A stretch of 64,000 bases of DNA from Methyloversatilis universalis EHg5 (lineage in GTDB: Bacteria > Pseudomonadota > Gammaproteobacteria > Burkholderiales > Rhodocyclaceae): NCBI RefSeq assembly GCF_000378945.1, contig NZ_KB900539.1, positions 2,499,234 through 2,563,233 of the forward strand. The letters are read 5' to 3'. Numbering within the stretch: the first letter of the stretch is position 1; each line of letters starts with the position of its first letter. The notes beneath the pieces were generated by a model. That model had not been told where the DNA came from, did not search any database, and saw only the letters and a program-made list of their open reading frames with translations. The position numbers were made by a program, and so were the translations under genes. Of the stretch, positions 1-64,000 are shown in pieces.

Positions 1-102
1 TCCATCGTCGAACTGCACCACGGCCGGCTGTGGTTCGAGGCGGCTGATGGCGGCGGCACGGTGTTCATCCTGAAACTGCCTGCCGGAGGCGCAACGCCAT
101 GA
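1..102 (+). CDS. Sensor histidine kinase, C-terminal fragment (cut by window edge)
   Basis: The first 33 codons are open in frame 1 and end at a TGA that overlaps the next ATG (ATGA). The residues GGGTVFILKLP resemble the G2 glycine loop and last strand of a histidine-kinase ATPase domain. The tight overlap with a FixJ-type response regulator supports a kinase/regulator operon. Only the tail is visible, so the sensor input cannot be stated. Confidence 0.6.
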   Translation, partial: SIVELHHGRLWFEAADGGGTVFILKLPAGGATP

Positions 103-710
103 GCGCACCCGAAAGCCAGATTTTCATCGTCGACGACGACGACGCCATCCGCGACGCGCTCGGCTGGCTGTTCCGCTCGCGCGGTCACGCGGTGCGCACC
201 TGGCCGTCGGCCGAGGCGCTGCTGGACAGCGGCGAAATCGCCCACTGCGGCTGCCTGGTGCTGGACATCCGGATGGACGGCATGAGCGGACTGGAACTGT
301 TCGACTGGCTGCACGAGCACGGCCACACGCTGCCGGTCATCTTCCTGACCGGACACGGCGACGTGCCGATGGCGGTCGGCGCGATCAAGCAGGGGGCGTT
401 CGATTTCGTCGAAAAGCCCTTCAACGACAACGAACTGGTGGATCGCGCACTGGCCGCGCTGGCCATGCACCGTGAGCAGGTGTCGAAACGCGCCGCGCTG
501 CAGGCGATAGAGGAACGCATCGCCCAGCTCACCCAGCGCGAGATCGAAGTGATGGAGCGGGTGCTGGCCGGCCAGATGAACAAGGTGATCGCCAGCGACC
601 TCGGCGTCACCATGCGCACCGTGGAGGTTCACCGCGCACGCATCTTCGAGAAGATGGGCGTGCGCTCGGCGGTCGAACTGGCCCAGGTGCTGGCCGGCCG
701 GAAAGACTAG
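99..710 (+). CDS. FixJ/TodT-family response regulator (REC + LuxR-type HTH)
   Basis: A 203-residue two-domain response regulator. The receiver domain (about residues 7-120) has acidic residues D12-D15, the phospho-acceptor D56 in VLDIRMDG, T84 in FLTGHGD and K106 in EKPF. These motifs are typical of the FixJ branch. The C-terminal LuxR-type HTH (about 140-200) contains TQREIEVMERVLAG and TMRTVEVHRARIFEKMG. It should bind DNA as a phosphorylated dimer. It overlaps the upstream kinase by 4 bp, so the two are translationally coupled partners. Its 3' end overlaps the convergent acyl-CoA dehydrogenase stop by 3 bp. The target genes cannot be inferred from the sequence. Confidence 0.9.
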   Translation: MSAPESQIFIVDDDDAIRDALGWLFRSRGHAVRTWPSAEALLDSGEIAHCGCLVLDIRMDGMSGLELFDWLHEHGHTLPVIFLTGHGDVPMAVGAIKQGAFDFVEKPFNDNELVDRALAALAMHREQVSKRAALQAIEERIAQLTQREIEVMERVLAGQMNKVIASDLGVTMRTVEVHRARIFEKMGVRSAVELAQVLAGRKD

Positions 711-2491
711 AGCGCGGCCGCGTCGTCCAGCGCGCCCGCGGCACCGCTGCACACCATGTGCGCCAGCCCGCCGCATTCGCTCAGCACGTGATCGGCGTAG
801 AAGCGGGCCGACACCGTTTTCGCGCGCAGGAAATCCGCATCGCCGTCGCCAGCCGCCAGCTTGCGCTGCGCGATCAGGGCGCTGCGCGCGAGCTGCCAGC
901 CGCCGGCCGCGCGGCCGAACAGCATGAGCAGCGGCACCGCGCCGGCCAGCACCGCGCGCACGTCGCTGCGCCAGTGAGCAAGCACGAAATCGATGCCGCG
1001 TTCCAGCGCCTGCGTCGCGTCATCGAGACCGGCGGCGATGGCCTCCAGCCCGGCCGCGCGCAGTTCCACCGCCGTTTGACGCATGTCGGCCAGCACCGCG
1101 CGCGCGGCTTCGCCACCGTCGCGGGCGATCTTGCGGCCGACCAGATCGTTCGCCTGTATGCCGGTCGTGCCTTCGTAGATATTGGTGATGCGCGCATCGC
1201 GCAGGTACTGCGCGGCGCCGGTTTCCTCGACATAGCCCATGCCGCCGTGCACCTGCACGCCCAGCGACGCCACCTCGTTCGCAGTTTCGGTGCTCCAGCC
1301 CTTGACCAGCGGAATCATCAGTTCGACAAAGGCCTGGGCGCGCGTACGTTCGGCTTCATCCGGGTGACGCGCCGCGCGGTCGCGCGCCGCCGCGGTCACC
1401 GCCGCCAGCGCACGCATGGCCTCGACCTGCGACTTCATGCGCATCAGCATGCGGCGTACGTCCGGGTGACGGACGATGGCCACGCTGCCGCCGCCCTTCA
1501 CGCCAGCCTCGCCACCTTGGCGGCGTTCATTGGCGTACTCGCGGGCCTGCTGGAAGGCGCGCTCGGCCACCGCGATGCCCTGCAGCCCCACCGCATAGCG
1601 GGCGGCGTTCATCATGATGAACATGTACTCGATGCCGCGGTTCTCTTCGCCGCACAGCCAGCCAGTGGCGCCACCGGCATCGCCGAAGGCCATCACGCAG
1701 GTCGGGCTGGCGTGTATGCCCAGCTTGTGTTCCAGCGACACGCAGCGCACGTCGTTGCGCACGCCGGGATTGCCGTCGGCGTCCGGAATGAACTTGGGCA
1801 CGATGAACAGCGAAATCCCCTTGACGCCCTCAGGGGCGCCCGGCGTGCGGGCCAGCACCAGATGCACGATGTTGGACGCCAGTTCGTGATCGCCGAAGGT
1901 GATGAAAATCTTCTGTCCGGACACCCGGTAGCTGCCGTCCGGCTGCGGTTCGGCGCGACTGCGCACCGCCGCCAGATCGGAGCCGGCCTGCGGTTCGGTC
2001 AGATTCATGGTGCCGGTCCATTCGCCGCTCACCATGCGATCAAGGTAGAGCGCCTTCTGCGCCTCAGACCCGCACAGTGCCAGCGCCTCGATGGCGCCGG
2101 CAGTCAGCAGCGGGCACAGCGAGAACGCCATATTAGCGCCCATCACCATTTCCTGGATCTGCGCCACCGCCAGATGCGGCATGCCGGCGCCGCCGTGTTC
2201 AGGGTCGCAGCCCATGCCGTTCCAGCCGTTGTCAGCCCAGGCCCGGTAGGCCTGCGCGAAACCCTCCGGCATGCCGACCCGGCCGTCCTCGCCCAGTTTC
2301 GCGCCCACCCGGTCGCCCACCCGGTTCAGCGGCGACAGCACCTCACCGGTGAAGCGGGCCGCCTCTTCCAGCACCGCATCGATCACGTCCGGGCTGGCCT
2401 CTTCATAGCCCGGCAGCGCGGACACTTCGTCCAGGCCAGCCAGTTCCAGTGCGAAGCGCATGTCCTGCAGCGGCGCGACGTATTCGCTCAT
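707..2491 (-). CDS. Acyl-CoA dehydrogenase (DmdC-like, long form)
   Basis: A flavoprotein of 594 residues expected to oxidise an acyl-CoA to the enoyl-CoA and pass electrons to the ETF encoded just upstream. The start was set at MSEYVAPLQD because GAGGAGGAG lies directly before it; a longer reading frame exists but lacks a ribosome site. It is longer than a 380-residue short-chain enzyme, with an extra C-terminal domain as in DmdC-type dehydrogenases. Visible family motifs are NLTEPQAGSDLAAV, HGGMGYVEETGAAQ and the NIYEGTTGIQAND segment (about residue 440) with the presumed catalytic Glu. It is co-directional with etfBA, separated by 151 bp that hold a hairpin. The substrate is unknown. Confidence 0.93.
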   Translation of the reverse strand: MSEYVAPLQDMRFALELAGLDEVSALPGYEEASPDVIDAVLEEAARFTGEVLSPLNRVGDRVGAKLGEDGRVGMPEGFAQAYRAWADNGWNGMGCDPEHGGAGMPHLAVAQIQEMVMGANMAFSLCPLLTAGAIEALALCGSEAQKALYLDRMVSGEWTGTMNLTEPQAGSDLAAVRSRAEPQPDGSYRVSGQKIFITFGDHELASNIVHLVLARTPGAPEGVKGISLFIVPKFIPDADGNPGVRNDVRCVSLEHKLGIHASPTCVMAFGDAGGATGWLCGEENRGIEYMFIMMNAARYAVGLQGIAVAERAFQQAREYANERRQGGEAGVKGGGSVAIVRHPDVRRMLMRMKSQVEAMRALAAVTAAARDRAARHPDEAERTRAQAFVELMIPLVKGWSTETANEVASLGVQVHGGMGYVEETGAAQYLRDARITNIYEGTTGIQANDLVGRKIARDGGEAARAVLADMRQTAVELRAAGLEAIAAGLDDATQALERGIDFVLAHWRSDVRAVLAGAVPLLMLFGRAAGGWQLARSALIAQRKLAAGDGDADFLRAKTVSARFYADHVLSECGGLAHMVCSGAAGALDDAAAL

Positions 2492-2600
2492 GAGCGTCTC
2501 CTCCTCGGGCTCTGACGGCCTTCGAGATTGAAAGAATGGGTGAAAGGAAAGGTGTGCGACCGGACGGTCGCGTGTGAACGCGCTTGAAAGTGGGCAAGAG

Positions 2601-2635
2601 ACCGGAAGGGCAGCGCGGTCCGCCGCCCTTCCGGT
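2601..2635 (-). terminator. Hairpin between etfA and the acyl-CoA dehydrogenase gene
   Basis: An 11-bp perfect inverted repeat (ACCGGAAGGGC at 2601-2611 and its complement at 2625-2635) lies 8 bases beyond the etfA stop in the direction of transcription. No U-tract follows. It is more likely a partial terminator or mRNA-stabilising hairpin between etfA and the dehydrogenase than a full stop. Confidence 0.45.
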
Positions 2636-2642
2636 ACCGGCG

Positions 2643-3578
2643 TCAGCCCAGTTCCCTGACCAGCTGAGGCACCAGTTCGAACAGATCGCCGACCAGGCCG
2701 TAATCGGCCACCTGGAAAATGGCGGCTTCCTCATCCTTGTTGATCGCGACGATCACCTTGGAATCCTTCATGCCGGCCAGGTGCTGGATGGCACCGGACA
2801 CGCCAATCGCGATATACAGATCGGGCGCGACGATCTTGCCGGTCTGCCCGACCTGCGAATCATTCGGCGCATAGCCGGAGTCGACCGCGGCACGGCTGGC
2901 GCCGAGCGCCGCACCCAGCCTGTCGGCCAGCGGCTCGAGCACGCTGGCGTAGGCTTCGGCGCTGCCCAGCGCACGGCCACCGGTCACCACCACGCGGGCA
3001 TTGCCCAGTTCCGGGCGGGCCGAGGTCGACAGTTCCTGCGACACGAAGGCCGACAGCGGGCTGGCGGCCGGTGCGGCCAGCGCCTCGACCGGTGCGCTGC
3101 CGCCGGTGGCAGCCACCGGATCGAAGGCGGTCGCGCGTACCGTCACCACCTTGACCGGATCGGCGCTCTGCACCGTGGCCAGCGCATTGCCGGCGTAGAT
3201 CGGGCGCACGAAGGTGTCGGCCGACACCACCTCGACGATGTCCGACACCTGGGCCACGTCCAGCGTCGCCGCGACGCGCGGCATGAAGTTCTTGCCGAAG
3301 CTGCCGGCCGGCGCCAGCACATGGCTGTGACCGACGGCGGCCGCCAGCGTCACCGCGGCCAGATCTTCCGCGGTCGGGTGGGCCAGGTGGGCGGCGTCGG
3401 CGCTCAGCACCTTCGCGACGCCCGGCACCGCAGCAGCGGCCGCAGCAGCGCCGGCGCAGCCGCTGCCGGCCACCAGCACGATGATGTCGCCGCCGATCTT
3501 CGCCGCGGCGGCCAGGGTGTTCAGCGTCGCCGGACGCAGGCCGGCGTTGTCGTGTTCTGCAATGACCAGAATGCTCAT
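2643..3578 (-). CDS. etfA: Electron transfer flavoprotein alpha subunit
   Basis: The 311-residue FAD-binding subunit of the ETF heterodimer, which carries electrons from acyl-CoA dehydrogenases to ETF:quinone oxidoreductase. The start [13 protein letters not shown] is the standard EtfA N-terminus and is preceded by GAGGAGC; a 26-residue upstream extension was rejected. The C-terminal FAD region shows [19 protein letters not shown], then [19 protein letters not shown]. It lies 10 bp after etfB and upstream of an acyl-CoA dehydrogenase, an arrangement typical of fatty-acid or branched-chain acyl-CoA oxidation loci. Confidence 0.97.
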
Positions 3579-3588
3579 GTCGGGCTCC

Positions 3589-4341
3589 TCAGCGCAGCAC
3601 TTTGGCTTCGTCGCGCAGCTTCGCGACCAGTTCGGCCACCGAGGCCACCTTGACACCGGCCTGACGCTTCGGCGGCTCGGCCACCTTCAGCGTCTTCAGG
3701 CGCGGCGACACATCGACGCCCAGTTCTTCCGGCGTCACGGTGTCCAGCGGCTTCTTCTTCGCCTTCATGATGTTGGGCAGGCTGGCGAAGCGCGGTTCGT
3801 TCAGGCGCAGGTCGGTGGTGATCACCGCCGGCAGCGCCACGCTCACGGTTTCCAGACCGCCGTCGATTTCGCGGGTGACCGACGCGCGGCCATCGGCCAC
3901 GCTCACCTTCGACGCGAAGGCCGCCTGGCCCCAGCCCAGCAGCGCAGCCAGCATCTGACCGGTCTGGTTGGCGTCGTCGTCGATCGCCTGCTTGCCGCAG
4001 ATCACCAGTTGCGGCTGTTCGCGGCCAGCGACCGCCTGCAGCAGCTTGGCCACCGCCAGCGGCTGCAGTTCGGCATCGGTATTCACATGGATGGCGCGGT
4101 CGGCGCCCAGCGCCATCGCGGTACGCAGCGTATCGACGCTGCCGGCCACGCCGGCCGACACCACCACCACTTCGGTCGCGATGCCGGCTTCTTTCAGGCG
4201 CACCGCCTCTTCCACCGCGATTTCGTCGAAGGGGTTCATCGACATCTTCACGTTCGCGGTTTCCACGCCGCTGCCATCTGCGGCCACGCGGATCTTCACG
4301 TTGTAATCGATCACCCGCTTGACCGGGACCAGAATCTTCAT
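3589..4341 (-). CDS. etfB: Electron transfer flavoprotein beta subunit
   Basis: The 250-residue AMP-binding subunit of ETF. The start [16 protein letters not shown] is the canonical N-terminus, so the 38-residue upstream extension was rejected. Family motifs include [18 protein letters not shown] and the [16 protein letters not shown] segment. It is the first gene of an etfB-etfA-acd unit. It is transcribed divergently from a TetR regulator across about 210 bp containing two palindromic operators, so the unit is probably repressed by that regulator until an acyl-CoA-type ligand appears (inference). Confidence 0.97.
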
Positions 4342-4452
4342 GCCTGCGCCTCCTGCGCTCTGCTGCACTGCGTTGATGATGGAGTCGGATGGTAAGGCGA
4401 ACGGCCGCCGGCCGCATCGCGCACACGCTGTCCGCTCATCCGCTTCAACTTC

Positions 4453-4491
4453 CATACGGATGCGTATGTACGGACCATACGGTACCGTATG
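4453..4491. promoter_or_regulatory. Two tandem palindromic operators for the TetR regulator
   Basis: In the etfB/tetR intergenic region CATACG-N4-CGTATG occurs twice: CATACGGATGCGTATG at 4453-4468 and the perfect palindrome CATACGGTACCGTATG at 4476-4491. The centres are 23 bp apart, about two helical turns. Paired palindromes between a TetR gene and its divergent neighbour are the usual layout for an autoregulated TetR operator. Binding is inferred, not shown. Confidence 0.7.
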
Positions 4492-4550
4492 CGCAATTGA
4501 GCCGTCAACAGTCCACAGCGGTCCACAGCAATCCGCACCGGAATACCGTC

Positions 4551-5126
4551 ATGTCCGATACCGATTCCCCTCCCCGCCTCCAGACCGATCAGCAAACCTG
4601 GGTGCGTGCAGCAATACAGACCCTGGCCGATGCCGGGCTCGATGGCGTGAAAGTCGAAACGCTGGCACGCCAGCTAGGCGTGACCAAGGGCAGCTTCTAC
4701 TGGCACTTCAAGGACAGACGCGCCCTGCTCGACGCCATGCTGGAACACTGGCGCGATGGCCGCATCGACGACATCCGTGGTCGCACCCAGGCCGCCCCCG
4801 GCGAGGAAATCGCCCAGCTGCTGCACGTGATCGACACCTACAGTCTGGTGCGCAACCGGCGCGGCATGCAGGTCGAACTGGCGGTGCGCGACTGGGCGCG
4901 GCACGACGCCGCAGCCCGCGCCACGCTGGACGCGGTGGATGCGGTACGGCTCGAATGCACCGCCACGCTGTTTCGCGCCGCCGGTCGCAGCGCCGACGAA
5001 GCCGCCAACCGCAGCCTGCTGCTGTACGCCTACGTGTTCGGTCTGGGCATGATGGACAGCGAGCGCGACACGCCGCGCCCGGCCGAAACCCGGGCCTTCA
5101 TCGCCAACCTGATCACGGGCGGCTGA
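4551..5126 (+). CDS. TetR/AcrR-family transcriptional repressor
   Basis: A 191-residue regulator starting at MSDTDSPPRL. The upstream in-frame extension runs through the operator region and is not used here. The N-terminal HTH spans about residues 15-65 and contains VETLARQLGVTKGSFYWHFKDRRALLDAM, the TetR recognition-helix signature. The C-terminal ligand domain is helical and not further recognisable. It is divergent from etfBA-acd and next to two CATACG-N4-CGTATG sites, so it probably controls that operon and itself. A short-chain or aromatic acyl-CoA would be a reasonable effector, but nothing in the sequence fixes it. Confidence 0.92.
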   Translation: MSDTDSPPRLQTDQQTWVRAAIQTLADAGLDGVKVETLARQLGVTKGSFYWHFKDRRALLDAMLEHWRDGRIDDIRGRTQAAPGEEIAQLLHVIDTYSLVRNRRGMQVELAVRDWARHDAAARATLDAVDAVRLECTATLFRAAGRSADEAANRSLLLYAYVFGLGMMDSERDTPRPAETRAFIANLITGG

Positions 5127-5234
5127 CACTTTGCAAAACAATGCCGCGCGCCTGTCATGGGCGGCACGCGATAATTGATGCATTGCCGCATCCCCGCTGG
5201 CGCCCCACAGAACAGAACGCAGAAAGGAAAACCG

Positions 5235-6611
5235 ATGTCCTTCCCGGCACCCGAAATCTTCAAGGCCTACGATATCCGCGGCATCGTGGACAAGACGCTC
5301 ACCGCCGACGCGGTGCGCGCCATCGGCCACGCGCTCGGCTCCGAGGCGGTGAAGCGCGGCCAGCGCACGATCGCGGTCGGCCGCGACGGCCGGCTGTCGG
5401 GCCCGGAACTGGCCGGTGCGCTGGCCGAAGGCATCAACGCCGCCGGCGTGGATGTGCTGGACATCGGCTGCGTGCCGACCCCGCTGTCCTACTTCGCCGC
5501 TTTCGATCTGGGCACTGACAGCGCCGTCAGCGTGACCGGCAGCCATAACCCGCCGGACTACAACGGCCTGAAGATGGTGCTGGGTGGCCAGACGCTGTAC
5601 GGCGACATGATCCAGGACCTGCGTCGCCGCATCATCGAAAACGATCTGGTGCACGGCCAGGGCACGACCCGCCAGGCCGACGTGCGCGACGCCTACATCA
5701 CCCGCGTCACCGCCGACGTGAAGCTCAAGCGCCGCATGAAGGTGGTGATCGACTGCGGCAACGGCGTGGCCGGCGACATCGCCCCGCGTCTGTTCGAGGC
5801 GATGGGTTGCGAAGTGGTGCCGCTGTTCTGCGAAGTGGATGGCAATTTCCCGAATCACCATCCGGACCCGTCCAAGCCGGAAAACCTGGAAGACGTGATC
5901 CGCGTGCTGGCCGCCGGCGACGCCGAAATCGGCCTGGCTTTCGACGGCGACGGCGACCGCCTCGGCGTGGTCACCCGCGACGGCGAAATCATCTACCCGG
6001 ACCGCCAGCTCATGCTGTTCGCCGCCGACGTGCTGTCGCGTCAGCCGGGCGCCCAGATCGTCTATGACGTCAAATGCACCCGCCTGCTGGCACCGTGGAT
6101 CCGCGAACACGGCGGCGAACCGGTCATGTGGAACACCGGCCACGCGCTGATCAAGGCCAAGCTCAAGCAGAGCGGCGCCGCGCTGGCCGGGGAGATGAGC
6201 GGTCACATGTTCTTCAAGGAACGCTGGTTCGGCTTCGACGACGGCCTCTACGCCGGCGCCCGCCTGCTGGAAATCCTGTCCGCCTCGCCGGACGCCAACG
6301 CGGTGCTGAAGGCGCTGCCCACCGCCACCTCCACACCCGAGCTGAATCTGAAGATGAACGAAGGCGAACCGCACGCGCTGATCGCCGCAATGCAGCAATC
6401 AGCGGTGTTCGACGGCGCCCGCGACATCATCAAGATCGACGGCCTGCGGGTCGAGTACGCCGACGGCTTCGGCCTGATGCGCGCATCGAACACCACACCG
6501 GTGGTCGTGCTGCGCTTCGAGGCCGATAACGAAGCCGCGCTTGCCCGCATCCAGGCCGACTTCCGCCGTGTTCTGCTGGGTGCCCGGCCGGAGCTCGCAC
6601 TGCCGTTCTGA
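5235..6611 (+). CDS. algC: Phosphomannomutase/phosphoglucomutase (AlgC type)
   Basis: An alpha-D-phosphohexomutase of 458 residues interconverting mannose- or glucose-6-phosphate and the 1-phosphates, feeding exopolysaccharide, LPS and nucleotide-sugar synthesis. The start MSFPAPEIFKAYDIRG follows AGAAAGGAAA. The active-site phosphoserine is S103 in TGSHNPPDYNG. The metal loop is D237-G-D-G-D-R242. The sugar-specificity loop GEMSGHMFF and the phosphate-binding segment near RASNTTPVVVLRFE complete the four domains. It is monocistronic here, and a GC hairpin follows the stop. Confidence 0.95.
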   Translation: MSFPAPEIFKAYDIRGIVDKTLTADAVRAIGHALGSEAVKRGQRTIAVGRDGRLSGPELAGALAEGINAAGVDVLDIGCVPTPLSYFAAFDLGTDSAVSVTGSHNPPDYNGLKMVLGGQTLYGDMIQDLRRRIIENDLVHGQGTTRQADVRDAYITRVTADVKLKRRMKVVIDCGNGVAGDIAPRLFEAMGCEVVPLFCEVDGNFPNHHPDPSKPENLEDVIRVLAAGDAEIGLAFDGDGDRLGVVTRDGEIIYPDRQLMLFAADVLSRQPGAQIVYDVKCTRLLAPWIREHGGEPVMWNTGHALIKAKLKQSGAALAGEMSGHMFFKERWFGFDDGLYAGARLLEILSASPDANAVLKALPTATSTPELNLKMNEGEPHALIAAMQQSAVFDGARDIIKIDGLRVEYADGFGLMRASNTTPVVVLRFEADNEAALARIQADFRRVLLGARPELALPF

Positions 6612-6620
6612 GCACAGTCC

Positions 6621-6649
6621 GCCCATCCTCCGCGGCATGGCGGATGGGC
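6621..6649 (+). terminator. Hairpin downstream of algC
   Basis: GCCCATCC (6621-6628) and GGATGGGC (6642-6649) form an 8-bp stem just after the algC stop. There is no T-run, so this is a weak or Rho-assisted terminator candidate. Confidence 0.4.
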
Positions 6650-6732
6650 TGCCGCGGGGCGGTATGAAACCGACGTGAAATAAATGCGTTCCCGCCCCTA
6701 AATGTCGCGGCCGGCATGCCGACAACAGGTTC

Positions 6733-7971
6733 ATGCTCACTGCCGCTACCAACAACATCTATGTCGGCCGACAGCCCATCCTGGACCGGACCAGTGCGCT
6801 GTACGCCTACGAACTGCTGTTCCGTTCCGGCCATGTCGGACAGGCGGATTTCCATTGCGATATCAGCGCCACCGCGCGCGTGATCACCTCGGTATTCAAC
6901 GAACTGGGGCTGGAACGCTCGCTCGGCGACGCACTGGGCTTCATCAACGTCAGCGAAGAAATGCTGATGTCCGAAGCCATCGAACTGCTGCCGGCAGACA
7001 AGATCGTGATCGAGCTGCTCGAAACGGTGCCGCCCACGCCCGAAGTCATCACCCGCGCACGCGAGCTGGTACGCAAGGGCTTCAAGCTGGCGCTGGACGA
7101 CGTGCTCGAGCTGGACGAGCGCTTCCTGCCACTGATCCGCATCGCCTCCTTCATCAAGATCGACCTGCTGGGCGTACCCGCCGACGCGCTGGCCGATCTG
7201 GTCGAGAAATTCCGTCCGTTCAGCGCCAAGCTGCTGGCGGAAAAGGTCGATAGCGCAGAACAGGCGGCCTACTGCCACCAGCTCGGCTTCAGCTTCTTCC
7301 AGGGTTATTACTTCGCCCGCCCCAGCGTGCTCAGCACGCGCACGCTCACCGCCAGTGAAACCACGCTGCTGCGCCTGCTCGGCATGGTCATGAGCGACGC
7401 CGACACCAGCGAGATGGAGCCGCTGATCAAGCAGGAGCCGGCGCTGCTGGTGAACCTGATGCGCATCACCAACTCGGTCGGCAACGGCAGCAACCGCCAG
7501 ATATCGACCGTGCGCGAAGCAATCACCCTGCTCGGCCGGCGCCAGTTGCAACGCTGGCTGCAGCTGCTGCTGTTCTGTTCGCAGGAAGGTGGTGGCGACA
7601 ACAAACCACTGCTCAACATGGTGGCCACCCGCGCCCGCACGATGGAACTGCTGGCCGAACGCTGCGACAACCGCAGCTGCGACCCTGACGCCGCCTTCCT
7701 GACCGGCATCCTGTCGCTGCTGCCCACCCTGCTCGGCGTGGGCATGGATGAAGTGCTGCGCACCCTGGCGGTGGACGACCACATACGCGGCGCACTGACC
7801 GACGGCCACGGTCTGCTCGGCAACCTGCTCGCACTGCTGCGCAACTGGGAAGAGGACGCACTGAACGACTATGCGCAGGCACTGGGCGCGCTGCCACCGC
7901 TGACGGTCGAGGATTTCAATGTGGCGGTTTCCGAAGCCATGACCTGGGCGGCCGACCTCGGCAACCGCTGA
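6733..7971 (+). CDS. EAL-HDOD signalling protein (degenerate EAL)
   Basis: A 412-residue cytoplasmic protein. The N-terminal EAL-like domain (about residues 8-205) begins IYVGRQPILDR and continues AYELLFRSG, IELLETV, FKLALDDVLELD, IKIDLLG and FSFFQGYYFARP. The canonical EAL triplet is not conserved, as usual in the YuxH/EAL-HDOD group, so c-di-GMP hydrolysis is unlikely. The C-terminal HDOD domain (about 210-400) contains LLVNLMRITNS and REAITLLGRRQLQRWLQLLL. Such proteins are thought to relay c-di-GMP or stress signals. It is followed 27 bp later by an HDOD gene on the same strand. Confidence 0.9.
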   Translation: MLTAATNNIYVGRQPILDRTSALYAYELLFRSGHVGQADFHCDISATARVITSVFNELGLERSLGDALGFINVSEEMLMSEAIELLPADKIVIELLETVPPTPEVITRARELVRKGFKLALDDVLELDERFLPLIRIASFIKIDLLGVPADALADLVEKFRPFSAKLLAEKVDSAEQAAYCHQLGFSFFQGYYFARPSVLSTRTLTASETTLLRLLGMVMSDADTSEMEPLIKQEPALLVNLMRITNSVGNGSNRQISTVREAITLLGRRQLQRWLQLLLFCSQEGGGDNKPLLNMVATRARTMELLAERCDNRSCDPDAAFLTGILSLLPTLLGVGMDEVLRTLAVDDHIRGALTDGHGLLGNLLALLRNWEEDALNDYAQALGALPPLTVEDFNVAVSEAMTWAADLGNR

Positions 7972-7998
7972 CACGGTCGTTCGACAGGACACGATTTG

Positions 7999-8841
7999 AT
8001 GACCCAGCCCCCGACCCACGCCATCGAGCGCCTGTTCGCCGCCGCCGGCCAGCTGCCCACCATTCCCCGTGTGGTGCAGAAGCTGATCGAAACGCTGCGC
8101 GACGAAGACGCCGACCTGCAGCCGCTGATCGCCGACATCCGCACCGACCCGACCATTTCCGCCCGTGTGCTGAGGCTGGCCAATTCCGGCTTTTACGGCA
8201 CCCGGCGCAGCGTCGGTTCAATCGACGAGGCGGTCACGCTGATCGGCACCCGCGCAGTACGCACCCTGGTCATTTCGGCCGGCATCAGCGGCAGCTTTCC
8301 GAAGGTGCCCGGCGTCGATCTGGAGAAATTCTGGCGGCACGCCATGCTCACCGCCACGCTCGCGTCGGTGCTGGCGAAACGGGCAGGCATGAATGGTGAG
8401 TACGCCTACAGTGCCGGCCTCATGCACCGGGTCGGCCAGCTCATGATCCACATCGCTTTCCCGCGCATCGCCGACGAAATCGCCCGCGACTGTCACGACC
8501 TGAGCGTGGGCGAACGCGCCGCGATGGAACAGCTCAAGCTGCACACCAATCACTGTGAAGTGGGCGCCGAACTGGCCATGCGCTGGAATTTCCCGGACGA
8601 CATCGCGCACGCGCTGCAGCACTACAGCCAGCCTCAGCTCGAAGAGGCCGGCGATCTGTCCCGGCTCACCCATCTGGCGGCACGCATCGCCTTTGCCATC
8701 AGCGACGGACTGCCGGCTGCCGGCATCGCCGGTACGCTGGACCCGGCCCTGACCCGTGCCTGCGGCCTGGAACGTGAAGCGCTGGTCGATGACATCGTGC
8801 AGTGCGCAGAACAGGCGGCCAGCGGAGACCCAGGCATCTAG
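7999..8841 (+). CDS. HDOD-domain protein
   Basis: A 280-residue HDOD protein. The domain (about residues 15-215) shows LPTIPRVVQKLIETLRDED, ISARVLRLANSGFYG, SIDEAVTLIGTRAVRTLVIS and HAMLTATLASVLAKRAG. An in-frame TTG three bases earlier is an alternative start; AGGA at 7986-7989 could serve either. It lies 27 bp after the EAL-HDOD gene and probably shares its transcript, so the two are likely functionally linked. Its biochemical role is unknown, because HDOD domains lack the HD phosphohydrolase residues. A strong bidirectional terminator follows. Confidence 0.9.
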   Translation: MTQPPTHAIERLFAAAGQLPTIPRVVQKLIETLRDEDADLQPLIADIRTDPTISARVLRLANSGFYGTRRSVGSIDEAVTLIGTRAVRTLVISAGISGSFPKVPGVDLEKFWRHAMLTATLASVLAKRAGMNGEYAYSAGLMHRVGQLMIHIAFPRIADEIARDCHDLSVGERAAMEQLKLHTNHCEVGAELAMRWNFPDDIAHALQHYSQPQLEEAGDLSRLTHLAARIAFAISDGLPAAGIAGTLDPALTRACGLEREALVDDIVQCAEQAASGDPGI

Positions 8842-8858
8842 TATCCAGACAGCTTCCA

Positions 8859-8898
8859 TGAAATGAAAAAGCCGCCCGTGGGCGGCTTTTTCATTTCA
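8859..8898. terminator. Bidirectional rho-independent terminator
   Basis: A perfect 19-bp inverted repeat with a 2-nt spacer. The GC core GCCGCCC/GGGCGGC is flanked by A5 and T5 runs, so it works for both the HDOD gene (+) and the convergent gene at 8903 (-). Confidence 0.92.
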
Positions 8899-8902
8899 GC
8901 GT

Positions 8903-9192
8903 TCAGCGCATCTTCGGGTTCAGCGTGCCGCGGTTGTAGTCCTTGTCACCGGGCAGCAGCGTGCGGGTGCCGAACCAGCCGCCCTGCGCACCTTCCGGCC
9001 GCAGCTGATTCTGCGGATAGCTGTCGGCCACCTTCTTCGCCTCGGCCTGCTTCGCCTGATCGACGAAGCGCCAGCGGCCGTCCGGCATCAGTTCGACCCG
9101 GTCGCCGGCGGCGGTGGTCGCCTCGATCACCGCGCCCTCGCCCGCCTGCGCGCAGACGGACGCCAGCAGCATCAGCACGGCCGCACGCGTTT

Positions 9193-9196
<4 letters not shown>
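8903..9196 (-). CDS. Small secreted hypothetical protein
   Basis: A 97-residue protein starting at [19 protein letters not shown], a typical Sec signal peptide with cleavage predicted near residue 18-20. The mature part contains [24 protein letters not shown], which reads like a small beta-rich periplasmic domain, then a charged low-complexity tail. Its ATG overlaps the alaS stop (ATGA), so it is co-transcribed with alaS. No catalytic motif is visible and no function is assigned. Confidence 0.75.
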
Positions 9197-11811
<2,615 letters not shown>

Positions 11812-11907
11812 GGTCGGCAATCAGGATTTCAGGGCGCGCGCTGCGGCGCGAAAACAGTCGCGGATTCTAGCATTCGCGCCGCCGCCGGCCTGATGGCCGT
11901 GGCGCGT

Positions 11908-12930
11908 TCAGGCGACGGCCGGCTCCGCGCTCACGCCGGCCACCTCGGCGACGATGCGGCAGGAACGCAGGCGCAGCGCGAAGTCGTGGATGTCGGTCAC
12001 CACCATCAGTTCGTCCGCGCCAGTGCGCTCGACCAGCGACGCCAGGCCGCGGCGCACGGTATCGGGGCCGCCGACCACCGCTTCGGCGAGGAAGGCATCG
12101 ACCGAGGCCTTCTCGTGGCCGGCCCACAGCGGCGTCATGTCGGCCACCGGCGGGCGCAGCCGCAGTGACTCGCCGCGCATCAGCGCCAGCACACGCTGCT
12201 GCGTCGAGGTGAACAGCCCGCGCGCCTCGTGGTCGCTGTCGGCGGCGATCACCGGCACGCCCAGCATCAGGTGCGGCCGGTCGAGCACCGCCGATGGCCG
12301 GAACAGTTCGCGGTACAGGCGGGCGGCCTCCAGCATCATGCGTGGCGCGAAATGGGCGGCGAAGGCGTAAGGCAGGCCCAGCTGGGCCGCCAGCTGCGCA
12401 CTGAACAGGCTGGAGCCGAGCAGCCACACCGGCACTTCGGTGCCCTCGCCCGGCATCGCCCGCACCGCCTGCCCGGGCTGCGCCGGCGCCAGCAGCGCGC
12501 GCAGTTCGGCCACCTGCTCCGGAAAGTCGTCGCCATTGGCTGAAAGATCGCGACGCAGTGCGCGCATGGTCGCGCGGTCGGCGCCCGGCGCGCGGCCCAG
12601 CCCCAGATCGATGCGCCCCGGATACAGCGTGGCCAGCGTGCCGAAGCTTTCCGCCACCACCAGCGGCGCGTGATTGGGCAGCATGACGCCGCCCGAGCCT
12701 ACGCGGATGCGCGAAGTCTGGCCGGCCACGTGGCCGATCAGCACCGCGGTGGCGGCACTCGCGATGCCATCCATATTGTGGTGCTCGGCCAGCCAGTAGC
12801 GCCTGAAGCCCAGCTGTTCGACATGACGCGCCAGCGCGACGGCTTCCTGCAGCGCATCGGCCACGCTGCCACCGTGGCGGACCGGCACCAGATCGAGCAT
12901 GGACAGCGGAATGTTGAACGGTTCGGGCAT
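11908..12930 (-). CDS. LLM-class flavin-dependent oxidoreductase (MsnO8/YhbW-like)
   Basis: A 340-residue luciferase-like monooxygenase fold protein. The start [20 protein letters not shown] is the usual N-terminus of the MsnO8 subgroup. Conserved segments are [36 protein letters not shown] and [14 protein letters not shown], which form the FMN and substrate pocket, and [20 protein letters not shown]. It probably uses reduced flavin to act on an unknown substrate. It is divergent from glpK across 196 bp. No partner reductase is visible nearby. Confidence 0.9.
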
Positions 12931-13126
12931 CGGGGCTCCAGCTCGGAAGACTGCGGTGGGGACGGAGGGCGGCGGACTGCGCACAGCCCGGCCGTTGCGG
13001 GCACATGCCAGTGGATATCGGGGCGGCGCGAAAGTTTGCAAGCGCCGGCTGGCCCGGTATCGTCGAGCACTGCAGCGGAAGGCCTGTTCCGCCCGCGCCC
13101 CACCGTGAAGAGGGAGGAGTTCCGCC

Positions 13127-14629
<1,503 letters not shown>

Positions 14630-14662
14630 AAGTCGGTCACCGGGGGCCGGCCGCGCCGCAGC

Positions 14663-15346
14663 TCAGTCTGCAGCCCCCTCAGCGCCGCCCGGACTGTCGC
14701 CGCTGCCGCCTTCCGCGCCGCCACCCATGCCCCACTTGAGCGCCAGCCGTACTAGATCGATGTCGGTGCGGGTGCCGAGTTTGGCCTTGATCTGATAGTG
14801 AGTGTTCTGCGCGGTTTTCGGGCTGATGTGCAGCATCTGGCCGATCTCGTCCGGCGTGCGGCCGTCGAGCAGCAGCCGCAGCACCTCGAATTCGCGCGGT
14901 GACAGCGCATCGAGCGGATTGTCCGACTCGTTCAGCAGCGCAAGCGCCAGTTCGGGCGCGATGTCCGGGCTGAGCACCCGGCGCCGTGCCGCCACCTGAT
15001 AGACCGCATCGATCAGCACGTCCGGCGCGCAGCTCTTGGTCACGTAGCCGAGCGCGCCGGCGCGCAGCGCCTGCGACGCGAACAGCGGGTCACGGTGCAT
15101 GCTGAACACCAGAATGCGCGCGCGCCCATCACGCTGCACCAGCCGGCGCACCAGTTCGACCCCGCCCATGTCGGGCAGGCCCAGGTCCAGCACCACCACG
15201 TCCGGCTCCACGCTGCGGAAGGCGGTCAGCGCCTCGCCCGCGGTGGACGCCTCCGCCTCGATGCGCAGGTCGGGCCGGCGTTCCAGCAGCCGGCGATAGC
15301 CTTCGCGCACCACCGCGTGATCGTCGACCAGCAGCAGACGGATCAT
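14663..15346 (-). CDS. NarL/UhpA-family response regulator
   Basis: A 227-residue regulator. The receiver domain starts MIRLLLVDDHAVVREGY with D8-D9 and the phospho-site D54 in VVLDLGLPDMGG, and Lys in GYVTKSC. A LuxR-type HTH (about 145-205) contains SPREFEVLRLLLDGRTPDEIGQ and SPKTAQNTHYQIKAKLG. A Gly/Ser/Ala-rich 20-residue tail ends the protein. It overlaps the kinase gene by 4 bp and is its cognate regulator. It is convergent with glpK with only 33 bp between the stops. Confidence 0.94.
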   Translation of the reverse strand: MIRLLLVDDHAVVREGYRRLLERRPDLRIEAEASTAGEALTAFRSVEPDVVVLDLGLPDMGGVELVRRLVQRDGRARILVFSMHRDPLFASQALRAGALGYVTKSCAPDVLIDAVYQVAARRRVLSPDIAPELALALLNESDNPLDALSPREFEVLRLLLDGRTPDEIGQMLHISPKTAQNTHYQIKAKLGTRTDIDLVRLALKWGMGGGAEGGSGDSPGGAEGAAD

Positions 15347-16719
15347 GCGAGCACTCCTTCGTTTCTGTTCGTCGCCGCGCCGGCATCGGCCGGCAGTACC
15401 ACCTCGACCCGCAGGCCACCTTCGCTGCGCGGCGTCAGCGTGAGCCGGCCGCCCAGCGCATTCACCCGCTCGCGCATGCCCAGCACGCCCAGCCCGCCTT
15501 CGAACTTCGCACCTTCGAGCGGCCGGCCATCGTCATCGACGCTCAGTCTGACCTCGCCGCCGACGCAGCGCAGCGATACCGCGATATGACGGGCATCCGC
15601 GTGCTTCTGCGCATTGGTCAGGCTTTCCTGCACGATGCGGTAGAGGCTCACGTTCAGGTTGTCGGCCAGACCGGACGGGTCACCCTGAATGTCCAGCGTG
15701 TGCAGGCAGCGACCGTGGCTGCTGCGGTTGCGGCTGTCGATCAGCTGTTCCAGACAGGCCGCCAGACCGAAAGCTTCCAGCCCGACCGGCCGCAGTTCGC
15801 GCAGGATGAGCTGCAGCACTTCCATCATGTGCGCGGTGATGCGCGAAATCGCCTCGGCGCAGGGCGTGAGCGCCGGCAGCTGGTCGTGCGCCAGTTCGCG
15901 CGCATAGGCCGCCTCGGCCTGGATGGAGGTGAGGCACTGGCCCATTTCGTCGTGCAGTTCGCGCGCAAGCCGGCGCCGCTCCTCCTCGCGCACGTCGAGC
16001 AGACGGCGGGCAAGCAGGCGCTGTTCCTCCATGGTGTGCTGCAGCCGGCCGGCCAGATGGTTGAACACCTGGCCGATGCGCTGCAGTTCGATCAGTTCGA
16101 AAGACGGCAGGCGCACCGACAGGTCACCGGCCTGCATGCGCTCAACGCCGCGCAGGATGTCATCAGCCGGGCGCAGCACCCGGCGCACCGGCAGATAGAC
16201 CAGCACGTTCAGCAGCAGCACGCCGGCGGTGATGATGAGCAGGTTGCGGATGGCGGTCGCCACCGACTGCGCCACGCTGTTGTAATTGGGCGTCAGCAGC
16301 AACTCACCTACCTTGATGCCCGGATAGCGGCCGACCGCGCCGACATAGCGCGCCTCCTCGCCCACCACCCGGCGCATCAGGCTGGCCGGCAGCCAGACCG
16401 GCGCTTCGGCGTCGCCGAAACAGCGCTGCACCACCGGACGTGAGTAGATGTTGATCACCTCGGCACAGAAATGCACCAGCCGGCCTATGCCCTCCAGATC
16501 GTTCAGTTCCAGCGAACCCAGATCGCGCACGAAAGGCGGCGACACGCGGGAAATCTCGTTCTCGATCAGCTGCTTGATGGTGTCGCCGGTACGCGGGATG
16601 TCGGCGTGCAGCCGTTCGCGGGTCTGTACCAGCGTGAATGCGATCGCGCAGGCCAGCAGCAGCAGCGCAAACAGCGTGATGCGGATCAGCAGGATGCGCT
16701 TGAGGTCTACGCGTTTCAT
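15343..16719 (-). CDS. NarX/UhpB-type sensor histidine kinase
   Basis: A 458-residue membrane kinase. TM1 spans about residues 8-31, a periplasmic sensor domain about 32-155 and TM2 about 157-178. A HAMP domain follows (LRPADDILRGVERMQAGDL). The HisKA_3 domain has the phospho-His H256 in RRLARELHDEMGQCLTS, and an HATPase domain contains SLYRIVQESLTNAQKHA and GGLGVLGMRERV. It belongs to the UhpB/NarX class that pairs with LuxR-type regulators, encoded immediately downstream with ATGA overlap. It is divergent from a periplasmic binding protein gene, which it may sense through or regulate (inference). Confidence 0.94.
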   Translation of the reverse strand: MKRVDLKRILLIRITLFALLLLACAIAFTLVQTRERLHADIPRTGDTIKQLIENEISRVSPPFVRDLGSLELNDLEGIGRLVHFCAEVINIYSRPVVQRCFGDAEAPVWLPASLMRRVVGEEARYVGAVGRYPGIKVGELLLTPNYNSVAQSVATAIRNLLIITAGVLLLNVLVYLPVRRVLRPADDILRGVERMQAGDLSVRLPSFELIELQRIGQVFNHLAGRLQHTMEEQRLLARRLLDVREEERRRLARELHDEMGQCLTSIQAEAAYARELAHDQLPALTPCAEAISRITAHMMEVLQLILRELRPVGLEAFGLAACLEQLIDSRNRSSHGRCLHTLDIQGDPSGLADNLNVSLYRIVQESLTNAQKHADARHIAVSLRCVGGEVRLSVDDDGRPLEGAKFEGGLGVLGMRERVNALGGRLTLTPRSEGGLRVEVVLPADAGAATNRNEGVLA

Positions 16720-16916
16720 CGGCAGGCGTTACGAGACGGGTGATGGAGGCACATTGTGCGCATGCGCTGATCAGCCGGCCAGCGCGGCCGGATCATAGGG
16801 TGCCGCCCGACGGCCCGGAGCGGGCAATTTGACCGTACCGCCTGCGGCAGAACACCGGCGTGCCGGCAGCCGGCCCGGCCTAAGCTGCGCTCACTCTCAA
16901 CACGGAGCATCCGAAC

Positions 16917-17771
16917 GTGACCTTCCGCATGACATCAAGCCGCCTGAAGACTTTGCTGGGTACAGCCCTGCTCGCCGCCGGCCTGCTCGCCACCGCAGCC
17001 GCCGATGCCCGCGATCTCGCCGAAGTGAAATCCAGCGGCCAGCTGCGGGTCGGCCTGTACAAGGACTTCCCTCCCTACGCCGACGACGGCGCCGGCATCG
17101 ATGTCGACATCGCGCGCGCGCTGGCCGAAAAAATGGGTCTGAAAGCGGTGCTGGCCAGCTATGACGCCGGCGAGAACATGGACGACGACCTGCGCAACAT
17201 CGTCTGGAAGGGCACGGTGCTCGGCCCGGCAGTCTCCGACGTGATGGTGCACGTACCGGTGGACCCGGTCATGAGCCAGCGCAACCCGCAGGTGCGCATC
17301 TTCGGCGCCTACCACCGCGAAACCCTGGCCGCGCTGCGCGACACCGAAAAGCTGCCCAAGCTGGACAAGGTGGCTGACATCGACCAGCAGCCGCTGGGCG
17401 CCGAAGGCGAATCCATCCTGTCGATGGCGCTGCTGTCGTCGGACGCCGGCCGGCTGCGCAGCCAGCTACATCACTATGCGTCGATGACCGATGCCCGCAA
17501 GGCGCTCGAATCCGGTGAAATCGCGGCCTTCCTCGGCATGCGCAGCCAGATCGAACCGATGAAGGCCGCCACCGGCAGCCGCTTCACGATGAGCAATCCG
17601 CCGCCGCTGCCGGGCCTGCCGCAGGCCGGCTGGGCGCTGGGCATGGCGGTGGTGGCCGACGCCGCCGACCTGGAACAGGCGCTGAAGAAGGCGCTGGCCG
17701 ACCTGGAAAGCGACGGTACGCTGGACCGCATTTTCAAGAAGCACGCGGTCACCCGCATGCCGCCGCTGTAA
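16917..17771 (+). CDS. Periplasmic substrate-binding protein (SBP_bac_3 family)
   Basis: A 284-residue exported protein. The start is GTG at 16917 (CGGAG 8-9 nt before); ATG at 16929 is an alternative. The signal peptide is about residues 1-32 (LLGTALLAAGLLATAAADA). The mature domain resembles family 3 amino-acid-type binding proteins: VKSSGQLRVGLYKDFPPYA, GIDVDIARALAEKMGL, GTLDRIFKKHAV. No permease or ATPase lies beside it. It is divergent from a kinase/regulator pair. Orphan binding proteins of this type also occur beside PQQ alcohol-dehydrogenase genes (MxaJ/XoxJ), but no dehydrogenase is in the window and the match is not specific. Confidence 0.8.
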   Translation: MTFRMTSSRLKTLLGTALLAAGLLATAAADARDLAEVKSSGQLRVGLYKDFPPYADDGAGIDVDIARALAEKMGLKAVLASYDAGENMDDDLRNIVWKGTVLGPAVSDVMVHVPVDPVMSQRNPQVRIFGAYHRETLAALRDTEKLPKLDKVADIDQQPLGAEGESILSMALLSSDAGRLRSQLHHYASMTDARKALESGEIAAFLGMRSQIEPMKAATGSRFTMSNPPPLPGLPQAGWALGMAVVADAADLEQALKKALADLESDGTLDRIFKKHAVTRMPPL

Positions 17772-17786
17772 CCGGGCGACAGCGGG

Positions 17787-18530
17787 TCAGTGGCCTGCGA
17801 CCTGCCCCGGCAGGTCGAGGCAGTCGGTAAACAGGCCGCGCACGCCGGCCGCGATCAGCGCGGCCGCGCGGTCGGCCTGATTCACCGTGTAGCACAGCAG
17901 CGGAATACCGGCGCCGACGATGTCGGCCAGGCGCTCCGCGGCAAGGCGGCCGTGATCGCAATGCAGCGACACCGCGCCCAGCGTGCGCATCTGCGTGCGC
18001 CAGTCATCCGGCACCGCTTCGAACAGCAGCCCGCGCGGCACCTCGGGCGCCCGCGCGCGGGCCGCGTCCAGCGCATCGAAATCGAAGGATGAAAACAGTG
18101 GCAGCGTGCGCCCGACCGGCCAGCGCGCCGCCACCGTGCGCGCCACCGCGTCACCGGTGGCACGGGCATGGCCCGGCGCCGGCTTGATTTCGATATTGGC
18201 GTCGAGATCGAGCGCGACCAGCAGCGCGATCGCTTCTTCCAGTGTGGGAATGACTTCGCCGGCAAAGGCCCGGCCGTGCCAGGCACCGGCGTCGAGCTGG
18301 CGCAGCGCGGCGAAGTCGTGCTCAGCCACTGCACCACGGCCACTGGTGGTGCGCTCCAGCGTGTCGTCGTGGATGAGCACCGGCACGCCGTCGCGGCTCA
18401 GCATCACGTCGAACTCGACCATGCGGAAGCCGGCCGCCGCGCCGGCGCGTATCGCCGCCAGCGTGTTTTCCGGCGCGGCACGACCGCCGCCCCGGTGGGC
18501 GATCCACAGCGGTCGCCCCCAGTCGCTCAC
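17787..18530 (-). CDS. ugpQ: Glycerophosphodiester phosphodiesterase
   Basis: A 247-residue GDPD-family TIM barrel that hydrolyses glycerophosphodiesters to sn-glycerol 3-phosphate and an alcohol. Motifs: IAHRGGGRAAPENTLAA (His and Glu of the active site), MVEFDVMLSRDGVPVLIHDDTLERTT (metal ligands and the second His), ANIEIKP and HCDHGRL. No signal peptide is present, so the enzyme is cytoplasmic as for UgpQ. It follows a UgpB-like binding protein and a 78-residue protein on the same strand. Confidence 0.93.
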   Translation of the reverse strand: MSDWGRPLWIAHRGGGRAAPENTLAAIRAGAAAGFRMVEFDVMLSRDGVPVLIHDDTLERTTSGRGAVAEHDFAALRQLDAGAWHGRAFAGEVIPTLEEAIALLVALDLDANIEIKPAPGHARATGDAVARTVAARWPVGRTLPLFSSFDFDALDAARARAPEVPRGLLFEAVPDDWRTQMRTLGAVSLHCDHGRLAAERLADIVGAGIPLLCYTVNQADRAAALIAAGVRGLFTDCLDLPGQVAGH

Positions 18531-18554
18531 GGGTAGGCGCTCACCGGTTCGACC

Positions 18555-18791
18555 TCACTGGTTCTGCAGCAGATCGCGCGCCTCGCGCGCAACCTGATCG
18601 TCGACCAGCCAGGCGATGGCCGACAGCAGTTCGATGGACTGACCGCTGGCCACGCCCTCCTTCACCCAGTTCTCGATCGCACGCACCCGCGCGGCGTCGT
18701 CGAGCGCGAGCAGCTTGAGCAGCGGCTCGCGCACCGACGCGTCCTCGCGTGCACTGCGTATCAGCAGCACCAGCTGTTCGCTGTCGCTCAT
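18555..18791 (-). CDS. Small hypothetical protein between ugpB and ugpQ
   Basis: A 78-residue, mostly helical, acidic protein (MSDSEQLVLLIRSAREDASV... ending ARDLLQNQ). Its ATG overlaps the stop of the UgpB-like gene (ATGA), and 24 bp separate it from ugpQ, so all three are likely one transcript. It has no signal peptide, membrane segment or recognised motif. Confidence 0.7.
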   Translation of the reverse strand: MSDSEQLVLLIRSAREDASVREPLLKLLALDDAARVRAIENWVKEGVASGQSIELLSAIAWLVDDQVAREARDLLQNQ

Positions 18792-20122
18792 TGCGCCGCC
18801 CGCATCACGGCACTGTCCAGCGCGGCCTTGGCCGGCTTGCGGTCAGCCCACAGCGCCTCCAGTTCTTCGTCGAGTGCTGCGCGCACCTTGGGGTTGGCCG
18901 ACGCGACACTGGGGCCGCCGTCTGCCGCCGCCGCACCGCCGCGACCGGCCAGCTGACGCAGCGCCACGCGCACCACGCCATCGGCAGTCGGTGCATCCAC
19001 CGGGCTCAGCGCCACCACGCCAGCACGGTTCAGCGGTACGAAACCGGTGTCCAGCGCCCATCGCGCCTGACGCTCCGGATCGAGCGCGAAGGTGACGAAG
19101 CGGGCGATGGTCTGCAGATCGGCCGCGCTGCGGCCAGCCGACACCCACAGCGAGGCGCCATCGGCCAGCGTGTGGCCGGTCTTGTTGTACACGTCTTCGT
19201 GGAAGGGCAGCGGTGCCACACCCACCTCGAACTTGGCGTCGTGCTTGATTGCCGGCCACGAGGAAGACATCGCGGTCAGCACCTGGCACTTGCCGCTGGA
19301 GAACATCGGCACCGCCTCGTCGCCGCGGCCGAAGATGTGCAGATAGCGGCTCTTGTACCAGGACGACATCATGGCCAGGTGCTTCACCTGCACCAGACCG
19401 TTGAACGCCAGTTCCTCACCCGCCTTCTGGCCCTTCTTGGCCGCCACCTTGCGGGCGAACGGCTCGTTGTGCCAGGCACTCACGTTGTCCACGTGCACCA
19501 GCGCCGGACGTGCGCTCGTATAGGGGCAGGAATAGCCGGCGTCGCGCAGGTCACCGAGCGCGGACTGCAGCGTGAGCCAGTGATTGGGCGGCTGCTGCGG
19601 GTCCAGGCCAACGCGGGTGAAGGCGTCCTTGTTGTAGAACATGACCGGCGTGGCCAAACCGATGGCCAGTGCATTCAGCCGGCCCTTGCCATCGGCCAGC
19701 CAGGACGGCATCGGCGACGGAATGCGCACCGCGGCGAACTTCTCCTTGCCCTTGGCCATCACGTCGGCCAGCGGGGTGTAGCGCACCTTGCCGTCGAGGA
19801 AATGAGCACGGGCATCGGCATCCAGCACCTGCATCGCGGGCGCGGCACCGTCGTCCCACTTGCGGGCGCTCAGCACGATCTTCTGCGACGCCTTGCCACT
19901 GGCGTTGAAGTCATCGACCAGCTTCTGCAGCGCCTGCGCGGTGCTCTCATCGAGCGAGTGCGCCAGTTCCAGCGGTTCGGCTTCCTTCGCCGGTGCGGCC
20001 GCCTTCTTGCTGGCGGCAGCCGGTTTCTTCGCGGGGCTCTTCTTCGCGTCCTGCGCGTGCAGGGCGAGCGGGAAAGCAAGGACGCTGGCCGCGATCAGTG
20101 CGGCGAACGGCTTGAGGGTCAT
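18788..20122 (-). CDS. ugpB: UgpB-like glycerol-3-phosphate/glycerophosphodiester binding protein
   Basis: A 444-residue extracellular solute-binding protein. The signal peptide is MTLKPFAALIAASVLAFPLALHAQ, followed by an Ala/Lys-rich linker (residues 25-48). Segments matching UgpB include VMFYNKDAFTRVGLDPQQPP, DNVSAWHNEPFA, GASLWVSAG, TGFVPL and ALDEELEALWADRKPAKAALDSAV. The gene starts after AGAAGGAGAA. Unlike the usual ugpBAEC order, no ugpA, ugpE or ugpC follows; the next genes are a 78-residue protein and ugpQ. It must use a permease encoded elsewhere or act as a sensor. Confidence 0.85.
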   Translation of the reverse strand: MTLKPFAALIAASVLAFPLALHAQDAKKSPAKKPAAASKKAAAPAKEAEPLELAHSLDESTAQALQKLVDDFNASGKASQKIVLSARKWDDGAAPAMQVLDADARAHFLDGKVRYTPLADVMAKGKEKFAAVRIPSPMPSWLADGKGRLNALAIGLATPVMFYNKDAFTRVGLDPQQPPNHWLTLQSALGDLRDAGYSCPYTSARPALVHVDNVSAWHNEPFARKVAAKKGQKAGEELAFNGLVQVKHLAMMSSWYKSRYLHIFGRGDEAVPMFSSGKCQVLTAMSSSWPAIKHDAKFEVGVAPLPFHEDVYNKTGHTLADGASLWVSAGRSAADLQTIARFVTFALDPERQARWALDTGFVPLNRAGVVALSPVDAPTADGVVRVALRQLAGRGGAAAADGGPSVASANPKVRAALDEELEALWADRKPAKAALDSAVMRAAQ

Positions 20123-20213
20123 GCGGTGTTCTCCTTCTGTGCCGCCTCGGGGCGGCGGGCTGCTCTGAAATCTCTTGCAAGCGCGGCAGGCGCGGTGCGC
20201 TGCCGGCGCTGAC

Positions 20214-21263
20214 TCATGGCGCGGGGTTGGTGTAGCGCAGGTGGATCGCGTCGATCGCCTTGCACAGCTCGTCAGACAGGCTGACCGACCACGCGCTGAT
20301 ATTTTCCCGCAACTGGGTGGCGTTCGTCACCCCGATCAGCGTGCTGGCCACCGTGCTGCGGCGGTAGCAGAAGGCCAGCGCCAACTGCGCCGGCGTGAGC
20401 CCGTGCTCGCGCGCCAGCGCTGCATAGGCGCGCGAAGCCGGCGCCACGTTCTCCTTGAAATAGCGCTGGCCGAACTGCGGAAATTCGGTGATGCGGCCGG
20501 CCGCATCGGCGTCGTCCGCATACTTGCCGCTGAGGTGGCCGAAGCCCATCGGCGAATAGGCGAGCAGCGACACCTGCTCTCGCGCGCACACCTCCGACAG
20601 CCCGAAATCGAAGGTGCGGTTCATCAGGTGGTAGGCGTTCTGGATGCTCACCACCCGCGGCAGCCCCTCGTCGGCCAGGCGCATGCAGGTCATCAGCCCC
20701 CAGGGCGTTTCGTTGGACACGCCGATGTGGCGCACCTTGCCTTCGGCGATCAGCTTCGCCATCGTTTCCAGCTGGCTGCGCAGCGACGCGGCGTCGCGTT
20801 CGGCCGCCGGGTCGTATTCGTAGTGGCCGAACATCGGCACGTTACGGGCCGGCCAGTGGATCTGGTACAGGTCGATATGGTCAGTGCCCAGCCGGCGCAG
20901 CGAACCTTCGACCGCGGCGCGGATGTTGGCTTCGTCCAGCGCCAGCGGGCCGCCGCGTATCCACGGCATGCCGCGCGCCGGCCCCGCCACCTTGGTAGCA
21001 ACGATCACCTTGTCGCGCGGTTTCTTCGCCAGCCAGCTGCCGACGATGCTTTCGGTGGCGCCGCAGGTTTCGGCGCGCGCCGGGACCGGGTACATTTCGG
21101 CCGCGTCGAGCAGGTCGATGCCGGCTTCGAAAGCTTCGTCCATCAGCGCATGCGCGCTGCGCTCATCGACCTGCTGGCCGAAGGTCATGGTGCCCAGCCC
21201 GATGGCGGGCACGTCCAGCGACGAGCGTCCGAGCCGGCGCCGCGCGATATCCTTGCTGTCCAT
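20214..21263 (-). CDS. tas: Aldo/keto reductase, Tas family
   Basis: A 349-residue NADPH-dependent aldo/keto reductase, close in length to E. coli Tas (346). The start MDSKDIARRRLGRSSLDVP was chosen over an upstream extension that reaches into the rlmM leader. Motifs: AIGLGTMTFGQQV, DAAEMYPVPARAETCGATE (catalytic Asp and Tyr), VIVATKVAGPAR (Lys), DLYQIHWPARNVPMFG (His). The substrate is unknown. It is divergent from rlmM and lies 91 bp upstream of ugpB on the same strand. Confidence 0.92.
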   Translation of the reverse strand: MDSKDIARRRLGRSSLDVPAIGLGTMTFGQQVDERSAHALMDEAFEAGIDLLDAAEMYPVPARAETCGATESIVGSWLAKKPRDKVIVATKVAGPARGMPWIRGGPLALDEANIRAAVEGSLRRLGTDHIDLYQIHWPARNVPMFGHYEYDPAAERDAASLRSQLETMAKLIAEGKVRHIGVSNETPWGLMTCMRLADEGLPRVVSIQNAYHLMNRTFDFGLSEVCAREQVSLLAYSPMGFGHLSGKYADDADAAGRITEFPQFGQRYFKENVAPASRAYAALAREHGLTPAQLALAFCYRRSTVASTLIGVTNATQLRENISAWSVSLSDELCKAIDAIHLRYTNPAP

Positions 21264-21361
21264 GATGTGGCTTGAGGAAGTCCGGAGGTGTGTCTGGCAA
21301 GGGCCAGACATGTACCACAGACCGTGTCTCACCACGTCGATTCCCGCAGATCGGAAATATC

Positions 21362-22459
21362 TTGAAAACACATCTCAACGGCCTGCTGCTCTACTGCCGC
21401 CCCGGCTTCGAGCGCGAATGCGCGCAGGAAATCGCCGACCGCTGCGGCGAAGCAGGCCATCTGGTCGAGGTCAGCGCCGAGCAGAACAGCGGCTGGGTCG
21501 AGGCGCAGGCCGAAGGCGGCACGCTGTGGGCGCTCACCCGCATCCTGCGCTGGCAGGACCTGTGTTTCGCCCGCCAGCTGCTGTTTTCCGGCCGCACGGT
21601 CGAAGGCATGGCGCCCGGCGACCGGGTGACGCCGCTGGTCGAGGCGGCACGCGAACTGTGCGACGGCTACGCCGACTTTCTGGTCGAAACGCCGGACACC
21701 GATGACGCGAAATCGCTGTCGTCGATGATCAAGAAGCTGGAACCGCACCTGAGCCAGGCGCTGGAAGAGGCCGGCGCCTTCAGCGACGCGCCGGACGCGC
21801 CGCGCCTGCACATTCTGTTCACCGCCACCGACCGTGCCACCGTGGCGCTGAGCTGGCCAGGCCGGCGCAGTGAGTGGCTGAACGGCATCCCGCGGCTGCG
21901 CATGCCGCGCGAAGCACCGTCGCGCTCGACGCTGAAGCTGGCCGAAGCCTTCCACACCCTGCTGTCGGAAGACGAACAGGAACGCCTGCTCAAGCCGGGC
22001 ATGAGCGCGGTCGATCTGGGTGCTGCCCCGGGCGGCTGGACCTGGCAGCTGGTGTCGCGCCACATCAGCGTGACCGCGGTGGACAACGGCCGCATGAACC
22101 CGGAACTGCTGGAATCCGGCCTGGTGGTGCACAAACGCGAGGACGGCTTCCGCTTCGTGCCGCGCAAGCCGGTGGACTGGCTGGTATGCGACATGGTCGA
22201 ACAGCCGCGCCGCGTGGCCGCGCTGGCCGCCCGCTGGCTCACCCAGGGCCTGTGCCGGCACGCGGTGTTCAACCTCAAGCTGCCGATGAAGCGCCGCTAC
22301 GACGAACTGCAGCTGTGTACCGACCTGATCGCGGAAGCCATGGGCGACCGCAAGTACGTGCTGCGCTGCCGCCAGCTCTATCACGACCGGGAAGAAGTCA
22401 CCTGCTATCTCGGCGACCCGGGCAAGGCCGGCGGCGGCGGACGCAAGCGGAAACGCTGA
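21362..22459 (+). CDS. rlmM: 23S rRNA 2'-O-ribose C2498 methyltransferase
   Basis: A 365-residue SAM-dependent RNA methyltransferase, the length of E. coli RlmM (366). The N-terminus LKTHLNGLLLYCRPGFERECAQE aligns with RlmM only if a TTG start (21362, GGAA five bases before) is used; no ATG gives the right length. A THUMP-like N-terminal region precedes the Rossmann domain with GMSAVDLGAAPGGWTWQLV and VDWLVCDMVEQPRR. K, D, K, E-type catalytic residues are consistent (AVFNLKLPMKRRYDE). It is monocistronic, and a long REP-type palindrome follows the stop. Confidence 0.94.
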   Translation: MKTHLNGLLLYCRPGFERECAQEIADRCGEAGHLVEVSAEQNSGWVEAQAEGGTLWALTRILRWQDLCFARQLLFSGRTVEGMAPGDRVTPLVEAARELCDGYADFLVETPDTDDAKSLSSMIKKLEPHLSQALEEAGAFSDAPDAPRLHILFTATDRATVALSWPGRRSEWLNGIPRLRMPREAPSRSTLKLAEAFHTLLSEDEQERLLKPGMSAVDLGAAPGGWTWQLVSRHISVTAVDNGRMNPELLESGLVVHKREDGFRFVPRKPVDWLVCDMVEQPRRVAALAARWLTQGLCRHAVFNLKLPMKRRYDELQLCTDLIAEAMGDRKYVLRCRQLYHDREEVTCYLGDPGKAGGGGRKRKR

Positions 22460-22484
22460 ACGCCTCGCGCGTGCCGCCGCCGTT

Positions 22485-22563
22485 ATCGCGGCGAGGGCGC
22501 CGCTCCCACGGAACCGGTCGCGGTCTGCGCAGATTCCCGTGGGAGCGGCGCCCCCGCCGCGAT
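22485..22563. repeat. Intact REP/BIME-type palindrome
   Basis: Two 27-nt arms (22485-22511 and 22537-22563) are reverse complements with one mismatch, separated by 25 nt. The arm core is GGGCGCCGCTCCCACGG. The same arm sequence occurs at the edges of both IS110 elements near 57.8 and 62.8 kb, so this is a dispersed chromosomal repeat and marks an uninterrupted copy. It sits just downstream of rlmM, the usual location for REP elements. Confidence 0.85.
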
Positions 22564-23018
22564 GCAGCCTGCGATCACGCCCAGCATCGGATCCGCCCCT
22601 GATCGCCGCGGCCAAGCCCCCCTGCTCCAGCCAAGACCCGCAACAAACACGTGTAAGCGGCGCCCCGCCGCGACATGTCCCGGCCAAGGATCGACTCCGG
22701 CCGGTGGCCGCGCAGAACCGGCCCCAGACTGGCGCCGACGACAGCCCGCGCCTGTGCGATAATGCGCGCCGCAGTCGCCTCGCCGGTTATGGCGCGGCAT
22801 GAGGTGTGCGGCCTTCAATGGCCTTCCTTCCCCCGCCCTGGCGCCTGCGCCCCCGGGCTCGACATTCGCGCAGGCATCCACGCCGCGCGCCTCGCGCCGG
22901 GTTTTCCGGAACCGATTTCCCCAGCCTGAACCGGCATGCCAGGCGGAAGTCCACAGAAGCGTCCCGCGCCGCGGCCACAAGCCATGTGCGCGCTTCTGCA
23001 CGAGAGAGCTTCGCACCC
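22564..23018 (+). other. Leader region of rhlE, no gene assigned
   Basis: About 455 bases between the REP palindrome and rhlE. An in-frame upward extension of rhlE through the last 213 bases is Arg/Pro/Ala-rich and unlike DEAD-box N-termini, so I treat it as untranslated leader. Long leaders are common for RNA helicase genes, but no specific riboregulator is recognisable. Confidence 0.4.
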
Positions 23019-24452
23019 ATGTCGTTTGATGAACTCGGGCTGATTCCCGAACTGCTGCGCGCGGTGGCCGATACCGGCTACACCTCGCCCACCCCCATCC
23101 AGGCCCAGGCCATTCCGGTCGTACTGGCCGGCCGTGACGTGATGGGCGGTGCCCAGACCGGCACCGGCAAGACCGCCAGCTTCACCCTGCCGCTGCTGCA
23201 GCGCCTCGCGCCGCACGCCAACAGCTCGCCGTCGCCGGCCAAGCATCCGGTGCGCGCGCTCATCGTGTGCCCGACCCGCGAACTGGCGATGCAGGTGCAC
23301 GAAAGCGTCAAGACCTACAGCAAGCACCTGCCGCTGCGCTCGTCCTGCATCTATGGCGGCGTCGACATGAAGGCCCAGGTGGCCGAACTGCGCGAAGGCC
23401 GCGAAATCGTGGTCGCCACGCCCGGCCGCCTGCTCGACCACGTCGAAGGCAAGACCGTGAATCTGGGCCAGATTCAGATGCTGGTGCTGGACGAAGCCGA
23501 CCGCATGCTGGACATGGGCTTCATCCCCGACATCAAGCGCATCCTCGCGCTGCTGCCGACCCAGCGCCAGAGCCTGCTGTTCTCGGCCACCTTCTCGGAA
23601 GAGATCAAGAAGCTGGCGCAGGCCATGCTGCGCGACCCGCAGCTGATCGAGGTCGCGCGCCGCAACGCCACCGCGGAAACCATCACCCACCGCGTGCACG
23701 CCTGCGACACCGACGACAAGCGCGCGCTGCTCACCCACCTGCTGACGCAGGAAAGCTACGCCGACCGTCAGGCGCTGGTGTTCGTGAATACCAAGTTCGG
23801 CGCCAGCCGACTGGCCCACCACCTGGTGCGCCAGGGCGTGGCCGCCGACGCCATCCACGGCGACAAGAGCCAGCAGCAGCGCACCGAAGCACTGGAAGCG
23901 TTCAAGAACGGCAGTGTGCGCGTGCTGGTGGCGACCGACGTCGCCGCCCGCGGCCTGGACATCGAAGACCTGCCCTTCGTGATCAACTTCGAACTGCCGC
24001 ACAACGCCGAAGACTACGTGCACCGCATCGGCCGTACCGGCCGTGCCGGCCGCTCGGGCGAAGCCATTTCGCTGGCCGCCCCGGAAGAAAAGGGCCGCGT
24101 CGCCGACATCGAAAAGCTCATCCGCAAGCCGATCGAAATCGTCGCCCCGGACGGCTTCGACCCGCGCGCCCAGCGCGGCCGCGAACCGCGCCACGAGCGT
24201 TCGGAGCGCAGCGAGCGCCCGGAACGCGGCGAACGCCGCAGCCGTAGCGGTGCCGGCAGCGACGCCCCGCGCCCCCCCCGCGCCCCGCGTCCGGCCCAGA
24301 AAATGATCGCCGCTGACGGCTTCGACTTCAGCAAGCCCTACGAATCCGCCACCCCGGCCGACGCCTCCGCTCCGGCCTCCGGCGACACATCCGCCGCCAA
24401 GCGCCCCCGCCGCATGATCGCCGCCCTGCTCGGCGGCAGCGGCAAGCGCTGA
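23019..24452 (+). CDS. rhlE: DEAD-box ATP-dependent RNA helicase RhlE
   Basis: A 477-residue helicase starting at MSFDELGLIPELLRAVADTGY. Motifs in order: Q motif (TSPTPIQAQAIP), I AQTGTGKT, Ia PTRELAMQV, Ib TPGRLLDH, II VLDEADRMLDMGF, III FSATFS, IV ALVFVNTK, V VATDVAARGLDI, VI YVHRIGRTGRAGRSG. The C-terminal 90 residues are Arg/Glu/Ser/Pro-rich (repeated SERSERPERGER-type tract), an RNA-binding tail typical of RhlE. Expected roles are ribosome maturation, mRNA turnover and cold adaptation. This is the last recognised core gene before the accessory block. Confidence 0.95.
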   Translation: MSFDELGLIPELLRAVADTGYTSPTPIQAQAIPVVLAGRDVMGGAQTGTGKTASFTLPLLQRLAPHANSSPSPAKHPVRALIVCPTRELAMQVHESVKTYSKHLPLRSSCIYGGVDMKAQVAELREGREIVVATPGRLLDHVEGKTVNLGQIQMLVLDEADRMLDMGFIPDIKRILALLPTQRQSLLFSATFSEEIKKLAQAMLRDPQLIEVARRNATAETITHRVHACDTDDKRALLTHLLTQESYADRQALVFVNTKFGASRLAHHLVRQGVAADAIHGDKSQQQRTEALEAFKNGSVRVLVATDVAARGLDIEDLPFVINFELPHNAEDYVHRIGRTGRAGRSGEAISLAAPEEKGRVADIEKLIRKPIEIVAPDGFDPRAQRGREPRHERSERSERPERGERRSRSGAGSDAPRPPRAPRPAQKMIAADGFDFSKPYESATPADASAPASGDTSAAKRPRRMIAALLGGSGKR

Positions 24453-24518
24453 TCGCCCCCGGTCGGCATCCCCGCCGACCGCCCTCCTCCGCCTTCGCTC
24501 CCCGACCGCAAAAGAAAA

Positions 24519-24537
24519 GGCCCGCACAAGGCGGGCC
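24519..24537 (-). terminator. Terminator-like hairpin oriented to the minus strand
   Basis: GGCCCGC-ACAAG-GCGGGCC. On the minus strand the stem is followed by TTTTCTTTT, a good U-tract; on the plus strand there is none. No minus-strand gene was identified immediately to its right, so its purpose is unclear. It may protect rhlE from antisense transcription out of the accessory block. Confidence 0.55.
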
Positions 24538-24732
24538 TGCAAAAGAGGGAGTATGCAAGGCCGGCATGCAGCCGGACAGCAACCCAAGCTTAGCGGTTTG
24601 AGCGGGAGGGGGTTATCCGGAATCAGCAATGCCGCACGCAGCAGGAAAACCTGCGGCTAGAAGTCCGACGTCTGTCATCCGCTGCTGGCGCCATCTCTCG
24701 CGACTTTTACCTGGCTGATCACCTCGCAGTCG

Positions 24733-24777
24733 GATCGCTGCTACCGGGCTCAATCCATGAGCCCGGTAGCAGCGATC
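24733..24777. repeat. Perfect 20-bp stem hairpin at the edge of the accessory block
   Basis: Arms 24733-24752 and 24758-24777 are perfect reverse complements (core GCTGCTACCGGGCTC) with a 5-nt loop. It lies 37 bp before the first gene of the plus-strand cluster. No U-tract follows. The rest of 24453-24814 contains the minus-strand hairpin at 24519 and no supportable gene. Confidence 0.8.
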
Positions 24778-24814
24778 ATGCTGAGAATGCTTTCCGATTC
24801 CAGCGAGGCCAGCC

Positions 24815-25528
24815 ATGAACGATCCGAATACCTGGATGGACCTTTGGCTGAAGCCGGAAGCGCTCGACACCCACTCGCTTCCTGACATCGCCTATCCGAT
24901 TCCCGAACACGCCTTCGAACATGTACTGGAAAGCGGCTCACTCCCGTTCGAGCTGATGCTCTACGGCCTGCAGTTGCGGGCGAACGATGACCCAGATCTG
25001 TGGCGGTCGTTGTCACCCGCGATAGATCGTCTGACTGAACTTCTGGCACCTGAAGACCCGCGGACAACGCTTTGCGTATCAGGCGAGAACTGGTGGCTTG
25101 ACGTCGGACCACTGGATCCAGGCCAGGAACTGGTCACCCTGCAGCGTGAGATGGAGGTCATCGCAGCCATTCGCCCACTGACGGACGGGCGGCTCCGCAT
25201 CTCGACGTACCGCCCGTTGGACGCAAAGAGCATCAGCTATCTGATTGCCCTGGGGCAAACGCCGCATCCGGACTCCGGCGTATGCATGCGAGAAAACAAC
25301 TGGGCGTACGCACTTGACGGTGCCGCGGCCAACGGCAACGCCTACGCCGCGGATCGCGGCGAAGCCTATCTGTCTTACTGGCAGTACGGCCTTGGGATAT
25401 CCGCGGACGGCAGCAGCCTTCCCATCTGGCGGGATCAGCTCACCCTGCCGCCTCGTCGGGCAGCCAAAGTCGTGACCGAGATCGGCGTTCATTACGCGTA
25501 TTCGGACACCTGTGACGGCGAGGGCTGA
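24815..25528 (+). CDS. Hypothetical protein, first gene of accessory cluster
   Basis: A 237-residue soluble acidic protein starting MNDPNTWMDLWLKPEALDTH. It is rich in Trp/Tyr (GENWWLDVGPLDPGQ, RENNWAYALDGAAANGNAYA, EAYLSYWQYGLGIS) and has no signal peptide or membrane segment. I do not recognise the family and see no catalytic motif. It precedes a YbjN-like gene, a WYL regulator and an ADP-ribosylglycohydrolase on the same strand, spaced 50-110 bp apart, which suggests one functional cluster. Confidence 0.7.
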   Translation: MNDPNTWMDLWLKPEALDTHSLPDIAYPIPEHAFEHVLESGSLPFELMLYGLQLRANDDPDLWRSLSPAIDRLTELLAPEDPRTTLCVSGENWWLDVGPLDPGQELVTLQREMEVIAAIRPLTDGRLRISTYRPLDAKSISYLIALGQTPHPDSGVCMRENNWAYALDGAAANGNAYAADRGEAYLSYWQYGLGISADGSSLPIWRDQLTLPPRRAAKVVTEIGVHYAYSDTCDGEG

Positions 25529-25630
25529 ATCGAAGCGGCGCTTGATCAACCGCGACGCATTCCGTCGCACCACACCCTCACCATGTCGTGATCGATGCCC
25601 ATCACGGCCAATCATGAGGAGAGAGCATTC

Positions 25631-26098
25631 ATGAGCACTGCACAGCAACCGGAAGTTCCCATCACCCCCCAGGCACGCGAAGTCCTCGCATGGCTTGAAG
25701 CAGAGGGCTATCGACCGACCGTCGATCCCGATGGCGATCTGCGCATCGTCATGTTCGGCCGACGCTATCTGATTACCCAGCGAGCGGACGACAGCACCCA
25801 CTACATTCTTGCAGCGCAGTGCATCCATCGCTTCGACGAAGACGGGCAAGAGCAGGCTCTGAAGATCGCTCTGGAAGTCAGCATGGGCACCAAGGCGGTC
25901 AAGTGCATGGTGCCTGACGCATTCGTCAGCGTCATTGCCGAAGGTCGTTACGCCGAACCTGCACACTTCATCGCAGTCTTCGATCAACTGCTCAGCGCAC
26001 TTGACTACGGCATACGCGCCTATCGGGAAGCACTGCAAGAACACGCGGCCCGTCAGACCACGGCGGACATCATCCGAAAGGCTCAGACCGGTCACTGA
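25631..26098 (+). CDS. YbjN-like small protein (weak resemblance)
   Basis: A 155-residue protein. The start MSTAQQPEVPITPQAREVLA is chosen because GAGGAGAGAG lies 6 bases before it, rather than the ATG 36 bases upstream. The pattern (strand-rich half with GDLRIVMFGRRYLIT, then a helix-rich half EQALKIALEVSMGTKAVK...FIAVFDQLLSALDYGIRAYREAL) resembles YbjN/type III chaperone-like folds, but this is a weak visual impression. No enzyme motif is visible. It is part of the same plus-strand cluster. Confidence 0.6.
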   Translation: MSTAQQPEVPITPQAREVLAWLEAEGYRPTVDPDGDLRIVMFGRRYLITQRADDSTHYILAAQCIHRFDEDGQEQALKIALEVSMGTKAVKCMVPDAFVSVIAEGRYAEPAHFIAVFDQLLSALDYGIRAYREALQEHAARQTTADIIRKAQTGH

Positions 26099-26210
26099 TG
26101 CCCAAACGCACTGCATACTGGGTCGAAGAACATCTTTCTTCGGTGGCCTTGCGAGAGCGGAATTCATCCAGGGCTTTCCTTCTGCAGAGCGATCAACGCC
26201 CTCGCCACTG

Positions 26211-27254
26211 ATGCCCGCCCGCAACACGCGATCCACACTGGCCCGACAATGGACTCTGCTGCGCCTGCTGCCTCACCGGGGCAGCGGAATGACGGCGCGC
26301 GAGCTGACCTCGCAACTGGAGACCGCCGGCCACGCGGTGACCAAGCGACAGGTCGAACGCGATCTCACCGAGCTGGCCACGCTTTTCCCGATCGAATGCC
26401 TGGACAGCAGTACTCCGTGGGGCTGGCGATGGATGCTGCAGGCGGACGCGCAACTGCCGGGGCTGGACACAGCCGAAGCACTGTCTCTGGTCGCCATCGA
26501 AAAGCTCCTCCGGCCGCTGGTGCCTGAGGCACTGCTGCAACCGCTGACCGCCCGTTTCAGCCATGCCGCCCAGCTCATCGCTGCACTGCCCTCCGCACAG
26601 CGTTCGCGTGCAGCCGATGCGGTACGAATTGTCCAACCTGGCCAGCCACTTATGCCCGCGCAGATCGACCCCGAAGTGCTGACCCGAATCCAGAGCGCGC
26701 TGCTGACCGGCACACAGATCGAGATCGAGTACGCCGCAATCGGAGAACCGGCCGCGCATCGCACGCTACGTCTGCACCCGCTGGGCCTGGTGCATCGCGG
26801 ACCGGCAAGCTATGTCGTCGCAACGGCATTCGATTATGAAGACGTCCGGATGTACGCGATGCACCGCATCGCCGCTGCTCGCCCGTTGGATGAGGTCGCC
26901 CAGCGCCCCGCGGATTTCAATCTGGATGAATGGCTGGAAGAAGGTGGCGCCGGATTCGGCCGGGGTGAAGCAATAGACCTCGAACTGCAGGTGGACGCTC
27001 GACTGGCCCACCACCTGAGTGAAACACCGTTGGCTGCGGACCAGACCCTGAGAGCCGACGGTGAGACTTTCACGCTCCGGGCACGCGTGCAGGACACCTG
27101 GCAGTTACGTTGGTGGCTGCTGTCGCAGGCGGAGCAGATCGAGGTGCGCTCACCTGCATCGCTTCGTCGGTCGATCAGTGACCGCTTGACGAATGCGTCT
27201 GCCGTTTACGACTTCGATCGGGATCAAAAACTCACGCAGGAGAAGGCACCTTGA
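26211..27254 (+). CDS. WYL-domain transcriptional regulator
   Basis: A 347-residue regulator. The start MPARNTRSTLARQWTLLRLLP is used; the longer frame overlaps the previous gene. The N-terminal winged HTH (about residues 5-70) contains TARELTSQLETAGHAVTKRQVERDLTEL. The middle WYL-type SH3-like fold contains RTLRLHPLGLVHRGPASYVVATAF and VRMYAMHRIAAARPLD; the WYL triplet itself is replaced by SYV. A WCX-like C-terminal part follows. WYL regulators of this BrxR/CapW layout commonly control phage-defence loci. It overlaps the next gene by 1 bp (TGATG). Confidence 0.88.
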   Translation: MPARNTRSTLARQWTLLRLLPHRGSGMTARELTSQLETAGHAVTKRQVERDLTELATLFPIECLDSSTPWGWRWMLQADAQLPGLDTAEALSLVAIEKLLRPLVPEALLQPLTARFSHAAQLIAALPSAQRSRAADAVRIVQPGQPLMPAQIDPEVLTRIQSALLTGTQIEIEYAAIGEPAAHRTLRLHPLGLVHRGPASYVVATAFDYEDVRMYAMHRIAAARPLDEVAQRPADFNLDEWLEEGGAGFGRGEAIDLELQVDARLAHHLSETPLAADQTLRADGETFTLRARVQDTWQLRWWLLSQAEQIEVRSPASLRRSISDRLTNASAVYDFDRDQKLTQEKAP

Positions 27255-27832
27255 TGAACCATTACTTTAAAGAAATCTTTCCCGGCGACTGGCGCAAGCT
27301 GGAATTCGTTGAACCAAACTCGATCGTTCGCGAGCACATACTGAAGGACCCAAGCGCACTCTTCTTCGGTGGCCCGGACTGGCGCAACGTGTCCAGCGAT
27401 CTCGCGCGCATATCGCCGACACATCGCGAGCACTTCGTGCTGTGCCTCTTCATGGCGGTCATCACCGACCAATGCCTGCACGCTCACTTTCCGGCTGTCT
27501 TTCCCGCGTGGCAGTCAGCGACGCGTTTTCCCAAGTTCGGATGGTCAGGGTTCGGCATTCACAATGAGAACCCGCTGAAGATCATTTCGGCAGCAGAGGC
27601 ATCCGGGCAGCTGGACATTGGCCACGCGCAGGCGCTCATTCCTGCGTTCATCGAACTGTTCAAGGCCCAGATCGACGCCTTTTTTCAGTCCCGGGACTTG
27701 AACATCCGCCCGGTCGACTTTTTCCGAGCAGTGGTCGCCGACGATGCGTTCGCGCAGACGAGCGGGACCTTGCTTCCTCAGATCAAGGCTGCGCTGGACG
27801 ACAGCGTGACTCACGACGCTCAGCCACAATGA
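27254..27832 (+). CDS. Hypothetical protein downstream of WYL regulator
   Basis: A 192-residue protein starting MNHYFKEIFPGDWRKLEF. The ATG shares a base with the WYL stop and is preceded by AGAAGG, so it is translationally coupled. It is aromatic-rich in the N-terminal half (FFGGPDWRN, FPKFGWSGFGIHNENPLKI) and helical in the C-terminal half (AQALIPAFIELFKAQIDAFF). No signal peptide is present and no family was recognised. Coupling to a defence-type regulator and proximity to an ADP-ribosylglycohydrolase make it a candidate effector or partner (inference). Confidence 0.72.
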   Translation: MNHYFKEIFPGDWRKLEFVEPNSIVREHILKDPSALFFGGPDWRNVSSDLARISPTHREHFVLCLFMAVITDQCLHAHFPAVFPAWQSATRFPKFGWSGFGIHNENPLKIISAAEASGQLDIGHAQALIPAFIELFKAQIDAFFQSRDLNIRPVDFFRAVVADDAFAQTSGTLLPQIKAALDDSVTHDAQPQ

Positions 27833-27875
27833 CCTCCGGTCAGCACGACATCGACTATTCATAACGGGAGACTGA

Positions 27876-29045
27876 ATGACCACAGAGCAGCCCGCGCCGG
27901 GGCGTGACGCGCCACTCGTTTCCCGCTTCCGCGGCTGCCTGCTCGGCGGCGCGGTCGGCGACGCCTTGGGTGCGCCCGTCGAGTTCTGGTCTCGGAGCGA
28001 GATCACCCTGCATTTCGGCCCCGAAGGTGTGCGCGACTACATGCCGGCGTACGGTCACATTGGCGCCATCACCGACGACACCCAGATGACGCTGTTCACG
28101 GCCGACGCCCTGCTTCGCTCCCATGTGCGCGGCTCAACTAAGGGGATTGGCGCACACGGCGGTCTGATGCGCCGAAGCTATCTGCGCTGGTACCGCACCC
28201 AAGGCTACAGCCACGGTGAAGTCGACGACGGACACATGGATGGATGGCTGCTCACGCATCGCGACCTGTTCGCCCAGCGTGCGCCCGGCAACACCTGCCT
28301 TACAGCGCTGCGTGAGTCGGAGGACGAATTCTCGGCCAACAATGAAAGCAAGGGCTGCGGCACTGTGATGCGGGTGGCGCCCATCGGCCTCTACTGGTCT
28401 CATTCGCAGCATGGCGATGCCGCTCCGGAAGAGGCATTCAGACTCGGCATGAGATCGTCACTGATCACGCACGGACATGTCACGGCCACCTTGTCGGCGG
28501 GCTTTCTGAGCGCGTTGATCACGCTGATCTGCAGAGACCGTTCAGTCGAGCAGGCTATCGATGAAAGCATCGCACTGCTGGTCGCCCACTCCGGCTACGA
28601 AGAAACGCTCGATGCCGTGGAGGCCGCGCGCGTCGCCGCAATGCAGTCGCCTAACGATCCAGACCAGCTTGCGCTGCTCGGCGAGGGCTGGGTGGCCGAA
28701 GAGGCGCTGGCCATCGCGCTGTACTGCGCACTCGGTTGCGAGGATTTCGAGAGCGCCCTCAGCCTGGCGGTCAGCCATGACGGCGACAGCGACTCCACCG
28801 GTGCCATTGCCGGCAACATCCTGGGCGCCCTGATGGGCGAGCAGGCGATTCCGCAACGATGGCTCGCCCCCCTGGAACTGCGTGACGTGATCGCGGAGAT
28901 TGCGGACGATCTTGCCAAATATCCGGACTGGAATCTTTGCGGAGGGCTGCTGCCCTGGGAGCCCGACAACCCGACCCTGACCGCGGAAATAGAGGCAGGC
29001 CTCATCGAAACTGACAGGATGGTCACGCGCTACCCGCCTTACTGA
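27876..29045 (+). CDS. ADP-ribosylglycohydrolase family protein
   Basis: A 389-residue ARH/DraG-type hydrolase expected to remove ADP-ribose from protein or another target. Metal-binding motifs are all present: FRGCLLGGAVGDALGAPVEF (about residues 20-38), ITDDTQMTLFTADALL (about 65-80), ESKGCGTVMRVAPIG (about 158-172) and SHDGDSDSTGAIAGNILGAL (about 300-319). Length is normal. GGGAG precedes the ATG. It lies 43 bp after the unknown 192-residue gene in the WYL-led cluster. ADP-ribosyl hydrolases in such loci often counteract a toxin, but no transferase is recognisable nearby. Confidence 0.93.
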   Translation: MTTEQPAPGRDAPLVSRFRGCLLGGAVGDALGAPVEFWSRSEITLHFGPEGVRDYMPAYGHIGAITDDTQMTLFTADALLRSHVRGSTKGIGAHGGLMRRSYLRWYRTQGYSHGEVDDGHMDGWLLTHRDLFAQRAPGNTCLTALRESEDEFSANNESKGCGTVMRVAPIGLYWSHSQHGDAAPEEAFRLGMRSSLITHGHVTATLSAGFLSALITLICRDRSVEQAIDESIALLVAHSGYEETLDAVEAARVAAMQSPNDPDQLALLGEGWVAEEALAIALYCALGCEDFESALSLAVSHDGDSDSTGAIAGNILGALMGEQAIPQRWLAPLELRDVIAEIADDLAKYPDWNLCGGLLPWEPDNPTLTAEIEAGLIETDRMVTRYPPY

Positions 29046-29111
29046 TGCCCGCCGGCACTCCGCTTACCCGGTGCGACTAGAATGCCGATGTCGTCCAAGC
29101 ACTCATGAGTC

Positions 29112-30737
29112 ATGGCACATCTTCATCCGCAGCACACCGGCCCTCGCCCCGATGCGGGCTACTATCGCGAACTTGACGTCATCCGCCGCCTGGAAACTGG
29201 CCTGGACGACGGCTTCGACATCTTCCACAGCCTGACACTCCACACGCTGCGGGAGGGCGTCGACGAACACCGCGAAATCGACGTGGTCGTGCTGGGCCCT
29301 GCAGGCGATATCGTGCTGATGGAAATCAAGGCCGGCCAGCTCACTGTCGCCAGCGGCGAACTGCTCAAGCTCTACGATGGGCGACCTCGCGATGCTGCCC
29401 GACAGGCACGCATCCAGTTTGCAGCCATGGTTAACAAGCTGAAGCAAGCCGGCCTGCACGCGAGAGTGATCAACTGTCTGGCACTGCCCGACTTCATCGT
29501 TGGGGACGAGCACATCGCCTCGTTCGCCCGCGAGCGCATCTTCGATGCCGAGGTTTTCGAGCGGCTGCCGGCACTGGTGCGCAGCCTGATGCCGGCCGAC
29601 CCAGAGAACAGCCCGCGAGAAGACATCCGCCGCTTCCTGTCCGACGAATTCCGCGTGTCACCGGATCTGCGCGCGCTGGGCAGCCAACTGCGCGCCACCA
29701 CGCAGCGACTGTCCGACGGCCTTGCCACCTGGGTGCCCCGCATCGAATCGCCGTCGGGCGTCATCCGCATCGACGCCACCGCCGGGTCAGGCAAGACCCA
29801 GCTCGCGCTCAGGCTGCTGGAAAACGCGACAGCGCGTAAGCAGCGGGCGCTCTACGTCTGCTTCAATCGGGCGCTGGCCGATCACATCATCAGCCTTGCA
29901 CCGGCAACGGCCGAAGTCGGCACCTTTCATGAACGCTGCGTGGAGCACTACCGCCGTACCGTCGGCGAGCCCGATTTCTCCGACTCATCGGTATTCCAGA
30001 CCATCGCCGAGCGCTATCAGGTCGACGCGTCGTCGATGCCCGCGCGCTACGACCTGCTCATCATCGACGAGGGCCAGGATTTTCAGCCAGCGTGGCTCGA
30101 AAGTCTTCTGCCGCAACTGACCGCCGACGGTCGCCTCTACCTGATGGAAGACGCCTCGCAACGCTTGTACGAGCGAGACGAATTCGATTTGGATGGCGCA
30201 GTCACGCTGCGCTGCGACGACAATTTCCGCACCCCGCGCAGCATCGTCAAAGTCATCAATGCGCTCGCACTGGCCGCCCGCCCGGTCAGTGCATGCTGCC
30301 CATACGCGGGCGAACTGCCGGAGTTCCTGTCCTACTCCGCAAGCGCGGAACTGATACGCAGGACGGTTGAAGGGGTACAGGCCCTGCTCGACCGCGGCAT
30401 ACCGATTGACGACATCGCCATCCTCACTGGTCACGGTCTCAAGCATTCTCAGCTTCTGTCCCTCGACCGCATCGGCCCCTGGACCACACGCCGCTTTACC
30501 GGCCAGTACGACCGCAACGGCAACCCGGTCTGGACACAGGGCGAACTGCTGATCGACTCCATATTCCGCTTCAAAGGCCAGAGCCGGGCCGGCATCGTGC
30601 TCACCGAGCTGGATTTCGAGGAGCTGACACCAGCCGAGAAGACGAAGCTGTTCGTAGGTCTGACTCGCTGCCATCTGGCAGCACACGTCATCCTCTCCGG
30701 ACACGCCGAGCGCGCAGTGATGCGACAGATCGGTTAG
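29112..30737 (+). CDS. NERD-domain superfamily 1 helicase
   Basis: A 541-residue protein. The N-terminal NERD (nuclease-related) domain at about residues 15-130 has the acidic/Lys pattern REIDVVVLGPAGDIVLMEIKAG. The SF1 UvrD/Rep-like ATPase follows: Walker A ATAGSGKTQLALRLL (about 222), CFNRALADHI, TFHERCVEHY, Walker B LLIIDEGQDFQPAWLE (about 318), LMEDASQRLY, RFKGQSRAGIVLTEL and KLFVGLTRCHL. It probably unwinds or cleaves nucleic acid in defence or repair. It ends 5 bp before the convergent gene at 30742, so it closes the plus-strand cluster. Confidence 0.9.
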   Translation: MAHLHPQHTGPRPDAGYYRELDVIRRLETGLDDGFDIFHSLTLHTLREGVDEHREIDVVVLGPAGDIVLMEIKAGQLTVASGELLKLYDGRPRDAARQARIQFAAMVNKLKQAGLHARVINCLALPDFIVGDEHIASFARERIFDAEVFERLPALVRSLMPADPENSPREDIRRFLSDEFRVSPDLRALGSQLRATTQRLSDGLATWVPRIESPSGVIRIDATAGSGKTQLALRLLENATARKQRALYVCFNRALADHIISLAPATAEVGTFHERCVEHYRRTVGEPDFSDSSVFQTIAERYQVDASSMPARYDLLIIDEGQDFQPAWLESLLPQLTADGRLYLMEDASQRLYERDEFDLDGAVTLRCDDNFRTPRSIVKVINALALAARPVSACCPYAGELPEFLSYSASAELIRRTVEGVQALLDRGIPIDDIAILTGHGLKHSQLLSLDRIGPWTTRRFTGQYDRNGNPVWTQGELLIDSIFRFKGQSRAGIVLTELDFEELTPAEKTKLFVGLTRCHLAAHVILSGHAERAVMRQIG

Positions 30738-30741
30738 GGAA

Positions 30742-31623
30742 TCACCCCTGCTCTTGCTGACGAGGAGATGTAAAGCGCGCACTCTGCAAACTTCTGAGGT
30801 ACTCCTCTCCGTAACTGTTCTTCAGCGTCTGCAGCACATCTTCGACCGATATCAAGCTTACTTGGCTGTCGAAAATGGGAATCGAGGCCCGCGGGCAGAA
30901 GAGGTACAACTTGGCATTAGCATCTCCCGCCTCATCAATCATCCTCTTCGCCGCATCGATAATTGAGTTCTGGCGTCCACCATTCTTCACTTGAGCAAGA
31001 ATGGGGCCCTGCTGCCCGAAGCCCACGATATCGAAGGCTGCCATCGTTCCGCCGATGCGCAGGATCTTTCTATTAAGCAGACCGGCCACGCGCATGTACT
31101 CCTCGCATGCCACTTCAATCGAGGCGGGCAGGTAGTTCCCCGGTTCGAGCAAATCGACAGGACGATTCTCTAACCAAGGAATCGCTACACGCTCGACCGA
31201 TCGCCATCTCACAAATGTAGTCAGCGGAGGAGCCAGTAAATAAGCCAACGGAAACTCATCCCGGCCCACGGAACGAACGTCATCTAGAAACAAGACTTTC
31301 AATGGGCGGATGGGTCTTCCATCAACCGGACAGTCATCGAGCTCAGACAAGAAGCGTTTGGAACCAACTCTGGGCCTTCCGCAGACAACGCGAGCTTGTC
31401 CGTCGAAACTGTAAGACGCAAAGATAAAGGCATCCTCATTCCCAGCGTTCAGTTCGTTTAAGTAGCGAATGGCCGCCCTTCCACCGCCGCTTCCGGAGTA
31501 ATGCTCCGGATCCCAGGACTCATTACCGTCAAATTGAATGGCCACTGCGTTTCGGTCGTACAAGAAGCGAATCCAGTCCCCTTCATCCCAGTCATGAACA
31601 TGCCGAGAAAAGTAAATATTCAT
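30742..31623 (-). CDS. PD-(D/E)XK-like endonuclease candidate, AT-richer gene
   Basis: A 293-residue protein starting MNIYFSRHVHDWDEGDWIRFL. Near residue 205-220 the segment AFDIVGFGQQGPILAQVKNGG matches the D-x(n)-(E/Q)xK nuclease core seen in Mrr-type restriction proteins. The N-terminal 150 residues show no known domain. Base composition is visibly lower in GC (about half) than its neighbours, a sign of separate acquisition. It lies 18 bp after the RecB-like helicase gene on the same strand and converges with the NERD helicase. Function as a restriction-like nuclease is inferred from one motif. Confidence 0.65.
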   Translation of the reverse strand: MNIYFSRHVHDWDEGDWIRFLYDRNAVAIQFDGNESWDPEHYSGSGGGRAAIRYLNELNAGNEDAFIFASYSFDGQARVVCGRPRVGSKRFLSELDDCPVDGRPIRPLKVLFLDDVRSVGRDEFPLAYLLAPPLTTFVRWRSVERVAIPWLENRPVDLLEPGNYLPASIEVACEEYMRVAGLLNRKILRIGGTMAAFDIVGFGQQGPILAQVKNGGRQNSIIDAAKRMIDEAGDANAKLYLFCPRASIPIFDSQVSLISVEDVLQTLKNSYGEEYLRSLQSARFTSPRQQEQG

Positions 31624-31641
31624 ATATCGTTCTCTCTAGTT

Positions 31642-34600
31642 TTATAAGCCACAGTCGACGCCTATCTCCCGCACCCAGCACAAGGTGTTCACCAGCGCGA
31701 TGTCTTCCGGCGTCTTGCAACGAATCGCCGTGAGTGCGGGGTTGGCTATGAGCACCGCCAAGCAGCGTGCGCGCGAGATGGCGACATTGAGTCGGTTTCG
31801 GCTGTACAGAAATCCGATATCGCGCGGCAAGTCGTCGCCGCTCGATGTGGCCATGGACACGATGACCACTTCTGCCTCCTGACCCTGGAACTTGTCCACC
31901 GTACCGACGCGCGCGCCCTCGGGAAGGGTTTCCCTGAGCAGATTCACCTGCATGTTGTAGGGCGCCACGATGAGAATGTCCTCACTGGTGAGCGCGTGCT
32001 CGACACCTCGCCGGTCGCGGTAGCGCTGCGTCAGCAGACTTTCGAAAAGCGCTTTCACCATGTCGGCCTCGACCTCGCTGCGCTGACCGCACCCTTCGTG
32101 CTCTGCAGGCAGAAAGACGATGCCCGTCGGTTTCAGGGCCGGATGTGCCTTACCACCGAGCAGCAGCGACTGATTGCGCGTACCCGGCTCAGACTCGAGT
32201 CTTCCGTCATAGACCGCAGCGGATATGAAGCGACAGATATCCGGATGCATGCGCCAGGTCTGTGCAAGGAAGATGCCGCGATCAGGCGGAATCGTCGCGA
32301 TGCCATCGAGCAGATACTCCAGCGCCGATTCGCCCGACCGCCCCGGATGCACGCCCTGTATGGGCTGGCCGAGCTGCATCTGGTCGCCGAGCAGCACGAT
32401 GTTGCGTGCCGATGTGCCCATGGCGACCAGATTGGCCACGGCAACCTGCCCGGCTTCGTCCACGAAGAGGTAATCAAGCTTGCGATCCAGCGCCGGGTCG
32501 GCAAACAGCCAGGCCGTGCCGGCGACCAGCTGATAGGGGCGCGGGCCCTCCAGTTCGCTCGTGATGTCCTCGTTCTCGAACACGTCTTCGACCATCTCGC
32601 CGTTCAACATGCTCTCGGCACTCTTGGCGGTCGACTTCTTGGCTCCGCGGAAGACAAGGCCACGCTCACGCGCCACGCGCTCCACGCCCGACAGCAGGTT
32701 GTTGATCGCCTTGTGGCTGTTCGACGAAATGCCCACCCGTTTGCCCTGCTTCAGCATGGCCACGATGACGTGCGAGCCGGTGTAGGTCTTGCCAGCGCCA
32801 GGAGGGCCCTGAACGAAGATGCAACTTTCCTCCAGCCGCGCAATGACGTCGATAATCTGAGGCAGCTGATCTTCGGCACGCGGAACCAATGGCTCGCCCG
32901 GCACATGCCCCTTCACCTGCGGCGGCAACTGCTGCAGAAAGCTCTCGAGCGCCGGATATCTGCGATTCCCGGCCACCAGACTGTCGGCAAACCGGAATAC
33001 CGCATTCACGAGATCCTTCGGATCGACGGGTTTGCCGGGCCCCAGAGCGAGCGGCGGAGGTGGCAGTTCGCGGTTTGAGGCCAGCGTGAAGCTCACCCGT
33101 CTCGAATCTTCGTCGATGACCAGATTGCTCACCCCCGCCCTAGTACGCACGACCGTGGCCGCTACACCGGTACGCAGCTTGGTGTCCTGCGCCGGGTAGC
33201 GGAACGTGTAGCGCACCGACCGCTTTACCCTCTCCGGCGGGTACTCCGGATCAGGCTCCAGCCCACCCAGACATTCGCCATCGTCGAGCAATTCTTCATC
33301 GCTCATGTCCATGCGGGCGAACAGAGCCCACCATTCCGGCTTGGCCGCGCGACGGTGAAAATCCAGCAACTGGTAGGTAAGCAGTTGCAAATGTTCCGTG
33401 GAACTCCAGGCTTCGGTCTCCGCCGGGAGCACATCGACCAGGCGCTGGCGATACGGCACCAGTCGTAGCTCCGCCGGGCTGAGCCCGCCAGGCGCTGGTG
33501 CGTCGCTCCCTTCTAATCCCGCGGCTGAGAACCACGGCGTGTCGACCGGCCGCAAGCTCAGCAGCCACTGCCGCAGCTCGAAGGTCGAGCGCACGTCGTC
33601 GTAGTTGTAGGCCTCGATGTCTTTCAGGTACTTCTCGTCGCCAGTTTCCTTCCAGCGCTCGAACCAGACGATGCTGGCCCCTGCACTGGTCACGTCACCC
33701 GTGCGTCCGTCGAGATAGAAGTACTCGATGTTCTTGATCGAGTATCGCGGCTCCGAAACGCGAATACCCTCGCGAACGACCTTGTACAGGTCGACCAGCT
33801 TGTGGGTGCGAAGAAGGTTGTCCACCTCCGCCTCGCGCGTGCCGTGCAGCGACATCAATCGCTTCAGCGCCGTCTGTTCGTAAGCGGCGTAGTGATAGAT
33901 GTGTGCGCCCGGATGGTCGCGCAGCCACGCAGTCACGAAATCCATGAACTGTTCGAACGCCAGCTTCTCGCCGGCGCGGTCATACGCCCAGAAAGGGCGA
34001 AACTGCGGTTCGCCATCGACAAGGAAGTACAGGCCGAATAGATACTCCAGCCCACCCTCCTCCAGCGGATCGCCTTCCATGTCAAAGAACAGGTCGCCCT
34101 CGTCTGGCCGCGGCATACGGGCGAAGCCCGTCAGTCGCCCTTCCGGCGCGGGCAGCAGTTCCACCAGCCGCTCCCCTGACTGCCGGGCGCGGTACTGCAG
34201 GCCGGCCTGATGCCGCAGCCGGGCCAGTGTTTCCGGCACCATCTTCGCGACTGTCGCATCCGCGGGCAGTTGCGCGAGCGCTTCGAGGGTCGGCACGCCA
34301 GCGGCCTCGAGCTTTCGCGTCTGCACGCGACTAATGTTCGCCACCTGGCCCAGATGATCGTCCTTGAGCCGGCGCGCGTCGCACAGATCCTCCCAAGTGC
34401 ACTGTGCGCACTTGTCACAGGGATCCGGATAGGAGCCGACATCGCCGACCCGCACGCGCTCAAGAAAGCGCTGCTTGACCGTCTCAAGATAGCGCGCATA
34501 GTCGGCGCAACGATAGGTGAGCTCACGCTGGTCACCGAGCACCACATGCATCGCCCGCGGCGCGACACCCTGCGCGACCGTCAGCAGTGCCGCGTAGTAA

Positions 34601-35046
34601 GCCAGCTGGACCAGAAACTTCGCGCGCGCCGTGCGCGCGAGCTTGGTGTCGATGACCTCGTAGCTCCAGTCTCCGAGGGCCGACGGCTGCTCGACGCGAC
34701 GCAGGAAGTCGGCATATCCAATAAAGCAGCCATCCCGCAGCGTCGCCTGAAAGATCACATCGGCCCCCGAACGCATTGCATCCAGCGTCGCGGTGACCTG
34801 CCCGTCCATCGTCCCATCGACGTCTGATAGATCAACCACCCGCGCGTAATTGCGCTTCAGGTAGTCCAGATACGCGCTCTCGTGCTTGAAACCGTGCTGC
34901 TGAATCAATCTGTCTTCATCGCTCACCACCTTGCGTGGCAGGGGTGTTTCGAGATTGATCAGATCGAGCGTCGTCAGGTGATCGCATTCGAGGAAGTTGA
35001 CGAAATCAGAGGCGGAATAGAGAACGTTACCGTTGCGTCTTTGCAT
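31642..35046 (-). CDS. TM0106-type RecB-like nuclease fused to SF1 helicase
   Basis: A 1134-residue multidomain protein. A RecB-like nuclease (about residues 1-270) ends with a cysteine cluster CDKCAQCTWEDLC (about 208-220) that could bind Fe-S. An RNase H-like exonuclease part begins LFFDMEGDPLEEGG (about 320) and contains IYHYAAYEQTAL. A Dna2/Upf1-like helicase follows: Walker A QGPPGAGKTYTG (about 745), DEAGQV, GDQMQLGQPIQG, TWRMHPDICRF and VDKFQGQEAEVVIVSMAT. Such fusions process DNA ends or structured nucleic acid and are frequent in defence islands. It is co-directional with the nuclease candidate at 30742. Confidence 0.9.
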   Translation of the reverse strand: MQRRNGNVLYSASDFVNFLECDHLTTLDLINLETPLPRKVVSDEDRLIQQHGFKHESAYLDYLKRNYARVVDLSDVDGTMDGQVTATLDAMRSGADVIFQATLRDGCFIGYADFLRRVEQPSALGDWSYEVIDTKLARTARAKFLVQLAYYAALLTVAQGVAPRAMHVVLGDQRELTYRCADYARYLETVKQRFLERVRVGDVGSYPDPCDKCAQCTWEDLCDARRLKDDHLGQVANISRVQTRKLEAAGVPTLEALAQLPADATVAKMVPETLARLRHQAGLQYRARQSGERLVELLPAPEGRLTGFARMPRPDEGDLFFDMEGDPLEEGGLEYLFGLYFLVDGEPQFRPFWAYDRAGEKLAFEQFMDFVTAWLRDHPGAHIYHYAAYEQTALKRLMSLHGTREAEVDNLLRTHKLVDLYKVVREGIRVSEPRYSIKNIEYFYLDGRTGDVTSAGASIVWFERWKETGDEKYLKDIEAYNYDDVRSTFELRQWLLSLRPVDTPWFSAAGLEGSDAPAPGGLSPAELRLVPYRQRLVDVLPAETEAWSSTEHLQLLTYQLLDFHRRAAKPEWWALFARMDMSDEELLDDGECLGGLEPDPEYPPERVKRSVRYTFRYPAQDTKLRTGVAATVVRTRAGVSNLVIDEDSRRVSFTLASNRELPPPPLALGPGKPVDPKDLVNAVFRFADSLVAGNRRYPALESFLQQLPPQVKGHVPGEPLVPRAEDQLPQIIDVIARLEESCIFVQGPPGAGKTYTGSHVIVAMLKQGKRVGISSNSHKAINNLLSGVERVARERGLVFRGAKKSTAKSAESMLNGEMVEDVFENEDITSELEGPRPYQLVAGTAWLFADPALDRKLDYLFVDEAGQVAVANLVAMGTSARNIVLLGDQMQLGQPIQGVHPGRSGESALEYLLDGIATIPPDRGIFLAQTWRMHPDICRFISAAVYDGRLESEPGTRNQSLLLGGKAHPALKPTGIVFLPAEHEGCGQRSEVEADMVKALFESLLTQRYRDRRGVEHALTSEDILIVAPYNMQVNLLRETLPEGARVGTVDKFQGQEAEVVIVSMATSSGDDLPRDIGFLYSRNRLNVAISRARCLAVLIANPALTAIRCKTPEDIALVNTLCWVREIGVDCGL

Positions 35047-35158
35047 TGGATGAATGAACCGGGTTGGCGATCACGGCAGAACGTCGAGCAGGTCCGGAGA
35101 CAAAGTCGCTCCGAGCCGGCCGGGGCGCCATTTGCCCCGACTGGCCTCGTCAGTCTGC

Positions 35159-35479
35159 TCAGGGTGCGGAAGGCGGAACACCAAGTTCGCGAGCGACGTT
35201 CGCGTCGAGCATGTATCCGGTCACGCCACTGCTCTGCAGCTCGAGAGAACTGGCGGGCTCGCCTTCCTTCGCGCAGCGCATGCGCCTGCCCTCCAGAATG
35301 ACGCGATGGGCGACAGTCAAAATATCCGTAACCTTTTCCGCCTGGCCACGTGCATCCCTCGACACACCTCTCTGCGAAATGCGGAACGAAGAGCCCGTCC
35401 CTCCCCTCTCGGCGATCATTGCCGCATACCAGTGCTCACCGCCTCGCAGCAGCGCGAAACGCTTGTCCAGATCTGCCAT
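35159..35479 (-). CDS. Small hypothetical protein
   Basis: A 106-residue basic protein. The start MADLDKRFALLRGGEHWYAA follows GGAGG at good spacing, so the longer N-terminal extension was rejected. The middle reads EKVTDILTVAHRVILEGRRMRC. No domain is recognised. It lies between jetD and the RecB-like helicase on the same strand, 112 bp upstream of the latter. Confidence 0.7.
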   Translation of the reverse strand: MADLDKRFALLRGGEHWYAAMIAERGGTGSSFRISQRGVSRDARGQAEKVTDILTVAHRVILEGRRMRCAKEGEPASSLELQSSGVTGYMLDANVARELGVPPSAP

Positions 35480-35642
35480 GGAAAGCCTCCGTCGTGATGG
35501 ATGATTACGCTGCAGGCATCTTAAGAACGCACAGGCGCACAGCGTGAGCCCACACACAAAAAAGCAGAAGTCATTGTGTGAGCCCTCTCTTCATGGTCCA
35601 GTCAGCAATCGTCTCCTGAAATCTGCCGTCAGCAAGATCGAG

Positions 35643-36815
35643 TCACGCCAATCGATCAATCACCCATCCAAAGCTGATCCGCTCCTGCTCCAATCGTAGT
35701 CTGGGTCGATGGCGATCGAATCTAAGGTCATCGTAGAGAGCGACCTCCTCGTTCGTGAGGCGCGACAAGTCGTGGCGAACAGGCTCGGGTTCCTCGTACC
35801 AGTGCAAACGATGTGCAGTGAGTGTTTCCTGGTCCATGAGGAAGGACGCTGCGCTTGGGAAATGGCCTCGCAACTGGTCGAGTATCGCGAAACCATGCGT
35901 ATCGATGTCTCCCCAGTAGTTCAGTTGGCATCGATGCAGCCACGCGGCGCGCGCCAGCGGCTCCCAACCGCCGTAACCAGCGCCGAAGACAACAATGGCT
36001 CTAGCGACCTCCGGAAAGGCAAGAAAGTTGGTTTCGTTCTCCGTGATAAAGACGCGCTCCACGGGCAACGCCAGCGCCGCAAAGCTTGCCGCGTCCAAAG
36101 TGATGTCTGGCAGGCCTTCGCAGCCCGGCAGGCTGGGTAAGGCCGGGTCGAGCAGACGAATCCGAATCCGGGCGGGCTTGTCGAGAAAGCCAAATCGGCG
36201 ATTGAACTGCGCGACTCCAGTCGCATCGGTCTCGATGACTTCTGGTGGCAGCGCCAGGTCCAGCAGTTCAGCCAACACGCCTCGGTGGGCCTCGATGAAC
36301 TTGCTGTCCACGCCGGGCGCGTCGACCTGGCGCAAGTACAAGGCCGGGCGAGGATGGACCTGCAGCCACGTGACGACGGCCAGCAAACGCTCCCAGCGGT
36401 CGGCCATGTCCAGTGCCTGGATCGGCCGCCGAGCCAGCCACGCCAGCAGCGCAGGCTGGGTGGCCGCCGTCTGTTGCCACAACGCCTCGAACTTCTGCGC
36501 TTCGCGGCCCTTGCCGATGAAGGCCAAGGCGTTCTGCAAGGTATCGATCCAGACGGCCGCCGGGAGCCGCTGCATACCTTGGACGCGGTGATTCCACTCG
36601 CGCCATTCGATACGAACCCGAGGGGTATCGGCAACGACGCGCACCCAATCACGAACTGCCTCGAATCGATCGGACAGGTCCGCAGCCGTGGGCGCCCTCA
36701 GCGTCAGGCGCAGAGGCCAGGAAACGGTGTCCGTTACAGCCGCCCGCTGCAAGTCGCCCCGGTCCCACAAGCGTTGGACCTGTATGCGCAAATCCGCCGG
36801 CATGGTCCAACTCAT
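35643..36815 (-). CDS. jetD: Wadjet protein JetD (TOPRIM-type nuclease subunit)
   Basis: A 390-residue DUF3322/DUF2220 protein, the MksG-like subunit that cleaves plasmid DNA in the Wadjet system. The N-terminal helical part holds [21 protein letters not shown] and SKFIEAHRG. The C-terminal TOPRIM-like fold carries the acidic residues in [13 protein letters not shown] and [16 protein letters not shown]. Its ATG overlaps the jetC stop by 4 bp, making it the last gene of jetABCD. Both the Glu and the DxD are intact, so the nuclease should be active. Confidence 0.93.
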
Positions 36816-39800
36816 GGCGCTGCGCCACCTCCGGCAGCCGTGGTTTCTGTCGTCCGACCCACCGCCCCTGTCGCCTTGTGTTGCCGGTACTCCTCGATCG
36901 ACAGGCAGCGCAGCCGCGAGTCGCGCCCGCCCTCGTTGTGCACGAAACCCACGCTGGCCACGAAGGGCTCAATGATGTGGATCTTCTGCAGCGGCGTGAC
37001 GATCAATAACTGCAGATTGAGCTGCTGGAAAAGGCGCAACCCATACTGCGCCGACTCGTCGGACCCGCGCCCGAACGCCTCGTCGATGACCACGAAGCGG
37101 AACGACCGCGAACGCACAGCGCCCCACTCCAGCCCGAACTGATAGGCCAGACTCGCAGCGAGCACGGTGTAGGCCAGCTTCTCCTTCTGGCCACCCGACT
37201 TGCCGCCCGAATCCGAGTAATGCTCGTGCTCGGCACCGTCTGCGCGCCAACGCTCGCTGGCCGAGAACAAAAACCAGTTGCGCACGTCGGTCACCTTGGC
37301 AGTCCAGCGCCTGTCTGCGTCCGACAGTCCTTCACGGCCGCGGAAGCGGTCGATGATGACCTTGACCTGTAGGAACTTGGCTTCCGAATACTGTTCATCT
37401 GCTGAATCCGTCATCGCGCCCTCGGTGCACACCCGCAGATCCTGCTGGAAGTCACGTATCTCGGCATCCGGGCTGGGCAGCGCCACCAGCTTGATGTACC
37501 GGCCACTGTTGTAGTCGATGGCCTGGAGCGATTGGTTGATGAAGTCGACGCGCTCCTTGATCGTCTCCCGCTCGCGAGCCAGCTGCGCGTTGAAGTTGGC
37601 AATCTCGTTGATCGTGTTGACGTTGAGCAGCTCCTTGAAGCGCGCCTCGAATCGCGGCAGGTCGTCGCTCTTCAATCCGGAGAGCATGCGCTCGTACTCC
37701 GACAACGCCTCCAGGCTAACGTCCATCTCGACGGTCTCGGCCTTGAACTCTTCCTTGAAGCCGCGCATGGCATTAACGATGCGCTCGGTGAGACGGGCCA
37801 GGCGCTTGTCCTCCGCGTCGATGCGATCCTGCAGCCACTTGCGCACCTCCTGCTCGCGGTTGTCGCAGGATTCGACCGACAGTTGATGCTCGCCCAGCGC
37901 CTGCGAGCGCCAGTCGTCCAGACACTCGATCTGCGTCTCGGTCAGCGGCAAGTCGTTCCACACGTTGCCGGCCTGATCCCGCATCGCCTGCGCTGTCTCA
38001 CGCTTGCTCTTAACCTCGCCCCGCTTGCCGAAGGCGTCGGACCGCTTGACCTCCAGCTCGCCGAGCCGCTCCTGCGCGGCTTTGAGTTGGCGACCCAACT
38101 CTTGCAGGGTGTCGGAGGCGGCTTCCAGCCGCGCGCGCTCCTCGGTGAGTGCAGCAATTTGGCGAGCCAGGCTCATCCAGTCGATGTCCGCAAAGCGCGT
38201 AAACTCCTCCAACTTGCTGAGTGCATCGAGCCGGCCACGCAGTTCATTGCGCGCCTGCTGGATCTCACCGATACACTTCCCCAGCGTGGCGAGTCTTTCC
38301 TCCAGACGCTCCCGCTGATCGCGCAACGCCCGCAGCTTGTCGGCATTGCTCCAGCCGAGCACGTAGCGGCTGCGGTCATCGATTCGACTGCGGTCGTCTT
38401 TCTCATGGCGACCGCTCGGATCCTTGATCTGCCCTGCACGCGTAATAGCGCGGGCCTCGCGTTGGAACTGTTCGCCCGTATCGCAGCAGGCCACGTCGAA
38501 GCGGTGGCGAAGCTCCTGTTCCAGCCACTCGTAGTAGGGCGAGTCTGGCTTGATCACTAGCTTGCGCACCAGCGACTGCGGGTGTAGCCCTTGACTCTGC
38601 GTGCCTTTTCGCGCGCGCACATGGAAGTACACCAGCCGAGCACCCAGATGCTGGCGTTCCACCCAGTCAGCAACCACCTTGTAGTGGGCATCCGGCACCA
38701 TCAGCGCGAGGCCAAAGCCGCGCAGCAGCCGCTCGGCGGCACCCTCCCAATCGCGTTCGTCGTCGCGCACCTGCATGAGCTCGCCTGCGAAAGGCAGTTC
38801 GCCTTCCCGGATCGACAGCGCCGAACACAGCGCATCGCGGATGCGGATCTGGGCGGCGTCGATGTTGCTCTTGCGCCGCTGGAGACTGTCGATCTCGTCG
38901 GACAGGGTTGTGTGCTCTTCACGGCCCTTGCGGAAAGTGAAGTCTTCTTCTCGCTCTCGGTTGTCCAAGTCAGCAATGCGCTCGCGCAGGCCATCGGCAC
39001 GCTGGGCAATGCTCTGTTGCTGGGCCAGGAAGCCCACTTCATCGGCTGGCGCCGCCTCATCGATGCGAGCAAGCAGCTCTTGGAAACGGTCAGATTTCTT
39101 CTGGCGTTGTTCCTTATCCTGCTCCAGACGGCGAATCTCAGCCGCCAGTTCCTCCAGGCGGTCGCCGCCGTTGTCTCGCAGAGCTCGCTCCAGCCTGCCG
39201 ATTTCAACGCGCTCGGTTTCACGCTGCGTGTCAAAGCGCTCGATCTGCGCATCGAGCCGGGCCGCATCCTCCTTCAGCGTGCCGAGGCGGCGGTCCAGCA
39301 GCTCGCCCTTCAGCCGGGCGAAGTAGGGCCCAATCTGATCGCGCGCATTCCGCCAGCTCTGGATTTCGGCTACCAGCGCTTGGTGGCGCGCCCCTTCCTC
39401 AACCAGGGGCGTCAGCAAGTCCACCTGCCGCTTGGCCTTGAGCACGGCCTGATGCGCCCGATCCAGGTCATCAAAGTGGCGGATCAGCGCCTCGATGCGA
39501 CTGCCGACGTCGAAGGGCTCCAGCATGTGGCTGCGCACGAAGTCAGTGAGGTTGCCCACCGACTTCATCGAGACGGTTTGGTGGAAGAGCTCCAGGGCCT
39601 GCTCGTGCTCGATGCCAAAGCGCCGGCGGAACCAGGCCCCGTAGGGAGGGAAGCTGTCGAACAGCTCGCAGCCAGCACCGCGCAGCTTCTTTCGGAGGGC
39701 AGAGATGTCGCTACCGAAGCCGCTGAAGTCATCGGCGATCGCGAGCGCCCGCTCGGCAGCCACGAACAGGCGCGCGGGCTGGCCCTGCGGGTCTTTCAGC

Positions 39801-40225
39801 CAGAAGACTTGAGCCAGCGTCACCGCCTGATCGTAGCCCTCGTTGCGAAAGACGCCTAGGATGACCGCGTAGCTCGACGCATCGCGCAAAGCCACGGGCC
39901 GAGCGCTACCCGTGACCTCGTTACGCTCGCTCTTGTAGTGGCCCAGTACGTAGGAGCGCAAGGACCGCTCACGCGAATCCGCCCCGGCCGCCTTGTTATA
40001 GGCCACGCGATGGGCTGGCACCAACAAAGTGGTGATGGCATCGACCAACGTAGACTTGCCCGAGCCGATATCGCCCGTAAGCAAGCCGTTGTGGCCATCG
40101 AGCTCATAGCGCCATATGCGCTTGTCGAAGGTGCCCCAATTGAGCACTTCCAGCCGCTGCAGCCTAAAACCGACACGGCTGTCGTCAGCCACGAAGTCCA
40201 AGCCGAGCGTCGACGCCTCAATCAT
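36812..40225 (-). CDS. jetC: Wadjet protein JetC (MukB-like SMC ATPase)
   Basis: A 1137-residue SMC-type ATPase. The start [20 protein letters not shown] was chosen because upstream residues belong to the jetB frame overlap. The N-terminal head has Walker [17 protein letters not shown]. Long coiled-coil arms (about residues 270-850, heptad-rich with [19 protein letters not shown]-type stretches) flank a hinge. The C-terminal head has the signature [15 protein letters not shown] and Walker [14 protein letters not shown]. It extrudes DNA loops so that small circular DNA can be recognised. It overlaps jetB by 8 bp and jetD by 4 bp. Confidence 0.95.
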
Positions 40226-40919
40226 CGGCTTTCTCCTGACCGGCACCTTGACCGGCGCCGGCCGACAACGCCGTGCGGTAAACCTCCAGCCGCGCATCGA
40301 ACTCTGCCAGCCACTGCGCGTCGACAAAGGCTTTCAGGATTCGGCGCACCTCGTAGTGGCCTCGGTCCAGCGCACTGCCGGCTGCGGGCTTGAGTCGGCG
40401 CAGAAAGCCCAGATCGACCACCTTGGTAATCGTCGTATCAACTTGGTCGATCAGCCGGGCTTCGTTCGTGCCATCGGGCAGGAACAACCGCATCAGTTCG
40501 GCGATATCGTCGCGCGAGAGCACCAGCCGCCTCCCCTCCCCATCTTGGCCACCGCCGGCATCGAATTCGGCCAAGCGTTTGCGGAGCAGCGCCAGCATCA
40601 AGCTCACCGGATAGGACAGCGGCCGGCGTGCGACGAGGCGCGGCAGGTGGGGCGCTCCATCTGCGTCGTCCGGGTCCAGACGGCTCTTCAGGAAGGCGTA
40701 GCCCTCCGCCTCATCCAGCACCATATCGAGAAGCAGCACTGCCGCCTGTTCTCGCACCCGCGCCTGCAGGCGCAGCAGACTGGCCCACAGGCGCTCATCG
40801 TCGTCGCGGTAGAGCACACCCTTGAGCAGGTAAACCATCAGCAGCGAAAGCTCGGGTAGGACCGGCAGCGCGCTGAGCGGCGTCTCTATCAAATCGTTCT
40901 CTTGCAGCGTGTCGTTCAT
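40218..40919 (-). CDS. jetB: Wadjet protein JetB (MksE-like, DUF4194)
   Basis: A 233-residue winged-helix/KITE-type subunit bridging JetA and JetC. Typical segments are [52 protein letters not shown] and [30 protein letters not shown]. The C-terminal tail is Gly/Gln-rich. It starts 29 bp after jetA and overlaps jetC by 8 bp, so it is translated from the jetABCD transcript. Confidence 0.93.
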
Positions 40920-40948
40920 GTCCTTCTTCTCCCGCTTGCCGGACGCCG

Positions 40949-42412
40949 TCAGCGCGTGAAGATGACGCGGGGCAAACGCGCCTCGCGCGTCACGGCTTCG
41001 CCCGCTGCGTTGCTGGCTTGCCAGCGAATCGGCTCTTCCACAGCTTCGTCCACGAGAGCGCGCAGGCCTTCCACGCCATCGCCGCCGTGGGCCAACTCCA
41101 GATAAGCCACCAACTCGGCCAGGCCCTGCTGCAGGGGCTCGGCATCCAGCAACTCACGCAGTGTGATCTGAGGCTGGCGGCGCAGTGCCTGTTGCACAAC
41201 TGAACGCAGGCGCGTTTTGTCGACCACGACTTGATCGAACAAGCGCGCAGTGTCGATCTCGTCCTCGGCGGCGGCGAGCGCCAAGCCGGCCAGGCGTGGC
41301 TTCACGCTCGGCACGAACAACGGTCTCTCCAGCGGCAGTTCAATGTCTGCTCCCATCGCGTCGATGTACATCACAGCGCTGGTTGGCGTCGCTGAACGCA
41401 ATGCCAGCGCCTTACTCTCGATGCCGTGCAGCAAGTCCAGGATGCGGCGGTTCTCCAAAAAAGCACGGTCGTCCAGGAAACGGCGCAACTGCTGCGAAAG
41501 CTGGGCCACCGTGCGCTGCGTGTGTTCACCGGCCTCAAGCCAGTCGTGGTGCACGCGGCGAGTGCGTGGCTCAGGCTTCAGCGCCTCGACGGCGGGCAGC
41601 GCCAGCACCTGATCCAGCCGCTCGGAAAGCTCCTCTTGGCGCCGGCTGGACATCAGGAAGTCCCAGAATGCGCGGAAGCTGCGGCCCTGGTCCGAATCGC
41701 CGATGGCATCGCGCTCGCCCATGATCTCGTCGAGCAGCGCACCCTTGGCGCCATCCCACAGAGCGATCTTCTCGCGCACTTTGCGGTCGAGCAAACGGAA
41801 GTTGTGTTCCACCTCGCGGAAGTCGGCCAGCAGCTCACGCGCCAGTTGCTGAAATTGCTGAAAGCGATCCCTGATCGCCGTATCGTCCATGAGCGGCTCA
41901 TCGCCCGCCAGCACACGAGCGATCTCGATATCGATTTCATCGCGCTTCCTGCGCAGCTCACCCACCCGTTTGATCGGGTCGGCTTCGGTCCCCGTATTGA
42001 TCTGCTCCAGCAGCGCAAACAGTGTCAGCAGGCGCGACTCCGTACCGACGAAAGGCCGCTCGGTCAGCGAGGCCAGCCAGCCGATGGCCTTCTCGGTCGC
42101 AGGCGTGAGGTCGAACTGCGCTTCGTCGGTACCCAGCTTGTAAAACTTGCGCAACCATCCCTTGTCCGACGAAGTCCAGTCGTTCAGATACTCCAGTGCG
42201 CCTTTTGGATAAGCCGCAAGCCCGAACTGCTCGCGCAAGACATACAGCTCGTCTTCCAGCGCCTCGGCAAGATTCACCTCGCTCATCACGCGCACATTCG
42301 GTGCAACAAAAACCCTGTGCAGGAAACTTGCGACCAACGGCGCATGCAGCGAAGTCAGCAGTCGCCAGGCGGGGTGATGGTCGCGCAAAGTGACGAGCGT
42401 CGAGTGGTCCAT
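40949..42412 (-). CDS. jetA: Wadjet protein JetA (MksF-like kleisin, DUF3375)
   Basis: A 487-residue DUF3375 protein, the kleisin of the complex. It begins MDHSTLVTLRDHHPAWRLL. Segments typical of the family include WLASLTERPFVGTESRLLTLFALLEQI and SFRAFWDFLMSSRRQEELSERLDQVL, and the C-terminus contains LRRQPQITLRELLDAEPLQQGLAELVAYLELA. It is the first gene of the operon jetA-B-C-D. No strong ribosome site is visible before its ATG. The promoter probably lies in the 138 bp up to the small ORF at 42550. Confidence 0.93.
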   Translation of the reverse strand: MDHSTLVTLRDHHPAWRLLTSLHAPLVASFLHRVFVAPNVRVMSEVNLAEALEDELYVLREQFGLAAYPKGALEYLNDWTSSDKGWLRKFYKLGTDEAQFDLTPATEKAIGWLASLTERPFVGTESRLLTLFALLEQINTGTEADPIKRVGELRRKRDEIDIEIARVLAGDEPLMDDTAIRDRFQQFQQLARELLADFREVEHNFRLLDRKVREKIALWDGAKGALLDEIMGERDAIGDSDQGRSFRAFWDFLMSSRRQEELSERLDQVLALPAVEALKPEPRTRRVHHDWLEAGEHTQRTVAQLSQQLRRFLDDRAFLENRRILDLLHGIESKALALRSATPTSAVMYIDAMGADIELPLERPLFVPSVKPRLAGLALAAAEDEIDTARLFDQVVVDKTRLRSVVQQALRRQPQITLRELLDAEPLQQGLAELVAYLELAHGGDGVEGLRALVDEAVEEPIRWQASNAAGEAVTREARLPRVIFTR

Positions 42413-42549
42413 GAAATCAAGCTACGCAATGCGCTTCATCGTCAGCCCCAAGCGAAATGCGCATAGGGCGTTCAAACACACGAACACAGATCTACGGCAG
42501 GTCATCTTATTACTGCAGACAGATTCCACGCCCCAGTCGCGAAGGGTAC

Positions 42550-42780
42550 TCACTCTCCTGATTTGAACTCGGCGCTCTTGAACTTCAGCACAGTGCAGTT
42601 CTCCTTCATGGCCCGCTGCACTCCGTCATCAAAACCTGTATTCGACTCAGCCTGTATCTCGACCGAGAAAATGGTCAGAGCATAAGGGCCGACTTGTTCA
42701 GTGGTGACGACGCGCACGACCTGCCCTGGCTCTAAGCCCGACACAGCCGCGTTGTTCTGTATTTGTTTTAGCTTCGGCAT
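42550..42780 (-). CDS. Small hypothetical protein upstream of jetA
   Basis: A 76-residue open frame ([20 protein letters not shown]... ending [10 protein letters not shown]) with lower GC than its surroundings and no clear ribosome site. The composition resembles a small beta-barrel ([26 protein letters not shown]). It may be a genuine short gene in the Wadjet leader or a relic; no function is assigned. Confidence 0.5.
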
Positions 42781-42827
42781 GAATGCATGGCGTTAGCTTG
42801 AGGCTCCGATCCTATCAGCCACGAGGC

Positions 42828-43823
42828 TCATGAATTGAGCTCCGAGGTCGAGTAATTCGAGATGGAATCGGAGAGCTTCTTGGCCACAGCCTGCCGAAGG
42901 GAGTCTGGAGCAGTCACGGTGCAGTCCTCGCCGAATTTCATGATGTCCATCATCAACTCCCGATCATCCGTATAAGGCACCTTGAGTTCATAGCAGCCAT
43001 CCTCCAACACCCTCCCCACCTGATCCGGATGCCATTTCTCCGCCGCCACCCAGCGCGACCGCTCTGGCGTGAAGCGCAGCGTGGCCCAGGTGACGTTGTC
43101 GCCTGAGAAGATGCCGTAGCCGGAGCCAAGCACCTGGTCGAGGCGCTTCTCGGACACCTCCTTCGCCTTCTTCTCCAGGATGTCGGCCGCGCGGACGGCG
43201 TCGAGCGAGAAGGCGCGCAGGTCTTCACGCAGGTGGCACCAGGCGTCGAGGTACCAGTTGTCGCGGTAGTAGATGAGCCGCTGCGGCGAGATTTCGCGTT
43301 CGGTTTCCTGGTCCGTGCCGCGGGCGTGATAGCGGATGAACATGCGCTTGCGGCGCAGCAGGGCCGAGCCCACCGCCTGGAAGTGGCTGAGGTGGAAGCG
43401 ACGCGCGCCGACGGTTTCGATGCGGATGCGCTTCTTCACCTCTTCGGCCGGGTTGTCGGCGCTGCCGAGCAGGCCTGAGAGGCGGGCGAGCAGCGGCTGG
43501 ATATGCGGGCCGAGCAGGCCGCCGGTGTCGAGGTTGGCGAGCAGGTGCTGCATGGTGAGCAGCGCGTGGATCTCCTCCGCCGAGAACCACAGCCCGGGCA
43601 GTTCGTACTGCGGGCCGATGCGCTGCCCTTCCTTCTCGAAGCGGTAGCCGCCGAGGTCGCGATCGAAGACGATGGGCGCGTGCAGCCGGTCCTTCATGTA
43701 GGCAAGGTCGCGCTTCAGCGTCGCCCACGACACGCCGAGCTTTTCCTGCAGTTCGGCGCGCGGCACGGCCTTACGGCCGGCGAGCAGCTGGTCGATGCAG
43801 TAGATGCGCTCCATGGCGCTCAT
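42828..43823 (-). CDS. WYL-domain transcriptional regulator (YafY-like)
   Basis: A 331-residue regulator starting MSAMERIYCIDQLLAGRKAV. The winged HTH covers residues 1-60 (ELQEKLGVSWATLKRDLAYM). The WYL domain (about 150-225) contains ISPQRLIYYRDNWYLDAWCHLREDLRAFSLDAV, with the canonical W-Y-L. A WCX extension follows (ELKVPYTDDRELMMDIMKFG). It points toward the Wadjet operon on the same strand and is divergent from a three-gene cluster, so it could control either. Confidence 0.92.
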   Translation of the reverse strand: MSAMERIYCIDQLLAGRKAVPRAELQEKLGVSWATLKRDLAYMKDRLHAPIVFDRDLGGYRFEKEGQRIGPQYELPGLWFSAEEIHALLTMQHLLANLDTGGLLGPHIQPLLARLSGLLGSADNPAEEVKKRIRIETVGARRFHLSHFQAVGSALLRRKRMFIRYHARGTDQETEREISPQRLIYYRDNWYLDAWCHLREDLRAFSLDAVRAADILEKKAKEVSEKRLDQVLGSGYGIFSGDNVTWATLRFTPERSRWVAAEKWHPDQVGRVLEDGCYELKVPYTDDRELMMDIMKFGEDCTVTAPDSLRQAVAKKLSDSISNYSTSELNS

Positions 43824-43962
43824 GCCGTGTCTCCGTATTTCTGGCGGGCTGTTGCCCGTTCGCGTGAGCTCAGTCAGTGAGCCTTGTTGATCCGATGATG
43901 CCTCACGCGCACCGGGAAATTCCGTGCGCAACCGACCACTCAGCCTTTCGGATGATGCGTAC

Positions 43963-44469
43963 ATGAGACAGCCTTCACTCACTACCCGGGTGCGCTATTC
44001 GCACCGCCCCTTTACCGACTACTGCCCCAGCCCCGAGCCGCAGAGCTCGATGCTCTGGCATGCCGTGACCGGCGATAAGGCCGATGAAGACCTGCAGGCT
44101 GCGCGCTGGAATCTGATCTGGCTGTGTTCGCCGGAACTCGATCAGGCGCTGGCCCTGCCACGCAAGGCCGGGCCGCACTGGAAGTCTGTAGTGGCCAACG
44201 TGCATCTTTCGGTGCTGGCGCCGATCTGGCCGGAGCTGCGGCATGCGGTGCTGTGTCAGACCAACGTATTCCGCGCCTGGCTGCACCGTGAGCGCGAACG
44301 GGCGCACCTGTTTCTCATCAACATCGACCCGGTGATCGAGGTGATCGACCGGCGTCTGGAAGACGCCATTCAGCGCCTGGGTGGCGTGGCGTCAACGCGC
44401 ATTCCACCAACCCGGGTTCGCGGCAACGTGACCTTCGTCGATTTCAGCGCCGCGCGCCGAGAGGGCTGA
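43963..44469 (+). CDS. Hypothetical protein of three-gene cluster divergent from WYL
   Basis: A 168-residue protein starting MRQPSLTTRVRYSHRPF; a GTG 39 bases upstream is an alternative start. It contains LWHAVTGDKADEDLQAARWNLIWLCSPELDQAL, and the C-terminal FLINIDPVIEVIDRRLEDAIQRLGG looks helical. There is no signal peptide and no family was recognised. It is separated by 2 bp from the next gene, so the two are coupled. Confidence 0.7.
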   Translation: MRQPSLTTRVRYSHRPFTDYCPSPEPQSSMLWHAVTGDKADEDLQAARWNLIWLCSPELDQALALPRKAGPHWKSVVANVHLSVLAPIWPELRHAVLCQTNVFRAWLHRERERAHLFLINIDPVIEVIDRRLEDAIQRLGGVASTRIPPTRVRGNVTFVDFSAARREG

Positions 44470-44471
44470 AC

Positions 44472-44951
44472 ATGACGGCCCAGATTCCGGAAACCCTGCT
44501 GATCGACGGACGCCCGCGCTCGATGTGCACCGAGCCGCTGAATGACTATTTCGCGCTGTCCGGCGTGCGCAGCGGCTTCGAGATCAGCTGCACCGCGCTG
44601 TGGCGCGGCTATGTCGGGCATTGGGAAATCGCGCATGACCGGCTCTACCTGCTGCGCATCGACGCCTGCTACCCCGACGGGCGCGAAGCGAAGCTCACCG
44701 ACCTTTTCCCCGAACATCCCGATCGGGTGTTCGCGCACTGGTGCAGCGGCACGCTGCGGATACCGGAAGGCCGGCGCCTGCACTATGTGCATGGCGGCTA
44801 TGGCAGCACCTTCGAGCGCGACCGCCTGATACGGGTCGAGCGCGGTGCAGTGCTCGGCATCGAGGTGCGCACGAATGGTGTCGCCAAAGGTGCCACCAAC
44901 GGTGTCAGGATCGATCCTGCCAACGGTACCCACCCGGAGCGCCCGGAATGA
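44472..44951 (+). CDS. Hypothetical protein
   Basis: A 159-residue protein starting MTAQIPETLLIDGRPRSMC. Segments of note are CTALWRGYVGHWEIAHDRLYLL and CYPDGREAKLTDLFPEHPDRVFAHW, which suggest an alpha/beta domain with several conserved-looking aromatics. The C-terminus is Asn/Gly-rich. It overlaps the next gene by 4 bp (ATGA). It may belong to a family of uncharacterised proteins whose members occur with small membrane proteins, but that is only an impression. Confidence 0.7.
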   Translation: MTAQIPETLLIDGRPRSMCTEPLNDYFALSGVRSGFEISCTALWRGYVGHWEIAHDRLYLLRIDACYPDGREAKLTDLFPEHPDRVFAHWCSGTLRIPEGRRLHYVHGGYGSTFERDRLIRVERGAVLGIEVRTNGVAKGATNGVRIDPANGTHPERPE

Positions 44952-45568
44952 GCCCACATACGCTGCTCACGCTGTATCTCGTCGCCGGCGTACTGACGCT
45001 GACGATGGCGCTGATACAGCAGCTTGTTGCGCTCGTTCGCAACCGGCGTTTCCGGGCACTGCTGAATCCGACGGAAGCCCCGCATACAGCTCGACAGCGC
45101 TGGATCACGCGCATGCTGGTCGCTCCGCTGGCGGCGCTCGCGGTGATCGCGCTCTGGCCGATCGGCGTGTGGCTGATGGGCTGCAGTCTGTATCGCCTCG
45201 CTCGCCTTGCCCTGCCAGCAAGACGTGACGACACGCAACATGCCGATTCCGACACGCCCTTCGACAGCGCACTCAGCGACTTCAGACCTCGCAGCGAACA
45301 TCTGGTCGAACGCCTGACCCGGGCCGCGATTGAGCAGCGCGAAACAGTCACCGACCCGCTGAACGCCGCCCCGCCCCTGCCCTTCGGACACCTGAATCGC
45401 CGTTGGCAGACGTTTGCGGATCAGCTCGGTCCGGGCGACGAGCTGTGGAGCTTCGAGTCACCACACGTCACTCCATTCGGCACGCTTGAAGTCAGGCGCG
45501 GCTATGCGCGGATGCGCCGTGGGCAGGTGCTGGACGGAATGACCACGGAACGAACGCAGGAAGCGTGA
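44948..45568 (+). CDS. Membrane-associated hypothetical protein
   Basis: A 206-residue protein with two predicted membrane helices: residues 5-30 (LLTLYLVAGVLTLTMALIQQ) and about 56-78 (VAPLAALAVIALWPIGVWLM). A soluble C-terminal half follows (RWQTFADQLGPGDELWSFES, HVTPFGTLEVRRGYARMRRG). It is the last of three coupled genes divergent from a WYL regulator. A hairpin containing the left att repeat of the neighbouring element lies about 40 bases after the stop. Confidence 0.72.
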   Translation: MSPHTLLTLYLVAGVLTLTMALIQQLVALVRNRRFRALLNPTEAPHTARQRWITRMLVAPLAALAVIALWPIGVWLMGCSLYRLARLALPARRDDTQHADSDTPFDSALSDFRPRSEHLVERLTRAAIEQRETVTDPLNAAPPLPFGHLNRRWQTFADQLGPGDELWSFESPHVTPFGTLEVRRGYARMRRGQVLDGMTTERTQEA

Positions 45569-45613
45569 GGCCGCCGGGGAATGCGTCGTGTCGAGGTGAG
45601 ATGCAGAGGGTTA

Positions 45614-45627
45614 TGGCGGAAGCTGTG
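45614..45627. other. attL, 14-bp direct repeat of the tRNA-Ser 3' end
   Basis: TGGCGGAAGCTGTG is identical and in the same orientation as the tRNA-Ser 3' end at 56713-56726. It lies 144 bp before the integrase start, inside an imperfect hairpin with outer arms GGGTTAT/ATAACCC. This marks the left end of the element. Confidence 0.75.
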
Positions 45628-45744
45628 TCCGCCTCCGTATAACCCCACACCCTCTCAGCACGCACCAAAAAATCACTTATAAGCCTTATTCTGTCTTTTT
45701 CTTTGCATCTAGTCGCATCGCATTGTATTGTTGAATCTCACGGT

Positions 45745-45756
45745 TTTTGTTGGGCG
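45745..45756. repeat. 12-bp repeat, left copy (possible integrase arm site)
   Basis: TTTTGTTGGGCG occurs here and at 56659-56670, both inside the element at 118 and 43 bp from the respective att cores and in the same orientation. Such internal end repeats are candidate integrase arm-binding sites; an alternative att core is also possible. Confidence 0.45.
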
Positions 45757-45770
45757 ATTCGTGGGGAGTG

Positions 45771-47012
45771 ATGGCAATGCCGAAGATCGCACGAGAATTG
45801 ACGGACCTGGCGCTCAGGCGCCTGAAAGAACCCGGCATGTATGCGGCCGGTGGCGTCGCCGGGTTGCACTTCCGCATCCTGCCTTCTGGCGGCCGCACAT
45901 GGATCCTTCGCGTCACTGTCGGCGGCAAGCGGCGGGACATCGGCCTGGGTGGATATCCGACCGTCTCGCTTGCCGGCGCGCGTGATGCCGCCCGCGCCGC
46001 CCGCGAGTCCATCCGGAGCGGCATCGATCCCGTGGAACAGAAGCGCGTGCAGCGCGCCACCATGATTGCGGCACGCGGATCGGCCGTCACTTTCGACGAC
46101 GCAGCGCGACAGTACATCGAGGCCATGCGCCACGAGTGGCGGAACGCGAAGCACGAGGCGCAATGGGTTTCCACGCTCGCCACCTACGCCAGCCCGGTTA
46201 TCGGGCCGCTGGCCGTGCGCGACATCGAGCTTTCGCATGTCGTGCGCATCCTTGAGCCCATTTGGACGACCAAGACCGAAACGGCGGTCCGGCTTCGCGG
46301 CCGGATTGAATCTGTTCTCGACTGGTGCGCAGTGCGCGGGTACCGGCAAGCGGACAACCCCGCGCGGTGGAAAGGCCACCTCGACAAGCTCCTTCCCAAG
46401 CCTGCGAAGGTCGCCAAGCGTGCCCACTTTCCCGCGCTGCCCTGGCGCGAAATGGGCGCCTTCATGGCGGAGCTGCGCACTCGAGAAGGCATCGGAGCGC
46501 GTGCGGTCGAGTTCGCCATCCTGACTGCCGCCCGATCCGGCGAAGTGCGCGGTGCGCGCTGGTCGGAGTTCGACCTGCAGGCCGGCACCTGGACTATTCC
46601 GGGCGACCGGATGAAGGCTGGCAAGGAACATCGGGTGCCGCTGTCCGATCAGGCGCTGGCCGTACTTGAGTCGATGCCGCGCGGGGATGACTTCGTGTTC
46701 CCCGGCTCCAGGCAGGGAGCCATGCTGTCTGACATGAGCTTGACGGCGGTCCTTCGGCGCATGGGCCACGCCGACATCACGGTGCATGGATTTCGGTCCG
46801 CCTTTAGAGATTGGGCAGCCGAGGCCACGAACTACGCACGCGAGGTGCCCGAAATGGCGCTAGCGCATGCCATCGGCAACGACGTCGAAGCGGCGTACCG
46901 GCGCGGCGACCTGTTCGAGAAGCGGCGCCGGCTGATGCGCGATTGGGCGAAATTCTGCGACACACTCACGTCTGCCGCTGACGTGACACCGATAAGAAGT
47001 ACCGCCGCCTGA
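45771..47012 (+). CDS. int: Tyrosine recombinase / P4-type integrase
   Basis: A 413-residue integrase. The start MAMPKIARELTDLALRRL follows GGGGAG (45762-45767). An N-terminal DUF4102 arm-binding domain (residues 1-95) contains GLHFRILPSGGRTWILRVTVGGKRRDIGLGGYPTVSL. A core-binding domain spans about 105-195. The catalytic domain has R255 (TAARSGEVRG), K285 region, H339-x-x-R342 (HGFRSAFRDW), H366 (LAHAIGND) and the nucleophile Y376 (EAAYRRGD). All catalytic residues are present. It is adjacent to attL and transcribed into the element, distal to the tRNA gene. Confidence 0.95.
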   Translation: MAMPKIARELTDLALRRLKEPGMYAAGGVAGLHFRILPSGGRTWILRVTVGGKRRDIGLGGYPTVSLAGARDAARAARESIRSGIDPVEQKRVQRATMIAARGSAVTFDDAARQYIEAMRHEWRNAKHEAQWVSTLATYASPVIGPLAVRDIELSHVVRILEPIWTTKTETAVRLRGRIESVLDWCAVRGYRQADNPARWKGHLDKLLPKPAKVAKRAHFPALPWREMGAFMAELRTREGIGARAVEFAILTAARSGEVRGARWSEFDLQAGTWTIPGDRMKAGKEHRVPLSDQALAVLESMPRGDDFVFPGSRQGAMLSDMSLTAVLRRMGHADITVHGFRSAFRDWAAEATNYAREVPEMALAHAIGNDVEAAYRRGDLFEKRRRLMRDWAKFCDTLTSAADVTPIRSTAA

Positions 47013-47093
47013 CGGACTCAGGCAAGCGGGGCTGCGCGGTGTTCGAGCACCGGCAGCCCCTGACCATGAAGCACCTGTTACGGAGGTAACCCC

Positions 47094-47465
47094 ATGGCTG
47101 TATCGAACATTACCAGCACCACCTGCAGGCCGGAGCCGCTACTGCCGCCCTCTGCCGTTTTCGAACACTTCAGCGACCGCGCAACGCAGATCACAGGCCG
47201 CATGCCCGACAACAGCATGGCGCCCAAGATCGAGGAGGGCGACCTGCTGCAGATAGAGCCTTGCAGCCGGATTAGCACCGGCGGATACACCTACGCGTTC
47301 GAGGTGGGCGGCCGGCAATTCGTACGCTCTCTCATGAAGTGCGCGGACGGAAGCATTCAGGTGATCGCCGAAAACCAACATTACGAGAACGAGCGCATCG
47401 AGGAACCTGAGATCAAGCTCATCGGCCGCGTCGTCGGTGTTCTGCAATACCGCCGCGTCATCTGA
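47094..47465 (+). CDS. S24/LexA-like protein lacking an HTH
   Basis: A 123-residue protein. Residues 35-110 follow the S24 peptidase fold: GRMPDNSMAPKIEEGDLLQIEPC, matching the D-S-M-x-P nucleophile motif, then GGYTYAFEVGGRQFVRSLMKCADG and VIAENQHYENERI. No DNA-binding domain precedes it, and the usual catalytic Lys after the strand is Arg (FVRSL). It may be a non-cleaving immunity or anti-repressor-like protein. It lies in the expected repressor position after int. Confidence 0.75.
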   Translation: MAVSNITSTTCRPEPLLPPSAVFEHFSDRATQITGRMPDNSMAPKIEEGDLLQIEPCSRISTGGYTYAFEVGGRQFVRSLMKCADGSIQVIAENQHYENERIEEPEIKLIGRVVGVLQYRRVI

Positions 47466-47483
47466 CTCTGAAGGGATTCGACC

Positions 47484-47678
47484 ATGCGCGCCATTTTCAA
47501 GACGTATTTCATGATCGCAAGAGATGATCACTCGGCGGATTCCAGCATGTTGCTCGGCATCCCGCTTTCCCGCCGACTATCGTCGAGAAACCAGGCTCGG
47601 AAGGCTTTGCACAGAGCGTCCAAACGCTGTAAGGATGCCTACTTGATGCGTGTGCGAGTTAGGGTCGGCGCCAGCTGA
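47484..47678 (+). CDS. Small basic hypothetical protein
   Basis: A 64-residue basic protein (MRAIFKTYFMIARDDHSADS... with many Arg/Lys in the second half) starting 18 bp after the S24-like gene, with GAAGGGA before the ATG. No motif is recognised. It is plausible as a small phage gene but not certain. Confidence 0.5.
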   Translation: MRAIFKTYFMIARDDHSADSSMLLGIPLSRRLSSRNQARKALHRASKRCKDAYLMRVRVRVGAS

Positions 47679-47746
47679 AAGGCGCGAGGCAGCGGCTTCG
47701 AGGGAGTCACGCATATGCTTACCCGATGACCTCGAAGGAGAGCGGA

Positions 47747-48016
47747 ATGTCCGAAACCTACCTTTCAACCGACGAGCTGCGCGAACTGACCGGGTGCGCT
47801 CACCGCGCCCGGCAGCGCGCGTGGCTGGATGCGAATCGCTGGCCGTACGCGGTCGCCGCGACTGGACACATTCGCGTGCTGCGCGAGTACTGGCGCGCGC
47901 GACTCACCGGAGCGCAGCCGACCGTGCCTTCCGTCCATGCAGAACGAGCTCACAACTTCGCCGCGATCGAAGGCATCGGCGACCGCGGCAGCAAGCGCCG
48001 GAAGGGAACAGCTTGA
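47747..48016 (+). CDS. DUF4224-domain phage protein
   Basis: An 89-residue protein. The start MSETYLSTDELRELTGCAH follows GAAGGAGAGCGG. The N-terminal 45 residues match DUF4224 (STDELRELTGCAHRARQRAW, then GHIRVLREYWRARL), a small domain found near the early region of Proteobacterial prophages. The role is unknown, possibly DNA-binding. Its stop overlaps a possible TTG start of the next frame. Confidence 0.8.
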   Translation: MSETYLSTDELRELTGCAHRARQRAWLDANRWPYAVAATGHIRVLREYWRARLTGAQPTVPSVHAERAHNFAAIEGIGDRGSKRRKGTA

Positions 48017-48057
48017 GGTCGCATGCCTCCGGTGCGCCGTCTGGAGCAAACGACTCC

Positions 48058-48651
48058 ATGATTCAGCGACGAAGACATCCACCGACCCCTCAGCATCCGG
48101 ATGGAGTTTGGGAATACCTCGACCAGGATGAGGGGTGCTTCCTTTTCGAGTTGTGGTCCTGCGAGGAAATCAGCCTCGAGAGCATCGACGACTTCATTGA
48201 ATCGGAGGCTCTGCCAGAGTGGGTGCGCGACGACCTATTGGCAATGCGCACCGATGCCCTGGCAGCCTATCGCGCCAAGGGCTATGAACTCGCATTGGCG
48301 CGCGCTTCCGCGCTGCAGTGGGCGTGCCGCTTTTACGGGCAGAACATTGCAGCTGCGCCGGAAGTGATCCTGGCGCGAAAGTTCAAGGGGAGGAAAAAGG
48401 GTTCCGAAGGTCCTGTAAAGACGGCTGTGCGAAAGCTGCTGAAGAAGAACCCCAAAATGAAGAACGCGAAAATCTGGGAGTCCTTGCAGAATGCGCTACC
48501 GCGTGGGTGGCTGGTGTGCGAGAACCGTGCCGGGAAGTACATCGAAGGCAAAACGGCAGGCCAAGGCTGCAACTACCCTAGGTTTCAGGTCATCTGTTCA
48601 GAGGTTCGCGCCACACTCGACGATAAGAATTTACGGAATAGCGAGCCATAA
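48058..48651 (+). CDS. Hypothetical phage protein
   Basis: A 197-residue protein. The start MIQRRRHPPTPQHPDGVWEY is chosen (GGAG 11 bases before); a TTG at 48013 is an alternative. The N-terminal half is acidic (YLDQDEGCFLFELWSCEEIS), followed by a Lys-rich stretch (KFKGRKKGSEGPVKTAVRKLLKKNPKMKN) and a wHTH-like KIWESLQNALPRGWLVCENR, which suggests nucleic-acid binding. No family was recognised. Confidence 0.65.
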   Translation: MIQRRRHPPTPQHPDGVWEYLDQDEGCFLFELWSCEEISLESIDDFIESEALPEWVRDDLLAMRTDALAAYRAKGYELALARASALQWACRFYGQNIAAAPEVILARKFKGRKKGSEGPVKTAVRKLLKKNPKMKNAKIWESLQNALPRGWLVCENRAGKYIEGKTAGQGCNYPRFQVICSEVRATLDDKNLRNSEP

Positions 48652-48709
48652 ATCCGGTTAGAAATGATCCGCTCCGACCCGCGCCATTGCGGGGTAACTG
48701 GAGCGCATC

Positions 48710-48904
48710 ATGCAATCGAAATCTCTTCGCCCTGCTCAAGCCGCGGCCTTCCTTGGCATCGGCCGCGCCACCCTCTGGCGCTGGGCAAAAGAACGCGCTG
48801 ACTTCCCCAAGCCCCTCCGCCTATCCGCCCGCTGCACGGTTTTTGATCAAAACCAGCTGACCGCCTGGCGCGACGCGCAAGCCGCAGTTCCCAAGGCCGC
48901 GTGA
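48710..48904 (+). CDS. AlpA-family transcriptional regulator
   Basis: A 64-residue MerR-like HTH protein: LRPAQAAAFLGIGRATLWRWAKERADFPKPLRL is the AlpA/excisionase-type motif, followed by VFDQNQLTAWRDAQ. AlpA proteins activate integrase/excision functions of P4-like and related elements. It sits 58 bp after the previous gene and 9 bp before the next. Confidence 0.88.
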   Translation: MQSKSLRPAQAAAFLGIGRATLWRWAKERADFPKPLRLSARCTVFDQNQLTAWRDAQAAVPKAA

Positions 48905-48913
48905 GGAAGCACC

Positions 48914-49108
48914 ATGGGGAACGTCATACCTGTGGAAAGTCGCGGTCATGGTGGCCACCCCCACCGGGGCGACCTGAGCGCGGAGTTTTTCGAGCGCGCT
49001 TTCGGCCTCGCCGAGCTGCTCACTCGCCTGCCGGAGAGCGAGCACCGCCCCGTCATTCTCGCGTTGCTGTGCCTGCTGAAGGCAGGCCTGCTCACAGCGA
49101 AGGCGTAA
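48914..49108 (+). CDS. Small hypothetical protein
   Basis: A 64-residue protein (MGNVIPVESRGHGGHPHRGD, then SAEFFERAFGLAELLTRLPE and LLCLLKAGLLTAKA). It lies between the AlpA-like gene and the replication protein gene, with 3 bp to the next GTG. No motif is recognised. Confidence 0.6.
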   Translation: MGNVIPVESRGHGGHPHRGDLSAEFFERAFGLAELLTRLPESEHRPVILALLCLLKAGLLTAKA

Positions 49109-49111
49109 GCC

Positions 49112-49891
49112 GTGGCTCGTTCCAGGAACATCAAACCCGGCTTCTTCAAGAACGAAGCGCTGGCCGAGCTCTCCCCCCTGACCAGACTGCTGTTCGCGGG
49201 TCTCTGGACGCTCTCCGACCGCGACGGGAGACTGGAGGATCGACCGAAAAGAATCCGTGCCGAAGTACTGCCCTATGACGACGGCAGCGTGGATGAAATG
49301 CTGAACGAACTGCATAGCGCTGGGTTCATCCAGCGCTATCAGACCGACGATCAACGGTTCATTCAGGTGGTGAACTTCGCCAGACACCAGAACCCCCACT
49401 GTCGCGAACCGGCCAGCACCATACCAGCACCGGGTGAGCACCGTGCCAGCACTGTACATGCACCGGGCGAGCACGGAACCGGCCCGGCTGATTCCCTTAA
49501 CCTGATTCCTGATTCCCTTAACCCTTCAACTGCACCATCGTCTGTCGACGATGGTGGTGCTCAGGCCACGCCTGAACACCGTATCCCTGACTGCCCGCAT
49601 CAGCAGATCATCGAGCTGTACCACCAGGCACTGCCCACCGGCACACGTGTTCGAGTTTGGAGCGGCGCACGGGTCAAGCACCTGCAAGCCCGCTGGCGCG
49701 AGGACACGAAACGCCAGAACGTCGAGTGGTGGCAGCGCTTCTTCGCCTACTGCGCGCAGTCCGAGTTCCTGACCGGCCAGACGCAACCCGCCAATGGTCG
49801 TGACCCGTTTGTCGTGAGCCTGGATTGGCTGGTGTCGCCACAGAACTTCGCGAAGTGCATCGAAGGCAAGTACCACAGGAGCACAGCATGA
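49112..49891 (+). CDS. Phage replication protein (O/DnaD-like)
   Basis: A 259-residue protein with a GTG start. The N-terminal MARSRNIKPGFFKNEALAEL and LLFAGLWTLSDRDGRLEDRP form the winged-helix region conserved in phage replication initiators. A low-complexity Pro/Ser/Ala linker occupies about residues 95-155. The C-terminal part (YHQALPTGTRVRVWSGARVK, WWQRFFAYCAQSEFLTG) resembles helicase-loader regions. It overlaps the DnaB-like helicase by 4 bp, so it most likely recruits that helicase to the element origin. Confidence 0.85.
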   Translation: MARSRNIKPGFFKNEALAELSPLTRLLFAGLWTLSDRDGRLEDRPKRIRAEVLPYDDGSVDEMLNELHSAGFIQRYQTDDQRFIQVVNFARHQNPHCREPASTIPAPGEHRASTVHAPGEHGTGPADSLNLIPDSLNPSTAPSSVDDGGAQATPEHRIPDCPHQQIIELYHQALPTGTRVRVWSGARVKHLQARWREDTKRQNVEWWQRFFAYCAQSEFLTGQTQPANGRDPFVVSLDWLVSPQNFAKCIEGKYHRSTA

Positions 49892-51273
49892 ACGCGCCTG
49901 CCCTGAAGCTGCCGCCGCACTCGATCGAGGCCGAACAGTCGCTGATCGGCGCCCTGCTGCTGAGCAACGACGCATGGGACCGTATCGAAGGCACGGTGAC
50001 GGATGCCGACTTCTACCGCGACGACCATCGCAGGATCTTCACCCACATCGCCGCGCTGATCCGCGCCGGCAAGCCGGCCGACGTGGTGACGGTGCATGCG
50101 ACGATGGAGCAGTCCGGCGAGGCGGAGCGCTGCGGCGGTCTGGCCTATCTGGGCGAGATCGCGAACAACACACCGAGCGCCGCGAATATCCGGGCCTACG
50201 CGGCGACGATTCGCGATCGGGCATACCGGCGCACGGGCCAAACCGAAGCGGAGGCGCTGGCGGTCTCCTACGCAGCCGGAGCGGTATCGCACGACGAGTT
50301 CGCCGCCGGTCTGGAGCGGATCGCGGCGCAAGCCATCGACAGCGAGCGCGACGAACCTCTGCTGCTGAGCGATTCGATGCGCGAAGCGATGGTGCTGATC
50401 AACGATCGCGCGAACGGTGGCGGCGTCACGGGCCTGCCGTCCGGTATTACGGACCTGGACGCGCTTACTGGCGGGTTCGAGCCCGGCCAGCTGATCATCC
50501 TGGCCGCTCGCCCTGGCGTCGGAAAAACCGCTTTCGCCCTGGGCGTCACCGATCACGCTGCGCGAGCAGGGCGCACCGCGTTGTTCATGTCGCTGGAGAT
50601 GCCGGCGCGCGAGCTGAGCATGCGCGTGATGGCGCAGCGGTCGGGCGTGAGCGTCCATGCGATGCGCACCGGCACGCGCAACGACGAGCACTGGTCGGCG
50701 CTCACGCGGGTATCCGGCGAGGCAGCCCGGCAGCGTCTGTTCATCGACGACAAGCCAGCCATCACCCTCGCCTACCTGCGAGCACGCGCGAAGCGCTTGG
50801 CGAGGAAGCACGGCCTGCACCTGATCGTGGTCGACTACATCGGTCTGATGCGCGGCGAGGGCCAGAACCGGACGCAGGAGCTGGGCAGCATCAGCCGCGG
50901 ACTCAAGGCGCTGGCCAAGGAACTCGCCGTGCCGATCATCGCCTGCGCGCAGCTGAACCGCGGCGTCGAGAACCGCAGCGACAGACGCCCCCAGCTGCAC
51001 GACCTGCGCGACTCCGGCGAGATCGAGCAGGACGCCGACATCGTGCTGATGTTGCACCGGGAGGAGATGACGCACAGCGCCCCCGAGTGGCAAGGCGTCG
51101 GCGAACTGCTGCTGCGCAAGCACCGCAATGGCCCGACCGGTGAGATCCGGCTTCGGTACATCCACCACAGAACGCTTTTCGTGCCTGGCGATGGATACGG
51201 ACCGGCACGCGACCAGGCAATACCGCGCGACGCGATTCACAGGGGCTATCGCGACCGCGGCTTCGACGGATAG
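49888..51273 (+). CDS. dnaB: Replicative DNA helicase (DnaB-like)
   Basis: A 461-residue helicase starting MNAPALKLPPHSIEAEQSLI. The N-terminal DnaB domain spans about residues 8-110 (GALLLSNDAWDRI, DFYRDDHRRIFTHI). The RecA-like C-terminal domain has Walker A LAARPGVGKTAFALG, SLEMPARELSMRVMAQ, Walker B LIVVDYIGLMRG, ACAQLNRGVENR and LRDSGEIEQDADIVLMLHRE. It is complete. It would give the element its own replication fork start, with the loader encoded directly upstream. Confidence 0.95.
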   Translation: MNAPALKLPPHSIEAEQSLIGALLLSNDAWDRIEGTVTDADFYRDDHRRIFTHIAALIRAGKPADVVTVHATMEQSGEAERCGGLAYLGEIANNTPSAANIRAYAATIRDRAYRRTGQTEAEALAVSYAAGAVSHDEFAAGLERIAAQAIDSERDEPLLLSDSMREAMVLINDRANGGGVTGLPSGITDLDALTGGFEPGQLIILAARPGVGKTAFALGVTDHAARAGRTALFMSLEMPARELSMRVMAQRSGVSVHAMRTGTRNDEHWSALTRVSGEAARQRLFIDDKPAITLAYLRARAKRLARKHGLHLIVVDYIGLMRGEGQNRTQELGSISRGLKALAKELAVPIIACAQLNRGVENRSDRRPQLHDLRDSGEIEQDADIVLMLHREEMTHSAPEWQGVGELLLRKHRNGPTGEIRLRYIHHRTLFVPGDGYGPARDQAIPRDAIHRGYRDRGFDG

Positions 51274-51383
51274 CAGTTCGACAGAGCAGACATCCGCCAC
51301 AAGTAGTACCGGCAAGCCGACATAGGCCGGCTTGCCGATTCGCTCCACAACCTGCCCCACGAAACACACTCTGGAGAATGACC

Positions 51384-51695
51384 ATGACGTTCAAGCTGAA
51401 ACCCGACCCCACCTTCAAGACCAAGGTTCAGATCCATATCCCCGGCCAGCCCAAGCCTGGCGAAATCGAGTTCGTGTTCAAGCACAAGACGCGCGACGAG
51501 CTGAGGGCGTTCCGCGAGGAAGCCAAGACCAAGGCAGACGAGGACGTGATTCTCGATATCGCTGACGGCTGGGACGTGAAAGACAGCGCCTTCTGCCGAG
51601 ACTCGCTGACCGAGCTGTTCGCGAACTACTCGACTGCGCCGGCCAGCATCGTCGATGCATACATGGGCGAACTGCACGGCACCCGTCGCGCCTGA
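51384..51695 (+). CDS. Phage tail assembly chaperone-like protein
   Basis: A 103-residue protein. The start MTFKLKPDPTFKTKVQIHIP is chosen since CTGGAG lies 7 bases before this ATG but only 1 base before the upstream one. The sequence GEIEFVFKHKTRDELRAFREEA and the compact helical C-terminus (DSLTELFANYSTAPASIVDAYM) resemble tail chaperones that bind the tape measure protein. Its position upstream of a tape measure supports this. Confidence 0.75.
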   Translation: MTFKLKPDPTFKTKVQIHIPGQPKPGEIEFVFKHKTRDELRAFREEAKTKADEDVILDIADGWDVKDSAFCRDSLTELFANYSTAPASIVDAYMGELHGTRRA

Positions 51696-51723
51696 CATCC
51701 AGATCACCGCAAGGAGTTTCGAA

Positions 51724-52095
51724 ATGGCAACTCTCGCCGAACTCTCTTCACAGCGCGCCACCGCTGCAAACAACTGGCAAACGCTATGCGCCCAGCTTCG
51801 GGCCGCGTACATCGAGCTCGCGGCACTGGATCGGGCTGTGGTGAATACCAATGTCGTTTTCCCCAACGGCATCGTTCACCCGAATCCAGTGACCAACACA
51901 ACCGGGCCGCTGAGCAGCCAGAACTACCAGGATCGATCGACGGGGATTGGTCGCATCCCCATCGCCGTGCTCGACGGACCCGCGCGTTCATTCAACGCCT
52001 TGCTGGAACTGCCGCAGCACCTGGACTTCCCGCTACCGGCATGGCCGAACCCTGGCGACGCGATCCGCGCGCGCCTTGAGCAACTGATCGCCTGA
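51724..52095 (+). CDS. Hypothetical phage protein
   Basis: A 123-residue protein starting MATLAELSSQRATAANNWQT after AAGGAG. A helical N-terminus (LCAQLRAAYIELAALDRAV) is followed by an Asn/Pro-rich region (NVVFPNGIVHPNPVTNTTG). No family was recognised. It lies between the tail chaperone and a 268-residue unknown. Confidence 0.65.
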   Translation: MATLAELSSQRATAANNWQTLCAQLRAAYIELAALDRAVVNTNVVFPNGIVHPNPVTNTTGPLSSQNYQDRSTGIGRIPIAVLDGPARSFNALLELPQHLDFPLPAWPNPGDAIRARLEQLIA

Positions 52096-52105
52096 GGACA
52101 TCGAA

Positions 52106-52912
52106 ATGAAACGCATACCGCACCCCGCCGCCGCAGAAACGCACGACATGATCGAGTTTTCGGACGGTCGCCAGATCCAGGCGCCGCGCTGGACCTCACC
52201 CAAGCGGACAGACCCCGTAGTCATCGCAGATGCCGTACTGGAAATCATCGACGAACGACTGACGGCCCGCAGGGTGATCCACCAGGACCCGCACCTCTCA
52301 AGCGCTGGACGGGCGCATAAGTCGCGGCCGGTGGATGAGGAAATCCTTGGCCGCGTTGCCGCCGGCTGGTCGCAAGTCGAGACCTTCGCGCGCCACATCG
52401 ACAACCGGGAGGCCGCCTTGCTCGCCCTGCCGACCCTGGACCCGACCGCCGCGGCTGTCGCCGTCGAGGACCGCGAGTGCCGCGACTGGTGGCGCGCCCT
52501 TCCAACCGAGGAAAAAGCCCGCATGCTGGCCCGTATCGACGCCGAACCCGAGAAGCACCAGCGCTTGGCCATTGCGCTGCTGCGCAGCCCTCTGCCGCTC
52601 GCAATGCTCGACGGTGAGGTGAATTTCGTCCGTGATGTCTGGAACCGCGGCAGACGCGCAGGCAACCCGGAAGAGGCTGCGGCCATCGACGAGGGGCGCG
52701 CGGCCGTGGCCTACGCGCAAGAGGTGCTTTTGCACACAGCGGCCGTTGCTCAGCATGCCATCGGCGCGAGCCGGGATGCCGTTGTCGACACGCTCACAAC
52801 CAACAAGCTTGAAACCGGCACCGGTTACCGCGCCTTCGGATTCTCCGACCAGGACGCTGCGGCGTCGCGGCAGCGCGTCGAGGCGCTGGGGATCATGAAC
52901 AGGGCTGCGTAA
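52106..52912 (+). CDS. Hypothetical phage protein
   Basis: A 268-residue mostly helical protein starting MKRIPHPAAAETHDMIEFSD. Features include VVIADAVLEIIDERLTARRV and AAIDEGRAAVAYAQEVLLHT. No domain is recognised. Its TAA stop shares a base with the ATG of the gp10-like gene, so it is part of the tail operon. Confidence 0.65.
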   Translation: MKRIPHPAAAETHDMIEFSDGRQIQAPRWTSPKRTDPVVIADAVLEIIDERLTARRVIHQDPHLSSAGRAHKSRPVDEEILGRVAAGWSQVETFARHIDNREAALLALPTLDPTAAAVAVEDRECRDWWRALPTEEKARMLARIDAEPEKHQRLAIALLRSPLPLAMLDGEVNFVRDVWNRGRRAGNPEEAAAIDEGRAAVAYAQEVLLHTAAVAQHAIGASRDAVVDTLTTNKLETGTGYRAFGFSDQDAAASRQRVEALGIMNRAA

Positions 52913-53319
52913 TGGGTCAGTTCAGCGTCGATATCTCCCGGTTCGTCGAGAAAACGAACGGCAACATCGAGCGTGCAGCACGACAGGCCGTCGTGCTTGC
53001 TGCGCAAGGCCTGATCATGCGCACGCCGGTCGATACCGGGCGCGCTCGAGCGAACTGGGTGTTCGGCGCTGGCGCAATCAACTACGAGGTGGTCGAGACG
53101 AGAACGGACCGCAGCGGCGGCGCGACACAGGGGGCGATTGCGGCAGCAGTGATGACCGTGCGTATTGCCTCCGTCCCATACCTCTACGTATCGAACAGCC
53201 TCCCCTACGTCCAAAGGCTTGAGGATGGCTGGTCGCAACAGGCGCCGGCCGGCATGGTGAAGGCCACGCTGGCCGAGTTGCCCCGACAGATTGAAGCATT
53301 CGCAAGGAGCATTGCATGA
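52912..53319 (+). CDS. HK97 gp10-like / minor tail completion protein
   Basis: A 135-residue protein with the hallmark of gp10-like tail completion proteins: LIMRTPVDTGRARANWVFG followed by VSNSLPYVQRLEDGWSQQAP and a C-terminal helix. Such proteins sit at the head-tail interface or tail terminator. It overlaps the tape measure gene by 4 bp. Confidence 0.82.
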   Translation: MGQFSVDISRFVEKTNGNIERAARQAVVLAAQGLIMRTPVDTGRARANWVFGAGAINYEVVETRTDRSGGATQGAIAAAVMTVRIASVPYLYVSNSLPYVQRLEDGWSQQAPAGMVKATLAELPRQIEAFARSIA

Positions 53320-55490
53320 CAGCGAATACCGCAACCCTAGCGCTTCGTATCGACGCGTCACAGGCGACATCTGCAGCCACCGCGCTCCACCGGTTCGAGC
53401 AGTCCGGCAAGAACGCTGAGACGTCCGCAAACCGACTGGCCAGCGCCACCACGTCGCTGCGAAATGTCTTCGCTGGCCTTTCCACTGCCGTCGCTGTGCG
53501 CAACTTCGTCCAGCTGGCGGATACCTACTCGAACATCAACTCGCGGTTGAAGCTGGTTACGCAGAGCGCCGGTGAGTTCGTGGCCGCGCAGGAGGCGCTG
53601 TTCGACATCAGCCAACGTACCCGTGTGGGGCTCGAACAGACCTCGGACCTGTACGGCAACCTGCGCCGTTCAACACAGTCGCTCGGCGTTTCGCAATCCG
53701 AGGTCTTGGGCGTCACCGAGACGATCAACAAAGCCCTGATCGTCAGTGGCACCAGCGCGCAAGGTGCAGCTGCTGCCCTCGTGCAGCTTGGACAGGGGTT
53801 TGCTTCCGGCACGCTGCGCGGCGAGGAGCTGAACAGCGTGCTCGAGCAGGCGCCGCGGCTCGCCCAAGCGATCGCCGACGGCCTCGGCGTTCCCATCGGG
53901 AAGCTGCGCGAGCTCACGGGTGCGCGTGTTTTCGAGGCAATCCGCAAGTCTGGCGAACAGGTCGGCAAAGAGTTTGACTCGATGGCCAAGACGGTCGAAC
54001 AGGCCTCGACGCAGGGCGCAAACTCGCTGTTGAAGTTGATCGGGAAGTTGGACGAAGCCACCGGTGCAAGCGCTTCGCTCGCGAAGACAATCTCTGAATC
54101 TGCGGTGTTCATGGGCACACTGGGTGACGAGATATCGCGCGGTGCGGCTGGGCAGAAGGATATCGGCCTGCTGGCCGAAGCATTCCTTGTGGTCGAAGAA
54201 ACTGTCAAGGTTCTCGCTGCCAACATCTCATTCGTCTTCAAGAGCATCGGCCGAGAGATTGGCGCCATCGCCGCCCAGGCAGAGGCTTTGTCCAGACTCG
54301 ATTTCTCCGGCTTCAGCGCAATCGGGGATGCCGTGAAGGCAGACGCCGCCGAAGCTCGCCGAGCGCTGGACCAGTACGAGAAGGATGTTCTGAGCCGCAC
54401 ACGCGCGAAGCCAGCGGCGACAACACCGGTAGCTGCCAGTGCAACACCAAGGGCCGCCGCAGGCACCTTCACTGCGCGCGGCGGAAGCCGCCGCAAAGGC
54501 TCCGACGACAGCGAGAGAATGCTACGCGAGGCTGAGGCGATGGTCGACGAGTGGTCGCCTCTGAAACTGCGCTGGGAGTTGGAGGACAGCTTCGAATCAA
54601 GGGATACGAACGCCGCGCTCGCTGACTGGAAGGCCGAGTCAGAAGAGCGGCGCGACGCGATGGTGCGGACATACCAGGACATCGCCGATCCTGCGCGCCG
54701 CTACCGTGAAGAAGTGCAGCTTGTGAATGCCCTGGAGGCGCAGGCGCTGCTGACTGGGGAAGAGGCGTTCGCCGTGCGCTCCAAGCTCTACGAGGACATG
54801 GACCGCGCCACCGGAGAAGTGAATGAGAAGCTGCGCGAGCAGCGCGGCATCGGTGAAGAGCTTGGCCTCACGTTCAGCAGCGCCTTCGAGGATGCGATTC
54901 TGCGCGGCCGAGAGCTCTCCGACGTGTTCGCGGGCCTAGCCGAGGATGTCGCGCGCATCGCGATTCGCAAGAGCATCACAGAGCCACTGGGGGAAGCCGT
55001 TGCCGCGGCCTTCAGCGCAAAGGGCGGGGGCGGCGGAGGGTTCGGCGGGATCTTCTCCGCAATCACCAGCTTCCTTGGCTTCGCAGATGGCGGTTACGTT
55101 CGCGGCCCTGGATCAGCCACCAGCGACAGCATCCCTGCACGCCTGAGCAATGGCGAGTATGTGATCCGCGCGGAGGCCGTGCGCAAGGTTGGCGTCGCCA
55201 CGCTCGATGCCATCAACACGGGAGGCCCGATCAGGAAGTACGCGGCCGGTGGATACGTCGGCCAGGCCTCTGGTGCGGCTGGGGCGCCCGCCCGCGATGG
55301 TCTGGTGGTGAACATCACGAATCAGACCCCGGCCGAGGTGACCACCACCCGAGGCGAGGACGGTTCCCTGAACGTTTTGATCCGAGCTGTCGCGGCGCAG
55401 ATGGCCGATGATGTCGGCGCAGGCGTTGGCCCACTCAATGCTGCGCTCCATGGACGATTTGGGTTACGGCCACAGACAGGAGGCTACTGA
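53316..55490 (+). CDS. Phage tail tape measure protein
   Basis: A 724-residue tape measure protein. The N-terminal part (residues 1-250) matches the TMP_2 type: TATLALRIDASQATSAATAL, YSNINSRLKLVTQSAGEFVA, GLEQTSDLYGNLRRSTQSLG and FASGTLRGEELNSVLEQAPR. Long helical coils follow, then a Gly-rich hydrophobic segment near residue 565-580 and the typical end FADGGYVRGPGSATSDSIPA, then RLSNGEYVIRAEAVRKVG. Length suggests a short tail (roughly 100 nm by the usual 1.5 Angstrom per residue rule). Confidence 0.9.
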   Translation: MTANTATLALRIDASQATSAATALHRFEQSGKNAETSANRLASATTSLRNVFAGLSTAVAVRNFVQLADTYSNINSRLKLVTQSAGEFVAAQEALFDISQRTRVGLEQTSDLYGNLRRSTQSLGVSQSEVLGVTETINKALIVSGTSAQGAAAALVQLGQGFASGTLRGEELNSVLEQAPRLAQAIADGLGVPIGKLRELTGARVFEAIRKSGEQVGKEFDSMAKTVEQASTQGANSLLKLIGKLDEATGASASLAKTISESAVFMGTLGDEISRGAAGQKDIGLLAEAFLVVEETVKVLAANISFVFKSIGREIGAIAAQAEALSRLDFSGFSAIGDAVKADAAEARRALDQYEKDVLSRTRAKPAATTPVAASATPRAAAGTFTARGGSRRKGSDDSERMLREAEAMVDEWSPLKLRWELEDSFESRDTNAALADWKAESEERRDAMVRTYQDIADPARRYREEVQLVNALEAQALLTGEEAFAVRSKLYEDMDRATGEVNEKLREQRGIGEELGLTFSSAFEDAILRGRELSDVFAGLAEDVARIAIRKSITEPLGEAVAAAFSAKGGGGGGFGGIFSAITSFLGFADGGYVRGPGSATSDSIPARLSNGEYVIRAEAVRKVGVATLDAINTGGPIRKYAAGGYVGQASGAAGAPARDGLVVNITNQTPAEVTTTRGEDGSLNVLIRAVAAQMADDVGAGVGPLNAALHGRFGLRPQTGGY

Positions 55491-55775
55491 ATGGACGAAT
55501 TGAATTACCTCAAATTGCGTGCAGCTATCGCCGCAAATCGACACATTCTGACTATCGTAATGGCGCATCTGGCAGCGAGTCGAGAAATCGAGCTCGCTCC
55601 ACTTCTGGAGGAGCTGACCGCTGACATGACGAGTCTGATTCCAGGCGGCACGGCCAGCGAAGTCGAAACACTACAGAGGTACGAAGCGCTTCTTACCAAG
55701 GAGTTCGAAAGCATCGTCTCGGCCGCATCGAGGCGGGCAGCAGTCGTGCGCGAGCATCGGCAAAAGGGGGGATAA
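55491..55775 (+). CDS. Hypothetical phage protein
   Basis: A 94-residue helical protein starting directly after the tape measure stop (MDELNYLKLRAAIAANRHIL), ending in a basic tail. No motif is recognised. Position suggests a tail accessory protein. Confidence 0.6.
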   Translation: MDELNYLKLRAAIAANRHILTIVMAHLAASREIELAPLLEELTADMTSLIPGGTASEVETLQRYEALLTKEFESIVSAASRRAAVVREHRQKGG

Positions 55776-56072
55776 GTGGCAAGAAAAACCACATCAAATT
55801 CTCCGATGAGCCGCACAAGAACAGGAGAGGCGCAGCATCCCTCCCCCCCTCGAGTTCGTTTGAAGCTCGCATCGATCGACGACGTGAAGGCGGAACTTGC
55901 CCGGCTGTATCGGTCAGCCAAGGCGGGGCAGATGGACGTAGGCGACGCCAGCAAGCTGGCGAACATGCTGGCGCTGCTGGGCCGACTGATCGAAGGCGCC
56001 GACCTGGAGCGCCGAATCGCTGCCATCGAGGCAGCACAGTCGGATGGGAAGGGGCGGCCGCGATGTCACTGA
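55776..56072 (+). CDS. Hypothetical phage protein
   Basis: A 98-residue protein using GTG directly after the previous stop. A basic N-terminus is followed by ASIDDVKAELARLYRSAKAG and LANMLALLGRLIEGADLERR, a helical pattern like small terminase-associated or gene-regulatory phage proteins, but no identity can be given. It overlaps the next gene by 10 bp. Confidence 0.6.
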   Translation: MARKTTSNSPMSRTRTGEAQHPSPPRVRLKLASIDDVKAELARLYRSAKAGQMDVGDASKLANMLALLGRLIEGADLERRIAAIEAAQSDGKGRPRCH

Positions 56073-56374
56073 AGAATCTGGAACAGCGCCTGCGCAAGGC
56101 AGAGGCCGAGGCGCAGCGAAAAGCCGGCGACGGCCTGCCGGTGCTGTTCATCACCATCCCCGACTTCTGGGAGCCGGATGGCTGCGGATCATTCCGCGTA
56201 TCGGCGCGCTACGCCAGCGAGGGCAGCACCGCAGCCCATGACGTCATCGTCAGGCAGCCGGGCGAGAGCATCGCCGAACTGGAAGAGCGTTGCCGACGCG
56301 ACCATCCGGGCAGGCGGGTATTCATGGCCACGCAGCGGCCGGGTCCGTCGCTCACCGAAAGGAAACCCGAATGA
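56063..56374 (+). CDS. Hypothetical phage protein
   Basis: A 103-residue protein. An N-terminal helix (LEQRLRKAEAEAQRKAG) is followed by VLFITIPDFWEPDGCGSFRV and ESIAELEERCRRDHPGRRVF. It overlaps the following gene by 4 bp (ATGA). The family is unknown. The next protein has a similar helix-plus-strand plan, so the two could be related by duplication. Confidence 0.62.
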   Translation: MSLKNLEQRLRKAEAEAQRKAGDGLPVLFITIPDFWEPDGCGSFRVSARYASEGSTAAHDVIVRQPGESIAELEERCRRDHPGRRVFMATQRPGPSLTERKPE

Positions 56375-56598
56375 AGAACCTGCGCACCCGTATTACCAGG
56401 CTGGAAACAGCAACAAGCCCCGCCAGTCGTTCCGGCTGGTTGCCCGTTCTGGCATGGTTTCCCGAAGGCGCAACGCCGGAGCAGCGCGCGACCATCGAGG
56501 CCGATGTCGAGAGGCGCCGGGCAGCAGGTGAAACCGTCATCCTCGAGGAGACGCGCGAACAAGCCATGGATGTGATGATCGAGCTGATAGCGCCTTGA
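56371..56598 (+). CDS. Hypothetical phage protein, last gene of the element
   Basis: A 75-residue protein starting MKNLRTRITRLETATSPASR, with ATPEQRATIEADVERRRAAG and a C-terminal helix. It starts like the preceding protein (an Arg/Leu-rich helix). It lies 115 bp before attR. No function is known. Confidence 0.6.
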   Translation: MKNLRTRITRLETATSPASRSGWLPVLAWFPEGATPEQRATIEADVERRRAAGETVILEETREQAMDVMIELIAP

Positions 56599-56658
56599 CG
56601 TTGAAAGCTTGACCGTGCATTGACGGGAACCGCCAAAGCGCTCTAACTTAGTTGGTCG

Positions 56659-56670
56659 TTTTGTTGGGCG
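56659..56670. repeat. 12-bp repeat, right copy (possible integrase arm site)
   Basis: TTTTGTTGGGCG, identical to 45745-45756. A further TTTTGTT follows 15 bases later (56677-56683), as expected for clustered arm-type sites. Evidence is positional only. Confidence 0.45.
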
Positions 56671-56712
56671 GATCATTTTGTTCCGCATGAAACGGCTTGC
56701 ATGCGTGGAATC

Positions 56713-56726
56713 TGGCGGAAGCTGTG
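56713..56726. other. attR within the 3' end of tRNA-Ser
   Basis: TGGCGGAAGCTGTG is the reverse complement of the tRNA 3' acceptor and T-arm end including CCA, and is identical to 45614-45627. The tRNA remains complete after integration, as is usual for tRNA-targeting integrases. Confidence 0.75.
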
Positions 56727-56802
56727 AGATTCGAACTCACGAACGCCTTGCGACGTTGCCGGTTTTCAAGACCGGTGCATTCAACCACTCTGCCAAGCTT
56801 CC
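56713..56802 (-). tRNA. tRNA-Ser (anticodon UGA)
   Basis: A 90-nt minus-strand gene with encoded CCA. The acceptor stem pairs GGAAGCT with AGCTTCC, and G73 and CCA follow. The anticodon stem-loop is CCGGT-CTTGAAA-ACCGG, giving anticodon TGA. A long variable arm (CAACGTCGCAAGGCGTTCG) and T-arm GTGAG-TTCGAAT-CTCAC identify a class II serine tRNA reading UCA and related codons. Its 3' end is the integration site of the neighbouring element. Confidence 0.97.
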
Positions 56803-56941
56803 GGATGCCGCCTGCCGGGCGCGGAGCCGCGCGGGGCAAGGGATATTTTGAGGGCCGAAGTCTAGCACGGGCCGCTGTCATTGAAACTTCGCACCCCCTG
56901 CGATAGTCTTTAGAACACTAACTATCCTTCGGGAGACTTTG

Positions 56942-57631
56942 ATGCAACCGCAATTCCAGAGCATGCAGACCACCGGTTCGATCTCGGTCGGCCAGAACCG
57001 CGTGCTGCGCAACACCTATCTGATGCTGGCCGTGTCCATGGTGCCGACGCTGATCGGTGCGCTGGTGGGCATACAGATGCGCTTCTCCTTCTTCGCCGGC
57101 AGCCCGCTGGTGTCCTTCCTGGTGTTCATGGGCGTGGCCTGGGGCTTCATGTGGGGCATCGAGAAGAACAAGAACAGCGGTCTGGGCGTGGCCCTGCTGC
57201 TGGGCTTCACCTTCTTCATGGGCCTGATGCTGAGCCGCATCCTGCAGGTGGCGCTGGGCTTCTCGAACGGCGGCAGCATCATCGCGATGGCCGCAGGCGG
57301 CACCGCAGCCACCTTCTTCGTGCTGTCGTCGATCGCGGCCACCACCAAGCGCGATTTCTCCGGCATGAGCAGCTTCCTGACCGTGGGCGCCATCGTGCTG
57401 CTGCTGGCGATTGTCGCCAACATCTTCCTGCAGATTCCGGGCCTGCATCTGGCGATTTCAGCCGGCATCGCGCTGCTGTCGGCGGCCTGGATGCTGTACG
57501 ACATCCAGAACATCGTGCGCGGAGGTGAAACCAACTACGTGAGCGCGTCGCTGTCGGTGTATCTGAACCTGTACAACCTGTTCGTCAGCCTGATCAACCT
57601 GCTGATGGCACTGACCGGCCAGCGCGAATAA
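56942..57631 (+). CDS. yccA: Bax inhibitor-1 / YccA family membrane protein
   Basis: A 229-residue inner-membrane protein with seven predicted helices, starting MQPQFQSMQTTGSISVGQNR (GGGAG 6 bases before; an adjacent TTG gives one extra Met). Family features: LRNTYLMLAVSMVPTLIGAL, GSIIAMAAGGTAATFFVLSS and the C-terminal SAAWMLYDIQNIVRGGETNY with conserved acidic residues. In E. coli YccA modulates FtsH proteolysis. A strong terminator follows. Confidence 0.92.
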   Translation: MQPQFQSMQTTGSISVGQNRVLRNTYLMLAVSMVPTLIGALVGIQMRFSFFAGSPLVSFLVFMGVAWGFMWGIEKNKNSGLGVALLLGFTFFMGLMLSRILQVALGFSNGGSIIAMAAGGTAATFFVLSSIAATTKRDFSGMSSFLTVGAIVLLLAIVANIFLQIPGLHLAISAGIALLSAAWMLYDIQNIVRGGETNYVSASLSVYLNLYNLFVSLINLLMALTGQRE

Positions 57632-57653
57632 ATCCCGCTGTCACCGGATAAGG

Positions 57654-57690
57654 AAAAGCCCCGGAGGCGAAAGCGTCCGGGGCTTTTTTT
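57654..57690 (+). terminator. Rho-independent terminator of yccA
   Basis: A GCCCCGGA/TCCGGGGC stem with a GGCGAAAGCG loop, flanked by A4 and T7. It lies 23 bases after the yccA stop. Confidence 0.95.
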
Positions 57691-57784
57691 CCGCGGGGTT
57701 CCGGGTCTGACGGCTCGTGTTCGATCAGCGCCGCGCGACTTCCCAGGAAGCATCGCGGCGAGGGCGCCGCTTGTATGTTCATCT

Positions 57785-57965
57785 ACGGCAAGCGTAGTAG
57801 TGGACGCTTGTCGGGCGGAGGGACGAGCGCCGCATCTGACGGCAAGCACGTACAGACAGTGGGAGAGATGTCCCGCCTTCACCCCCGAGCACCGATGAGG
57901 AATCCTTCGGACCGCGTCTGACCCGGTACCGACCATATCCTGCAAGCCTGTGCCCAGGTGACCCC
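57785..57965 (+). ncRNA. Candidate bridge RNA of IS110 copy 1
   Basis: The non-coding left end can fold into successive stem-loops. The first loop (stem GGC..GGGAC at 57814-57824 with GTCCCGCC at 57870-57877) contains GCGCCGC (57827-57833), identical to the target left of the insertion point, and GTGGGAG (57859-57865), the complement of CTCCCAC at its right including the CT core. This is the order expected of left and right target guides. A second hairpin region (57885-57950) would hold donor guides; GAATC at 57900-57904 matches the element's right end. Boundaries are approximate. Confidence 0.62.
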
Positions 57966-58001
57966 GACAAGCCCTTCAACCATAGTCCGGAGGTGCTCAT
58001 C

Positions 58002-58967
58002 GTGACAAGTCAGACCGAATCCCCCCGCTTTGGCATCGACGTCTCCAAGCGCTGGCTGGACATCGCCGAGTACGGCCGCTCGCCGGTGCTGCACATCGAC
58101 AACACCGCCCCGGCCATCCGCAGCTGGCTGCGCACCTTGCCCCCGAGCGCCTGCCACATCGCCTGCGAATCCACCGGCACCTACCACCGCGCGCTGGTCG
58201 AGCTGCTCATCGGCGCCGGTCATCGGGTGTATCTGATCGACGGCTACACGCTGTCCAGATACCGCGACACGCTGGGCCAGCGCGCCAAGACCGATCGGCA
58301 CGACGCGGGGCTGATCGCCCGCTATCTCGCCCACGAAGGGGCGCGTCTGCGCCCGTTCTCGCTGCCGCCCCGTGCGGTGACCGACCTGCGCGCCCTGCTG
58401 CGCCGTCGCGCCACCCTGGTGCGTTGCCTGGGCCGCATGCGTCAGAGCATGGAGGAGCTGCCCGGCTTCGCCCGCCAGGTGCGGGCCGTCACCGAGCGGA
58501 TCCAGGCGCTGATCAAACGGCTGGAACAGCGCATCGCCGCGCTGATCGGCACCAGCGGCTGGGAGGACCCGTATCGGCGCATCCTGAAGGTTGAAGGCAT
58601 CGGCGCACTCACCGCCGCCGGTCTGTGCGCCACGCTTCACCGCGCCCCATTCTGCCGGGCCGATGCCTTCATCGCCTTCCTCGGTCTGGATGTGACCGTG
58701 CGCCAATCGGGCACCCAGCGCGCACGCGGGGTGCTCAGCAAGAAGGGCGATGCCGAGATGCGCCGCCTGCTCTACAACGCCGCCATGGCGGCCAGCCGAT
58801 CCAGTACCTGGCAGCCCTTCTACCAGCGCATGCTCCAGCGCGGATTCAGCCGCACGCAGGCGCTGGTCGCGCTGGCCAGAAAGCTCGCAAGGGTCGCCTT
58901 CTCGCTAATGAAGAACGCCTCCGACTACGTCCCTCAACAACACGAAAACGCTTGCGCTCGAACATAG
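58002..58967 (+). CDS. IS110-family transposase (DEDD + Tnp_20), copy 1
   Basis: A 321-residue recombinase with GTG start 8 bases after GGAGG; an in-frame GTG at 57993 adds three residues. The RuvC-like DEDD domain contains FGIDVSKRWLDIA (first Asp), CESTGTYHRAL (Glu) and KTDRHDAGLIARYL (Asp-x-x-Asp). The C-terminal Transposase_20 domain has ILKVEGIGALTAAGLCAT and the Ser-containing AASRSSTWQPFYQRMLQRG, LVALARKLARVAFSLMKN. All catalytic residues are intact. Differs from copy 2 at 9 residues. Confidence 0.96.
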   Translation: MTSQTESPRFGIDVSKRWLDIAEYGRSPVLHIDNTAPAIRSWLRTLPPSACHIACESTGTYHRALVELLIGAGHRVYLIDGYTLSRYRDTLGQRAKTDRHDAGLIARYLAHEGARLRPFSLPPRAVTDLRALLRRRATLVRCLGRMRQSMEELPGFARQVRAVTERIQALIKRLEQRIAALIGTSGWEDPYRRILKVEGIGALTAAGLCATLHRAPFCRADAFIAFLGLDVTVRQSGTQRARGVLSKKGDAEMRRLLYNAAMAASRSSTWQPFYQRMLQRGFSRTQALVALARKLARVAFSLMKNASDYVPQQHENACART

Positions 58968-59085
58968 AATCTCCCACGGGTGTTCGCAGTCTGTCGCCAG
59001 ATTCGTGGGAGCGGCGCCCTCGCCGCGATACGACCCCTGACTACGCACCGGTGCCCTACGACAAGCCGGGCATCCGGCCTGCCCC

Positions 59086-60408
59086 TCAGCCCCGCTCGAT
59101 CAGCGCGATCGATTCGACGTGCGAGGTCTGCGGGAACATGTTGGCGATGCCGGCGCCGCGCAGGCGATAGCCCTTCTGCACGACCAGCACTTCGAGATCG
59201 CGTGCCAGCGTGGCCGGGTTGCACGACACATAGACGATGCGCTTCGGTGCCGCCTCGTCAGCTGCATGCGGCAGCGCCTTGCACAGTTCCATCGCACCTT
59301 CGCGCGGCGGGTCGATCAGCATCTTGTCGAAGCGGCCCAGCTTCGCGAGCGACGCCTCGTCGGTATCGAACAGGTTGGCGACCGCGAAGCTGCAGCGGGC
59401 GCCCAGGCCGTTGGCATCGGCGTTGCGCGCCGCTCGTTTCACCAGCGCATCCGCACCTTCGATGCCCACCACATCGGCACCGAAAGTCGCGATCGGCAGC
59501 GAGAAATTGCCCAGGCCGCAGAACATGTCGGCGATGCGTTCGCCCGGCTGCGGTGCCAGCAGCGACATCGCACGACGCAGCAGCGAGCGGTTGATGCCGT
59601 GATTCACCTGGGTGAATTCGGTCGGCGCGAACGCCAGCTTTACGCCGAAATCCGGCAGCGAGTAGGCAAGTTCCGGCATCGGGATCGGCCAGAACGGAAC
59701 CGCGGTATCCGGGCCGCCCGTCTGCACGTAGATATACAGCCGGTGCTTCTCGCCGAAGGCGCGCAGCGCAGCCTCGTCCTCGGCCGTCATGCGGTCGAGG
59801 ATGCGGAACACCAGCACCGTCATCTGCTCTTCGCGCTCACCGCCGATGGCGATCTCGATCTGCGGCAGACGGTCGCGCAGCGAAAAGCCACTGATCAGCT
59901 CGCGCAGCGGCAGGAACAGCGCCGACACGTGCGGCGGCAGCACCTCACAGGAACTCATGTCGGCCACGTAGCTGGACTTCTTCTCGCGGAAACCGACCAG
60001 CACGCCACCCTTGCCCGCCACGTAGCGCACCGACAGCCGCGCGCGGTAACGATAGCCCCAGCCGGGACCGACCAGCGGCGCGAACACGGTTTCCGGCTTC
60101 ACCCGGCCGACATGCCACAGCGCGTCTTCCAGCACGCGCTGCTTGACCGAAGCCTGCGCAGCGACATCCAGATGCTGCATGCTGCAGCCGCCGCAGTAAC
60201 CGAAATACCTGCAGCGCGGCGTCACCCGCTGCGGGCTGGCGCGCACGATGCGGCTGATCTGCGCCAGTTCGTATGACGACTTCTTCCGGTAGGGCGAAAA
60301 ATCGACGGTTTCGCCCGGCAGAGCGCCATCGACGAAAATGACCTTGCCTTCGTGATGGGTGACGCCGCGACCTTCGTGGTCCAGCGATTCGATACGGGCG
60401 ACCGGCAT
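59086..60408 (-). CDS. rlmD: 23S rRNA (uracil-1939-C5) methyltransferase
   Basis: A 440-residue TrmA-type RNA methyltransferase. The N-terminal TRAM domain (VARIESLDHEGRGVTHHEGK) is followed by a [4Fe-4S] cluster site C66, C72, C75 (PRCRYFGYCGGCSMQ) and C154. SAM-binding motifs: FTQVNHGINRSLLRRAM, IADMFCGLGNFSLPIA, DKMLIDPPREGAMEL, and the nucleophile Cys in YVSCNPATLARDLEVLV. Length is normal for RlmD. It is divergent from the RoxA-like gene across 118 bp and its 3' end lies 56 bp beyond the broken REP palindrome. Confidence 0.95.
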   Translation of the reverse strand: MPVARIESLDHEGRGVTHHEGKVIFVDGALPGETVDFSPYRKKSSYELAQISRIVRASPQRVTPRCRYFGYCGGCSMQHLDVAAQASVKQRVLEDALWHVGRVKPETVFAPLVGPGWGYRYRARLSVRYVAGKGGVLVGFREKKSSYVADMSSCEVLPPHVSALFLPLRELISGFSLRDRLPQIEIAIGGEREEQMTVLVFRILDRMTAEDEAALRAFGEKHRLYIYVQTGGPDTAVPFWPIPMPELAYSLPDFGVKLAFAPTEFTQVNHGINRSLLRRAMSLLAPQPGERIADMFCGLGNFSLPIATFGADVVGIEGADALVKRAARNADANGLGARCSFAVANLFDTDEASLAKLGRFDKMLIDPPREGAMELCKALPHAADEAAPKRIVYVSCNPATLARDLEVLVVQKGYRLRGAGIANMFPQTSHVESIALIERG

Positions 60409-60526
60409 GGGCTGTCCTGCAGAAAGCGAAAGGGCGCGATTTTACCCGCAGCCGCGCCGCCCTTGTCCGTTGACGCGCACCCGTCCCCCGCCCCGCCGCC
60501 GCCGGCTTCGCGGATAATCGCCGCCC

Positions 60527-61660
60527 ATGGACAAGACACTGCTCGGCGGGCTCACGCCCCGCACCTTCCTGCGTGACTACTGGCAGAAGAAACCGCTGCT
60601 GATACGCGGCGCCATTCCGGGCTTCAACGGCCTGCTGCCGCGCGAGGACCTGCTCAATCTGGCGCGCGACGAAGACGTCGAATCGCGTTTCATCGAACAC
60701 GACAGCCGCAACTGGCGGATGGAGCGCGGCCCGCTGCCGGCTTCGCTGACCCGTCGCCCGAAAACCCGGCCCTGGACGGTGCTGGTGCAGGGCCTGAACA
60801 TGCTGCTGCCCGAGGCGGACGCGCTGATGCGCCGCTTCAGCTTCATCCCCTACGCGCGGCTGGACGACGTGATGGTGAGCTACGCCACCGACGGCGGCGG
60901 CGTCGGGCCGCACTTCGATTCCTACGACGTGTTCCTGCTGCAGGGCACCGGGCGCCGCCGCTGGCAGATCAGCGAACAGACCGATCTCACCGTGGTGGAA
61001 GACGCACCGCTGCGCATCCTGAAGAATTTCGTGCCGGAACAGGAATGGGTGCTGGAGCCGGGCGACATGCTCTACCTGCCGCCCAAGTGCGCGCACAACG
61101 GCATCGCCGAGGGCGAATGCACCACCTACTCGATCGGCTTCCGCACGCCGTCGATGCAGGAACTGGCCACCGGCTTCCTCGACCATCTGCGCGAACAGGT
61201 GTGCCTGTCCGGCATGTATGCCGACCCGGATCTGACGCTGCAGGCCGACCCGGCCCAGCTGCCGGCGGCGATGATCGACAAGGTGGAGGCGGTGCTCAAG
61301 GGCATCACCTGGACGCGCAAGGACGTCGAGGCCTTTCTCGGCAGCTATCTGAGCGAACCCAAGCCGCATGTGTTCTTCGACGCGCCGGACGACGCGCTGA
61401 CGCCGAAGCGTTTCGCCGCCGCAGTGACGAAAATGGGCGTGCGGGTCGATGGCCGCACCCTGCTGCTGCGCAGTGGCCGGCAGTTCTGGGTAAATGGCGA
61501 ACCGGTCGAGCTGCCGGCTGGCAGCCATGACGCACTGAAGGCGCTCGCCAGCGAACGCCGGCTGGCCCGCGTGCCGGACGACGCGTCGCTGATCGAACTG
61601 CTTTACGACTGGTACGACGCCGGCTTCATCCACGTCGGCGCGCAGGACGACGCGGCTTGA
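60527..61660 (+). CDS. roxA: JmjC/cupin ribosomal oxygenase (YcfD/RoxA-like)
   Basis: A 377-residue 2-oxoglutarate/Fe(II) oxygenase matching bacterial YcfD, which hydroxylates an arginine of ribosomal protein L16. The Fe triad is H129, D131 (GPHFDSYDVF) and H190 (KCAHNGIAEG). Other features are YWQKKPLLIRGAI, the dimerisation region and the C-terminal winged-helix-like part. It overlaps the next gene by 4 bp (TTGA). Confidence 0.9.
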   Translation: MDKTLLGGLTPRTFLRDYWQKKPLLIRGAIPGFNGLLPREDLLNLARDEDVESRFIEHDSRNWRMERGPLPASLTRRPKTRPWTVLVQGLNMLLPEADALMRRFSFIPYARLDDVMVSYATDGGGVGPHFDSYDVFLLQGTGRRRWQISEQTDLTVVEDAPLRILKNFVPEQEWVLEPGDMLYLPPKCAHNGIAEGECTTYSIGFRTPSMQELATGFLDHLREQVCLSGMYADPDLTLQADPAQLPAAMIDKVEAVLKGITWTRKDVEAFLGSYLSEPKPHVFFDAPDDALTPKRFAAAVTKMGVRVDGRTLLLRSGRQFWVNGEPVELPAGSHDALKALASERRLARVPDDASLIELLYDWYDAGFIHVGAQDDAA

Positions 61661-62145
61661 GCGACCAGGCCGCCACGCTGCGCTTCGACGACCGTGCCGG
61701 CTATCAGGCTGCGGTGAGCGGCCTGCTGACCGACATCGACCGCAGACTGGACATTTTCGACACCGATCTGAGCGGCACCGGCCTGGACGGCCGTGCTGCG
61801 GTCGAGCTGCTCACCGCCACGCTGGCCGGTGCGCCGCGCGCCGAAGTGCGCATCGTGCTGCACGATGCCGGGCCGCTGCAGGGCCGCATGCCCCGGCTGT
61901 GGGCGCTGTGCGCCGCACAATCCCATCGGCTGCAGATACGGCAGACGCCGCGCTCGCTGCGCCATCTGACCGAACTGTTCATGCTGAACGGGTCGTCGGC
62001 CATCGTCCTCCGCACGCACAGCGAGCACTGGCGCGGAAAGGCGGTCAGCGGCGATGGTGCGCTGACCGCCGGTTACCGCGGCCGTTTCGACGAAATCTGG
62101 GAGGCCTGTTCGTGTTGCATCAGCACAACAAAACTGGGCCTGTAA
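61657..62145 (+). CDS. DUF7931-type hypothetical protein
   Basis: A 162-residue protein starting at TTG that overlaps the roxA-like stop. Sequence such as LLTDIDRRLDIFDTDLSGTG, EVRIVLHDAGPLQGRMPRLW, LQIRQTPRSLRHLTELFMLN and RTHSEHWRGKAV is that of a single phospholipase-D-like half domain without HKD catalytic motifs. It commonly follows YcfD-like genes in betaproteobacteria (recollection, not checked). The role is unknown. Confidence 0.75.
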   Translation: MSDQAATLRFDDRAGYQAAVSGLLTDIDRRLDIFDTDLSGTGLDGRAAVELLTATLAGAPRAEVRIVLHDAGPLQGRMPRLWALCAAQSHRLQIRQTPRSLRHLTELFMLNGSSAIVLRTHSEHWRGKAVSGDGALTAGYRGRFDEIWEACSCCISTTKLGL

Positions 62146-62273
62146 AACCTTGTTTCCAGACGTGCAACTTGATACCCATCGCTCGTGCTACTATTTTGGG
62201 CTGATCGAGGTCGCTAGCTCGATCGGGTGATTTACCGAATTCACGTTGATTGCCAACAGCCAAGGAAACCAAA

Positions 62274-62516
62274 ATGCAAAAGTCGCTCCTCCTCGCCGCC
62301 ATTCTCGCCGCTGCCCTGGCCGCTTGCTCGAAGCCGCAAGAAGCCCCGGCCCCGGCCGCTGAACCCGCTCCGGCCGCTGCCCCGGCACCGGCTGCTGAAC
62401 CGGCACCGGCTGCTGCCCCGGCTGCTCCGGCTGACGCTGCTGCTCCGGCCGCCCCGGCTGCTGACGCTGCTGCTCCGGCTGCTCCGGCTGCTGCCCCGGC
62501 CGAAGAGAAGAAGTAA
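62274..62516 (+). CDS. Ala/Pro-repeat lipoprotein
   Basis: An 80-residue protein starting MQKSLLLAAILAAALAACSK after AAGGAAA. Lipobox LAAC with lipidated Cys18. The mature part is almost entirely Ala/Pro (PAPAAEPAPAAAPAPAAEPA and so on) and ends EEKK. It is likely an extended tether spanning periplasm or anchoring to peptidoglycan or the outer membrane. Length may vary between strains through the repeats. A strong terminator follows. Confidence 0.85.
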   Translation: MQKSLLLAAILAAALAACSKPQEAPAPAAEPAPAAAPAPAAEPAPAAAPAAPADAAAPAAPAADAAAPAAPAAAPAEEKK

Positions 62517-62541
62517 TTCTTCTGCCTCGTGCATGAAAAAA

Positions 62542-62564
62542 GCCGGCGCAAGCCGGCTTTTTTT
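62542..62564 (+). terminator. Rho-independent terminator of the lipoprotein gene
   Basis: GCCGGC-GCAA-GCCGGC followed by T7 and preceded by A6, so it can act in both directions. The following 197 bases to the IS copy contain nothing I can assign. Confidence 0.93.
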
Positions 62565-62776
62565 ATTGGTGCTTCAGAATGGGGGCTTCAAATTCTGCAG
62601 CCCGGGTCATCGAAGCATCGACAGCGCTTCAGGAATCTCTGAAGCGTCTCCATGCGCACCAAGAACACTGCGTACCTGATCTCTTAGCTGCATCCTGACC
62701 GGATTTCCGGCAGGGAATGGGCAATCGCTCTCAGCGCAGGCCTCATCGCGGCGAGGCGCCGCTTGTATGTTCATCT

Positions 62777-62957
62777 ACGGCAAGCGTAGTAGTGGACGCT
62801 TATCGGGCGGAGGGACGAGCGCCGCATCTGACGGCAAGCACGTACAGACAGTGGGAGAGATGTCCCGCCTTCACCCCCGAGCACCGATGAGGAATCCTTC
62901 GGACCGCGTCCGTCACGGTACCGACCATATCCTGCAAGCCTGTGCCCAGGTGACCCC
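62777..62957 (+). ncRNA. Candidate bridge RNA of IS110 copy 2
   Basis: Corresponds to the copy 1 candidate. Both target guides are unchanged (GCGCCGC at 62819-62825, GTGGGAG at 62851-62857). Differences from copy 1 are one base near 62802 and a short block (CGTCAC for TGACCC) near 62911-62916, which lies in the presumed donor-loop region and could be compensatory or neutral. Boundaries are approximate. Confidence 0.6.
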
Positions 62958-62993
62958 GACAAGCCCTTCAACCATAGTCCGGAGGTGCTCATC

Positions 62994-63959
62994 GTGACAA
63001 GTCAGACCGAATCCCCCCGCTTTGGCATCGACGTCTCCAAGCGCTGGCTGGACATCGCCGAGTACGGCCGCTCGCCGGTGCTGCACATCGACAACACCGC
63101 CCAGGCCATCCGCGGCTGGCTGCGCACCTTGCCCCCGGGCGCCTGCCACATCGCCTGCGAATCCACCGGCACCTACCACCGCGCGCTGGTCAAGCTGCTC
63201 ATCGGCGCCGGTCATCGGGTGTATCTGATCGACGGCTACACGCTGTCCAGATACCGCGACACGCTGGGCCAGCGTGCCAAGACCGATCGGCACGACGCGG
63301 GGCTGATCGCCCGCTATCTCGCCCACGAAGGGGCGCGTCTGCGCCCGTTCTCGCTGCCGCCCCGTGCGGTGACCGACCTGCGCGCCCTGTTGCGCCGTCG
63401 CGCCACCCTGGTGCGTTGCCTGGGCCGCATGCGTCAGAGCATGGAGGAGCTGCCCGGCTTCACCCGCCAGGTGCGGGCCGTCACCGAGCGGATCCAGGCG
63501 CTGATCAAACGGCTGGAGCAGCGCATCGCCGCGCTGATCGGCACCAGCGGCTGGGGCGACCCGTACCGGCGCATCCTGAAGGTTGAAGGCATCGGCACAC
63601 TCACCGCCGCCGGTCTGTGCGCCACCTTCCACCGCGCCCCATTCGGCCGGGCCGATGCCTTCATCGCCTTCCTCGGCCTGGATGTGACCGTACGCCAATC
63701 GGGCACCCAGCGCGCACGCGGGGTGCTCAGCAAGAAGGGCGATGCCGAGATGCGCCGCCTGCTCTACAACGCCGCCATGGCGGCCAGCCGATCCAGTACC
63801 TGGCAGCCCTTCTACCAGCGCATGCTCCAGCGCGGATTCAGCCGCACGCAGGCGCTGGTCGCGCTGGCCAGAAAGCTCGCAAGGGTCGCCTTCTCGCTAA
63901 TGAAGAACGCCTCCGACTACGTCCCTCAACAACACGAAAACGCTTGCGCTCGAACATAG
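62994..63959 (+). CDS. IS110-family transposase (DEDD + Tnp_20), copy 2
   Basis: A 321-residue intact transposase, 97% identical to copy 1 with 9 substitutions (for example Q for P in NTAQAIRG, K for E in ALVKLLI, F for L in CATFHRAPF). DEDD residues and the C-terminal Ser-containing motif are unchanged. Both copies therefore look active or recently active. Confidence 0.96.
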   Translation: MTSQTESPRFGIDVSKRWLDIAEYGRSPVLHIDNTAQAIRGWLRTLPPGACHIACESTGTYHRALVKLLIGAGHRVYLIDGYTLSRYRDTLGQRAKTDRHDAGLIARYLAHEGARLRPFSLPPRAVTDLRALLRRRATLVRCLGRMRQSMEELPGFTRQVRAVTERIQALIKRLEQRIAALIGTSGWGDPYRRILKVEGIGTLTAAGLCATFHRAPFGRADAFIAFLGLDVTVRQSGTQRARGVLSKKGDAEMRRLLYNAAMAASRSSTWQPFYQRMLQRGFSRTQALVALARKLARVAFSLMKNASDYVPQQHENACART

Positions 63960-64000
63960 AATCTCCCACGCGCCCTCTCCCACATACCCTCTTCACTGTT

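Follow-up and report, generated by a model that had tools for sequence, protein, structure and literature searches.

Bridge RNAs, their guides and the covariation of guides with targets have already been published, with repetitive extragenic palindromic sequences (REPs) scored among the targets of IS621 from Escherichia coli (passages of PMC11208160). The IS621 RNA consists of a 5' stem-loop followed by two loops, one for the target, whose closing stem contains a bulged A, and one for the donor; the catalytic residues of IS621 are D11, E60, D102, D105 and S241 (sections of PMC11208158). That particular insertion sequences target REPs was already described in 2006, with ISPpu9, ISPpu10, ISPa11 and others inserting into them (parts of PMC1525189), and possible guides of ISPpu10 and ISPa11 are shown, going by a figure legend of PMC11208160. 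The ISPa11 transposase has been purified with RNA, and the upstream non-coding region of the IS110-family element ISEc21 yields a 74-nt target-finding seekRNA, directed at a conserved coding region of IS3-family elements; the same source states that natural re-programming occurs among relatives (excerpts of PMC11187229).

The window, a stretch of 64,000 nucleotides from Methyloversatilis universalis EHg5, contains an IS110-family element of 1.2 kb (57770-58972) with an intact recombinase gene. Its features are best explained by an insertion sequence of the IS110 group with RNA-guided target choice, a reading to which we assign a probability of about 0.95; the limits, target, guides, helices, tracking and recombinase homology behind it were read from sequence, and transcription, RNA binding, cleavage and strand exchange would proceed as in published work on IS621. 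The mechanism and REP targeting are thus not new in themselves, and this element is the new part. Our literature search found no paper joining Methyloversatilis with repetitive extragenic palindromic sequences, which leaves absence from print unproven.

The element resembles IS621 in its left-end RNA with a 5' stem-loop and two looped stem-loops, in the order and strands of the guides (as far as described in sections of PMC11208160 and PMC11208158), in the CT core, the CTTGTAT left end, the right donor guide GCAAG (IS621 locus L202) and the catalytic residues, and in the TTG-17-TAT layout of the candidate junction promoter. REPs are targets of both (for IS621, passages of PMC11208160), but the REP entered here has another sequence, in line with the preliminary description. 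The right target guide matches 7 bases, whereas that of IS621 is described as matching 4, and more in other orthologues; the left guide leaves the core T unpaired, whereas the published IS621 guide pairs the second core base. By description, the element can also be likened to the REP-inserting ISPpu9, ISPpu10 and ISPa11, and set apart from ISPa11, which is treated as an IS1111-type element with its RNA downstream of the gene. It shares the upstream RNA region with ISEc21, but not the kind of target.

The limits and the gene are as follows.

57770-57771, plus strand: CT core of the left junction; the end, CT followed by TGTATG, is kept in 9/9 genomic copies and in the clade relatives scored
57993-58967, plus strand: IS110-family recombinase of 324 amino acids, with PF01548 and PF02371
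58964-58972, plus strand: right junction, with the left donor ATAGAAT before the CT core at 58971-58972

The recombinase matches PF01548 at 79.1 bits, PF02371 at 65.3 bits and the NCBIfam model transpos_IS110 at 182.6 bits (cut-off 140). Compared with solved structures, it aligns to IS621 (8wt6, E 1.1e-24) over residues 12-318 of 324 and to ISCro4 (9t56, E 1.1e-22) over residues 12-320. Residues D16, E59, D101, D104 and S239 are invariant across all five rows of alignment A1 and, assuming an inferred two-residue numbering offset in the PDB chain, align to the five catalytic residues of IS621. The non-coding left end is long, with 223 bases upstream of the gene, and the right end is short, with 3 bases from the stop codon to the right-end core. 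The predicted DEDD RuvC domain, the Transposase_20 domain with its putative catalytic serine and this asymmetry of the ends place the element in the IS110 group of the IS110 family. Assignment to the IS1111 group was rejected, as the RNA would then sit downstream of the gene, in those 3 bases. The recombinase also weakly matches a TIGR-Tas endonuclease model (30.6 bits, under the cut-off of 100). A link between IS110 and TIGR-Tas has reportedly been published.

The target site can be reconstructed from the following features.

57752-57769, plus strand: left part of the interrupted REP, with the left target GCGCCG directly before the core; rejoined with 58971-58977 it equals the partner REP
58973-58977, plus strand: right target CCCAC, the remainder of the interrupted REP
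59005-59029, minus strand: intact partner REP of the doublet
62762-63964, plus strand: second copy of the element in the window, with unchanged target guides and the target GGCGCCG-CT-CCCAC

The window target reads ...GGGCGCCG-CT-CCCAC. The rejoined flanks (ATCGCGGCGAGGGCGCCG + CT + CCCAC) match the partner REP in reverse complement at all 25/25 bases, which fixes the insertion point independently and indicates that this copy occupies one half of a REP doublet. The partner REP serves in place of an empty allelic site, which was sought in congeners: between the same two flanking genes, neither an element nor, by eye, a REP was seen in the 11 congeners read (gaps of 76-130 bases). These 11 come from a genus search that matched 13/13 genomes, including that of the window, and hence 12 congeners, G005 being left out.

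The left end is present in nine genomic copies, seven complete and two matched in part. All nine are inserted at GCGCCG-CT, followed by CCCAC in eight and by CCTAC in one, so that none of them pairs these guides with an unrelated site, the case raised earlier as a possible refutation. The second copy in the window lies ~5 kb downstream of the first in a different REP, and its left end is 98% identical. Uninterrupted exact GCGCCGCTCCCAC sites number 115 in the genome, compared with 2 for the reversed control. The genome also holds two genes with a Y1_Tnp domain, L200 (G000:C1:2181479-2181715) and L201 (G000:C1:2230890-2231228), the former between REP sites at 2181154 and 2181823; they are possibly REP-associated transposases that spread the REPs.

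The copies bear on the alternative that survives best, namely that this is a bridge-RNA element which has decayed and is no longer mobile. One of the nine (L005) does carry a 17-bp duplication in the recombinase gene that splits the reading frame, and two others (L008 and L009) cannot be judged, having runs of N inside the element. In six copies, however, residues 2-324 are matched free of stops at 96-100% identity, and the left ends of the seven copies in which they are full-length show 98-100% identity, as expected of recent spread. We therefore consider decay unlikely.

Under the preferred reading of a mobile, RNA-guided element, the left end should contain guides for both sides of the target, and two candidates are found there.

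57826-57834, plus strand: left target guide AGCGCCGCA (positions 1-7 and two core-facing bases); 6/7 non-core positions equal the target
57859-57865, plus strand: right target guide GTGGGAG, the reverse complement of CT+CCCAC

The preliminary description had placed GCGCCGC at 57827-57833 and GTGGGAG at 57859-57865 in one stem-loop. Both positions hold, and both motifs lie inside the target-binding stem-loop at 57813-57878. Its account of the left motif, as the target up to and into CT, stands for GCGCCG and the core C but fails at the core T, which the guide does not match; the guide also has an A opposite the outermost target base, a mismatch. The right motif is the claimed reverse complement of CT and the five bases to its right in all 7/7 positions. 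Among 5,000 shuffles of 57772-57992 that preserve dinucleotides, 2.4% contained GCGCCGC, 2.5% contained GTGGGAG and none had the pair in the observed order 10-60 nt apart, which agrees with the earlier view that both would rarely occur by chance. Since the two motifs were picked after the target had been seen, tracking of guides with targets across relatives is the stronger test. The predicted target guides thus match opposite strands on either side of the core and into it, the match being partial at the core. Candidate handshake bases are C at 57947, which fits the target G, and A at 57866, which fits the donor T; position 7 is nearly invariant in the set, with a misfit in L158.

The guides are embedded in a predicted RNA with the following parts.

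57786-57813, plus strand: 5' stem-loop of the predicted bridge RNA, with a 10-bp stem of -16.1 kcal/mol (0/200 shuffles as stable)
57813-57878, plus strand: target-binding stem-loop, closed by pairing of 57813-57821 to 57871-57878, A 57819 being bulged
57835-57856, plus strand: inner stem-loop, within the target-binding loop; UCUG 57835-57838 pairs with CAGA 57853-57856 in the fold
57880-57960, plus strand: donor-binding stem-loop

Folded alone, the RNA of the window copy is not unusually stable as a whole (z -0.68), and its structure of lowest energy is not the conserved one; such single-sequence folding of the whole left end is uninformative, and the two-loop structure was taken from alignments. 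In isolation, the target stem-loop is not unusually stable either (z -0.83), and the donor stem-loop is mildly so (z -2.10). The 5' stem-loop is based on folding. A covariance model was built from 14 clade members, including the window copy, on alignment A2, because five other MAFFT alignments (A3-A7), which were rejected, put the 3' strand of this stem in the wrong place in the target loop of the Methyloversatilis rows. The model covers the window left end at 57770-57974. Its test set beside the window comprised 26 loci, 15 of them clade members held out from building and 11 more distant. A bridge-RNA covariance hit had been proposed as a check, which this clade-built model covers in part: all 15 held-out members were matched, with compensatory pairs, and none of the 11 distant loci at E 10. 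Among these 11 are IS621 and four loci retrieved with its protein, whose own proteins are 43-82% identical to that of IS621; the two groups of RNA therefore differ strongly in sequence.

Support for the structure comes from pairing and covariation in a 29-row alignment that was fitted to the model and hence leans towards it: 96.0% of cells pair, compared with 83.4% in shuffles; 14/20 pairs are changed on both sides (8.0 in shuffles); and the covariation score is 0.416 (0.186 in shuffles). When the structure is slid along this alignment, only 39-52% of cells pair. The helix that closes the target loop (helix 1) is paired in 99.6% of cells, with 5/8 pairs changed on both sides. Helices 2, 3 and 5 of the donor stem-loop also contain pairs changed on both sides, while helix 4, a single pair, is invariant. 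Pairing of the inner stem is kept, by eye in alignment A8, as UCAG/CUGA (L074), UCGG/CCGA (L076) and UGGG/CCCA (L159). RNAalifold's own prediction gives 17 pairs on the 29-row alignment, 11 changed on both sides, and 20 pairs on a plain MAFFT alignment of the 14, 9 changed on both sides. These comparisons suggest that the left end has the layout of a bridge RNA, a 5' stem-loop followed by two internally looped stem-loops, with covariation behind the two loops. Searching Rfam at gathering scores over the whole window gave no match on the element RNA and returned a single feature, a tRNA gene on the minus strand at 56716-56802; on 57700-58050, three matches appeared at E 0.82 or worse, far below gathering scores. 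A viral scan found 3 distant relatives, which entered no count.

If the loops guide insertion, guides should change with targets among relatives. Element ends were set from conserved terminal motifs, independently of the guides. As relatedness inflates permutation tests, the set was thinned to distinct targets and guides. In this thinned set, where some relatedness persists and each register is the best match within the loop, not one fixed beforehand, left guides match their own targets at a mean of 5.88/7 positions against 4.28 when permuted (n = 24), and right guides at 5.47/7 against 4.22 (n = 17), each with 0/10,000 permutations as high. The own target is best or tied for 17/24 left and 11/17 right guides. 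Before thinning, the values were 5.87/7 against 4.36 (25 distinct target-loop groups) for the left and 6.06 against 4.72 (24 groups) for the right, each with 0/2,000 permutations, in a set of 63 records scoring at least 280 bits that includes repeat fetches of the same places. The unthinned set left out L008, L009, L066, L072, L073, L131, L162; of these, L066 and L162 were restored in the thinned set, together with L074. The anticipated following of target changes by guide changes is seen on both sides, and the preliminary interpretation is supported.

Individual loci illustrate the tracking. L066 has ATTCCCG on the left and a right guide GCGAAAG for CTTTCGC, and L161 and L162 combine the right guide GTAGGAG with the target CTCCTAC. 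Within one genome (G001), L040 has guide AGTCCG and target AAGGCCG, and L041 and L042 have guide AGCTCG and target AAGCTCG. Exceptions are L046 and L163, whose left guides match at 3/7 and 4/7, and L156, whose best match is out of the usual register. Over 30 non-independent guide-target combinations, left-guide mismatches fall mainly at position 1 (14), 4 (8) and 2 (6); IS621 tolerates a mismatch at position 4 (passages of PMC11208160).

A second alternative holds that the recombinase protein, or the shape of the REP hairpin, picks the target, and that the RNA only regulates the recombinase gene. REPs fold back, and the leader immediately precedes the gene. ISPpu9, which also inserts into REPs, is regulated by two small RNAs and by structure in the 5'UTR of its mRNA (parts of PMC8450116). 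However, five loci with the same RNA layout (L058, L066, L128, L130, L159) have targets other than the window REP, and their left guides match these at 7/7, which makes purely regulatory action very improbable. A regulatory role in addition to guiding may exist. We return to the preferred reading, in which the left-end RNA very probably carries guides matching the REPs that the element enters, as judged from the matches above.

Bridge RNAs also read the ends of their own element, and features of this kind, together with a promoter-like sequence split between the two ends, are additions to the preliminary description, as is the second copy at 62762-63964.

57897-57904, plus strand: left donor guide GAGGAATC, against the element right end ATAGAATC
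57942-57946, plus strand: right donor guide GCAAG, pairing CTTGT with a G.T wobble at the last base, after the pairing scheme in PMC11208158
57772-57776, plus strand: right donor bases
58952-58957, plus strand: -35-like half, TTGCGC, of which only TTG agrees with the sigma-70 consensus
57774-57779, plus strand: TATGTT, the -10-like half of a promoter that only the circular junction would create

Donor scoring took in 40 chosen loci, 38 with a readable right end and 37 with both donor end and donor guide; the losses are L045, which has a different donor guide region, and two loci without a right end in the data, L074 and L153. In 37/37 elements, the four bases of the left donor guide next to the core agree with the donor end and follow it through four states (GAAT, GGAT, GAAC, GGAA), under search patterns that presuppose the general shape of both motifs and leave only two of the matched positions free to vary. 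Farther from the core, the guide of the window copy shows one mismatch and two G.T wobbles. The right donor guide is GCAAG or ACAAG in 39/40 rows, and AU directly before it may pair with the next two bases; this side provides no covariation test, because CAAG was imposed by the pattern and the left end hardly varies. The predicted donor guides thus match the joined ends of the element itself, on the left by tracking. At the junction, TTG sits at a fixed place in 36/38 elements with a 17-base spacing, and TATGNT is found in 38/38, its TAT being partly imposed by the motif that locates the end. The -35 varies beyond TTG, TTGACA itself occurs in 3/38, and both hexamers are weak in the window copy. 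Read by the same layout, IS621 locus L202 gives TTGCAG-17-TATTAT.

The remaining alternative, in which the two 7-mers match by chance or stem from REP sequence taken up by the left end and guide nothing, draws on REP-like words being common in so REP-rich a genome, but it has next to no chance of being correct given that relatives with non-REP targets have matching guides at the same place, that guides track targets and that the left donor guide matches the donor end too.

The proposed mechanism can be described as follows. Once the element is excised as a circle, its two ends would join at ATAGAATCTTGTATG and form the promoter TTGCGC-17-TATGTT, from which the left end would be transcribed as a bridge RNA of ~180 nt. 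In its first loop, the left guide GCGCCG would read one REP strand and the right guide GTGGGAG the other, covering the CT core and CCCAC, while the second loop would read the joined ends of the element. The recombinase, with its DEDD RuvC site and catalytic serine, would then exchange strands at the CT cores, so that every insertion into a REP would have the same orientation with respect to the repeat.

The locus offers a natural pair of recombinase and guide RNA whose four guides, donor ends and target are readable from sequence, and its RNA falls in a sequence group left separate from IS621 by the covariance model. Its clade also supplies ready-made natural cases of re-programming, with two guide-target pairs in a single genome among them, and points to left-guide positions where mismatches seem to be tolerated, mostly 1, 4 and 2. 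The pattern of left guides moving between REP variants within the genus (GCGCCG, AGCTCG, AGTCCG, CGCCG), with the right guide fixed on the invariant REP tail, is supported by these loci. As for its cause, we lean slightly towards a bridge-RNA family that lives on the REP doublets of its Methyloversatilis hosts and shifts its left guide among REP stem variants, some guides (AGTCCG) appearing to serve two variants by tolerating position 4, so that host repeat diversity and element guides would evolve together.

Several loci show individual peculiarities. L044, L045 and L047 of genome G002 have guide AGTCCG at two REP variants, AGCCCG and AGGCCG, which differ at position 4. L131 seems to have its right end and target flank in a tandem repeat (two ...GAACCTCAGACATGCG... 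blocks). Outside the genus, L157 and L160, from two genomes of another family in the class, share the target guides of the window copy, AGCGCCGCA and GTGGGAG, and lie at a REP-like target resembling its own; at the L157 site, position 4 differs by a base that gives a G.T wobble.
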